Below are positions 1-32,540 of a stretch of DNA of 32,540 nucleotides, one piece after another. The DNA is from a virus, in the IMG/VR virus record IMGVR_UViG_3300009488_000045, positions 1 to 32,540 of that record; one strand, given 5' to 3'. The position numbers were made by a program, and so were the translations under genes. The notes beneath the pieces are model-generated. The model did no database searches. It was not told the origin of the DNA and was given only the letters and a program-made list of their open reading frames with translations. Numbering within the stretch: position 1 is the stretch's first letter; the number at the start of each line of letters is the position of its first letter.

Positions 1-578
1 ACCAGGTGGGCTCGGCTCTGGATATGCTGTTGTGGTCTACCAATTCGGAACTCATCAAACTCCCCAGAGATAGCCTTGGCAGTTCTATCATAAGACCAGC
101 CTTCATCAACTCCTTGGGTAATAATGGTGGCTATGCGGCTCCGGGTAGTCTCATCTATTTGGGTAACTCGGAAAGCAGCATTTTGGGACAAATAATTAAC
201 CGCCCTGGGATTCTTCAAGTCGAATGCAACATCAAAACCCACATCTGCTATTCGGTGATTGGCAGAAGCCATAATCGCTTCACCGCCTGCTACTTCAATA
301 GCCTGTGTCATCTCGGAATTAGTAGATACCGACACCGAAGCCATGATGCGTTCAAGGTCGTCCTGGCTCAAGGATTCCACGAAGCGGTTGCGGTATCTCT
401 CCATTTCCTTCAGGAAGATGCGCCCCTGCTTGCCGAAGATGGCTTGCATCTCCTTTTCTAGCTTCTTCTCAATGGGAATAAGAGATTTGACCTTCTCTAT
501 CTTGGCGTTGGCCTCTAGGAAGATAGCAAGTGCAACTCTGATGGCAGCGGCTTTGATTATATCAACCGTCATGGTCAT
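1..578 (-). CDS. MuF-like head morphogenesis protein (partial, C-terminus cut by window edge)
   Basis: I translated this from the ATG at 578; it runs open off the left edge, giving about 192 residues. The N-terminal half is helical and charged. The later part (RVTQIDETTRSR, then EGWSYDRTAKAI and IQSRAH) matches the conserved core of the SPP1 gp7/Mu gpF minor head protein family, which sits on or near the portal and helps procapsid assembly or DNA ejection. Position after the portal is the standard place for this gene. The start overlaps the stop of the upstream zinc protein (TCATGA). The missing C-terminus could carry a fused toxin or enzyme domain, as in some MuF proteins; that cannot be seen here. 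Confidence 0.85.
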   Translation of the reverse strand, partial: MTMTVDIIKAAAIRVALAIFLEANAKIEKVKSLIPIEKKLEKEMQAIFGKQGRIFLKEMERYRNRFVESLSQDDLERIMASVSVSTNSEMTQAIEVAGGEAIMASANHRIADVGFDVAFDLKNPRAVNYLSQNAAFRVTQIDETTRSRIATIITQGVDEGWSYDRTAKAISGEFDEFRIGRPQQHIQSRAHL

Positions 579-739
579 GATTTTACTATTTCCACCATTA
601 ATTTAGTCTTTAAACGCAACCCACAGATAGAGCAATGCTGTTCGGTAACATAGAAATAATTGCCATCCTCATCCTGTTCTAGCTCTTCACACTCAATCAA
701 CATCACATATCCTTTACAATTGACGCACACTAGATTCAT
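575..739 (-). CDS. Small zinc-ribbon-like protein
   Basis: This is a 54-residue protein, too short for usual ORF cut-offs, starting MNLVCVNCKG. It has two CxxC pairs (CVNC at residues 5-8 and CSIC at 36-39) separated by an acidic stretch, the layout of a minimal zinc ribbon. The ribosome site GGCGGTGAAGGT lies directly before the ATG, and the stop overlaps the MuF start by 4 nt, so it is translated within the portal-MuF block. Function unknown; I infer only zinc binding. Confidence 0.7.
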   Translation of the reverse strand: MNLVCVNCKGYVMLIECEELEQDEDGNYFYVTEQHCSICGLRLKTKLMVEIVKS

Positions 740-752
740 ACCTTCACCGCCT
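736..752 (-). repeat. 17-nt direct repeat, copy A (start of zinc protein gene)
   Basis: On the minus strand this reads AGGCGGTGAAGGTATGA and contains the ribosome site and start codon of the zinc protein gene. An identical 17-mer lies at 877-893 and overlaps the portal stop codon. The copies are 141 nt apart and bracket the 40-residue membrane peptide gene. Confidence 0.9.
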
Positions 753-757
753 CTATT

Positions 758-880
758 TCAATGCTTCCTTATTCTTAGCTCATCTCTGACATAACCCACA
801 AACTCTACCACACACAAAATAGATAATAAAAAGAGCATCCAAAATGTAAAAGCTAATAAACAGTAATATAGAACAATCAT
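758..880 (-). CDS. Single-pass membrane miniprotein
   Basis: This 40-residue protein starts MIVLYYCLLAF and has one hydrophobic segment (about residues 2-26) followed by a charged tail ending DELRIRKH. The start overlaps the portal stop (GTATGA). No family recognised. It is bracketed by a perfect 17-nt repeat, suggesting that it was inserted, or that the junction was duplicated, between portal and zinc protein. Confidence 0.6.
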   Translation of the reverse strand: MIVLYYCLLAFTFWMLFLLSILCVVEFVGYVRDELRIRKH

Positions 881-893
881 ACCTTCACCGCCT
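877..893 (-). repeat. 17-nt direct repeat, copy B (portal 3' end)
   Basis: Same 17-mer as at 736-752. Here it encodes the last portal residues (AVKV, stop) and also provides the ribosome site and start codon of the 40-residue membrane peptide. Confidence 0.9.
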
Positions 894-2511
894 TATCAAG
901 TGCCTCTTTCAAGCTCTTTACCGCCGACACGAACATCTCCTCTACATCAGGTGGTTTATTAACACCCTCCTCTTCAGGTGGATACATCTCCGCCATTATC
1001 TTATCAATGTCATCCAGGCCCAATGCCTCCAGCACTAGCCGGGTGACAAGTTTAATTTCCAGCGTGCCAGCTAGTGGCTTGCCATCCAGGGTAGCGGCTG
1101 CCACAACGGCATTTACGCGGGTCTCGATGTCCTCCAGAATAGAGGGGAAGTCGATGTCTATACTTCGGTCAATGGGTTTGTCCCGCAATGCTTCGTCTTC
1201 ATTCTCCTTATCATTGGCTAAAACAACGATGTCTTCCCCATAGACATCCTTTTCAATGCTCCCTGGTATTTGCTTCCCAACCGCCTGGTCAATTACATAG
1301 TCAAGGATCGCCTTCAACACCGATGTCCAAAGCTGCTGCCGGTCTCGGAACATAATCAGCATTGGTAGCTCCATCGCCTTTGCCGTAGCTAGATTTCCCG
1401 TGCTGGGATCGCCGGTCAGATAATGCTCAAATATACCTGTGGCGCTGGAGACCATAAGGCGCAGGAATCGCCCATCCTCTGCTTTTGTGGTAGCTCCAGC
1501 GGTCTTGATAGGGTCAATCTTTACCCCTTCAGTGCTAAGGAATGTTGAGCCCGTTACAGGAGGCGGGTTGGTTTCCGTGCCTGTGCCTAGCGTAGTCCCT
1601 AGTTTGGCTTTCGCAGAGGAAACACCAGCAGCTCCACCTTTAGTTGTGAGCTTCCAAGCAAACCGAGCATAAGCCCTTACGATAGTTGCCCAATCTTCAA
1701 GGAACTCCTTGTAAGCCTTCGCCCAGTCAATGGCGGAATATATCTCACTCACCCCGAACTTCATATCGGAGAGCTTATTGACAGCCACATGGTAGATTGG
1801 AGTATCAACTTTAACTGGAATGCCACCAATTTTCTTAGGCATCTTATTAGGCTTATATCGCCAATCCGGGTAATAGGCAGAGGAAGTCTTACTGACATTT
1901 TGCCCTGTGGTGATATCCGTTCCGCTCACCGTCCATGTTCTGAGGTAAAACCAGGGGTCTTTTGCATCTTCGGGGTTGCATACTATATCCTCTATCTCAT
2001 CCATAGGGATAGTGCGGATGCGCACCTGACCGTTGTATTTATTCACAAAGAATACGAAGAAGATATTAGAAAAGCATTGGAGCTCGGTCTCCTTGACCAT
2101 ATAAGCCTGATGTTCGGTGAGTTCAGACTTGTTCTTGTTATCGTTGAGGAAGGCTTGAATAACCTCATCAACCATTGGATGCCGAGCTTGAATGTTGATG
2201 CCCTGACCGAAGACATATTGGACTTGGGTGAGAATTGCCCGCCGTATCAAGGGATTCTTCAGCCAATAAAGCCGTGCTAGGTTATTTATTTTCCGTAGCC
2301 CAGCGCGGGAGAACTCCTTATCAGTTGTGCCTGATAGAGTTTGCCACCCTTGGTCTTCTAGGTGAAGTTCCAACTCTGCCAGCCGCTCCTGGAATAGAGT
2401 CAAGTTGTCTATACTGCTGGCTAGTTCAGCAGAAAGCCCCGATATGCGCTCGTTGGCTTCCATCAGGGCGTGATTGTCGCCATTGCCTCTTATCCGATTG
2501 AATATACTCAT
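877..2511 (-). CDS. Phage portal protein
   Basis: The 544-residue product lies just downstream of terminase and upstream of MuF, the usual portal position. An N-terminal coiled-coil-like segment (about residues 17-55) is followed by the portal-type core: LARLYWLKNPLIRRA, YVFGQGINI, then PMDEIEDIVCNPED and an FLEDWATIV helix region. The length fits siphovirus portals, which form the dodecameric DNA channel at one capsid vertex and dock the terminase. The start overlaps the upstream stop by 4 nt, and the 3' end overlaps the following membrane peptide start. The C-terminus is acidic and helical. Family call is from recognisable core sequence plus gene order. Confidence 0.9.
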   Translation of the reverse strand: MSIFNRIRGNGDNHALMEANERISGLSAELASSIDNLTLFQERLAELELHLEDQGWQTLSGTTDKEFSRAGLRKINNLARLYWLKNPLIRRAILTQVQYVFGQGINIQARHPMVDEVIQAFLNDNKNKSELTEHQAYMVKETELQCFSNIFFVFFVNKYNGQVRIRTIPMDEIEDIVCNPEDAKDPWFYLRTWTVSGTDITTGQNVSKTSSAYYPDWRYKPNKMPKKIGGIPVKVDTPIYHVAVNKLSDMKFGVSEIYSAIDWAKAYKEFLEDWATIVRAYARFAWKLTTKGGAAGVSSAKAKLGTTLGTGTETNPPPVTGSTFLSTEGVKIDPIKTAGATTKAEDGRFLRLMVSSATGIFEHYLTGDPSTGNLATAKAMELPMLIMFRDRQQLWTSVLKAILDYVIDQAVGKQIPGSIEKDVYGEDIVVLANDKENEDEALRDKPIDRSIDIDFPSILEDIETRVNAVVAAATLDGKPLAGTLEIKLVTRLVLEALGLDDIDKIMAEMYPPEEEGVNKPPDVEEMFVSAVKSLKEALDKAVKV

Positions 2512-2816
2512 AATAAATGCACCCTATCAGGCGTTGCAGGCGGTGTCTCCCTTCCTGTTGCCTTGCTTAATATGGTAAGAACTCCAGATTGTATCACATT
2601 ACCGTATTTAGTAACCTCCTCCGCAATCTGAGCTTTCACGCCTCTGTCTATATTGCGAAAATATGCTTTTTGTATAATTCTTGTGTTAAGATCATCTAAT
2701 GAGTCGGCTAGATATTCAGTTAAAACTTCAAGAGATATACCAGTTGTATCTTGCTGAACTCTCTTAATAAAATCAAGTGTTATTTGCTGGGCTCTCATTC
2801 CCTCAAAGCTAGTCAT
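2508..2816 (-). CDS. Hypothetical protein between terminase and portal
   Basis: A 102-residue, mainly helical protein (MTSFEGMRAQQITLDF...), with GGGGGAAGG as ribosome site before the ATG. It ends 4 nt inside the portal start. No family recognised. Genes in this slot are often small accessory packaging or head proteins, but nothing in the sequence proves that here. Confidence 0.75.
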   Translation of the reverse strand: MTSFEGMRAQQITLDFIKRVQQDTTGISLEVLTEYLADSLDDLNTRIIQKAYFRNIDRGVKAQIAEEVTKYGNVIQSGVLTILSKATGRETPPATPDRVHLL

Positions 2817-2945
2817 AGTTTTTCCTTCCCCCGTTCATATCGCTATCCTTTTGAATACCACAACTCTAGATTTGATATTCTCAAAATTGGTTTTGGTTTG
2901 CACTTATAAAGAAGACCTGCGGGCAATGGCTCCTTTTTTAACGCT
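2817..2945 (-). other. Short non-coding gap
   Basis: This 129-nt stretch lies between two minus-strand genes. It holds only a possible 22-codon GTG ORF (VQTKTNFENI...) without a good ribosome site, plus the ribosome site of the next gene. The plus-strand reading frame across it is probably a shadow. Confidence 0.4.
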
Positions 2946-3020
2946 TCACCTAGATTTAAAACCGAATGAGCTGCCGCCATCTGGGAATACTCTAATAATA
3001 ACTTCCATACCCCTGCTCAT
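2946..3020 (-). CDS. Very small protein, possibly truncated
   Basis: A 24-residue ORF, MSRGMEVIIRVFPDGGSS..., with an excellent ribosome site (GGGGGAGGATT before ATG) and a 4-nt overlap with the upstream stop. EVIIRVFPDG resembles the first strand and turn of small phage beta proteins that are normally about 60 residues, so this may be a stub. Low confidence that it is functional. Confidence 0.4.
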   Translation of the reverse strand: MSRGMEVIIRVFPDGGSSFGFKSR

Positions 3021-3265
3021 AATCCTCCCCCTGGAGGCAATGGATTAGGTTTTATTCCATCTTTATTTCTCTCTACTACCTCATATCGTTCAAGGATTTG
3101 CGTCAATTCTTCTGTTTTATCTTTGGGAACCATAATCTCCACAATCACCCGTGCTACATCGTTTACGCTACATATCAATGTAATAGCTGTAACTCTCTCG
3201 GTGTGAATACTTAAAGCCTTGAGTATCTCTGTTCCCAATACCTGTCCAGTAACAACTTCTATCAT
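3017..3265 (-). CDS. Hypothetical protein, alpha/beta fold
   Basis: An 82-residue product with alternating hydrophobic strands and helices (ERVTAITLICSVNDVARVIV, then EELTQILERYEVVERN) and a Pro/Gly tail. It sits directly downstream of the large terminase. No family or motif recognised. Confidence 0.7.
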   Translation of the reverse strand: MIEVVTGQVLGTEILKALSIHTERVTAITLICSVNDVARVIVEIMVPKDKTEELTQILERYEVVERNKDGIKPNPLPPGGGL

Positions 3266-3275
3266 TCTAATCTCC

Positions 3276-4469
3276 TCATATCGCCGAAATCCTCACTGGG
3301 TCATAATACTCCATTGTCTCCTCTATTGGCTCAAAGGATGTGGCCTTACCCACAACCGCATATCGCCTGGCATCCTGGCCATGACTCCAGATATGGGTTG
3401 TCTTATCTATTAGCCTACCATCCTTATCCAGAAGGTATCTGAAGTTCCGCTGCTCTTTGATGCAGGAGATAGAGTCTTCAGTCCAGAATTGCCGGTATTG
3501 CCTGAGTTTCTGATGTCCAAACTCAACGCTCCCTAGACCCTTTGGGCATGGCTTGATGTTAAAGCCATATTGATAAATCTCCTCAATGCTCTTGGGCTCA
3601 GCCGCATCAGCAAATATCTCATCGCTATGCTTATATACCCCTAACTCCATCATCCTAATAGCTATGTCCTGGTTTGTCAAGCCTCTCTCGTAAATCAGCT
3701 CTTGGGAATAGAGGTCACTGCCGATTATCACATTGCGCACCAAGGCAGTCATATCAGTTGAGAAGCCGAAGTCCAGCCCGTAGAATACATCGCCTTGTGG
3801 CAGTTCCTTGACTTGGCTGAAGTTGGGATAGACAAGCCCCTCGATTTTGCCCAACTTGCCGTGAATATAGACATTAGCCCAGTTGGGGTCTCGTTCACCG
3901 GTAGCAATGATGTTGGCCACCACCTCGGGGGGAATGACCTCAACGGCATCAAGGTAAGTGCTATGGATATAAGCGTTCTCCTTTTGCCCTATCCAATACT
4001 CATGAGCCCAGAACTCCGATATGGGATTCCAGTCGGCAAAGGTGAACTTGTTTGTCCTCACATCAAGCCCTCGAGCTGTTTCCCAGGGAACATTGTTCGC
4101 TTCGTTGATGAACAGAATATCACGCCGAGGACCTCTTATTTTGTCAGCCTCATCAGCACCGAAGAACTCAATCACGCCATTGCCAAAGTTATAGGTCTGC
4201 TCAGTCTTATTGTATCGTGGATTGTTGTCTGGGGATTCATCTAGGATGCGGAAGAAATCCCTTATCACACCCCTTTTAAGGTGAGGCAAGGATTCGCTCA
4301 CTATGGAGATTAGTAGTTTGCGTTTGGCATGTTGGGCTATGAGGATAAGAAGCTGGAGAATTGACCAGGTTTTTGAACTATAGGTGCCCCCTTCGTTCAG
4401 GGCTCGGCGACTGCCAGATAGCCATGCTTCAGCGTTGGCTTCATAGGTTTTGGTTGTGGTGATATTCAT
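3276..4469 (-). CDS. terL: Terminase large subunit
   Basis: This is the 397-residue packaging motor: an N-terminal ATPase pumps DNA through the portal and a C-terminal RNase H-like nuclease cuts the concatemer. Walker A-like GGTYSSKT is at about residues 27-34 and Walker B DILFINEA at about 117-124. The nuclease acidic residues are visible in LDFGFSTD (D233, D239) and IFADAAEPKS (D288). Length is typical of the PBSX/Terminase_3-like group. The ATG overlaps the stop of the small membrane protein by 4 nt. I see no frameshift or intein. Confidence 0.95.
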   Translation of the reverse strand: MNITTTKTYEANAEAWLSGSRRALNEGGTYSSKTWSILQLLILIAQHAKRKLLISIVSESLPHLKRGVIRDFFRILDESPDNNPRYNKTEQTYNFGNGVIEFFGADEADKIRGPRRDILFINEANNVPWETARGLDVRTNKFTFADWNPISEFWAHEYWIGQKENAYIHSTYLDAVEVIPPEVVANIIATGERDPNWANVYIHGKLGKIEGLVYPNFSQVKELPQGDVFYGLDFGFSTDMTALVRNVIIGSDLYSQELIYERGLTNQDIAIRMMELGVYKHSDEIFADAAEPKSIEEIYQYGFNIKPCPKGLGSVEFGHQKLRQYRQFWTEDSISCIKEQRNFRYLLDKDGRLIDKTTHIWSHGQDARRYAVVGKATSFEPIEETMEYYDPVRISAI

Positions 4470-4660
4470 TCCTTTTTAGCCCATAAATAAACTCCCCCTA
4501 TAAAACCACCCCATGCTCCAATAAGTATCAACAGTGGCCAAACCTCATTTTCTGGGAAGAGAAAGCGGGATAAACTAATAAATCCATATAACAAGAAACT
4601 AAAGGTTAGTGCACACCCCCCGGCTAGAAGTATCCCTTTCAGCATCCACCAGTTATCCAT
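4466..4660 (-). CDS. Two-helix membrane protein
   Basis: The 64-residue product has two hydrophobic segments (about residues 8-30 and 41-60) separated by FPENEV, with a short charged C-terminus (WAKKE). It lies between TerS and TerL and is coupled to TerL by ATGA. The topology would suit a holin or a small inner-membrane protein, but the position in the packaging block makes a lysis role uncertain. The gap to the upstream gene (4661-4700) holds only a 15-codon ORF. Confidence 0.65.
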   Translation of the reverse strand: MDNWWMLKGILLAGGCALTFSFLLYGFISLSRFLFPENEVWPLLILIGAWGGFIGGVYLWAKKE

Positions 4661-4700
4661 TCACTCAGTCCCCTTACCCTTCTCTAAAGCTAACATAACT

Positions 4701-4934
4701 CTAACCATGAGCCTTTACCCACCATACCCCACATATTAGCCTAGCACCACCCCAAAAGTCCTCTGGTTGCCCCTTATAATCATCAACAGTGGCATCACCT
4801 AAGCTAACTGGTATTGTATTACCCTGGTCGGTTGATGGGCTTGTTGACAATGATAGAGGGGCCTTAGTCTCCTGAAAGTATGGGTGTGGGTCCCAGCTCC
4901 CACCACCTAGAGTTGAGGGATAGCTCTTAATCAT
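4701..4934 (-). CDS. Hypothetical protein
   Basis: A 77-residue protein rich in Ser, Pro, Gly and Trp (MIKSYPSTLGGGSWDPH...), preceded by an excellent AGGAGGTGATGT ribosome site. The leader contains one copy of the 22-nt repeated motif at 4965-4986. No family recognised; low-complexity composition suggests an extended or beta structure. Confidence 0.65.
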   Translation of the reverse strand: MIKSYPSTLGGGSWDPHPYFQETKAPLSLSTSPSTDQGNTIPVSLGDATVDDYKGQPEDFWGGARLICGVWWVKAHG

Positions 4935-4964
4935 ACATCACCTCCTATCTAATCGTATCTATAT

Positions 4965-4986
4965 GGGTCGTATAATGGTCTTTATG
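4965..4986 (-). promoter_or_regulatory. 22-nt dispersed motif, copy 1
   Basis: Minus-strand pattern CATAA-N5-ATTATACGACCC, sitting in the leader about 30 nt upstream of the start at 4934. Two more copies with identical internal spacing lie at 8487-8508 and 14047-14068, each also upstream of a minus-strand gene. It could be a phage-specific promoter element, an operator or an RNA-level signal. Confidence 0.55.
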
Positions 4987-5084
4987 ACAGTATTTTTTAA
5001 CTTTTCGGCAGGGGCTGGATACCTAGTCCTAACCCCTATTTCGGCTCTAGGCAACCTCACTAGAGTTTAGCCGGCATTACCCCT

Positions 5085-5192
5085 CTAGTTAGTTCCATCC
5101 ACAATTATAGCCATGTAGCCTCGATATCCACCTATAGTCACTATAAAATTCCATCTCTTCCAGGACTGGCTCTGGATTGTCCTGATATTCAC
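5085..5192 (-). CDS. Possible small protein downstream of small terminase
   Basis: A 35-codon ORF starting at a GTG that overlaps the TerS stop (TTAGTGA), with AAAGGG upstream as a weak ribosome site. Sequence begins VNIRTIQSQSW. Nothing recognisable; may be spurious. The surrounding stretch 4935-5191 (257 nt) otherwise holds only the repeated motif and an A/T-rich tract. Confidence 0.25.
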   Translation of the reverse strand: MNIRTIQSQSWKRWNFIVTIGGYRGYMAIIVDGTN

Positions 5193-5626
5193 TAAGTCCC
5201 TTTGCCCTCAAGTATCTGCTGAGTGAGGGTTTTGGCGTTATCTGACCGAACTATAATCTCTGTTTTGACAGGCTTACCGCCTTCCCCGGTGATCTCCTGC
5301 CTCTCGACATAGCCTCTATGTTTCGCTTGGGTTTTGAGGTAGAAACAAATAGCCCAAGCATCACCCTTATCAATAGCGGCAAATAGCTTAGATTCCGCCA
5401 GATCAACCATACCTTCTTTGGCCTCTCTGACAGCCTCTTGAACAGTAGGGAACTCCGTAGCATAACGATTGACCGTTCTATAGCCAAGACCTGTTTTTTC
5501 AGCAACTAAAGTGAGAAGTCCTTTACATTCCTTAACAGCTTCTATAATCCGGGCAGCAGTTCTCTCTCTTTTTTCTGAATTGCCATTTAAGCCGTTACCG
5601 TTTTGTTTCCCATTACTCTTCTTCAT
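5192..5626 (-). CDS. terS: Terminase small subunit
   Basis: The 144-residue product has a basic, Asn/Gly-rich N-terminus and then a helix-turn-helix (about residues 24-62: IIEAVKECKGLLTLVAEKTG, LGYRTVNRYATEFP). A helical oligomerisation segment follows (EAKEGMVDLAESKLFAAI) and then the typical LKTQAKHRGYVER motif. It recognises the packaging site and loads TerL, which lies downstream. A TGG-TATAAT extended -10 lies only about 4 nt before the probable transcript start/ATG region, implying an almost leaderless message; no good ribosome site is present. Confidence 0.88.
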   Translation of the reverse strand: MKKSNGKQNGNGLNGNSEKRERTAARIIEAVKECKGLLTLVAEKTGLGYRTVNRYATEFPTVQEAVREAKEGMVDLAESKLFAAIDKGDAWAICFYLKTQAKHRGYVERQEITGEGGKPVKTEIIVRSDNAKTLTQQILEGKGT

Positions 5627-5636
5627 ACCAACTCAA

Positions 5637-5645
5637 ATTATACCA
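5637..5645 (-). promoter_or_regulatory. Extended -10 promoter for terS
   Basis: TGG-TATAAT on the minus strand, followed by 6 nt, a predicted start near 5630 and the TerS ATG at 5626. The -35 region at the usual spacing is poor, as is common for extended -10 promoters. The nearby TTGACA is only 8 nt away, too close to act as its -35. Confidence 0.5.
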
Positions 5646-5660
5646 TGTTTTGTCAAGTTG

Positions 5661-5771
5661 TTACTCTCCTCTTATCTTCCAAGATAAACTAATAACCCAT
5701 TCTCCTACTTCTCCGATCCACCATCCGATTTCAAATAGTATCTTCCCCAAGAGTCCTCTCATTTTAACCAT
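5661..5771 (-). CDS. Small amphipathic peptide
   Basis: A 36-residue ORF, MVKMRGLLGKILFEIGWW..., with AGGGG as ribosome site 6 nt before the ATG. The sequence looks like one amphipathic, Trp-rich helix (IGWWIGEVGEWVISLSW). It lies between the RHH block and terS. Function unknown; a membrane-active peptide is possible but unproven. Confidence 0.5.
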   Translation of the reverse strand: MVKMRGLLGKILFEIGWWIGEVGEWVISLSWKIRGE

Positions 5772-5780
5772 CTTATTCCC

Positions 5781-6148
5781 CTATATCCAGTCTTCTCTAT
5801 TCCAGACCTTTTTGTATTTCTCCTTCATCACAAAGGCAAGCCAGAGTTGTTCCATTGAAGTTGGTGGGTAGGACTTTGTATACATTGAGCAAGCAAAAGC
5901 ATACAAACTTTCCAATACTGGATACATACTTTTATTATAGTTATCTTTCTCGTAGAACATCTCCTGTAGCTGGTCTTGGGTAGGTAGCCAGAAAAGCTTC
6001 TCCGATTCGATGGGGTGATACCACACAGAAACATCATGACTTAGGTGAATCGCAAATACAGCATCCAGATTATCACAGCACCAAGAATGGATTATATCGT
6101 CAGTAGTTATGACTTTCTGTATCTCAGTTGCCTTTCTGAAGTATCCAT
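5781..6148 (-). CDS. Hypothetical phage protein with apparently frameshifted start
   Basis: The open frame encodes FRKATEIQKVITTDDIIHSW, then WYHPIESEKLFWLPTQDQLQEMF and ends NREDWI. It looks like a complete protein of about 122 residues containing WLPTQDQLQEM, which I associate with small phage proteins of unknown role. In frame there is no ATG, GTG or TTG until an internal GTG at 6026. The expected ATG, coupled to the upstream stop as TAATG at 6148, is one base out of frame: a single extra base near 6141-6146 would give M-D-Y-F-R-K-A. Either the gene is decayed or a homopolymer base was lost in sequencing. If only the GTG is used, the product has 81 residues (5781-6026). Confidence 0.6.
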
Positions 6149-6279
6149 TATCTCTTACCTTTCTTGTGCATAGCCCGGGCTAAGAGGCGCTGGACAATCT
6201 GGTCGTAAGTCTCCCCTTTATGCCCGAACTTGTCCAGCTTGTTCTTTGTCTCTAAGTCTAATTGGATGGTTGTCTTCAT
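6148..6279 (-). CDS. Ribbon-helix-helix-like small protein (antitoxin-type)
   Basis: A 43-residue protein: MKTTIQLDLETKNKLDKFG, then GETYDQIVQRLLARA. The short beta strand TTIQLD followed by helices with KLDKFGHKGETYDQI is typical of the ribbon-helix-helix/antitoxin-like family (DUF7557-type). No toxin partner is adjacent, so a transcription-regulator role within this leftward unit is the simpler reading. Start overlaps the upstream stop (TGATG). Confidence 0.7.
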   Translation of the reverse strand: MKTTIQLDLETKNKLDKFGHKGETYDQIVQRLLARAMHKKGKR

Positions 6280-6353
6280 CACTTGCCCTTCTTGCTGGCT
6301 ACTTCTACCTGTAGTCTCTTCTTCTTGGCTTTACCCTTCTTTTTTCTAGTCAT
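6279..6353 (-). CDS. Lysine-rich leader peptide
   Basis: A 24-residue ORF, MTRKKKGKAKKKRLQVEV..., first in the leftward packaging transcript. AAAGGGGA lies 9 nt before the ATG and a perfect consensus promoter lies upstream. The stop overlaps the RHH start (TGATG). Half of the residues are Lys or Arg. Possibly a nucleic-acid-binding peptide or simply a translated leader. Confidence 0.5.
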   Translation of the reverse strand: MTRKKKGKAKKKRLQVEVASKKGK

Positions 6354-6387
6354 GATTAGCTATCCCCTTTCTAGTATCTTTACACTA

Positions 6388-6416
6388 ATTATAGCTATTA
6401 TAGTATGGTTTGTCAA
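6388..6416 (-). promoter_or_regulatory. Perfect sigma-70 promoter for the packaging module
   Basis: Minus strand TTGACA, 17 nt, TATAAT, an exact consensus promoter. The predicted start lies about 28 nt before the ATG at 6353, giving a normal leader with a ribosome site. It faces the rightward promoter at 6553-6581, forming a divergent control region (6354-6633). Confidence 0.8.
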
Positions 6417-6520
6417 AAGCATATCTCCAGTTTATATCTGATTGCCAACATATCCCCCACTGGCACTCCATTTGAAGCCCAAAGAGGCTTGATATTGCGT
6501 AATCTTCCCCACTGATGCCC

Positions 6521-6540
6521 TAATATTAAGGGGAATATTA
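6521..6540. promoter_or_regulatory. Inverted repeat, candidate operator
   Basis: TAATATT-AAGGGG-AATATTA is a perfect 7-bp inverted repeat with a 6-nt centre, 12 nt upstream of the rightward -35 box and about 105 nt from the leftward -35. Position and symmetry suit a dimeric regulator such as the RHH protein at 6148-6279; that link is inference. Confidence 0.45.
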
Positions 6541-6552
6541 ACACTAAAACCC

Positions 6553-6581
6553 TTGACAAATAAGGAATAGAGGTATATCCT
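6553..6581 (+). promoter_or_regulatory. Rightward promoter of the ParB-like unit
   Basis: TTGACA, 17-nt spacer, TATCCT (four of six -10 matches). It reads into the five-gene rightward cluster that begins near 6634. Confidence 0.65.
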
Positions 6582-6633
6582 GAGGGATAGAAAGAGATAG
6601 AAGGGGGAGATAAGGGAATGAAAAAGCACATAG

Positions 6634-6888
6634 ATGAAGAGCGTTGTAGGAATGGCACTAACTAAAGACATATTAAAGCTGGAGATGAGGATACCTTTAG
6701 AGTTGCTTTGGAAAGATGAAGGACCATACTTGGATAGACTAACCGAAGAGATCAAACTGAGAGGTATCACCGAGCCTATCGAGATAAGAGTTAGAGAAGA
6801 TGGCTCTATGATAATCTGGGATGGGCTGCATAGATTGGCCGTTGCCGAGAAACTAGGCATAGAGGAGATACCAGTTATTTATACATAA
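6634..6888 (+). CDS. ParB-like N-terminal domain protein
   Basis: An 84-residue product, or 78 or 67 residues if the ATG at 6652 or 6685 is used. The core is LTEEIKLRGITEPIEIRV, then IIWDGLHRLAVAEKLG and IEEIPVIYT, matching the ParB/sulfiredoxin-fold domain; DGLHRL corresponds to the nucleotide-binding G(E/D)xxR signature. Only this domain is present, with no HTH or C-terminal part, so it is not a full partition protein. A 15-codon ORF with a better ribosome site (6618-6665) overlaps the 5' end, leaving the true start unsure. Stand-alone ParB-like domains occur in phages as nucleases or regulators; which applies here is unknown. Confidence 0.7.
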   Translation: MKSVVGMALTKDILKLEMRIPLELLWKDEGPYLDRLTEEIKLRGITEPIEIRVREDGSMIIWDGLHRLAVAEKLGIEEIPVIYT

Positions 6889-6913
6889 GTTTAACAGAAA
6901 GGAGGGATAAAAG

Positions 6914-7048
6914 ATGCAACCAGTTTGCCCAACCTGTTTAAGCAAGAATGTCGCCTGGATTCGCCGAGAGAAGCGCTATTACTGCAAGCGCTGCGGCTAC
7001 GAGGGATCCCGGGAACAGTTCGGTATGCCAGAAGAGAAAGGAGGATAA
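6914..7048 (+). CDS. Zinc-ribbon miniprotein
   Basis: A 44-residue protein with CPTC and CKRC pairs (MQPVCPTCLSKNVAW..., YYCKRCGYEGS), a classic zinc ribbon. AAAGGAGGG lies 7 nt before the ATG. Second gene of the rightward cluster. Confidence 0.75.
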   Translation: MQPVCPTCLSKNVAWIRREKRYYCKRCGYEGSREQFGMPEEKGG

Positions 7049-7051
7049 GAG

Positions 7052-7246
7052 ATGCCATTAAAGGAGATAACAAAAGAGGAGAGATTGAACGAACTTGAGG
7101 CAAGGTGCTATACTCCAGCCCAGATGAAGCACTTTGACGGAGTAGAATGGGAGAAGTGGGAATTCAAGTCTACGGCCACCGCATGGCCATTTGTCTCTAC
7201 TCTCTTCGATAGAGATTTGGAGACAGTATACCATCTCAATGCTTAG
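7052..7246 (+). CDS. Hypothetical protein
   Basis: A 64-residue acidic/aromatic protein starting MPLKEITKEERLNELEARC, with AAAGGAGGATAAGAG as ribosome site 3 nt after the previous stop. No recognised family. It belongs to the rightward cluster by spacing and direction. Confidence 0.7.
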   Translation: MPLKEITKEERLNELEARCYTPAQMKHFDGVEWEKWEFKSTATAWPFVSTLFDRDLETVYHLNA

Positions 7247-7285
7247 ACCCCTGACCAGAGGGCAGGGTAAAGAAAGGGGGATAAT

Positions 7286-7459
7286 ATGCCAGAGTATTGC
7301 GTAGAGGTTTTCTTTCCTGGTAAATCAGAGCCAGGGATACACGAGCATCTACCATGTAATGATGAAGGGCTGGATGAGGTGTCGAGGATGGAGAGGCGAT
7401 ACCAAGGGCAAGGGACGGTGTTTGTCTCTGCATATGGCTGCCAGGAGGAGGAGAAGTGA
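7286..7459 (+). CDS. Hypothetical protein
   Basis: A 57-residue ORF below normal length cut-offs: MPEYCVEVFFPGKSEPG..., ending YGCQEEEK. AAAGGGGG precedes the start by 5 nt. Its last codons (CAG-GAG-GAG-GAG) double as the ribosome site for the next gene, which overlaps by 4 nt (GTGA). No family recognised. Confidence 0.65.
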   Translation: MPEYCVEVFFPGKSEPGIHEHLPCNDEGLDEVSRMERRYQGQGTVFVSAYGCQEEEK

Positions 7460-7641
7460 CAAAAGATGCGGGTGGGCTGCGGTGCCGCCATTGTAGGCGG
7501 TACTATCGCCTATACCAAAGGTGGAAAGGCGATCTTCCCCTAATAACTAGGACAACACCATCTCCCTTCCCGCCATACAATCAACCCTTTAAGTTCCGCT
7601 GTGAGTGTGGACATTTAATTGAATACAAACCTCCAAAATAG
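7456..7641 (+). CDS. Zinc-ribbon protein
   Basis: A 61-residue protein with a GTG start inside the previous stop (GTGA). It carries two cysteine pairs, CRHC (residues 10-13) and CECG (49-51), with a basic aromatic stretch RRYYRLYQRWKG between. Last gene before the terminator; function unknown beyond probable zinc binding. Confidence 0.7.
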   Translation: MTKDAGGLRCRHCRRYYRLYQRWKGDLPLITRTTPSPFPPYNQPFKFRCECGHLIEYKPPK

Positions 7642-7647
7642 AGACAG

Positions 7648-7684
7648 GAGCCATCAGGCTACGGCTTGGTGGCTCTTTCTTTTC
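7648..7684 (+). terminator. Rho-independent terminator of rightward cluster
   Basis: GAGCCATCA pairs with TGGTGGCTC (one G-T wobble) around a 10-nt loop and is followed by TTTCTTTT. It lies 7 nt after the last rightward gene and overlaps the end of the oncoming leftward gene. Confidence 0.75.
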
Positions 7685-7815
7685 CTGCCGGACCTCATCC
7701 TACCGGGCTTTGGTAAGAGCACTAAAAGACTCTGGACCCGGGCACATGCCAGGCAGACAATCTCACCGTCTCGTTTATCAGGGATGGATCTTGAACCACA
7801 GTGATAACAGGTCAT
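7654..7815 (-). CDS. Zinc-ribbon protein, last gene of early operon
   Basis: A 53-residue protein starting MTCYHCGSRSIPDKRD. The ATG overlaps the upstream stop (TCATGA), which is why I prefer it to the in-frame ATG 8 codons earlier. Cys pairs CYHC and CLAC form a zinc ribbon; the tail is strongly basic (GRMRSGRKRKSH), suggesting nucleic acid contact. Its 3' end reads into the facing terminator. Confidence 0.7.
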   Translation of the reverse strand: MTCYHCGSRSIPDKRDGEIVCLACARVQSLLVLLPKPGRMRSGRKRKSHQAVA

Positions 7816-8093
7816 GACCTCTCCTTGTTCATAAACCACTCTGGCAACTCACCATCTTCCCATCCCTTAGCCCTAGCAATATCATCCCATGTAGGAGTCT
7901 CAATTCCTAATCGGATAATCTCTTCATTCCAATTTCTACCATAACATTCACGGCATAGTGCTTGACCCCAATCCCATGTCAGACCGCTCCTCTCATAGAC
8001 AGTACCACCATACCGCTTCCCCATCCTGTCTATCCAAGCTAATACCAAATCAACTCTCCTCTGTTCATCAACTGTCAAACTACTTATACCCAT
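7812..8093 (-). CDS. Hypothetical protein
   Basis: A 93-residue protein: MGISSLTVDEQRRVDLVLAW, then a Trp-rich middle (TWDWGQALCRECYG) and C-terminal WDDIARAKGWEDGELPEWF. GAGGAGGG lies directly before the start, which overlaps the YopX-like 3' end. One CxxC only, so zinc binding is doubtful. No family recognised. Confidence 0.7.
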   Translation of the reverse strand: MGISSLTVDEQRRVDLVLAWIDRMGKRYGGTVYERSGLTWDWGQALCRECYGRNWNEEIIRLGIETPTWDDIARAKGWEDGELPEWFMNKERS

Positions 8094-8467
8094 TTTCCCT
8101 CCTCATAGATGTGACCTACAACTTCAACTCTATTTGGCCAGCGTAATTCTAATTGTGCATTATCCCAATCGTGTTGATAGGTAGCTTCTAGGTAGAAGCC
8201 ATTATACCCATCCCTCCTTTTAACTGGTAATACCTCGGAATGCCCACAACCACAAGTGACCTTAATCTTATCCCCAGCGTATATCTCCATGCCGTGAATG
8301 TCGTGGAGCCCGGTGTATTGCTGGCTTGGCTTAGTTTCACGCCCAAATTCTAGTATAGAACTCATGGGAGAAATGAAGTATTGCGATTCAGGATTTGGAT
8401 AGCCCCAGTAGTGCCAGCGGTGAAACTCACCATCAATGAATATCGCCTGCCTGAACTTAATCTCCAT
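8084..8467 (-). CDS. YopX family protein
   Basis: A 127-residue protein with the YopX-domain pattern: an N-terminal strand KFRQAIFIDGEFHRW, then QQYTGLHDIHGMEIYAGDKIKV and a C-terminal VEVVGHIYE. These proteins are frequent in early regions of Gram-positive and related phages; their biochemical role is unknown. AAAGGAGGCAC is a near-ideal ribosome site. One copy of the 22-nt motif (8487-8508) lies in its leader. Confidence 0.85.
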   Translation of the reverse strand: MEIKFRQAIFIDGEFHRWHYWGYPNPESQYFISPMSSILEFGRETKPSQQYTGLHDIHGMEIYAGDKIKVTCGCGHSEVLPVKRRDGYNGFYLEATYQHDWDNAQLELRWPNRVEVVGHIYEEGKWV

Positions 8468-8486
8468 GTGCCTCCTTTACATAATA

Positions 8487-8508
8487 GGGTCGCATAATGA
8501 TTCTTATG
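8487..8508 (-). promoter_or_regulatory. 22-nt dispersed motif, copy 2
   Basis: CATAA-N5-ATTATGCGACCC in the 44-nt gap upstream of the YopX gene. This copy is the most symmetric: GTCGCATAA and TTATGCAAC are inverted repeats with 8 of 9 matches around TGATTC, pointing to a protein-binding site. Confidence 0.55.
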
Positions 8509-8511
8509 CAA

Positions 8512-8709
8512 CTATTCCTTTTCCTTCTTGCATGACCGTAAGTGCCTCTCAAAGTTATTGATACCCGCGACATACCTTCGGGCAAACTGCTTTCTAAACT
8601 CACCTTTCGTAACCCGATAGTGAGTCGGAAACTCTCGACCACAATAGCCACAGATAAATACTCCTCTTGTATAGCTAACTTTGTACCGATAGAACCCAGA
8701 CTCTTCCAT
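8512..8709 (-). CDS. C2H2-like zinc finger protein
   Basis: A 65-residue protein with ICGYCGREFPTHYRV followed by INNFERHLRSCKKEKE. The CxxC...H...C layout is close to a C2H2/C2HC finger, with a basic helix, suggesting DNA or RNA binding. The overlapping frame at 8457-8651 lacks a convincing start and is rejected. Confidence 0.7.
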   Translation of the reverse strand: MEESGFYRYKVSYTRGVFICGYCGREFPTHYRVTKGEFRKQFARRYVAGINNFERHLRSCKKEKE

Positions 8710-8731
8710 TCCTTTCCTCCTCTCTAACCTA

Positions 8732-8920
8732 CTATCCTACCTGTCGCTTTTTATAATTAACCAGCGTTTCTATATAGGCATTTACCTCTTCTTGGAGTTT
8801 CGCTTTTTCCTTTTCCAGTTCAGCTAGTTGTCTTTCGAGTGGATTCAATTCGTCTTGGACATCACTTATCAACCTTCTGATATTATCCTCGTATGATGCC
8901 TTTCTACTAAACCCCCTCAT
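8732..8920 (-). CDS. Coiled-coil miniprotein
   Basis: A 62-residue protein of one long predicted coiled coil (NPLERQLAELEKEKAKLQEE at about residues 26-45) with clear Leu heptads. It follows rusA in the operon. Function unknown; likely an oligomer or adaptor. Confidence 0.7.
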   Translation of the reverse strand: MRGFSRKASYEDNIRRLISDVQDELNPLERQLAELEKEKAKLQEEVNAYIETLVNYKKRQVG

Positions 8921-8929
8921 TTCTCCTCT

Positions 8930-9343
8930 CTAACCTGCCAGCCTTTCTTTAATTGTAACTAGAGTTCCAGCGTTATCATAGGCCGTAACTCTCTTCATGG
9001 CGAACAAGACGCATATTTGGCTGTCATTCTGGTATGCAAACCCTTGGAGGGCATCCATAACAAGTTTGGCGTAATTATCTATATCCCCTTTGGGTATTCC
9101 ACGCTTCTTTGTGAATGAGAATACAACACACATATACAGCGGCACACCCGCAGGGTATCCCTCCTGCTGGCTCTCCTTGAAGGCATACCGCCACATCTCC
9201 TCTGCTACTCTTGTCTTCTCAGGAGTATAAGCCAGCTTTTGTTTCCGTCTTGTTGAATTTGCCAGTAATATAGAGGCTCTTTTTCGCCTTAGCCGGGGTC
9301 TACCCTTTGGAACCGGCTCACCATACAGCGTTAAGGTTATCAT
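8930..9343 (-). CDS. rusA: RusA family Holliday junction resolvase
   Basis: A 137-residue protein that cleaves four-way junctions and branched phage DNA before packaging. It starts ITLTLYGEPVPKGRPR, the N-terminal RusA motif, and carries KGDIDNYAKLVMDAL (acidic residues at about 87, 89 and 97) and NDSQI (D107), matching the metal-binding acidic positions of the family. Length matches E. coli RusA (about 120). GAGGAGGG stands 8 nt before the ATG. Confidence 0.92.
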   Translation of the reverse strand: MITLTLYGEPVPKGRPRLRRKRASILLANSTRRKQKLAYTPEKTRVAEEMWRYAFKESQQEGYPAGVPLYMCVVFSFTKKRGIPKGDIDNYAKLVMDALQGFAYQNDSQICVLFAMKRVTAYDNAGTLVTIKERLAG

Positions 9344-9369
9344 CTATAATCCCTCCTCAAGATTAACCC

Positions 9370-9528
9370 TCATGGCTTCTTATCCCAATACTGGCAGGTT
9401 TTATCTCTAGGCGTGACAACTCTTAATTGTGTATTTGGATTCTCACATAACCACTGCCCCCGTGAAGGCTGAGGGACTAATATAAGTCTATATATTATCC
9501 ACTTACAGTTACCGCAGGTCTTTCTCAT
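9370..9528 (-). CDS. Cysteine-containing miniprotein
   Basis: A 52-residue protein, MRKTCGNCKWIIYRL..., with one CxxC near the N-terminus and two later cysteines (WLCENP, KTCQYWD). The C...C...C...C spacing resembles small phage zinc or Fe-S knuckles. GATAGGAG lies 5 nt before the ATG. It overlaps the preceding small gene by 20 nt. Confidence 0.6.
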   Translation of the reverse strand: MRKTCGNCKWIIYRLILVPQPSRGQWLCENPNTQLRVVTPRDKTCQYWDKKP

Positions 9529-9607
9529 GGCTTCTCCTATCCCTTGCCTTCTGGCAGGATTTGCATATTTGATAGGGCGGTTCGTTGAAACTCACTCCGT
9601 CATACAT
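9509..9607 (-). CDS. CxxC miniprotein
   Basis: A 32-residue ORF MYDGVSFNEPPYQICKSCQK..., basic C-terminus (KARDRRSHEKDLR). It overlaps the upstream gene by 16 nt. Candidate only, supported by packing and the CKSC motif. Confidence 0.45.
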   Translation of the reverse strand: MYDGVSFNEPPYQICKSCQKARDRRSHEKDLR

Positions 9608-9864
9608 GGCATCTCCTTCTTTAGTTTTGCTATAATTAAAGATAAGCATAGTAGAGAACTCGCATCAAAAACTATCCCCTCATCTTTCTCCAAGGCAATA
9701 AGCCACTCTGTCACCAACCTCTTAGTCTTGGCATCCTGAGCACGAATAATCCTGACAAACCTTTCTTTCTGGGTCGGCTCTCTCCCCTCCATACCCTCTA
9801 GCCCAAAGCCCAAGTCCCATAACTCTGCCATCATCTCCACATGGGTCAACAGCCAGTCGCTCAT
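9592..9864 (-). CDS. Hypothetical protein (WLLT-type N-terminus)
   Basis: A 90-residue protein started at the ATG that overlaps the upstream stop (AAATGA), giving MSDWLLTHVEMMAELWDLGF. The N-terminus resembles that of the upstream 50-residue protein (MNNWLLTPEEM). The rest is helical and charged: KERFVRIIRAQDAKTKRLV. Unknown function. Confidence 0.7.
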   Translation of the reverse strand: MSDWLLTHVEMMAELWDLGFGLEGMEGREPTQKERFVRIIRAQDAKTKRLVTEWLIALEKDEGIVFDASSLLCLSLIIAKLKKEMPCMTE

Positions 9865-10013
9865 TTCAATATTCTCCCTCTCCAATCTTTAGGCAATTTG
9901 CTAGGTTCAAGTTTAACAAATACAAAAGGAAGAGTAGGAGGTGGAATTTTCAACTCCATCCGCTTCTCTTTCCAATCTCCCATCTCCTCCGGGGTCAGCA
10001 ACCAGTTATTCAT
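9861..10013 (-). CDS. Hypothetical protein (WLLTPEE N-terminus)
   Basis: A 50-residue protein, MNNWLLTPEEMGDWKEKR..., then Pro-rich LKIPPPTLPFVFVKLEPSK. GAGGAGGGTAAA gives a clear ribosome site; start overlaps the 32-residue gene upstream (AAATGA) and stop overlaps the downstream start. Function unknown. Confidence 0.65.
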   Translation of the reverse strand: MNNWLLTPEEMGDWKEKRMELKIPPPTLPFVFVKLEPSKLPKDWRGRILK

Positions 10014-10108
10014 TTTACCCTCCTCATTCTATACTTACTAAGCATCCATGCCTGTCTTATTGGCAACCCTAGCCTTAAATTTGTTATGAACCGAACTATT
10101 CTTTTCAT
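10010..10108 (-). CDS. Basic miniprotein
   Basis: A 32-residue ORF, MKRIVRFITNLRLGLPIRQA..., with GAAGGAGGCGAA just before ATG and 4-nt overlaps on both sides. Rich in Arg with alternating hydrophobics. The coupling on both sides argues for real translation; role unknown. Confidence 0.5.
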   Translation of the reverse strand: MKRIVRFITNLRLGLPIRQAWMLSKYRMRRVK

Positions 10109-10320
10109 TTCGCCTCCTTCGATGGTCTATAGCCTGGGCATTCCAGCCTCTCGATGTGGCATTTGATACTAGCTCTATGATAACCTTTATTGCATATAGG
10201 TTTCTTATCCCAGGTGTAGAACTTGCACATCTCTATATTTGTTTTGCTAGGTATAGAATAACCTGGTCTCTCTCCATGCCATAATTCATCAGGATAAGCA
10301 TAACTACTATTTCTCATCAC
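10105..10320 (-). CDS. Cysteine-rich hypothetical protein
   Basis: A 71-residue protein with four spaced cysteines in the C-terminal half (MCKFYTW, ICNKGYH, IKCHIERLECPGY), likely a metal-binding knuckle. GTG at 10320 and ATG at 10317 are both behind AAAGGAGGTC; either could start. CPGYRP recurs in the 111-residue protein upstream as CWGYRP. Confidence 0.65.
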   Translation of the reverse strand: MMRNSSYAYPDELWHGERPGYSIPSKTNIEMCKFYTWDKKPICNKGYHRASIKCHIERLECPGYRPSKEAK

Positions 10321-10643
10321 TTGACCTCCTTTACCCAGCCTGTTAACATCTTAGAGTAGTTAACTGCTCCTCGCCTTAACAGTAGTCGAAGTCCATCCTC
10401 ATATCCGTCATAGAGGAATGTGGGTATCTCTGGCAACTTAGCATCCCTATCTACCTTGGCATTAAATCCCTTCTCCATAGCCTCTAGTCCCGCTTTAATC
10501 TCTGGGATGGCGAGGATTTGGCTTGCTAATCTCCTTGTATTCTTAAGAGATTGACTGTTGGTTTCACTGAAAGCCCCATTTAAGACAGCTTCTTCTATAA
10601 ATCCTGCTACCTGTTCTCTAACCTCGTTCCTCTTAGTCTCCAT
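10317..10643 (-). CDS. Hypothetical helical protein
   Basis: A 108-residue, mostly helical protein (METKRNEVREQVAGFIEEAV..., LKNTRRLASQILAIPEIKAG). Ribosome site AAAGGAGGCAGG. Its C-terminal KEVK codons contain the ribosome site of the next gene. No family recognised. Confidence 0.7.
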   Translation of the reverse strand: METKRNEVREQVAGFIEEAVLNGAFSETNSQSLKNTRRLASQILAIPEIKAGLEAMEKGFNAKVDRDAKLPEIPTFLYDGYEDGLRLLLRRGAVNYSKMLTGWVKEVK

Positions 10644-10968
10644 TATGTCCTGCCTCCTTTCTACCTGAAACTAATATACTTTTATCTTCTGGGAGAACAT
10701 ACATCCACTCTCTCCAGCCATTAGCCAGGATGATACCCACTATATCAGCCACATCGCTGACCTTAACCACAGGTCTATATCCCCAACAGTCATCGCCTGG
10801 ACATAGTTCCTCTTCTCCAGGGAAGTTACAAGTTCTATCTACAAGAGGGTGTTTACATTCCATCCCATCCTTACAGCCTTGAGAAATACTATATTTACAG
10901 AATGAGCACAATGTTGTCTCGACCTCGCTGGATAGTTCCCGGAATACTAAGCGCTGCTCCTTCTTCAC
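10633..10968 (-). CDS. Cysteine-rich hypothetical protein
   Basis: A 111-residue protein with a GTG start inside the DnaC-like stop (GTGA). Eight cysteines cluster in the first 63 residues (TLCSFCKYSISQGCKDGMEC, then RTCNFPGEEELCPGDDCWGY), so a multi-zinc or Fe-S module is likely. The C-terminal part is an alpha/beta tail (VADIVGIILANGWREWMYV). Role unknown. Confidence 0.7.
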   Translation of the reverse strand: MKKEQRLVFRELSSEVETTLCSFCKYSISQGCKDGMECKHPLVDRTCNFPGEEELCPGDDCWGYRPVVKVSDVADIVGIILANGWREWMYVLPEDKSILVSGRKEAGHNGD

Positions 10969-11828
10969 TTGACCTCCTTCTTCGCTTTATATTCTGGGGC
11001 TCGATTCAAAACTAACCTGCCTACTTCTCGGTCCCTGAAGCGCCGCAACACTGGCTCGGTGAGGTCTTGAATATCCTTGTTGGTGGTCACGATCAGCGGC
11101 AACCCATGAGCATACCTGTAGTTTACTATCATCTCAAAGGTCTCATGCTGCCAATCGAGCTCATTCACCCTACCATCCCGGGAGATAAAATTAAGGTCAT
11201 CCAGAACCAAGAAGCCCACCTTCATCAAGGTTTGAATCCAACTCTCGGAGTCCTGCTGAGTGTGAATCATACCGCGGAGTCTTGAATACATCTCCCGCAC
11301 AACCTCAAAGCGTATCTCTAATCCTCTCTTTTTAGCCTGGACAGCAGCACAATAAGCTAACATGGTCTTACCATTCCCCGGTCTGCCATAGATTAACAAG
11401 AGGCTAAAACCTTTATTCCCCAACCCTAAATCATAAGTAGCATCAAGAGCCTCCCTTGAACCCTCTACTGGAATAAAATCCTCGAAGTTCAAACTCCTTC
11501 TCCTTTCTGGTATTCCTGATGTGGCAAACTTCGCAACTTCGGCATCCCACCCTGAACAATTAGGGCAGGGCTTGGCATGAAAATCTTTGGCATCCAGTAC
11601 CCATCCTGCATCACGGCAATCAAAACATCTGGCTTCCTGGTATTGATCTAAGGCTGAAGGTCTTATTGGGTGTGGAACACCGCAAAGGGCGCTCCAAGCT
11701 GGAGTGCCAGGCTTTACCCCAGGGTTATCGACCATTAGTTTCAACGCTCTCTGCCAGAGATTAGCTACTGTCTGGTGGTTCTGTGTATTTGTCAGGCACT
11801 CGTCTATTTTGTTGAACTCGCTCTCCAT
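10965..11828 (-). CDS. DnaC-like helicase loader (AAA+ ATPase)
   Basis: A 287-residue protein expected to load the replicative helicase, presumably the host's because none is encoded in this window. An N-terminal zinc module (CFDC at 68-71 and CPNC at 88-91) precedes an AAA+ core: Walker A GRPGNGKT (148-155), Walker B FLVLDD (206-211), a sensor region LIVTTNK and an arginine-finger segment RRFRDREVGRL. It overlaps the DnaD-like gene by 68 nt, a long overlap supported by AGGAAGAAAAGG just before its ATG. Order DnaD-like then DnaC-like is the classical phage replication pair. Confidence 0.9.
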   Translation of the reverse strand: MESEFNKIDECLTNTQNHQTVANLWQRALKLMVDNPGVKPGTPAWSALCGVPHPIRPSALDQYQEARCFDCRDAGWVLDAKDFHAKPCPNCSGWDAEVAKFATSGIPERRRSLNFEDFIPVEGSREALDATYDLGLGNKGFSLLLIYGRPGNGKTMLAYCAAVQAKKRGLEIRFEVVREMYSRLRGMIHTQQDSESWIQTLMKVGFLVLDDLNFISRDGRVNELDWQHETFEMIVNYRYAHGLPLIVTTNKDIQDLTEPVLRRFRDREVGRLVLNRAPEYKAKKEVK

Positions 11829-12492
11829 CCTTTTCTTCCTTTCTATGCCAACTTAAAATAGCGGCATAGTGTGACTTATATTTGTACCCCTTTGAAGCTA
11901 TACCCAGAGATAAGGTCTCAATCATCCCAGACAGGCTAGTATTAAAACGATCCTCAAGTTTCTTATATTCACCATCTGTTAAAAGCACATTCTTAAACTC
12001 ACCATAAGGGTGTTTATATAATATAGTTTTATTTAATTTACTATAGTTTAATTTACTTTGTGTACTTTCACCTGTAGTTAAGGGATTATCGTCTGTAGTT
12101 ATTCCATTAAGGGTTGTAGTTATTGGTTTTTGGGGTATTTCTCTCCTGCGGTTTTTATAAACATCTGCCACATTATCAACCAGGTTTTGACACCAGATTA
12201 ACCTTGATCCCCACAGGTCTTTGTCAATGGCTTTTATTTCCACCAGTAAATTCATAATTTCTACACCCAATAACTCATTAACCCTCATTTTAGCGAGGAA
12301 GACTTGCCATTTAACAGGGTTGCTACAGTCAAGGTAATGCCCCTCTGATGATGCCAATCTCTCCAGGAGTTTAAACCAAAAAGCATAGCCGTCATTTCCA
12401 AAGCGATTCTGCAATACAGTTAGTGTATCACCCTCACTGGCATGTGAGTCATGTGGGAAATAATCAACTGTTCTTTTCTGAGGTCTAGCCAA
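11761..12492 (-). CDS. DnaD-like replication initiation protein (DUF4373-type N-terminus)
   Basis: A 243-residue protein. The N-terminus, RPQKRTVDYFPHDSHASEGD, then FGNDGYAFWFKLLERLASS, matches the winged-helix Lin1244/Lin1753 (DUF4373) domain of phage primosome proteins. A variable Thr/Asn-rich linker follows (about 125-150). The C-terminal half (LTDGEYKKLEDRFNTSL, SHYAAILSWHRKEE) resembles the DnaD-type helicase-interacting tail ending in a YxxAIxxW motif. It probably binds the phage origin and recruits the loader encoded downstream. Confidence 0.85.
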   Translation of the reverse strand: MARPQKRTVDYFPHDSHASEGDTLTVLQNRFGNDGYAFWFKLLERLASSEGHYLDCSNPVKWQVFLAKMRVNELLGVEIMNLLVEIKAIDKDLWGSRLIWCQNLVDNVADVYKNRRREIPQKPITTTLNGITTDDNPLTTGESTQSKLNYSKLNKTILYKHPYGEFKNVLLTDGEYKKLEDRFNTSLSGMIETLSLGIASKGYKYKSHYAAILSWHRKEEKDGERVQQNRRVPDKYTEPPDSS

Positions 12493-12525
12493 TCAAAGCC
12501 TCCTCTGCTTCCCGGTTGTAATACA

Positions 12526-13158
12526 TCAAAGCTCAATCCCTTCTAGGAACTTTCTAGCTATGAACTCCGCGTAGACAGGGGGGATTGCTTGGGACAATTC
12601 CTTCCCCGTCATCCAGTCTATATCCATAACTTTCTTAGCATAAGGGATATTACTGAAGTGCCCTACAGGGGTGATAATATCGCCTTCGTTAATCGGTCTT
12701 CCCATTCTAACGCTAGACTTAATTTCTTTAGGCAAGAGGATTAAATCTATTGGGAAGCTGGTTTCAAAATATCGAGTGCGCCGTAGCATTAAGCCAAAAA
12801 AAGCGCCGTTTAGCTTAATAGGGTTTCTTAAATAAGGCGCACCCACGACATTCTCTATAACATAGGGCAAACCTGTCTTGATAAGCCTGTCCCGAGTAGC
12901 CGGGATTAGATTCTGATAAACTCGTCCTTCAGAGCGCCATTGCTGAGTAGCCATGCTGCCAAACTGACACGGTGGACTTGCCCAATAGAAATCAAACCCT
13001 TCTAATGGAAAGTTGAGAGCATCAGCCTGGTAAAACTCATCACCGTAGTAGTGAGGTTGTGGCTGTATATCCACACCTACCACATAAAAGCCAGCACACT
13101 GAAGCCCTTTTGTTGCTCCATCGGCACCGCAGAATAAGTCAAGCGCTTTAGGTTTCAA
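12526..13158 (-). CDS. DNA (cytosine-5)-type methyltransferase, compact
   Basis: A 210-residue SAM-dependent enzyme. Motif I LDLFCGADGATKG (7-19), catalytic ASPPCQFGS (C64) and IENVVGAP (ENV at 102-104) are all present, the signature of C5 methyltransferases. It is much shorter than bacterial enzymes (usually 300 or more), so the target-recognition domain is minimal. Start is a TTG overlapping the upstream stop (CTTTGA), with AAGGGG 8 nt before. It may protect phage DNA from host restriction; no nuclease partner is adjacent. Confidence 0.85.
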   Translation of the reverse strand: MKPKALDLFCGADGATKGLQCAGFYVVGVDIQPQPHYYGDEFYQADALNFPLEGFDFYWASPPCQFGSMATQQWRSEGRVYQNLIPATRDRLIKTGLPYVIENVVGAPYLRNPIKLNGAFFGLMLRRTRYFETSFPIDLILLPKEIKSSVRMGRPINEGDIITPVGHFSNIPYAKKVMDIDWMTGKELSQAIPPVYAEFIARKFLEGIEL

Positions 13159-13328
13159 AGCTCAATCCCCTTGACCTTATTTATTCCTTCCTGCCATACT
13201 TGGTACTTCTCGCAGCTATCCTCGCACTTCTGGACAGCCTCAATCAGATGTCCTTCAAAATGTATATCGGAGACAGATACCCACCAATCAGGGCAAAGTA
13301 TACATGGGTCTAGGTTCTGGTTATTCAT
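13155..13328 (-). CDS. Cysteine-containing miniprotein
   Basis: A 57-residue protein, MNNQNLDPCILCPDWW..., with CILC and a second pair CEDSC (35-39). Probably a zinc-binding fold. Start and stop overlap both neighbours by 4 nt. Confidence 0.65.
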   Translation of the reverse strand: MNNQNLDPCILCPDWWVSVSDIHFEGHLIEAVQKCEDSCEKYQVWQEGINKVKGIEL

Positions 13329-13534
13329 CTCCTATCCTTGACCTTCGCTATTCTCTCACAGTTCTTGCATAGCCGATATGGAGGAGTGATTTCCGAGAGT
13401 TGCATCCTCACTACAAAGACATCGCCTCTCCCCAAGCCACACAAAGCTACTGTAAGTCCCCTGAAATATACCCTACCATATTTTATGTGAACCACATTGC
13501 TTTGCTTTAGCCTGATGACTTTGAAATATTCCAT
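13325..13534 (-). CDS. Hypothetical protein with C-terminal CxxC
   Basis: A 69-residue beta-rich protein (FKVIRLKQSNVVHI..., VFVVRMQLSEI) ending LCKNCERIAKVKDRR; a further cysteine lies in ALCGLG. The L-C-K-N-C-x-R-I ending is common in small phage zinc proteins. Function unknown. Confidence 0.7.
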   Translation of the reverse strand: MEYFKVIRLKQSNVVHIKYGRVYFRGLTVALCGLGRGDVFVVRMQLSEITPPYRLCKNCERIAKVKDRR

Positions 13535-13537
13535 CTC

Positions 13538-13633
13538 CTATCCTTTCTTCCACCACTGCCACAGATGGATTCCCGCTATAAGCAGGACTATGACTAGGTA
13601 GAGTGACAGTATATATATTTCCCATCCGGTCAT
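13538..13633 (-). CDS. Single-pass membrane miniprotein
   Basis: A 31-residue ORF, MTGWEIYILSLYLVIVLLIA..., one transmembrane helix and a WQWWKKG tail. AGGGAG lies 13 nt before the ATG, somewhat distant. Ends just before the next start. Unknown role. Confidence 0.5.
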   Translation of the reverse strand: MTGWEIYILSLYLVIVLLIAGIHLWQWWKKG

Positions 13634-13654
13634 GATTGTTTTCTTTCTCCCTGC

Positions 13655-13801
13655 CTAGCGGGGCTAGGGATTTACACCGCTGGTTGATTACGCTTCAACT
13701 CCTTACTGGCTGCCGATTACTGGCTCCAAGAAGGACTCCACCTTCAGACACCAGATATATGCACCTACAACGCAGCGTCTCCCTTTCCGCCACCCCGCTA
13801 G
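13655..13801 (-). ncRNA. Candidate tRNA-like structured RNA
   Basis: A 147-nt minus-strand element whose ends pair perfectly over 9 bp (CTAGCGGGG with CCCCGCTAG). The 5' part, GGGGTGGCGGAA then AGACGC, matches the acceptor/D-arm of class II (Leu-type) tRNA, with a 3-bp GCG/CGC D-stem. An imperfect anticodon-like arm follows (TGCG, loop TTGTAGG, TGCA). The 3' part GGTGTAAATCC resembles a T-loop, but its stem does not pair. Between them lie about 75 nt with two hairpins (GAAGG/CCTTC and GTTGA/TCAAC with a 7-nt loop). So it is not a functional standard tRNA: a decayed tRNA, an interrupted tRNA or a dedicated tRNA-like RNA. A 32-codon GTG ORF crosses it but has no ribosome site. Confidence 0.5.
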
Positions 13802-13809
13802 ACAGGGTA

Positions 13810-14013
13810 TTATTCTTCTCCTGCTATAAAAACACCCAGTATTGCATCTACTGCGTCACGAGCCGAGGTGCAAATAGCACCTTCCTCTTTAGGCTCACCC
13901 AAGACCCAGCAAGGTCCGCCTTTTATCTTCCAGCCAAAAGTCTTCTGAAGGGCTTGACAGTGCTGGCAGAAGAGCCTGATTGCTAACTCTCTTACTTGGG
14001 GACTATTATCCAT
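13810..14013 (-). CDS. Hypothetical protein with CxxC
   Basis: A 67-residue protein started at MDNSPQVREL, behind GGGAGACAC; a TTG 8 codons upstream is the alternative. It has CQHC (15-18) and two later cysteines (GGPCWVLGEP, GAICTSARD), probably one zinc site. A copy of the 22-nt motif lies in its leader. Confidence 0.65.
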   Translation of the reverse strand: MDNSPQVRELAIRLFCQHCQALQKTFGWKIKGGPCWVLGEPKEEGAICTSARDAVDAILGVFIAGEE

Positions 14014-14046
14014 GTGTCTCCCGTAATCCTTTCTCAAATAACGCTA

Positions 14047-14068
14047 GGGTCGTATAATATATGTTATG
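14047..14068 (-). promoter_or_regulatory. 22-nt dispersed motif, copy 3
   Basis: CATAA-N5-ATTATACGACCC in the gap upstream of the gene at 13810-14013. Its CATAA supplies the stop codon (TAA) of the upstream gene. Same internal spacing as the copies at 4965 and 8487. Confidence 0.55.
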
Positions 14069-14279
14069 GACTAGACAGGAGCTGTTCCCTTGTCGGAATG
14101 CCCCACTCCTTCCTGTTGTCGCCACCTGAGATAAAGTTGTGGGCTTCTCTCAAAGCACTTATAAGAGGCTCCACCTGGTATAGATTTACTGTGATGACCT
14201 GAATAAGTCTGTCTGGTATTGTGTCCGATACTAGGTTTATGAATTCTTCTTTACGATACGCAATAACCTTTGTAATCAT
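14064..14279 (-). CDS. Hypothetical protein
   Basis: A 71-residue alpha/beta protein, MITKVIAYRKEEFINLVSDT..., with no cysteine or known motif. GAAAGGAGTAGGG is the ribosome site. It sits between two other small unknown genes of the early operon. Confidence 0.7.
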   Translation of the reverse strand: MITKVIAYRKEEFINLVSDTIPDRLIQVITVNLYQVEPLISALREAHNFISGGDNRKEWGIPTREQLLSSP

Positions 14280-14281
14280 CC

Positions 14282-14518
14282 CTACTCCTTTCTATAGACT
14301 TCTTTTAATGCTTCCTTTAGTGCCTTTACAGCCAAATCATACCTATCATATATCTCTATTTCATTGAAAGAAGCTTGAATAAAGGCAGTAGATTCTTCAA
14401 ACCCTGCTTCTGTACTATAAGTTACCTCGCAGCTCACGCCACCAGGGTAGAGCCTATATTCTATACCTACAATACCACTATCAGTCGGTATGATTTGTGC
14501 CTTCTCTTCGTCTGTCAT
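14282..14518 (-). CDS. Hypothetical protein
   Basis: A 78-residue acidic protein with a beta-rich middle (IVGIEYRLYPGGVSCEVTYS) and a helical end (LAVKALKEALKEVYRKE). Coupled to the upstream gene by ATGA. No family recognised. Confidence 0.7.
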   Translation of the reverse strand: MTDEEKAQIIPTDSGIVGIEYRLYPGGVSCEVTYSTEAGFEESTAFIQASFNEIEIYDRYDLAVKALKEALKEVYRKE

Positions 14519-15429
14519 AGACTCCGCCAGTCCTTTACCCCTTGGAGCTTACCGAGATTGTCAAGGGCTTCTTCTAGGGTCATCCTACTCTTCAAATCCT
14601 CCAAGTCCTTAACCTCCATCACCTTCCATACCTGTTGCTGTGAGTTATAGCCTAGTCTGCTACACAAAACCAAGAAGCGGCTTTCAGTAATGAGTTTATT
14701 GGGTGTCTCTTCTATCGGTGGCTTCTCTTCAGGTGGTGGCTCTTCTTGTGGCTGCTGATTTATATGCTCATTGCAATAGCCCTTGGGATATTCCTCAGTC
14801 ACCTTTGTTTTGTGGCTATACCAGACCTTGCCATCCTTCTCATGTCTAGCCCAGGCTATACCATGCTTGGAACACCAGTGCTCTTTTGTTCCAGGCTTTG
14901 GCTTCGAAGTTTCCCCGGCTTGGTCGTCTTCGAGGTCCTGGGTAAAGAACTCACTGGCAGCCGTAGCATTAAGCGTGGCTGATATGTAAGCACTCTTCTG
15001 AGCCATCTTTAATGTGGCGTTGTGGCATAGCCCGGGGTCTTTTTGCCGAGGTTTATATTCGCCATCCTTTTTCGTAACATAGCTTGAGGCTGAACCTATA
15101 CCTTCACCCTCAAAATTACCCGCTCTTTCGAGTTCACACCTTATGGTCATTTGATACGGGCTATTATCAGGTGGTGGACTTTCGGGACCAGATAACAAAT
15201 GATAATGAGGTTTATAGCCGTGGGGTAGGCAAATGAGTTCTGCCCCCTCTTTTGTTAGTGAGGGCTTTTGTCCCTCGCTAACTGTGTAGTAATGCTTGTC
15301 TGGCTTGAGCCTTTCCTTGATGTAATTATCCAGCAATTCCCGCTGCCTGGTAGCCATAGCGAAACGGGTCTCAATCTCCGCTAGTGCTACCTGTCTGTCT
15401 TCCCTGATTGCTACTGCTTTTTCTTGCAT
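14515..15429 (-). CDS. Probable DNA-metabolism protein (unnamed phage family)
   Basis: A 304-residue protein, started at MQEKAVAIREDRQ because GAGGAGGTATAGTA stands just before it. Residues 20-170 hold a conserved-looking core (RQRELLDNYIKERLKPDKHY, PSLTKEGAELICLPHG, GEGIGSASSY, NATLKMAQKSAYISATL, EFFTQDLED). I know this pattern from early regions of diverse phages, often near recombination genes, but not from a named enzyme. A Pro/Glu-rich linker follows (about 225-245), then a small helical domain (RFLVLCSRLGYNSQQQVWKV). Two Cys-His pairs (HWCSKHGIAW, GYCNEHINQ) could form a zinc site. A single-strand annealing or recombination-mediator role is a guess. Confidence 0.6.
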   Translation of the reverse strand: MQEKAVAIREDRQVALAEIETRFAMATRQRELLDNYIKERLKPDKHYYTVSEGQKPSLTKEGAELICLPHGYKPHYHLLSGPESPPPDNSPYQMTIRCELERAGNFEGEGIGSASSYVTKKDGEYKPRQKDPGLCHNATLKMAQKSAYISATLNATAASEFFTQDLEDDQAGETSKPKPGTKEHWCSKHGIAWARHEKDGKVWYSHKTKVTEEYPKGYCNEHINQQPQEEPPPEEKPPIEETPNKLITESRFLVLCSRLGYNSQQQVWKVMEVKDLEDLKSRMTLEEALDNLGKLQGVKDWRSL

Positions 15430-15431
15430 TA

Positions 15432-15602
15432 CTATACCTCCTCGTATTTCTTTAACGCTTTCATCGCCCATTGGAATGTCTTATAACACCTATCCTTCCC
15501 CTTCATAGGGATTAGCCTGTAGTAAGAGGGAAATTGATAAAGCCTAGCTTTCTCGAAGCTATTAACCCAAACTATCCAACAATGCCCTCCGCTCTCTATC
15601 AT
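15432..15602 (-). CDS. Hypothetical miniprotein
   Basis: A 56-residue basic, aromatic protein: MIESGGHCWIVWVNSFEK..., FQWAMKALKKYEEV. Start overlaps the upstream gene (CCATGATAG); its last codons (GAG-GAG-GTA) provide the ribosome site for the following gene. Unknown function. Confidence 0.6.
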   Translation of the reverse strand: MIESGGHCWIVWVNSFEKARLYQFPSYYRLIPMKGKDRCYKTFQWAMKALKKYEEV

Positions 15603-15775
15603 GGCTTCACCTCCTTATTTAGTGGGCATAATTCCCAGTCTGCCAAGGTACAGGGATTAACAGCGGATACTATATGTGCCCACTTTGTGATAGGAGGGTG
15701 TTCACACCAATACCAAGAAATATCAAGGTGACTTTGGCTCTCCTTCACAGACACATTGCAGCATAACCCTTTCAT
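15599..15775 (-). CDS. Cysteine-containing miniprotein
   Basis: A 58-residue protein, MKGLCCNVSVKESQSHLD..., with five cysteines (CC at 5-6, then 24, 42 and 50) and WYWCEHPPITKWAH. Possibly metal-binding. 4-nt overlaps with both neighbours. Its KEVKP ending contains the next gene's ribosome site. Confidence 0.6.
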   Translation of the reverse strand: MKGLCCNVSVKESQSHLDISWYWCEHPPITKWAHIVSAVNPCTLADWELCPLNKEVKP

Positions 15776-15957
15776 TCTACCTTCTCGTATTCTGCCTTGA
15801 GCAGCTTATCAGCTTGGATTACATCAGCTACAGTACATTCAACATTCCTAGCGTGACTTGTGACAGTCCATCGGTAATCCCCTTTCGCTCCCTTGGTTAG
15901 CTCGATCTTTACCGGCTGTTCGTGGGTTATGATTTGCCTTGTTTCTTCAGTTGCCAT
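15772..15957 (-). CDS. Hypothetical protein
   Basis: A 61-residue protein with a beta-rich first half (PVKIELTKGAKGDYRWTVTS) and helical end. AAAGGGAGGTGGAAA precedes the ATG. The layout resembles small phage proteins of unknown role. Confidence 0.65.
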   Translation of the reverse strand: MATEETRQIITHEQPVKIELTKGAKGDYRWTVTSHARNVECTVADVIQADKLLKAEYEKVE

Positions 15958-16168
15958 TTTCCACCTCCCTTTCTAATTCCTTCAAATTGTCATCAACCCA
16001 CTTAACCATATTCTCACATTCCGCTCTTTTTTTTGCTTTCATGGAGATAAACCTTTTTCGCACCCATTCCAGAGCCTCTTCTTTGGTGGCAAAACCATCA
16101 GTAATCGTGCCTGGGATACTGGCACCCCATGTTCCATCGGGCATCTGGTAGATATGGAAGTCACCCAT
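15947..16168 (-). CDS. Hypothetical protein
   Basis: A 73-residue protein: an N-terminal beta part (MGDFHIYQMPDGTWGASIPG), TKEEALEWVRKRF, then a charged helix. The first half looks like the small beta-hairpin plus helix fold seen in HicB-like or AP2-associated domains, but this is not firm. The start overlaps the clamp-like gene stop. Confidence 0.65.
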   Translation of the reverse strand: MGDFHIYQMPDGTWGASIPGTITDGFATKEEALEWVRKRFISMKAKKRAECENMVKWVDDNLKELEREVENGN

Positions 16169-16766
16169 TGCTTACCTCCTCTTTTACTGGTTCTCTATGC
16201 CACTTGAAGCTTTCCCAGTCCACGAACATCGGCATGAGCAAGCCCCTGATAGGTCTATCCATTCTGCCACACTCGAACTCCAGTGGAACAGCCTCACCCG
16301 TAATACCTAGTCGCAGTATTCCGTCATTCGGCATACAAGAGAGTATCCGCTTTAACAACCCTACATTTACAGCTATTTGTGCCTGCTTTTCTGTATGTTG
16401 GCTAGTTATATAAAGATTTAAACTAGGATATTTCCCTGTTCCTGCATCATAGGGCTGGAAGGATAATGTCGGATTGAATGGTATTGGTTTCTCAGCTTTC
16501 TGATGTGTAACGGTTAGCGTATCAGGAGTGATAGCAAGATGGGTTATTTGGTGAGGAGAGACTTTAACCTCTCTGAAAATCTTTGCAGGTATCAGGGTTT
16601 CTATACCCTTTTCCTCCTCTGTTATATCGGCTTCTCTTGTTATAATCAGGAAGCCATCCGCTACTGAAAGCCTACCATCCTTTAGGTGGATGTTCCCCAG
16701 CATTGGTCTGCTATCTTCTGGTGCTACTCCTTTTGTTAGGGCAATATCATACCTGTCTAGTTTCAT
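16161..16766 (-). CDS. Sliding-clamp-like protein, about half length
   Basis: A 201-residue protein. Its C-terminal part (NVGLLKRILSCMPNDGILRL, then a strand and GLLMPMFVDW) closely follows the end of bacterial beta clamps, where a helix, a strand and a final Y/LMPM lie at the subunit edge. The N-terminal half also alternates strands in clamp style (LSVADGFLIITRE, LIPAKIF, ITHLAITPDTLTVTHQKAE). At 201 residues it holds at most about one and a half clamp domains versus three in DnaN (about 370). It could assemble as a higher oligomer or act as a regulator. Assignment rests on pattern, not alignment. Confidence 0.5.
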   Translation of the reverse strand: MKLDRYDIALTKGVAPEDSRPMLGNIHLKDGRLSVADGFLIITREADITEEEKGIETLIPAKIFREVKVSPHQITHLAITPDTLTVTHQKAEKPIPFNPTLSFQPYDAGTGKYPSLNLYITSQHTEKQAQIAVNVGLLKRILSCMPNDGILRLGITGEAVPLEFECGRMDRPIRGLLMPMFVDWESFKWHREPVKEEVSNG

Positions 16767-16930
16767 TTACTTACCTCCTTCTTTAGTCTTTTGTTCCCAC
16801 ACTGAGGACACTTGAAATGGCTACTGGGCTCAAAGGGCTTGCCAGGTTGATACTCTGTTACCCAACGCATTCCCTCAGAGCATATAGGACATACAGGAAG
16901 CCAGACGGACATTAAATTCTCCTCACTCAT
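16763..16930 (-). CDS. Zinc-ribbon miniprotein
   Basis: A 55-residue protein with CPIC (14-17) and CPQC (41-44) pairs 23 residues apart: a textbook zinc ribbon with a basic end (NKRLKKEVSK). It overlaps both neighbours by 4 nt. Confidence 0.75.
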   Translation of the reverse strand: MSEENLMSVWLPVCPICSEGMRWVTEYQPGKPFEPSSHFKCPQCGNKRLKKEVSK

Positions 16931-17412
16931 TTCTTAATCTCTAATTCCAGCCCCCAGTTCCATGCTTCGGTCTGCTCAACCTTCACCTCCATGACCTCCA
17001 CGGTGTAGCGGGAGGCCCAGCGGGGCATAAAGATAGAGGGCAAGGTATCTCTCTGCCATTGCCAAGTCGGTCTAAAAAGAATGACTCCTTGCTGGTATGG
17101 ATTGGGATTCAACACAGGTGTGAAATCGCTCACATAAGTGATATAATCAGCACCCATACTAGGATCGTTTCGTTTCCGTCTTAGTGCCTCCCTGACCCAG
17201 AGTCGGTCCCCTACCCGACCGTAGGGACACAAATTAGGATGGCTTCCACAGTTAAAGTTCCACACATCGCTATTCTCTTTACCGCGACTTATTATGGTGA
17301 AATAAGAATATCTATCATACACAGGCTGAGGTTGAATCAACCGAATGATTCTCACCTTGCCTTCTGCCTGGAGCTTCTGGATTTCCTCTTGGTTGAGGGT
17401 TATGCCTTTCAT
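16927..17412 (-). CDS. ASCH/PUA-like phage protein
   Basis: A 161-residue protein. CPYGRVGDRLWVREALR and PSIFMPRWASRYTVEVMEVKVE form the pair of motifs seen in ASCH-related phage proteins, where the GDxLWVRE strand and the PRWASR strand line a putative nucleic-acid or nucleotide pocket. The usual longer C-terminal region is absent, so the family member is short. A role in RNA or modified-base metabolism is inferred only. Confidence 0.65.
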   Translation of the reverse strand: MKGITLNQEEIQKLQAEGKVRIIRLIQPQPVYDRYSYFTIISRGKENSDVWNFNCGSHPNLCPYGRVGDRLWVREALRRKRNDPSMGADYITYVSDFTPVLNPNPYQQGVILFRPTWQWQRDTLPSIFMPRWASRYTVEVMEVKVEQTEAWNWGLELEIKK

Positions 17413-17741
17413 GTCTGCTCCTCTAGGTAAAAAATTGGTTTGTCATTAGCCTTTGCATACTCGATTTCTCCACGAGTTGACTCACCAATATAGCCACCAA
17501 TATTTAAGACCATAACCTCATCAGTAAGGTCAATCTTTCTCTTGTGAACCTCATCAACAATTTCCTTGACTCCTTCTTTGTCACCGATATGTGTTTTGTC
17601 TTCACCACTAAAATATGAGGAAGGCAAAGCACACCAACCCAAAACAACATAACCCTGTTTGGTAAGTTCCCATTGCTTAACTAACATTTCCTCTGTGAAG
17701 CGTGTTGAACCACATAGACACACGACTTTGGCTGTTTTCAT
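17409..17741 (-). CDS. Nucleoside 2-deoxyribosyltransferase-like protein
   Basis: A 110-residue protein starting KVVCLCGSTRF, then an alpha/beta fold with VHKRKIDLTDEVMVLNIGGY and IGESTRGEIEYAKANDKPI. The GSTRF start, D-D-E strand and G-S/T-x-G-E helix match the deoxyribosyltransferase-like (DUF4406-type) fold; the Glu in STRGEIEYA sits where the catalytic nucleophile lies in that superfamily. It likely acts on nucleosides or nucleotides in the infected cell. Confidence 0.7.
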   Translation of the reverse strand: MKTAKVVCLCGSTRFTEEMLVKQWELTKQGYVVLGWCALPSSYFSGEDKTHIGDKEGVKEIVDEVHKRKIDLTDEVMVLNIGGYIGESTRGEIEYAKANDKPIFYLEEQT

Positions 17742-17971
17742 GACTCTTCCTCCGGAATGAGGACTAGCCAGCCCTTTTCAAATAAGTCAACATACTTGCC
17801 TTTAGCCTTCAACTCCTCCAGCAATCTCCGCTCCCCCTCTGCCAGAGCGAAGGGCAGCATGGCATCAGCTCCGGCTTCAAATAACTCAGCCCTCGAAAAC
17901 ATACCATCCTCTTCCCTATTCGTAGGAAAGGGATTGTGCCAATCCTCTCCAGGTCTCCATGAACTACCCAT
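17738..17971 (-). CDS. Hypothetical protein
   Basis: A 77-residue protein started at the ATG overlapping the upstream stop (TAATG): MGSSWRPGEDWHNPFPTN, then FEAGADAMLPFALAEGERRL. The AGADAML segment is common in small phage proteins. Function unknown. Confidence 0.65.
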   Translation of the reverse strand: MGSSWRPGEDWHNPFPTNREEDGMFSRAELFEAGADAMLPFALAEGERRLLEELKAKGKYVDLFEKGWLVLIPEEES

Positions 17972-18453
17972 TAGTCCGTTCCTCCAAACCACTGATCCTC
18001 GTCTCTCCAAGGTCTACCTTCCGCGTCAATAGTGCATGCAATACCTCTTTGTTTTCTTACTTCCTTCTCAATCTCACACTCTCCACAATCACCTTCTTGG
18101 CAGAATGTCTTGCGGTCAAAAGGGCATAAATCTCCAAAGTTTCTTTTTGGGGATTCGTTACACTCTTGACCCTTGTGGGTCTCCCTATTGAGTGCTTCTA
18201 CGAAGTGTTCAGGATCGCTCTCGGCAGCCTTGTTAAGGCGTTCAATCACGCCTTCTAGTCGGTTCTTTATATCCTCAGCTATAATAGCTCCCATAGGGTG
18301 TCTTTTAGCAGCATACCTCACCAGGCAATGCCAGCCACAGAACACCAGCCCTGGCTTATCTACCTCATCAACCAGGATTTCATGGGTCTGGACTCCACAC
18401 CCAGGTCCAGAGCAGGTGGCTTTGCCGCTCTCCAATAGTTTCTGTAGGGTCAT
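17971..18453 (-). CDS. Cysteine-rich zinc-binding protein
   Basis: A 160-residue protein with two cysteine clusters: CSGPGCGVQTH...FCGWHCLVRY (14-48) and LCPFDRKTFCQEGDCGECEI (109-127). The central helix IKNRLEGVIERLNKAAESD links them. The first cluster resembles a FCS/MYM-type knuckle, the second a compact CxxC group. Function unknown; likely a two-zinc adaptor. Confidence 0.65.
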   Translation of the reverse strand: MTLQKLLESGKATCSGPGCGVQTHEILVDEVDKPGLVFCGWHCLVRYAAKRHPMGAIIAEDIKNRLEGVIERLNKAAESDPEHFVEALNRETHKGQECNESPKRNFGDLCPFDRKTFCQEGDCGECEIEKEVRKQRGIACTIDAEGRPWRDEDQWFGGTD

Positions 18454-18605
18454 TCCGCCTCCTCATACCAGACGGAGATAGTTATAGATTCCTCCTCTTC
18501 AGACTGTAGAATAAATTTTATATTGGGCTTTGTTTTTGCCAGCCAGTCGTTTATCTCACTTCCGTCTCTTAAATAGTTATGGCAATAAAATATCTTGACT
18601 TTCAT
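18450..18605 (-). CDS. Hypothetical miniprotein
   Basis: A 51-residue alpha/beta ORF: MKVKIFYCHNYLRDG..., ending ITISVWYEEAE. Start and stop overlap neighbours by 4 nt. The KVKIFYC..IN.WL pattern looks like a small beta-alpha-beta protein. No family assigned. Confidence 0.6.
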   Translation of the reverse strand: MKVKIFYCHNYLRDGSEINDWLAKTKPNIKFILQSEEEESITISVWYEEAE

Positions 18606-19006
18606 AATCCTCCTTCCTTAACTTCGGGGGCTACTTCTATCAGGCTTCCGCATATCTGGCAAATCCCATTAGGCAATAACTCGTGAACATGAAACTCTAA
18701 GGCGTTTCGGGCTGGGACAAACTTATGTAAGTAGACCTTCTTATCTGGTTGAAAGCCAACCCGAGGGTGAATCTTTGCCCACATCGCCATGAAGTCTTCC
18801 TTTGTCTTAAACCCCTCTTCGCGGTAGAAAAGATGTGCAATATCAACTAACTGTAATTTGTGTACATTCACAATTATGAATATCCCACCAAAGGCCTTGA
18901 ACCAATCCCCAGGATCGCCATAGCACTTAGTTCTACTCGTAGCGGTCTTTAATCCTTGCTTCATTCGGTATCCAAACTCTGGTCGAAATGGTATGTGTAT
19001 TTCCAT
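18602..19006 (-). CDS. ASCH domain protein
   Basis: A 134-residue protein. The core MKQGLKTATSRTKCYGDPGD, FIIVNVHKLQLVDIAHLFYR, then GFKTKEDFMAMWAKIHPR has the ASCH layout (G-x-K-T-x-T-x-R start, two beta strands, F/W-rich helix). ASCH domains are PUA-like and bind RNA or hydrolyse modified cytidines. A CxxC near the end (ICQICGSL) may add a zinc knuckle. Its leader contains a 12-bp long-range hairpin and two tiny ORFs. Confidence 0.75.
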   Translation of the reverse strand: MEIHIPFRPEFGYRMKQGLKTATSRTKCYGDPGDWFKAFGGIFIIVNVHKLQLVDIAHLFYREEGFKTKEDFMAMWAKIHPRVGFQPDKKVYLHKFVPARNALEFHVHELLPNGICQICGSLIEVAPEVKEGGL

Positions 19007-19285
19007 AAGCGTAATCTTCGGGGGCTACCAGTGGTAATGCACAACAATCATGACACCTGTTAGAGCTACCTACGAAAGGCGTTCCTATTCACTTCTGGTA
19101 GCCCCCTGCGAGTCAAGCAGACACCTCCTTTCGTTTGAGAGTCATTGCATTGCGAGCCCAGGGTTAGCTCGGAGATCGGCGCTTTTCAAGATAACGATCT
19201 TTTAATAAATGGCTACTTACTTGAAACCTTCGCAATGTCCTCACCTCCTTTCCTCTAGCGTTTACTTATTGTCTCCTAGTGTTTA
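19007..19285 (-). other. Structured leader upstream of ASCH gene with two TTG mini-ORFs
   Basis: This 279-nt stretch has no normal gene. Two perfect AAAGGAGGTG sites are each followed by a TTG-start mini-ORF: 23 codons at 19164-19235 (MRRFQVSSHLLKDRYLEKRR...) and 16 codons at 19066-19116 (MTRRGLPEVNRNAFRR). GGGGGCTACCAG at 19020-19031 and CTGGTAGCCCCC at 19095-19106 are a perfect 12-bp inverted repeat ending 13 nt before the ASCH start. CTTCGGGGGCTAC also recurs at 18622-18634. Confidence 0.55.
19020..19106. repeat. 12-bp inverted repeat
   Basis: Arms 19020-19031 and 19095-19106 are perfectly complementary with a 63-nt loop. As RNA on the minus strand this would fold just before the ASCH start codon. 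Confidence 0.85.
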
Positions 19286-19864
19286 TCAGACAGGGCATTC
19301 ACTAGAAACTTCATCGGCTTGCCGACGAGCCTCTTCTAACATAGCTTCCTCCGCTTCTTCCTTGGCTTGTTCAAACCTCTCCTTAAAATCCTCTTCCAAT
19401 TCCCCTTTGTCTCTCTTCAAATTTATCTCCTCAGCTTCTATCCCCTCAATGTCGGATGCTGCACTTTCAAGGGCATCTGCCCATTCTTCGAGTTGTTGAG
19501 CCTTCTCCTCATTCGAAGCTGCTACTTCACTATCTGGGAAGTATTCTTGCTGGTTATTGGCAGCCTCCTGATATTCTTCTGCCACATCACGAACCGTCTG
19601 TGCCAAATCGTTTAACCCTTGGGTCAATTCCTCAATCCCTGCACCTAATATTATCTCACTGAAGGACTCTTGCTCTTGCCATATAGCCACCATCTTACTA
19701 GATGATGTCATATATAAAGGTATCTGGCATCCAGGATGAGCGTCAACCCTACCCTTATACCTTGGATGTGTCCACTTATATGGTTCACCGACCCCGATTG
19801 CACCTTTACATACTTGGCACACTCTCTCCTTCCGATTGTGTTCTACTTGGTAAATTCTAGCCAT
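19286..19864 (-). CDS. Zinc-finger plus coiled-coil phage protein (PARP-type finger-like)
   Basis: A 192-residue protein started at MARIYQVEHNRKERVCQVC, directly behind AAAGGAGGGGCAA; an earlier in-frame start lacks a ribosome site. Residues 1-45 hold the finger CQVC...H...C (VDAHPGCQIP), which I recognise from phage proteins compared with PARP-type fingers. The rest is a long acidic coiled coil (EELTQGLNDLAQTVRDVAEE, FEQAKEEAEEAMLEEARRQ). The combination suggests an oligomeric nucleic-acid-binding scaffold; function undetermined. Confidence 0.75.
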   Translation of the reverse strand: MARIYQVEHNRKERVCQVCKGAIGVGEPYKWTHPRYKGRVDAHPGCQIPLYMTSSSKMVAIWQEQESFSEIILGAGIEELTQGLNDLAQTVRDVAEEYQEAANNQQEYFPDSEVAASNEEKAQQLEEWADALESAASDIEGIEAEEINLKRDKGELEEDFKERFEQAKEEAEEAMLEEARRQADEVSSECPV

Positions 19865-19895
19865 TTGCCCCTCCTTTACATTTGACCTTCTAGTG

Positions 19896-20066
19896 TTATT
19901 CTTTAAGCTCGCACTCATAGATTGTGCCGTCTATAAAGTCCCAATTTTTCTTATAACCTTCAAAACCTTTCAGGGTTTCAGCTAGAATAACATTGAGGCT
20001 TTTAAGCTCCTGTTCAGTTCCCTTAATCGTCATCCCTGTGCCATATCCCCACTTTACAAATTCCAT
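19896..20066 (-). CDS. Hypothetical miniprotein
   Basis: A 56-residue ORF, MEFVKWGYGTGMTIKGTEQE..., ending FIDGTIYECELKE. AAAGGGAGGCGAT is a strong ribosome site. Small alpha/beta protein; no family known to me. Upstream gap 20067-20153 shows nothing. Confidence 0.65.
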   Translation of the reverse strand: MEFVKWGYGTGMTIKGTEQELKSLNVILAETLKGFEGYKKNWDFIDGTIYECELKE

Positions 20067-20153
20067 ATCGCCTCCCTTTCCTGTGTTATCCCTCGGATTA
20101 TCCTGGTTGACCCCTCTGTTGATGCTCTCAAGAGCTGTGGTGGCGTTATATAT

Positions 20154-20309
20154 TTAGTCTTCGTTAAACTCCAGCACTAGCTTATTTCCAAGCCTTAGTC
20201 TAGCTGAGGATACATTGCTAGCAAAGGATTCTTTACCTTCTAGTTCGGGGGGTTCATGTGTATCCCAAAGCCAGTCAAGTAATTCCTCCAGGTCAATTTC
20301 TATTTCCAT
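20154..20309 (-). CDS. Acidic miniprotein
   Basis: A 51-residue ORF, MEIEIDLEELLDWLWDTHEP..., strongly acidic with a C-terminal strand (NKLVLEFNED). GGGGGTAGGAA before ATG. The acidic Trp-rich helix recalls small DNA-mimic or inhibitor proteins, but that is speculation. Confidence 0.6.
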   Translation of the reverse strand: MEIEIDLEELLDWLWDTHEPPELEGKESFASNVSSARLRLGNKLVLEFNED

Positions 20310-20312
20310 TTC

Positions 20313-20423
20313 CTACCCCCTTGCCTTTACTTCCCTTTCACATTTCCTCCGCCGTTTCCAGCTACAGTATTTGCATCGCCCTATCTCACAGTGGGTGAAG
20401 TCAACTCCAGCCTTTAGCTTCAT
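20313..20423 (-). CDS. Cysteine/arginine miniprotein
   Basis: A 36-residue ORF, MKLKAGVDFTHCEIGRCKYC..., then SWKRRRKCEREVKARG. Four cysteines (12, 17, 20, 28) and a basic patch suggest a tiny zinc finger that binds nucleic acid. Its gene boundary (GGGGGTAGGAAATG) is identical to the next one. Confidence 0.6.
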   Translation of the reverse strand: MKLKAGVDFTHCEIGRCKYCSWKRRRKCEREVKARG

Positions 20424-20437
20424 TTCCTACCCCCTCT

Positions 20438-20566
20438 CTATTTGATTTCCCACTTGTGCCCACACTGAGAACAGTGAGCCTTGCTTTTCCCTGTGTGGAT
20501 ATCAAGCTCGGTGTGGTCAATCCAATATCCACACTTTGGGCAGTTAATAGCTTTCGTTGGTTTCAT
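20438..20566 (-). CDS. Zinc-ribbon miniprotein
   Basis: A 42-residue protein with CPKC (9-12) and CSQC (32-35) pairs: a minimal zinc ribbon ending GHKWEIK. Start overlaps the upstream stop (AGATGA). Confidence 0.7.
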   Translation of the reverse strand: MKPTKAINCPKCGYWIDHTELDIHTGKSKAHCSQCGHKWEIK

Positions 20567-20730
20567 CTTACCCCCTTTCTCATCCTGCTACTTTTATATA
20601 CTGCGAACTCATGCCCGCAGCCAGGGCATCTATAGATTTCGATTGTTTCGACTGTTCCTCGTCTAAGGAACGCCTTCTTGTGGTCTAGGTGTTTTTGGCA
20701 TCTAGGGCAGAATATCTGTAGCCACGCCAT
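20563..20730 (-). CDS. Zinc-ribbon miniprotein
   Basis: A 55-residue protein started at MAWLQIFCPRCQKHLD, just after the HTH gene stop. CPRC and CPGC pairs 25-30 residues apart form a zinc ribbon; the tail VYKSSRMRKGVR is basic. It is the second gene of the early operon. Confidence 0.72.
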   Translation of the reverse strand: MAWLQIFCPRCQKHLDHKKAFLRRGTVETIEIYRCPGCGHEFAVYKSSRMRKGVR

Positions 20731-20731
20731 T

Positions 20732-20911
20732 TTATTTAAGCCTCTCAATTTCGCTCTGAGGGATCAATGTCTTGCCCCCGGCTTTGAGGGATAGTATCTT
20801 GCCCTCTCTAACCCATCGCCATAATGTCTGCCGGTGAATACCTAGAAGCCTAGCAGCTTCTACAGGGGGGACAAGGTTCTCAAGTTCTAGTGTTACTTTC
20901 TCTGTTTTCAT
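20732..20911 (-). CDS. Excisionase/MerR-like helix-turn-helix protein
   Basis: A 59-residue protein: MKTEKVTLELENLVPPVEAA, then RLLGIHRQTLWRWVREGKI and a wing LSLKAGGKTLIPQSEIERL. This is the HTH_17/excisionase-type winged helix. First gene of the long leftward operon. The predicted transcript begins about 2 nt before the ATG, and there is no ribosome site, so it is probably translated leaderless. A perfect inverted repeat overlaps the -10 box, suggesting autoregulation. It could be a Xis-like factor, but no integrase is visible here. Confidence 0.8.
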   Translation of the reverse strand: MKTEKVTLELENLVPPVEAARLLGIHRQTLWRWVREGKILSLKAGGKTLIPQSEIERLK

Positions 20912-20912
20912 T

Positions 20913-20928
20913 TGTTACAATGGTAACA
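20913..20928. promoter_or_regulatory. Operator-like inverted repeat
   Basis: TGTTAC-AATG-GTAACA is a perfect 6-bp inverted repeat centred on the -10 box of the early promoter and ending 1 nt before the start codon at 20911. Binding here would block transcription directly. Confidence 0.65.
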
Positions 20929-20948
20929 TACCCAAGACAGATTGTCAA
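20920..20948 (-). promoter_or_regulatory. Leftward early promoter
   Basis: TTGACA, 17 nt, TACCAT on the minus strand. The predicted start (about 20913) is 2 nt from the ATG at 20911. It would drive the operon reaching to about 7654. Confidence 0.7.
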
Positions 20949-21043
20949 TAGTTTTAGGGTGTAGTATTTATCACAAAATAGATGCTTCAGTGGGAAAGAT
21001 TAGGCAATATCAAGCCTCTTCGGGCTTCAAGTAGTGTATCAAT

Positions 21044-21073
21044 TTGAATAATACTTGACTTATGTAGTATAAT
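21044..21073 (+). promoter_or_regulatory. Rightward promoter
   Basis: TTGAAT, 18 nt, TATAAT, followed by a 25-nt leader with AAAGGGGGG before the ATG at 21099. Divergent from the early promoter about 100 nt away. Confidence 0.7.
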
Positions 21074-21098
21074 ATAATTACAAGCAAAGGGGGGTAAA

Positions 21099-21287
21099 AT
21101 GGCACTTCCAATTGGCGAGACGCCTATTTTGACAGGTAAGGAAGCTACTGAATTTATAAATAAGGTTCGTGAGGAAGCACAGAAGCCAGTAGAACCAATA
21201 CCTACCCCTAAGTTGGAAAAGGCATACGAATTAATCAAGGGATACGCTTCGCAACATGCTGAACTCCAGCAGAAACGCGTTCATTGA
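21099..21287 (+). CDS. Small regulatory-region protein, unknown
   Basis: A 62-residue protein, MALPIGETPILTGKEATEFI..., helical with a Pro-rich middle (KPVEPIPTPK). It has its own promoter, a strong ribosome site and a terminator at 21367-21398, so it is a single-gene unit opposing the early operon. ILTGKEATEF resembles short phage and mobile-element ORFs of unknown role. A control function is plausible from position only. Confidence 0.75.
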   Translation: MALPIGETPILTGKEATEFINKVREEAQKPVEPIPTPKLEKAYELIKGYASQHAELQQKRVH

Positions 21288-21366
21288 TGAACCGTGGATA
21301 CTTAGGAAGGTAGACGATAGAGCGATTTGTGATTCATTTGATTAATGAATATTTCAATTCATATAC

Positions 21367-21398
21367 AGAAAGAGGCGGCTAATTAGCCGCCTCTTTCT
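21367..21398. terminator. Bidirectional terminator
   Basis: A perfect 32-nt palindrome: arm AGAAAGAGGCGGC, central TAATTA, complementary arm ending in CTCTTTCT. It lies between the rightward small gene and the end of the leftward lysis module, so it can stop transcription from both sides. Confidence 0.85.
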
Positions 21399-21420
21399 AA
21401 TCACTTCCTTAGCGTCAAAT

Positions 21421-21618
21421 CTAAGGTTTTGTTGTTCTCGCTTTCCGGGCATTCTGGAGTAGTTCCTTAATAGAATACCCATCCCTAAACTCTAAACTTT
21501 CTTGAGCTTGTTGCCTCAATTTATCTTGGAGTTCACGCAATGATTCAGGGTCAAGCATCTTTCTCTCTTTTAGGAATGGTTTTCTCCCGTTGTTTCTTAT
21601 TTCCTTTTCGATTCCCAT
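21421..21618 (-). CDS. Hypothetical protein, end of structural/lysis module
   Basis: A 65-residue charged helical protein (MGIEKEIRNNGRKPFLKERK..., LRELQDKLRQQAQESLEF). AGGAGGTATCAA precedes the ATG. It overlaps the preceding ORF by 68 nt. No family recognised. Confidence 0.6.
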   Translation of the reverse strand: MGIEKEIRNNGRKPFLKERKMLDPESLRELQDKLRQQAQESLEFRDGYSIKELLQNARKARTTKP

Positions 21619-21783
21619 TTGATACCTCCTGCGTTAACACAAGCTCCTCCGTTTCAATGACTTCAGTTTCTGAAGCCGCATTATAAGGGAAATACTGAAA
21701 AAATACAAGCGGGCTATCCCCTGTTTCAAAATGATACACTACCGATCGTCAAGTAGGTGTTCGTTAAACTCTTTCTCAATCAT
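21551..21783 (-). CDS. Small protein apparently split by a frameshift
   Basis: A 14-codon ORF (MIEKEFNEHLLDDR) starts at 21783, coupled to the decarboxylase stop by ATGA and preceded by GGGAGG. Its TAG at 21739-21741 overlaps a GTG that opens a 62-codon frame (VYHFETGDSPLVFFQYF..., ending KREKDA). One extra G near 21741 would fuse them into a continuous 77-residue protein reading LLDDR-V-VYHFETG. So this is a recent frameshift, a base-calling error, or a coupled pair. Function unknown. Confidence 0.45.
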
Positions 21784-22193
21784 TCGTTCCTCCCATACTT
21801 AAGCAATTTCGGGAGGTGAGGAAATCCCATGCCGTCTATGCCTCTCTCCAGCACATAGAAGGCATAAACCTCAATATTGAATGAATTCAGGATGAAGGAC
21901 AAAACCTTGGAGGCATCGAAGGGAAGGCAGCTAAATATATCAATGTAGGCAAAGCCTTCCCTCTCCTGAGTTTCCGATGGGAAAGTGTGAACAACGATAC
22001 CAGATTCTCCTAGGAATTGGACTGCTGATAGTGCTGTGCCCTCTTTATGGGGGAAAGGAAAGTCAACCACAGTTGGCTCTCCAAAAGGAGTCATATTAGC
22101 AACTTCAGCAGCCTTTCTAAGCCATAATTTTAAGGATAGGATGTTCACCAGTAAGTCTTCGTTCTTGCTCCATCCATCAATTATCAGGTGCAT
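21780..22193 (-). CDS. speD: S-adenosylmethionine decarboxylase family protein (SpeD/SpeH-like)
   Basis: A 137-residue protein matching bacterial class 1B AdoMet decarboxylase, which self-cleaves to make a pyruvoyl group and supplies decarboxylated AdoMet for spermidine synthesis. It begins MHLIIDGW and carries GES (E63-S64, the cleavage pair) followed by IVVHTFP (H69) and YIDIFSC (C89). These correspond to the Ser, His and Cys active-site residues of the T. maritima enzyme (S63, H68, C83). FDASKVLSFILNSF follows as in the family. No spermidine synthase is adjacent. Some SpeD homologues instead decarboxylate ornithine or arginine, so substrate is open. It sits right after the holin-like gene. 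Confidence 0.82.
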   Translation of the reverse strand: MHLIIDGWSKNEDLLVNILSLKLWLRKAAEVANMTPFGEPTVVDFPFPHKEGTALSAVQFLGESGIVVHTFPSETQEREGFAYIDIFSCLPFDASKVLSFILNSFNIEVYAFYVLERGIDGMGFPHLPKLLKYGRNE

Positions 22194-22210
22194 AATGCCC
22201 CCCTTAGCTG

Positions 22211-22393
22211 TTATTTCTTCCTATTATCGTAAAACTTTGTTCCTGCTACTCCCGCCAGTCCAGCGATAGCAACCAGTGCGCCCGCTAGAGCTACGCCATT
22301 TATCCCTTGCGTCATTGCCACAATCTCAACAGCCCCGATAACGAACATTGCCGCTATCACTACCGCGACAGTTTTCCAGTTCTCGAATTTCAT
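22211..22393 (-). CDS. Holin-like two-helix membrane protein
   Basis: A 60-residue protein with two hydrophobic helices (about 9-28 and 33-52), a short loop QGIN, and a charged C-terminus KFYDNRKK. Size, topology and position after the tail fibre genes suit a small class II-type holin. No endolysin is visible next to it, which weakens the call; a generic small membrane protein is the alternative. Confidence 0.55.
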   Translation of the reverse strand: MKFENWKTVAVVIAAMFVIGAVEIVAMTQGINGVALAGALVAIAGLAGVAGTKFYDNRKK

Positions 22394-22405
22394 GGTATGC
22401 CTCCT

Positions 22406-23071
22406 TTATTGCTCAGCTGTATACCCAAAAGATATGCCTATCAAAAAAAGGTCTGTAGTAACATTCAACGCATCTAAGGTAAACATAACCCCTACCCAAT
22501 CTCCTTTAGCCAAAGTCAAACCATCGAGGGCTGTAGTTATATCTAACTCTAAGAGTTGAATGTTTGTAGCTGCTTGTGCATTGGCGGTAGCACTATCTGT
22601 ATCATCCCCGACATCTTCACCACTATCAAGTTCTTCTGTATCGACTGTCCAATCAAAATCTCCTGTGAGAAAAGGGATAATGCCTATTAATACTGTGCCA
22701 AGGGAACTATAATCATTTGGAATCTGGAAAGTTGCAGCAGCAATATCAGTTGCTAAATCTAGCTTAAAACACCCAAATTTCCCCACAGTATCAGGCCCAT
22801 TAGTGCCATATTGAAAAGGAACATATAATGTTCTAGTAATATCCGTATGGTTGGCCACACTATGCGAATCCAGTGTGGTTCCATCAACACTAACATCTCT
22901 ACCATCCACCAATCCAGCAGTAATAAGATTATCTGCGGTCAAGTCATCTTCTGTGACTACTGCTCCAACGAGCCCTTTTAGATAGCGGAGGTTATGGTAA
23001 TTTTCTGCATTCCATTGTGCTGCTGTAATAATGTCTCCTGTAAAGCGCTGAACTGGTGCTGACCATGCCAT
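22406..23071 (-). CDS. Tail fibre/receptor-binding-like protein
   Basis: A 221-residue protein. The N-terminus WSAPVQRFTGDIITAAQWNAE is the W-x-x-P...G-x-x-I-T-A-x-x-W-N pattern common in phage tip and fibre proteins; NLRYLKGLVG continues it. A short linker (about 40-75) leads to a beta-rich C-terminal domain (LYVPFQYGTNGPDTVGKFG..., WVGVMFTLDALNVTTDLFLI). It is probably trimeric and exposed. No enzymatic motif seen. Confidence 0.65.
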   Translation of the reverse strand: MAWSAPVQRFTGDIITAAQWNAENYHNLRYLKGLVGAVVTEDDLTADNLITAGLVDGRDVSVDGTTLDSHSVANHTDITRTLYVPFQYGTNGPDTVGKFGCFKLDLATDIAAATFQIPNDYSSLGTVLIGIIPFLTGDFDWTVDTEELDSGEDVGDDTDSATANAQAATNIQLLELDITTALDGLTLAKGDWVGVMFTLDALNVTTDLFLIGISFGYTAEQ

Positions 23072-23075
23072 GTTA

Positions 23076-23495
23076 TCACCTCCATCCGTGTTCTATATTT
23101 TCGTTGACTAAATCCTGGATAGTTTGCCCGGGCTCGTAATTCTGAAATTGAATAGGTCGTTTGAGAAGCTGAACCTCGATAGCATTGTGGAAAGATGGCA
23201 AATCTACAGTTATAAACCTCCCATTAACGCTTTTGTTCATACAGCTTAGGCATAGGAACTGGAGCTTAGAGAGATACAGTATCTCTGCTCCAGCACACCA
23301 GGGGCAGGAAACCATCCAACGCCCATGATTGACCATAGCGGAAACCGTAGTCTCTGCCGTCACCAGGTCAATAGGAGGAGGATTAGATTGCCTTCGTTTC
23401 CGAAATACATGCCCAATCAGCTTCCTGTGATATTCGGGATAAGTAGGCAGAAACCCCACCTCGTATTCTACTGTCTCTCCTGATATTAATCCCAT
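23076..23495 (-). CDS. Tail-region protein with zinc knuckle
   Basis: A 139-residue protein: a basic N-terminal region (YHRKLIGHVFRKRRQ), then VNHGRWMVSCPWCAGAE and FLCLSCMNKSVNGRF, giving CPWC and CLSC pairs 24 residues apart, a zinc ribbon embedded in a beta domain. The end (NYEPGQTIQDLVNENIEHGW) is helical. Similar proteins occur beside tail genes in environmental phages; role unknown. Its ribosome site AGGAGG overlaps the HNH gene's stop codon. Confidence 0.7.
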   Translation of the reverse strand: MGLISGETVEYEVGFLPTYPEYHRKLIGHVFRKRRQSNPPPIDLVTAETTVSAMVNHGRWMVSCPWCAGAEILYLSKLQFLCLSCMNKSVNGRFITVDLPSFHNAIEVQLLKRPIQFQNYEPGQTIQDLVNENIEHGWR

Positions 23496-23502
23496 AGTCC
23501 TC

Positions 23503-24210
23503 CTAGAAGGCCAGCCTCGTTTGAGATGATATTTGCCTTAAGTGATTTTCTAATTCTCTAATCCTTTTCTGCATCCCTTGCATCCGTAAGGCATAATTGT
23601 GATTTCTTTTAGGCATCCCCATTAAATTTAGAGGTCTATTGTCATCCCGGATTCCATTTATGTGATGCACAACCCAATCTATTGGGAAAGCTTTCCCATT
23701 TGTTTCTTCCCATACCAAAATGTGTTCAAGAACATAACCATCTTTCCGTGCTTTTGGATGTTCAGGTTGCATAATATAGATATAGCCATCTCGTTTACTT
23801 TTAAATTTACCGTCACGATTACCTTTATGATGCTTGAATGCATTATGCGAAGCCTCCGAACTATTCCGCCAAGGAATACCATATTTAATAAAAGCCTTTC
23901 TTACAGCACCAGCACTACACCCTACAGGAGAGCCGATTTCTTCAAAACTTAAGCCATCTTCCCAATATGCCTTTTCTAATTCCTTTGCAGTTAGCTCAAG
24001 AGGAACACCTTGCATCCTTCCTCGTTTCCTTGCTATCCTGAAAGCTTCTGATAAGGAACGGATAGGGATACCCTTCTTCTTCATATATCTCTGGATAGAA
24101 GTAAAAGGTATTCCTAGCTTTTGACTAATTTCTGCTATTGTCATTTGCTCTTCCCAATATAACCTTTTGAGTGTAATTTCATTAATCTCATATTTAATTG
24201 GTCTACCCAT
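23503..24210 (-). CDS. Free-standing HNH homing endonuclease
   Basis: A 235-residue protein. Two helix-turn-helix units (about 12-45 MTIAEISQKLGIPFTSIQRY and 74-112 LSFEEIGSPVGCSAGAVRKA) provide DNA recognition. The HNH nuclease follows: VLEHILVWEE (H163), DWVVHHINGIRDD (H182-H183) and RPLNLMGMPKRNH (N195, H204). It splits the tail gene block and has its own perfect promoter at 24217-24245 with almost no leader. Its last residues (TRLAF) repeat the end of the preceding hub protein (SRLAF), hinting at insertion into the hub 3' end. Confidence 0.9.
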   Translation of the reverse strand: MGRPIKYEINEITLKRLYWEEQMTIAEISQKLGIPFTSIQRYMKKKGIPIRSLSEAFRIARKRGRMQGVPLELTAKELEKAYWEDGLSFEEIGSPVGCSAGAVRKAFIKYGIPWRNSSEASHNAFKHHKGNRDGKFKSKRDGYIYIMQPEHPKARKDGYVLEHILVWEETNGKAFPIDWVVHHINGIRDDNRPLNLMGMPKRNHNYALRMQGMQKRIRELENHLRQISSQTRLAF

Positions 24211-24216
24211 AACATT

Positions 24217-24245
24217 ATTATAGTGGATAGTTCCTTATATGTCAA
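24217..24245 (-). promoter_or_regulatory. Perfect sigma-70 promoter of the HNH gene
   Basis: TTGACA, 17 nt, TATAAT on the minus strand. The -35 overlaps the hub stop codon (TTTTGACA). A start 7 nt after the -10 falls on the A of the ATG at 24210, predicting a leaderless message. Confidence 0.75.
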
Positions 24246-26389
24246 AAGGCTAGGCGGCTTGTTATCCCCAACGCACTTGTTCCCAGAATCCAATACTCGT
24301 AATCATCAGATCTCGTTAGTGTCCACCAACAGCGATGTATCGTTCCACCATCTGAGATTTCGTGTTCCATCTTGTCGATGTGGAACTCATCGTCAATATG
24401 ATACTCTGCATTTTGCAGGGTTATCCTATCCGATAGCTTTCTGGCTAATATCTGAGTAAGGACAGCATCGGAGCGGTTTATCAAGCTCACCCGATATCCC
24501 GGGATGGATTCCTTTTTGATTGCTAGTTGGTAATCTGCCAGTCCCTGCATTATGTCGGCGGATTGATAATAAGGGAGGTCTATCTTGAGGTCCCGTAATT
24601 GATAGCGTTCTTGTGACTCGGTATCCTCAGCCGTTATCTCCAATGGACCCAAGTCGGTGTAAATCTTACCCCGTATCTTCAACAGGGTTAAATAAAGGGA
24701 AGTAGCAGCCCCATTAGTCACTTCCAGCTTTGCCGATCCTGCAAATATGGTTTCCACCACAGTGACATCGGCCGTCCTATCGGCACCTGAGCCATCTATG
24801 TTGTCATTACCCAGATAATCAGTAGTGGCCGCAGGAGCCACTACATCACCCGCTATATTGCGCATCCCGTTGGCATCGGCAAACCATGGCCAATAGATGC
24901 GGGCTTCACCAGCTTCTAACTGTGGGGAATCTGGAACAGGATTATCTTTGTTCTCTGGGAACTTCCATAAATCAGATAATGCAAGTGCTATCACCTTTGG
25001 CTGTGCCGTGATGATGATGTTATTCCTCACCGACTTCAATGAGTTGGTGGGTTCGATGGTCCTGCTCAAATCAGTGGTACACGTCCACTGGCTAACCGTA
25101 TGTGGTGCTAATAGGCAATGATGGCGGTCCTCCCAATTCAAATAACCTCTACCGTCCACATAGCAGAAGCCATACTCGGAAGCCTCTATTTTCTGTAGGA
25201 AATCCAAGGCTGGCTGGCGCTGAGCGTGAACCAACGGATAAGTATCTATCCCCGTATCAATCACCCGCTTCACGGCGTGCCACCCCGCTCTATCAAGAGC
25301 TGTATTGTAGAGTTCTCCTGACAGTTTATCCACCTGTAAAGCCATGCTAATCTTAGCCCTTATGAGCTGGTCGAATCCATCCACACACGGCAAGAAAGCC
25401 TCTAGTTTGTTCTTGGCTGGATAAGGGATAACATCATCTAGGAATCCCTCAAATAGATTATAGGTCGTGCCGTCGAAGGTTGCCTTGATTCTCACTGGTC
25501 TGGCTGGAAGCAAATACCCATACAATACCGAGTCTGTGTTCTCAGGGATGTATTTGCCATTGGGGTCAACAACCATCAACCGACAGGTCCCGGGTTCGGC
25601 TTTGTCTAGGTCTGTGTCCCTTCCTCTACTGTATTTGATAGACTTGACATCCCCCGTAATTGGCGCTAATAGGGCATCTTCCGCCACCACCTCTGCTGCT
25701 GTCATGGCAACATCCGAATGAATCCGTACTTCATCTATAAAACCATCAAAGGTTCTCCCACCAGCAACTGCATTATTCCCTATGTATAGATTATTCGCTC
25801 TGTCATCAGACAGTGCTCCAAGCCCTGTAATATCAGATGCTAGAGTAACCAGTTCACCATTCATATACACTTTAATCTCAAGCCCCGCATCTTCGTTATA
25901 AACAATGAAGAAACGGCTCCAAGTATCTATCGGTATATCTACTGGCGTGATAACATCGGCAGTTCTGACTGCATGAAAAATTTTAAGATGCAATGCCACA
26001 AAACCGACAGCTTCACCTTGAACATAAAAGTGGTAGCCATTATTTTTATGGAATACTCTCCCGAAGTTTCCTTCACCATCACTCCTCGGATAGATGATAA
26101 ACTCCCAAGTCATTTCCGTAATGCCAAAGCAAGCGATACTGTTATCAGTCCCACAATCTACAGAGTCATCAACCCCATCAAACTCACCCGCAAACCCACC
26201 GGGGAGATAACCCTCTACCCAGGTCATACCACCAGCAGCTGTACCATCATTGACACCCATCTCATCAGCGACAACAATACCTTCCCCCTCGTCAAATCTC
26301 CACCAAGCCACACACCCGGCAGGTGGATCAAGCCCTTTCCTCCAGTCTACGGCTACTTCATAAGTAGCAACGGAAGGCGCTATAGCCAT
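24242..26389 (-). CDS. Tail hub/tip protein with inserted LamG-like domain
   Basis: A 715-residue protein placed right after the tape measure, where the distal tail/hub genes lie. Residues 10-18 (YEVAVDWRKG) and 247-305 (DVKSIKYSRGRDTDLDKAE, VDPNGKYIPEN, YGYLLPARPVRI) are the two halves of a known hub N-terminal domain, normally adjacent (VDWN..DG, then V..I..RGRD). Between them, 25-240 form a concanavalin/LamG-like beta sandwich (VAWWRFDEGEG, WEFIIYPRS, IKVYMNGELV, FDGFIDEVRIH). The rest continues as hub beta domains. Overlaps the tape measure stop by 1 nt. The LamG part likely binds surface glycans. Confidence 0.8.
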   Translation of the reverse strand: MAIAPSVATYEVAVDWRKGLDPPAGCVAWWRFDEGEGIVVADEMGVNDGTAAGGMTWVEGYLPGGFAGEFDGVDDSVDCGTDNSIACFGITEMTWEFIIYPRSDGEGNFGRVFHKNNGYHFYVQGEAVGFVALHLKIFHAVRTADVITPVDIPIDTWSRFFIVYNEDAGLEIKVYMNGELVTLASDITGLGALSDDRANNLYIGNNAVAGGRTFDGFIDEVRIHSDVAMTAAEVVAEDALLAPITGDVKSIKYSRGRDTDLDKAEPGTCRLMVVDPNGKYIPENTDSVLYGYLLPARPVRIKATFDGTTYNLFEGFLDDVIPYPAKNKLEAFLPCVDGFDQLIRAKISMALQVDKLSGELYNTALDRAGWHAVKRVIDTGIDTYPLVHAQRQPALDFLQKIEASEYGFCYVDGRGYLNWEDRHHCLLAPHTVSQWTCTTDLSRTIEPTNSLKSVRNNIIITAQPKVIALALSDLWKFPENKDNPVPDSPQLEAGEARIYWPWFADANGMRNIAGDVVAPAATTDYLGNDNIDGSGADRTADVTVVETIFAGSAKLEVTNGAATSLYLTLLKIRGKIYTDLGPLEITAEDTESQERYQLRDLKIDLPYYQSADIMQGLADYQLAIKKESIPGYRVSLINRSDAVLTQILARKLSDRITLQNAEYHIDDEFHIDKMEHEISDGGTIHRCWWTLTRSDDYEYWILGTSALGITSRLAF

Positions 26390-27687
26390 CAGTATTGACC
26401 CTCCCCTAGTCCTATGCGTTGCCTACCCCTCAAGCCCTCCTGCACTACATCCAGAAGCCTCTCTGCCGACTCCCTATCTCCCATCAAATAGTCCACATAG
26501 AGATTCACAGTTACACCGCCTCCACCTGGTCTCCCCCCTACGCCCTCATACCACTCGCCGCCGTGCGCCATAATAGGAACTGGTTCACCGACTGGTCCGG
26601 GAACACGCCCACCATATTTGAAGCTTCGCATCTTACTCCTGATGGCAAAGATGCTCCCAACGATAGCCGCTGCTCCTGCGATTCCTAACCCTATTCCAAT
26701 GAAAGGTATCGGGCCAGCCCATGCCCAAAGCCCAGCTATAGCTGCGACAATGTATTTCCCAGCTGCAATTAACGCCTTGGCACCCGTAATAATAAACTTA
26801 GTCCCAACTTGAGGCAACATAATAAGTAACATTCCTAGTGGTACCATTACCGCTGCCGCAGCCGCCGCAAAACCCATCACTATTTTGGTAAGTAGCGGGA
26901 ATCTTCCCATCAAGTCCTTCACAGGTTTTATCCATTCTGTGAATTGTTCTATCGCCGGCAATATAGCAGGCATCAGATTTTCAGCAATCATTATAGTAAT
27001 GCCCTGGATTGCCTTCTCTAACCGCAACACAGAATCCTTCATTTCCTCTGCCTTGGCTGCTGCCTCTTCGTCAAATACAACCCCAAGTTCGTGGGCCTCT
27101 TGCCTCATTTCAGCAAATGCTTCAGAACCATCGGCAACCATCGGGAGTAGAGATGTGCCCATTCTTGCCCCGAATAAATCCGATGCTGTAGCAGTTCGGA
27201 TAGTGGCATCCTCTACATCACCCAAAGCGGAAAGAACCCTGATAAACTGCTCCTCTGGTGATAGTGATTCTAGTTCCTCATAAGATAACCCGATGCGTTC
27301 AAAGGCTCTGGTATAAGTAACTAGCCCATCTCCTGCATCTACAATAGCCCCGGAGAGGGTACGGCTTGCCTTTTCTATTCCCTGGAGGGAAGTTCCTGAA
27401 AGTTCGGCAGCGTGGCGCAATTCCGATAAAGCAACCGTACCAAAGCCAGTGCGCTTCGCCATCTTGGCAACTTCATCGCCCATGTCAGCGAAGGATTTGA
27501 CCGCCATTATCCCCGTACCCAAAATAGCTCCACCCACACCTATCATGGCACCACCGATGGCTTTGTTATGCTTCATTAAGGTACCTTGCATCTTCCCCAT
27601 CTGGGTGTTGACTTGGGACATCCCCTGCTGGAAGCCCTTCAGATCAGCCCCTATACTAACGAAGAGTTTTCCAATTTCAAGCGCCAT
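26389..27687 (-). CDS. Tail tape measure protein (short)
   Basis: A 432-residue protein. The N-terminus (GKLFVSIGADLKGFQQGMSQ) and the region SFADMGDEVAKMAKRTGFG to SLSPEEQFIRVLSALGD are typical of the phage tail tape measure TP901-type core. Hydrophobic segments lie at about 265-350, matching the membrane-inserted part. The C-terminus (GGRVPGPVGEPVPIMAHGGE) is also characteristic. At roughly 1.5 angstrom per residue it would set a tail of about 65 nm, a short siphovirus tail. It starts 11 nt inside the GT chaperone 3' end. Confidence 0.88.
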   Translation of the reverse strand: MALEIGKLFVSIGADLKGFQQGMSQVNTQMGKMQGTLMKHNKAIGGAMIGVGGAILGTGIMAVKSFADMGDEVAKMAKRTGFGTVALSELRHAAELSGTSLQGIEKASRTLSGAIVDAGDGLVTYTRAFERIGLSYEELESLSPEEQFIRVLSALGDVEDATIRTATASDLFGARMGTSLLPMVADGSEAFAEMRQEAHELGVVFDEEAAAKAEEMKDSVLRLEKAIQGITIMIAENLMPAILPAIEQFTEWIKPVKDLMGRFPLLTKIVMGFAAAAAAVMVPLGMLLIMLPQVGTKFIITGAKALIAAGKYIVAAIAGLWAWAGPIPFIGIGLGIAGAAAIVGSIFAIRSKMRSFKYGGRVPGPVGEPVPIMAHGGEWYEGVGGRPGGGGVTVNLYVDYLMGDRESAERLLDVVQEGLRGRQRIGLGEGQY

Positions 27688-27997
27688 CTGGGTATGCCTC
27701 CGTATATGCCTGCAACATTTCTAATTGTTCCTGCCATGTTTGCCTCTTCTTACCTTTCGGCATAAAGTCCTCTGGCTTATAACTCTTACCTTTGCTCGCC
27801 ACCGTATTAGCTATTACCGATGCAACCATAGCTGCCCTCCAGTTTTGCCATTCCTGTTCCCGATTTGCACGATCCAAGAGTGCCACTAATCGCCTAGGTG
27901 ATAGACTCCAAAATTCCCTCTCGCTTAGTCGGAGGTCGAAGCGCCCTATGGCCCAGAGTTCGAGCCAGTCTGGGCGCTCCGCCTCTTCGCTAAAGGG
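27677..27997 (-). CDS. Tail assembly chaperone GT extension (-1 frameshift product)
   Basis: This frame has no usable start of its own apart from an internal GTG at 27886, but it is clearly coding upstream of that: SEEAERPDWLELWAIGRFDL, then REFWSLSPRRLVALLDR and NWRAAMVASVIANT. Ribosomes that slip -1 at CCCTTTA (27991-27997) join it after residue 101 of the upstream chaperone, giving a fusion of about 205 residues. FWSLSPRRLVALL is the typical T-part motif that contacts tube protein and tape measure. Ends in the tape measure start. Confidence 0.82.
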   Translation of the reverse strand, partial: PFSEEAERPDWLELWAIGRFDLRLSEREFWSLSPRRLVALLDRANREQEWQNWRAAMVASVIANTVASKGKSYKPEDFMPKGKKRQTWQEQLEMLQAYTEAYPDGA

Positions 27998-28293
27998 GAT
28001 TTCTTCTTTTCCTTCTCGGGCATGGCACCAATGTAAAGCCCTTTTAGAGTCTCCGTAACCTGTCTCATATTGCCGATATGCACCATCTTGCCTACATCGC
28101 CTGGTGTAAGCGTAGGCTCTTCATGTTGCAGGCACGCCCACAGCAATGCCCTCAAGTCATTGGCGGAGAAGTTATCTCCAGTGTCCCATAAATCCTTCCC
28201 CGTCATTTTCTGGAAGTTGACCATGGCATTCAGGTCAAGGAGTAGATGCCTTGGCTTGTCCAGTTTTATCGGAACTAGGTTCTCGTTATCCAA
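27946..28293 (-). CDS. Tail assembly chaperone G
   Basis: The unshifted 115-residue product. IKLDKPRHLLLDLNAMVNFQ, FSANDLRALLWACLQHEEP and TLTPGDVGKMVHI are typical of G/GpX-type tail chaperones that coat the tape measure during tube assembly. The Lys-rich end (EKEKKKSPLAKRRSAQ) contains the slippery site. It lies between tube protein and tape measure, as in lambda. Confidence 0.85.
   Translation of the reverse strand: MDNENLVPIKLDKPRHLLLDLNAMVNFQKMTGKDLWDTGDNFSANDLRALLWACLQHEEPTLTPGDVGKMVHIGNMRQVTETLKGLYIGAMPEKEKKKSPLAKRRSAQTGSNSGP
27991..27997 (-). other. -1 ribosomal frameshift slippery heptamer
   Basis: Minus strand C-CCT-TTA in the zero frame, which re-pairs as CCC-TTT after a -1 slip. 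The next shifted codon is AGC. The zero frame ends 45 nt further on at TAG (27946), and the -1 frame stays open to 27677. Confidence 0.85.
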
Positions 28294-28317
28294 TATTCCC
28301 CCTTTAGTCTCTTAGAT

Positions 28318-29064
28318 TCACGGTCTGATAATATACAGCGTGTAGGATTTCGGCGCCTGGTTCGTCACCGTCACCGTGACAGTGAAAGTGGTGATGGTGT
28401 CCGCTAAACCCAGCGGCAGAGCGCCCGACTCCGTGTCGTCAAGCAGGTCTGTCTCATGGTCGTTGAAGCTGTTGTGTGCAACGATAAAGGCTGCGGTGTT
28501 GTGGTCTACCTCTAATGTAATCGTACCAGAAGCCGTATTTACCACATAGCTGTAAACATAGGTTGCACCTGCAAACGGTGTTGGAACACCCGTCACAACT
28601 GCTGGCCCCGTTATTTCCCTGACAATCAGGTCCGTAATGTCAGCAGATGCCGTCACGCCCAGGGTGGGTTTAGCCGTCACTTTGATAGTGGCGGAGAATG
28701 TCAACCTGTCGTCCTTAACCGCACCTGTCTCGAATGCTGTCACCAAGCCCTTGAATGTCCAGGTCGTGCCTGTTGATGTTGGGAAGGTGATGGTGAAGTC
28801 CTGAACAGTGCGAGCCAACATATCTACGGTTAGCCCTATCTGACCGTTGGTGTCGCCTGGGTAGAAACTACCCTCGATAGTCACCTCGCCACCATCCAGC
28901 ATCCCTCCAATAAACTCTTTGAAGTTATTAGGCGATAGCAAATTCGAGGAATCTATCGTATCCAAAGACATTTTCGGTCCTACTATGGAGTTGACTTCCG
29001 CAATGGTATTGGCCCCTCTTTCCAGATAAGTGGTCATTGCGCTTACTGCTGATGTTACTACCAT
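28318..29064 (-). CDS. Major tail tube protein with C-terminal Ig-like domain
   Basis: A 248-residue protein. Residues 1-150 fit a siphovirus tube protein (TTYLERGANTIAEVNSIVGP, NFKEFIGGMLDGGEVTIEGS, FTITFPTSTGTTWTFKGLVT, ATIKVTAKPTLGVTAS), which stacks as hexamers. Residues 155-248 form an added beta-sandwich similar to cadherin-like/Ig domains of tail proteins (PAVVTGVPTPFAGATYVYSY, ending SYTLYIIRP). Such domains decorate the tail surface. Strong AAAGGAGGTAAA ribosome site. Confidence 0.85.
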   Translation of the reverse strand: MVVTSAVSAMTTYLERGANTIAEVNSIVGPKMSLDTIDSSNLLSPNNFKEFIGGMLDGGEVTIEGSFYPGDTNGQIGLTVDMLARTVQDFTITFPTSTGTTWTFKGLVTAFETGAVKDDRLTFSATIKVTAKPTLGVTASADITDLIVREITGPAVVTGVPTPFAGATYVYSYVVNTASGTITLEVDHNTAAFIVAHNSFNDHETDLLDDTESGALPLGLADTITTFTVTVTVTNQAPKSYTLYIIRP

Positions 29065-29085
29065 TACTATTTACCTCCTTTCTAG

Positions 29086-31269
29086 TTATTCTATATGCCA
29101 GATTGTAAAATCTATAGGGATGTAGTAGAACCTCGTTTGGGGTTCGTACATCGCTATCTCATTGACTTTGACGGAACTTTGAATTTCCACAAGGTGAATC
29201 GTGCCCATGTAATCATCTAATGCTACCCTTATCTCCTCTGCAAGTTCTACCGCCACCGCATATGTCTCGGCCCATGCTGTGAATTGAAAGCGAGGGTAAG
29301 ATAGACCAGAGAAACCCCTAAGAGAATATATTCTAGGGGTGAACATCCTGGTATAGGTAATAGCGGGTAATGTCGGGTTTGGCGGAAGTACCAAAGGATA
29401 AACATGGGCACCTGCTATTGTGGCGGCATTCACCAAGATAGCGTTTAAAGCTCTTTCCAAATAGGCTTTCGTTGAGAAATATGTTTCTGCACTCCAGGCG
29501 GACCAGCCCACAAGGTTCTTATGCCTCACATGCCAGTAATAAGTAGTGCCTCGGTCGAGCACAGTTAACACGCCGCTGGGAAGAGTGACGGTAATTAGGT
29601 TAATAGCATCGTCTCCAGAATCATAGACAGGTGCAGAATAATCTCCTGATGTAGTGGTTACTTGCCACTGTGAGGATGTGTGGGCAAAATCCCCTGAATA
29701 AGCGGAGGATTCCAGAGTCGGGGTCAGGATTTGCCTTACAGCCCCAGCGGATGGAGCTACATTAGTCGGCTGGTCGGGTACAGTAACCGTATCGAACGAA
29801 GTCTCGATAGACCAATCGGACCAATTACCGCTATCGGTATCCCGATGCCTTACGTGCCAATAGTAGTTCGTGGTATAAGCCAAAGTTCCCCCGGGAACGG
29901 TAAGGGTAGTAAGATTGACAGCATCAACACCGCTATCATAGACCATATTGGGAAGTGTATAATCCCCGGACACGGTGGTGACTTGCCACTGGGCAGCGGA
30001 CTGAGTCGGCCCAGGCGTTGTATTGCCCTCGATGGTTCTGGTTTGCAGAAAGCCATCGCTGCCAGCACATCTATAGAAGATAGCCCGTACATCTGGCCAA
30101 GAATAGGCTGTCGATACCAAGGGTGCCACAAGAGCCACGCCACCACTACCATCAGCCGGGGAAGTATTGGTAGGGGCACCGGGATCAACTCTGCTGACTA
30201 TATGGGGATATGAAGAAGCATCAACACCATCAAGAGCCACCTCAGAAATAAAGGCATTAGTAATAATACCAGCATTGGAAATCTCAAAGGTATGTATAGC
30301 GTTGGCACCAGCAGCAGTCGCGTGGATAGCACAGATGACCTTGCCGTCCCTGGCCACATTGGGGTCGATGATAATAGCGTGGGGATAGCCCCCATATGTA
30401 GGCTCGTATTCCCAAACATCAATATGGGGAATAGTAATAACCCCGGCATCCGAGATGCTATAAGTAATTACAAAGCCGTCCAGGTCATCACCTACCCACA
30501 CAATGGCATAGACATCGCCATCTATGGGCAATACGGTAGCTGCCCGGTGCTGTAGCTCGTTGTAGATATTCCTTGTCTGGATGCGCCCACCAACACCGGC
30601 AATAGCAGGGAGGGTCCCGTCATCGAGAATATAGAAAGTGAAAAGCAATCCTCTTGCAATGCTATCATGGTATGTTATGCCATAAACGGTATCATATCTG
30701 TGGAATAGTCCAGGGAAAATGCCTTCCGTGGTGTCAAACTCCCAGGTGTCGAGTGCCACATTATCTATGGTGCCATCGTTATTGATGGTAATGGTCGTTA
30801 CCCAGCCATCATTGGCTGGATCGGTATGGGCAACGGCAAAGATGTTAGCGGCATTAGCAACTTTAATTATGCTCGGATTGAATGTCTGGTTGCCAGTTGC
30901 CCCAGAGAGAAGTTGGCTATCAATGAGGGCACCGCCAAGATTCCCAGCAGAGTCAACCGTGAAGGTCAACACAAACGAGCCATCAGCTCCAGCGCCATCG
31001 TTTTTCAGGTAGGCAATCGCCCAGACATCACCATCAACATGGATAAGACCCCCAGGTGAGCCTGCGGTAAAGTCCACATATTTCTGGCTGTCAACCGCAG
31101 CGACAACGCCCAGAGGAGATACCGTTACCGTGACAACATAAAGACCATCAGGACCTCGGGTGCAAACCATGAAGACATCGCCGCCGATGCATACCGCCCT
31201 AGTATGGTAAATATCGGCATCCATCCACTCCAGGGTGTTGATTATTGCACTGATATCGCCAATCGCCAC
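29086..31269 (-). CDS. Beta-propeller/fibronectin-like protein fused to a tail terminator domain
   Basis: A 727-residue protein in one open frame. Residues 1-355 hold repeated blades with the pattern GxVYxIxY..DGxxxTFxIxxxGxI (GDVWAIAYLKN, GDVYAIVWVGDDLDGFVITY), a propeller-like ectodomain. Two fibronectin-type repeats follow (about 361-495 and 496-597), each with SQWQVTT.SGDY, YDSG and YYWHVRH. Residues 598-727 (KAYLERALNAILVNAATIAG, LPAITYTRM, FQFTAWAETYAVAVELAEEI, FYYIPIDFTIWH) match the DUF3168 tail terminator, usually a stand-alone gene of about 130 residues in exactly this slot. So the tail completion ring carries a large ectodomain. Confidence 0.75.
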   Translation of the reverse strand: MAIGDISAIINTLEWMDADIYHTRAVCIGGDVFMVCTRGPDGLYVVTVTVSPLGVVAAVDSQKYVDFTAGSPGGLIHVDGDVWAIAYLKNDGAGADGSFVLTFTVDSAGNLGGALIDSQLLSGATGNQTFNPSIIKVANAANIFAVAHTDPANDGWVTTITINNDGTIDNVALDTWEFDTTEGIFPGLFHRYDTVYGITYHDSIARGLLFTFYILDDGTLPAIAGVGGRIQTRNIYNELQHRAATVLPIDGDVYAIVWVGDDLDGFVITYSISDAGVITIPHIDVWEYEPTYGGYPHAIIIDPNVARDGKVICAIHATAAGANAIHTFEISNAGIITNAFISEVALDGVDASSYPHIVSRVDPGAPTNTSPADGSGGVALVAPLVSTAYSWPDVRAIFYRCAGSDGFLQTRTIEGNTTPGPTQSAAQWQVTTVSGDYTLPNMVYDSGVDAVNLTTLTVPGGTLAYTTNYYWHVRHRDTDSGNWSDWSIETSFDTVTVPDQPTNVAPSAGAVRQILTPTLESSAYSGDFAHTSSQWQVTTTSGDYSAPVYDSGDDAINLITVTLPSGVLTVLDRGTTYYWHVRHKNLVGWSAWSAETYFSTKAYLERALNAILVNAATIAGAHVYPLVLPPNPTLPAITYTRMFTPRIYSLRGFSGLSYPRFQFTAWAETYAVAVELAEEIRVALDDYMGTIHLVEIQSSVKVNEIAMYEPQTRFYYIPIDFTIWHIE

Positions 31270-31712
31270 TAGGGCACACTCCTTAAAACATCCTTCAAAG
31301 CCTGTCCTATTTCCTTCTGAACTTTCTCACGGTTTTCATCGTATGCAGGCCTGAGATAGCCTGCTGGCGCCTTTCTGCTACCTCCGTATTCAATCTTGGA
31401 AGCATATTCCAAATCAGTTCCTACTAATAGCTCTACCGATGTGCTGGTTTTTGCTCCCTTGCCTATATCCCCAAATGTCCTAGTGTTCTTCGGGTGGTTA
31501 GGATTCCAACTCGGAGTTAAGGCAGTGAATCCACCGATATGAAGGGAGCGGCTCAAAGTCCCCGTAACTTTCGGGCATTTCTCTTTGGCGGCATTTGCAA
31601 CCAAGAAAGCACCTGCGGCAACGGCAGCTTCCAACTTACCCATAAGTTTATCGCCCAGTTTCTCCAGGTTCCGCATCAATTCCTCGCTACCTAATATCTT
31701 GTACTCTGCCAT
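31269..31712 (-). CDS. HK97 gp10-like tail/neck protein
   Basis: A 147-residue protein with the gp10 family layout: ELMRNLEKLGDKLMGKLEAA, then FLVANAAKEKCPKVTGTLSR SLHIGG, VELLVGTDLEYASKIEYGG and AGYLRPAYDENREKVQKEIG. The GTLxxSI...YAxxxEyG..xaxPFLRPA pattern is diagnostic. It helps join head and tail and lies between head closure and tail terminator as usual. It overlaps the terminator fusion by 1 nt. Confidence 0.88.
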   Translation of the reverse strand: MAEYKILGSEELMRNLEKLGDKLMGKLEAAVAAGAFLVANAAKEKCPKVTGTLSRSLHIGGFTALTPSWNPNHPKNTRTFGDIGKGAKTSTSVELLVGTDLEYASKIEYGGSRKAPAGYLRPAYDENREKVQKEIGQALKDVLRSVP

Positions 31713-31718
31713 AGTTCC

Positions 31719-32273
31719 TCATACATGGAAATGATACCTGAAGCTTATCTCGCAGGTTGCCCCCGCATTCTCGCATTTCATTCGGTAGTATATAGTTTCA
31801 CCCGCTGTAATCCTCGGAGCCCTCACCCTAATGAACTGTACGGCAGCGAGAAACTTCACATTGCCCGCTAGGAATCGATGAGATGAAACCTTTATCTTGG
31901 CAGCCCCCTGCGCAACTTCAAGGATAAAGACCTTATCTTTCACGGAGAGGTCTTCAATCAGCAATCCTGATATGTGCCCATCCTGTGTAGCAAATATAGA
32001 GGAGAAGGTTTCACCAGTAACATCTACTACAACCTCAGCCCATGCGCCGAATGTGTCTGCCACACCGCCTGCTGTAAAGGTGATTTTCCTGTTTGAATCA
32101 TCTGGGAAGAGTTCTGAGTCATGTTGCGACTCTAATATGAGTTCATTGGTGTCAACTAAGATTGCAGTGGTATCAACCTGAAGTGCGGTAGTATCTACAA
32201 GAATCGCAGCAGTGTTGACAACGATAGCATCCCAAGCCGCCTTGAGTGCTGCATATATGTACTTATTGAGCAT
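31719..32273 (-). CDS. Neck-region protein with heptad repeats and beta domain
   Basis: A 184-residue protein. Residues 18-50 contain four tandem heptads of the form V-D/N-T-T-A-I-L, also visible as 21-nt repeats in the DNA (about 32143-32225), predicting a short trimeric coiled coil. Residues 55-184 form a beta-sandwich (NRKITFTAGGVADTFGAW, VFILEVAQGAAKIKVSSH, IYYRMKCENAGATCEISFRY). The overall design is like a small fibre or head/neck decoration. The slot between head closure and gp10 normally holds no such gene. Function inferred from design only. Confidence 0.65.
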   Translation of the reverse strand: MLNKYIYAALKAAWDAIVVNTAAILVDTTALQVDTTAILVDTNELILESQHDSELFPDDSNRKITFTAGGVADTFGAWAEVVVDVTGETFSSIFATQDGHISGLLIEDLSVKDKVFILEVAQGAAKIKVSSHRFLAGNVKFLAAVQFIRVRAPRITAGETIYYRMKCENAGATCEISFRYHFHV

Positions 32274-32540
32274 TATCCCACCACCCTCACGGTCAGTCTT
32301 GTCATTATGCTGTGGCTATCCACCTCCACCAAGAGGATATCGTAAATTTGCCCACTTATAACAACCCGCATCCAAGGAATGATAGTGGGATAGTAACCCG
32401 CTATCGCTATAGTATGGGTCGAAATAGCTATAGTCATGTCGGGTTGTTTAATCTCTCTTCCACCTTTCGGGGCTATGGCGCAATCTAGAGAAACATGGCT
32501 GGGGAAGTTTATCCAGGTCGGTTGAGGTTGCCCAAACTCA
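32273..32540 (-). CDS. Head closure/head-tail joining protein (partial, N-terminus outside window)
   Basis: I translated this from the right edge; it is open upstream and ends at 32273-32275 (TAATG overlap with the next start). The last 89 residues include TWINFPSHVSLDCAIAPKGG, PWMRVVISGQIYDILLVEVD and MTRLTVRVVG. The strand pattern G-x-x-Y-D-I-L...V...D with a C-terminal beta strand fits the SPP1 gp16/HK97 gp9 type head-tail joining family, which caps the portal/adaptor after packaging. Confidence 0.75.
   Translation of the reverse strand, partial: EFGQPQPTWINFPSHVSLDCAIAPKGGREIKQPDMTIAISTHTIAIAGYYPTIIPWMRVVISGQIYDILLVEVDSHSIMTRLTVRVVG

Follow-up and report, generated by a model that had tools for sequence, protein, structure and literature searches.

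A phage tail terminator preceded by a 600-residue repeat and Fn3 region as a candidate six-armed attachment device of the neck

Introduction

The tail terminator of phages is usually regarded as a small housekeeping ring. In IMG/VR virus record IMGVR_UViG_3300009488_000045, a linear record of 32,540 nt (32.5 kb) from an uncultured phage, one minus-strand frame places a terminator-like segment at the end of a protein of 727 aa. An earlier note on this DNA had read the frame as a tail terminator fused to an ectodomain of about 600 residues, made up of propeller-like blades and two fibronectin-like repeats. The locus thus raises the question of whether the terminator is genuine, what the residues that precede it are, and what such a protein would do in the virion. 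Throughout, "the window" denotes the whole 32,540-nt stretch.

Results

The fused gene (29086–31269, minus strand) is indeed a single uninterrupted frame, running for 727 codons from a GTG start with zero internal stops; 746 open codons separate the stops that flank it. The GTG is preceded by a Shine-Dalgarno motif, AAGGAG, whose end lies 9 nt upstream, and the start of the gene overlaps the stop of the upstream gene by one base. The encoded protein consists of a repeat module, two Fn3 domains, and a tail terminator domain, in that order.

The record ends inside the head genes, with an apparently MuF-like gene at 1–578 and a stopper at 32273–32540 (head completion/stopper gene, 32273–32539). 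The end opposite the stopper carries the truncated, apparently MuF-like gene, together with a terminase match and a weak one to portal. The record therefore lacks part of the head-gene region: it has these portal and terminase matches but not the capsid genes. From the stopper onward, the gene order is a 184-aa heptad-repeat protein (31719–32273, minus), an HK97 gp10-like tail-completion/Neck1-type gene (31269–31712, minus; PF04883, E 5.3e-10; phrog_5, E 1.5e-20), the fused gene, the major tail tube gene (28318–29064, minus; PF16461, E 1.8e-12; phrog_158, E 3.3e-16), presumed chaperones, the tape measure gene (26389–27687, minus; phrog_8462, E 6.7e-44), and a 715-aa protein (24242–26389, minus). 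The fused gene therefore lies between the Neck1-type and tail tube genes, which is the standard position of the tail terminator. Among the tail genes scanned in the window, no match to a contractile sheath was found. The phage record also carries an S-adenosylmethionine decarboxylase-like gene (21780–22193, minus; PF02675, E 1.2e-16).

Residues 601–727 (29089–29469, minus) were assigned to the terminator by both family and predicted fold. The tail terminator family phrog_347 matches residues 606–725 (E 2.6e-11), and PF11367 (Tail_completion_gp17), which we take to be the former DUF3168 named in the earlier note, matches residues 615–725 with an E-value of 6.2e-5 and 23.6 bits, just under the cut-off of 24.5 bits; two relatives lie above that cut-off (35.4 bits for contig L026 and 30.7 bits for contig L011). 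A profile built from 33 sequences of relatives, the window protein among them, scores this protein at about 141 bits over residues 603–727 and nothing in the rest of the window above 3.5 bits. The AlphaFold model of residues 598–727 has a mean pLDDT of 95 and a pTM of 0.87, and almost all PDB matches listed for it by Foldseek and VIA-align are tail terminators or tail caps. The best of these is the terminator of RcGTA (6tba_4A; Z = 15.6, rmsd of 2.5 Å over 127 residues), followed by those of Bxb1 (Z = 14.4), T5 p142 (Z = 13.6), and lambda gpU (Z = 12.7), so that the check proposed earlier, whether the C-terminal 130 or so residues fold like terminators, has come out in favor of the idea. By family assignment and predicted fold, the C-terminal domain is a genuine tail terminator, and the earlier description of a terminator fused to an ectodomain is borne out to the extent that 600 residues precede it. 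A separate terminator gene, the finding that the earlier note had held would count against its reading, was not detected by a profile scan of this linear record, which lacks part of the head-gene region; in some phages the tail terminator may sit elsewhere than in its usual slot (PMC12474359).

The N-terminal module (residues 1–362; 30184–31269, minus) consists of six beta-type repeats of ∼56 residues with the pattern G-D-V-Y-A-I ... V-x-T-F-x-I-x-x-x-G-x-I. Their self-similarity score of 354 was reached by none of 300 shuffles (mean 3.8, sd 13). Searches of Pfam found no match for the region, those of PHROGs none that was significant, and those of PDB sequences none that was credible, and a wider search for relatives of the module in phages, viral contigs, Pfam, PHROGs, PDB, and 12 Fn3-bearing genomes returned none. 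In the full-length model, most of the region falls below a pLDDT of 50. The repeats are thus statistically solid, but with no matching family and such low model confidence a propeller fold is plausible rather than established; of the "propeller-like blades" claimed previously, the blades stand as repeats far above chance and the propeller does not yet.

The two fibronectin-like repeats proposed for this protein were both recovered. Residues 363–497 (29779–30183, minus) form the first Fn3-like domain, delimited by alignment and containing an internal insert, in which residues 418–494 match the Pfam family Ig_Rha78A_N (E 2.4e-8). Residues 498–600 (29470–29778, minus) form the second domain, which has an Fn3 fold and matches Pur_ac_phosph_N over residues 531–598, below the cut-off. 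Foldseek matches the Fn3 region to the Fn3 pairs of neogenin, DCC, and LAR.

Using the tape measure protein as the query, we collected 23 related viral contigs, in most of which the terminator slot is occupied by a free protein of ∼120–145 aa, in keeping with the statement that the terminator is normally a free protein of about 130 residues. A search with the terminator alignment yielded 68 loci, in which the terminator is again almost always free and the preceding gene is usually 100–175 aa long. The sister phage L011 shares the tube (42%), a chaperone (49%), and the tape measure (36%) with the window and yet has a bare terminator of 126 aa, indicating that the N-terminal arm is accessory.

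Two other contigs carry different arms in the same slot, giving three examples in all of an Fn3-terminator design (the window, L003, and L026). In L003, the terminator slot holds a single 464-aa frame (L003:4456–5850) made up of three parts: an N-domain of 200 aa, for which Pfam gave no match, a single Fn3 domain, and a C-terminal segment. By alignment, its Fn3 domain is 60% identical to the second Fn3 domain of the window protein, and that of L026 is 49% identical, making this domain an adapter common to the three. The C-terminal segment of L003 has a homologue (E 3e-24) in the free protein of 171 aa that fills this slot in L015, and a profile comparison with the PF11367 alignment found no significant similarity. 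Because of its slot and its free homologue, and not its sequence family, we presume this segment to be a second terminator, unrelated to that of the window. In L026, a 321-aa protein combines a different beta-type domain with Fn3 and aligns to the window protein through residue 623, after which the terminator continues in the next frame; the arm and cap frames share an ATGA overlap. This terminator is the closest relative found (51% identical over residues 613–727). The residues immediately before the frame change match the terminator helix of the window protein (anchored shuffle P = 0.00075), and the presence of this homologue in the arm frame suggests a broken fusion. For L026 there are three possibilities: an indel has broken a fused gene, the two parts are naturally split, or the sequence contains an error. 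Since its arm and cap lie in different frames, their covalent linkage is not a strictly conserved feature.

A similarity search among the N-terminal modules of the three proteins found none. The L026 arm module is found again in L014 (E 1e-20), in a head-region frame of 709 aa, as expected of a shuffled module; in that frame (L014:1280–3409), the L026-like module is followed by many short GxGxITPxGTL-type repeats. On these comparisons of sequence, the arm is most likely modular, with an Fn3 adapter that links exchangeable modules to the terminator a given phage happens to carry.

Terminators of the family tolerate additions in more than one way: four have an insertion of ∼110 aa, rich in beta structure, before the last strands (L053:1301–2035, L054:3410–4150, L056:1881–2621, and L058:2926–3702), and another has a C-terminal extension of at least 225 aa that runs off its contig (L048:4379–5467). 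Apparent N-terminal extensions of 124–157 aa in L061 and L076–L078 were set aside; they are rich in Arg, Trp, and Ser, contain no extra domain, and look like wrong-frame read-through.

The heptad-repeat gene two genes upstream of the fused gene, a possible second neck decoration, encodes about four heptads of the TAILVDT type together with a C-terminal domain. Pfam and PHROG scans of the 184-aa protein found no family match; part of its C-terminal domain matches a head-region protein of L014 (147–665). Contigs L011 and L026 have no counterpart at the same place, so that the gene is an extra one between the stopper-type and Neck1-type genes. At the other end of the tail cluster, residues 244–715 of the 715-aa protein are conserved, being 49% identical in L003 and also found in L007. 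Its N-terminal laminin-G lectin domain is present in the window and in L026 and missing from the L003 and L007 homologues; this distribution makes the laminin-G domain a second case, in these phages, of a binding module grafted onto an N-terminus.

In bacterial genomes, the window Fn3 region is matched best by Fn3 repeats that belong to Dehalococcoidia and other Chloroflexota proteins, at 48–57% identity; by eye, many of these proteins have an N-terminal hydrophobic leader and some a C-terminal membrane segment. Related tape measure proteins (43% and 36% identical) come from genomes that belong to the same class as a Dehalococcoidia MAG, and these Dehalococcoidia loci, from G025 and G241, carry proteins of ∼136–141 aa in the terminator slot. 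In a phylum-wide draw of Chloroflexota genomes, PF11367 matches over the cut-off lie in open frames of 131–160 aa, and a class-level draw gave one match with an open frame of 258 aa. Long, weak PF11367 matches in Chloroflexota genomes (L184–L186) were rejected as chance, the terminator profile scoring at most 3.6 bits there. The host is probably a Dehalococcoidia or other Chloroflexota cell, and the simplest reading of the Fn3 similarity is an exchange of modules with Chloroflexota host genes, in either direction. For an uncultured phage, this likeness offers a clue to the host.

Discussion

We propose, with a probability of roughly 0.6, that the fused protein is an "evolved" terminator, in which a cap is combined with six outward-pointing neck arms that give attachment to the host surface. 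In this model, the C-terminal 127 residues would form a hexameric cap that attaches the head and brings growth of the tail tube to an end. The N-terminal 600 residues, comprising the repeat module and two Fn3 spacers, would leave the ring from its N-terminal helix, and six arms would stand out at the head-tail joint. Their distal modules would attach reversibly and with low affinity to host surface polymers, helping the tail tip to find its receptor. The copy number of six is inferred from hexameric homologues, terminators being known to form hexamers (PMC11784142), and the arms would presumably lie at the neck and face outward. In roseophage R4C, the main terminator helices are peripheral, and the N-terminal helix lies within the surface touched by the neighboring subunit (PMC10276861).

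That the arms bind the host surface is the most likely function by analogy. Adhesion devices typically consist of variable distal modules on a conserved adapter. In lactococcal phages, neck and tail carbohydrate-binding modules (CBMs) bind host cells (PMC6669499). We prefer reversible host attachment on the strength of these two parallels; since the repeat region has no recognizable relative or confident model, the binding function is argued from analogy. A broader proposal is put forward tentatively, as somewhat short of an even bet: that such proteins make up a modular class of neck adhesins, their interchangeable binding modules being grafted onto terminators of at least two unrelated families by an Fn3 adapter that has been exchanged with Chloroflexota proteins, and that the cap doubles as a six-armed attachment collar for the host.

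A structural role is the likeliest alternative to this scheme. The Fn3 and repeat modules could wrap the neck or brace the head-tail joint as a collar, making no contact with the host, much as the Ig-like domain of the R4C neck adaptor has been interpreted as structural and not adhesive (PMC10276861); the terminator, moreover, occupies the end of the tail next to the head, a long way from the tip. However, one would expect a brace to be conserved, and L011 does without any arm on its terminator, while in L003 and L026 the distal module is swapped for unrelated ones and the adapter stays. We consider a purely structural arm unlikely. The attachment model itself must accommodate an observation on T5, in which an N-terminal His tag kept the terminator monomeric, the N-terminus being part of the subunit interface (PMC11784142); an N-terminal arm could likewise hinder ring formation.

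Alternatively, proteolysis, an internal start, or a frameshift like that of L026 might yield arm and terminator as two polypeptides, leaving an ordinary cap and an arm that is non-covalently held or released. The overlapping frames of L026 are what this would look like, but the terminator-helix homologue in its arm frame points to a broken fusion, L003 and the window have single frames, and neither of the internal starts in the window that might release a free terminator (TTG604 and GTG613) is preceded by a Shine-Dalgarno motif; we find such a separation distinctly improbable. That the fusion is an artefact of assembly or sequencing could be suspected from its occurrence in a single metagenomic record and from extra domains that resemble cellular proteins. 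This suspicion is already largely refuted by the 746 open codons with a good ribosome site ahead of them, and by two other viral contigs that carry this Fn3 domain at the corresponding slot, where its sequence and its partners differ.

Were the terminator shown to be a graft site for large variable surface modules, it would add a class to the decorated virion proteins, as well as an unrecognized place to seek determinants of adsorption and host range; the sister phage L011, with its free terminator, provides a clean comparison. In open-licence papers, we found no description of a terminator fused to Ig, Fn3, propeller, or CBM modules, and a 2022 review places Ig-like domains in five classes of virion protein (fibre, baseplate, tube, capsid, and Hoc), a list from which the terminator is absent (PMC9022992). 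Terminators of the gp17/gpU type (RcGTA Rcc01690, gp8 of entry 9lbn, lambda gpU, and T5 p142) share fold, length, slot, and PF11367/phrog_347 with the C-terminal domain of the window protein, but they are free proteins of about 117–160 aa, whereas that domain is preceded by 600 residues. Additional domains on a terminator fold are known from T4 gp15 and PVC16 of myophages and contractile injection systems; these are reported to contact the contractile sheath or to duplicate the fold (PMC11784142), unlike the N-terminal repeat/Fn3 arm described here.

The principle of grafting is shared with other virion proteins. The tail tube proteins lambda gpV, SPP1 gp17.1*, and T5 pb6 carry Fn3/Ig modules on a conserved structural protein, as in the window, and the evolved Dit and Tal proteins with CBM modules in phages of Gram-positive bacteria likewise combine a core tail protein with adhesion modules (PMC12474359), although at the distal end of the tail rather than at the neck. 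The nearest functional analogue of the arm, going by this comparison, is the neck passage structure (NPS) of lactococcal 936 phages and TP901-1 (ORF51), a large neck appendage with carbohydrate-binding modules that combines a conserved anchor with a variable distal part (PMC6669499, PMC10747895). The window protein is not itself an NPS: an NPS is a protein in its own right, anchored near the adaptor by its N-terminus and bearing CBMs at its C-terminus, whereas here the order of domains is inverted and the anchor that can be recognized, at the C-terminus, would be the terminator.
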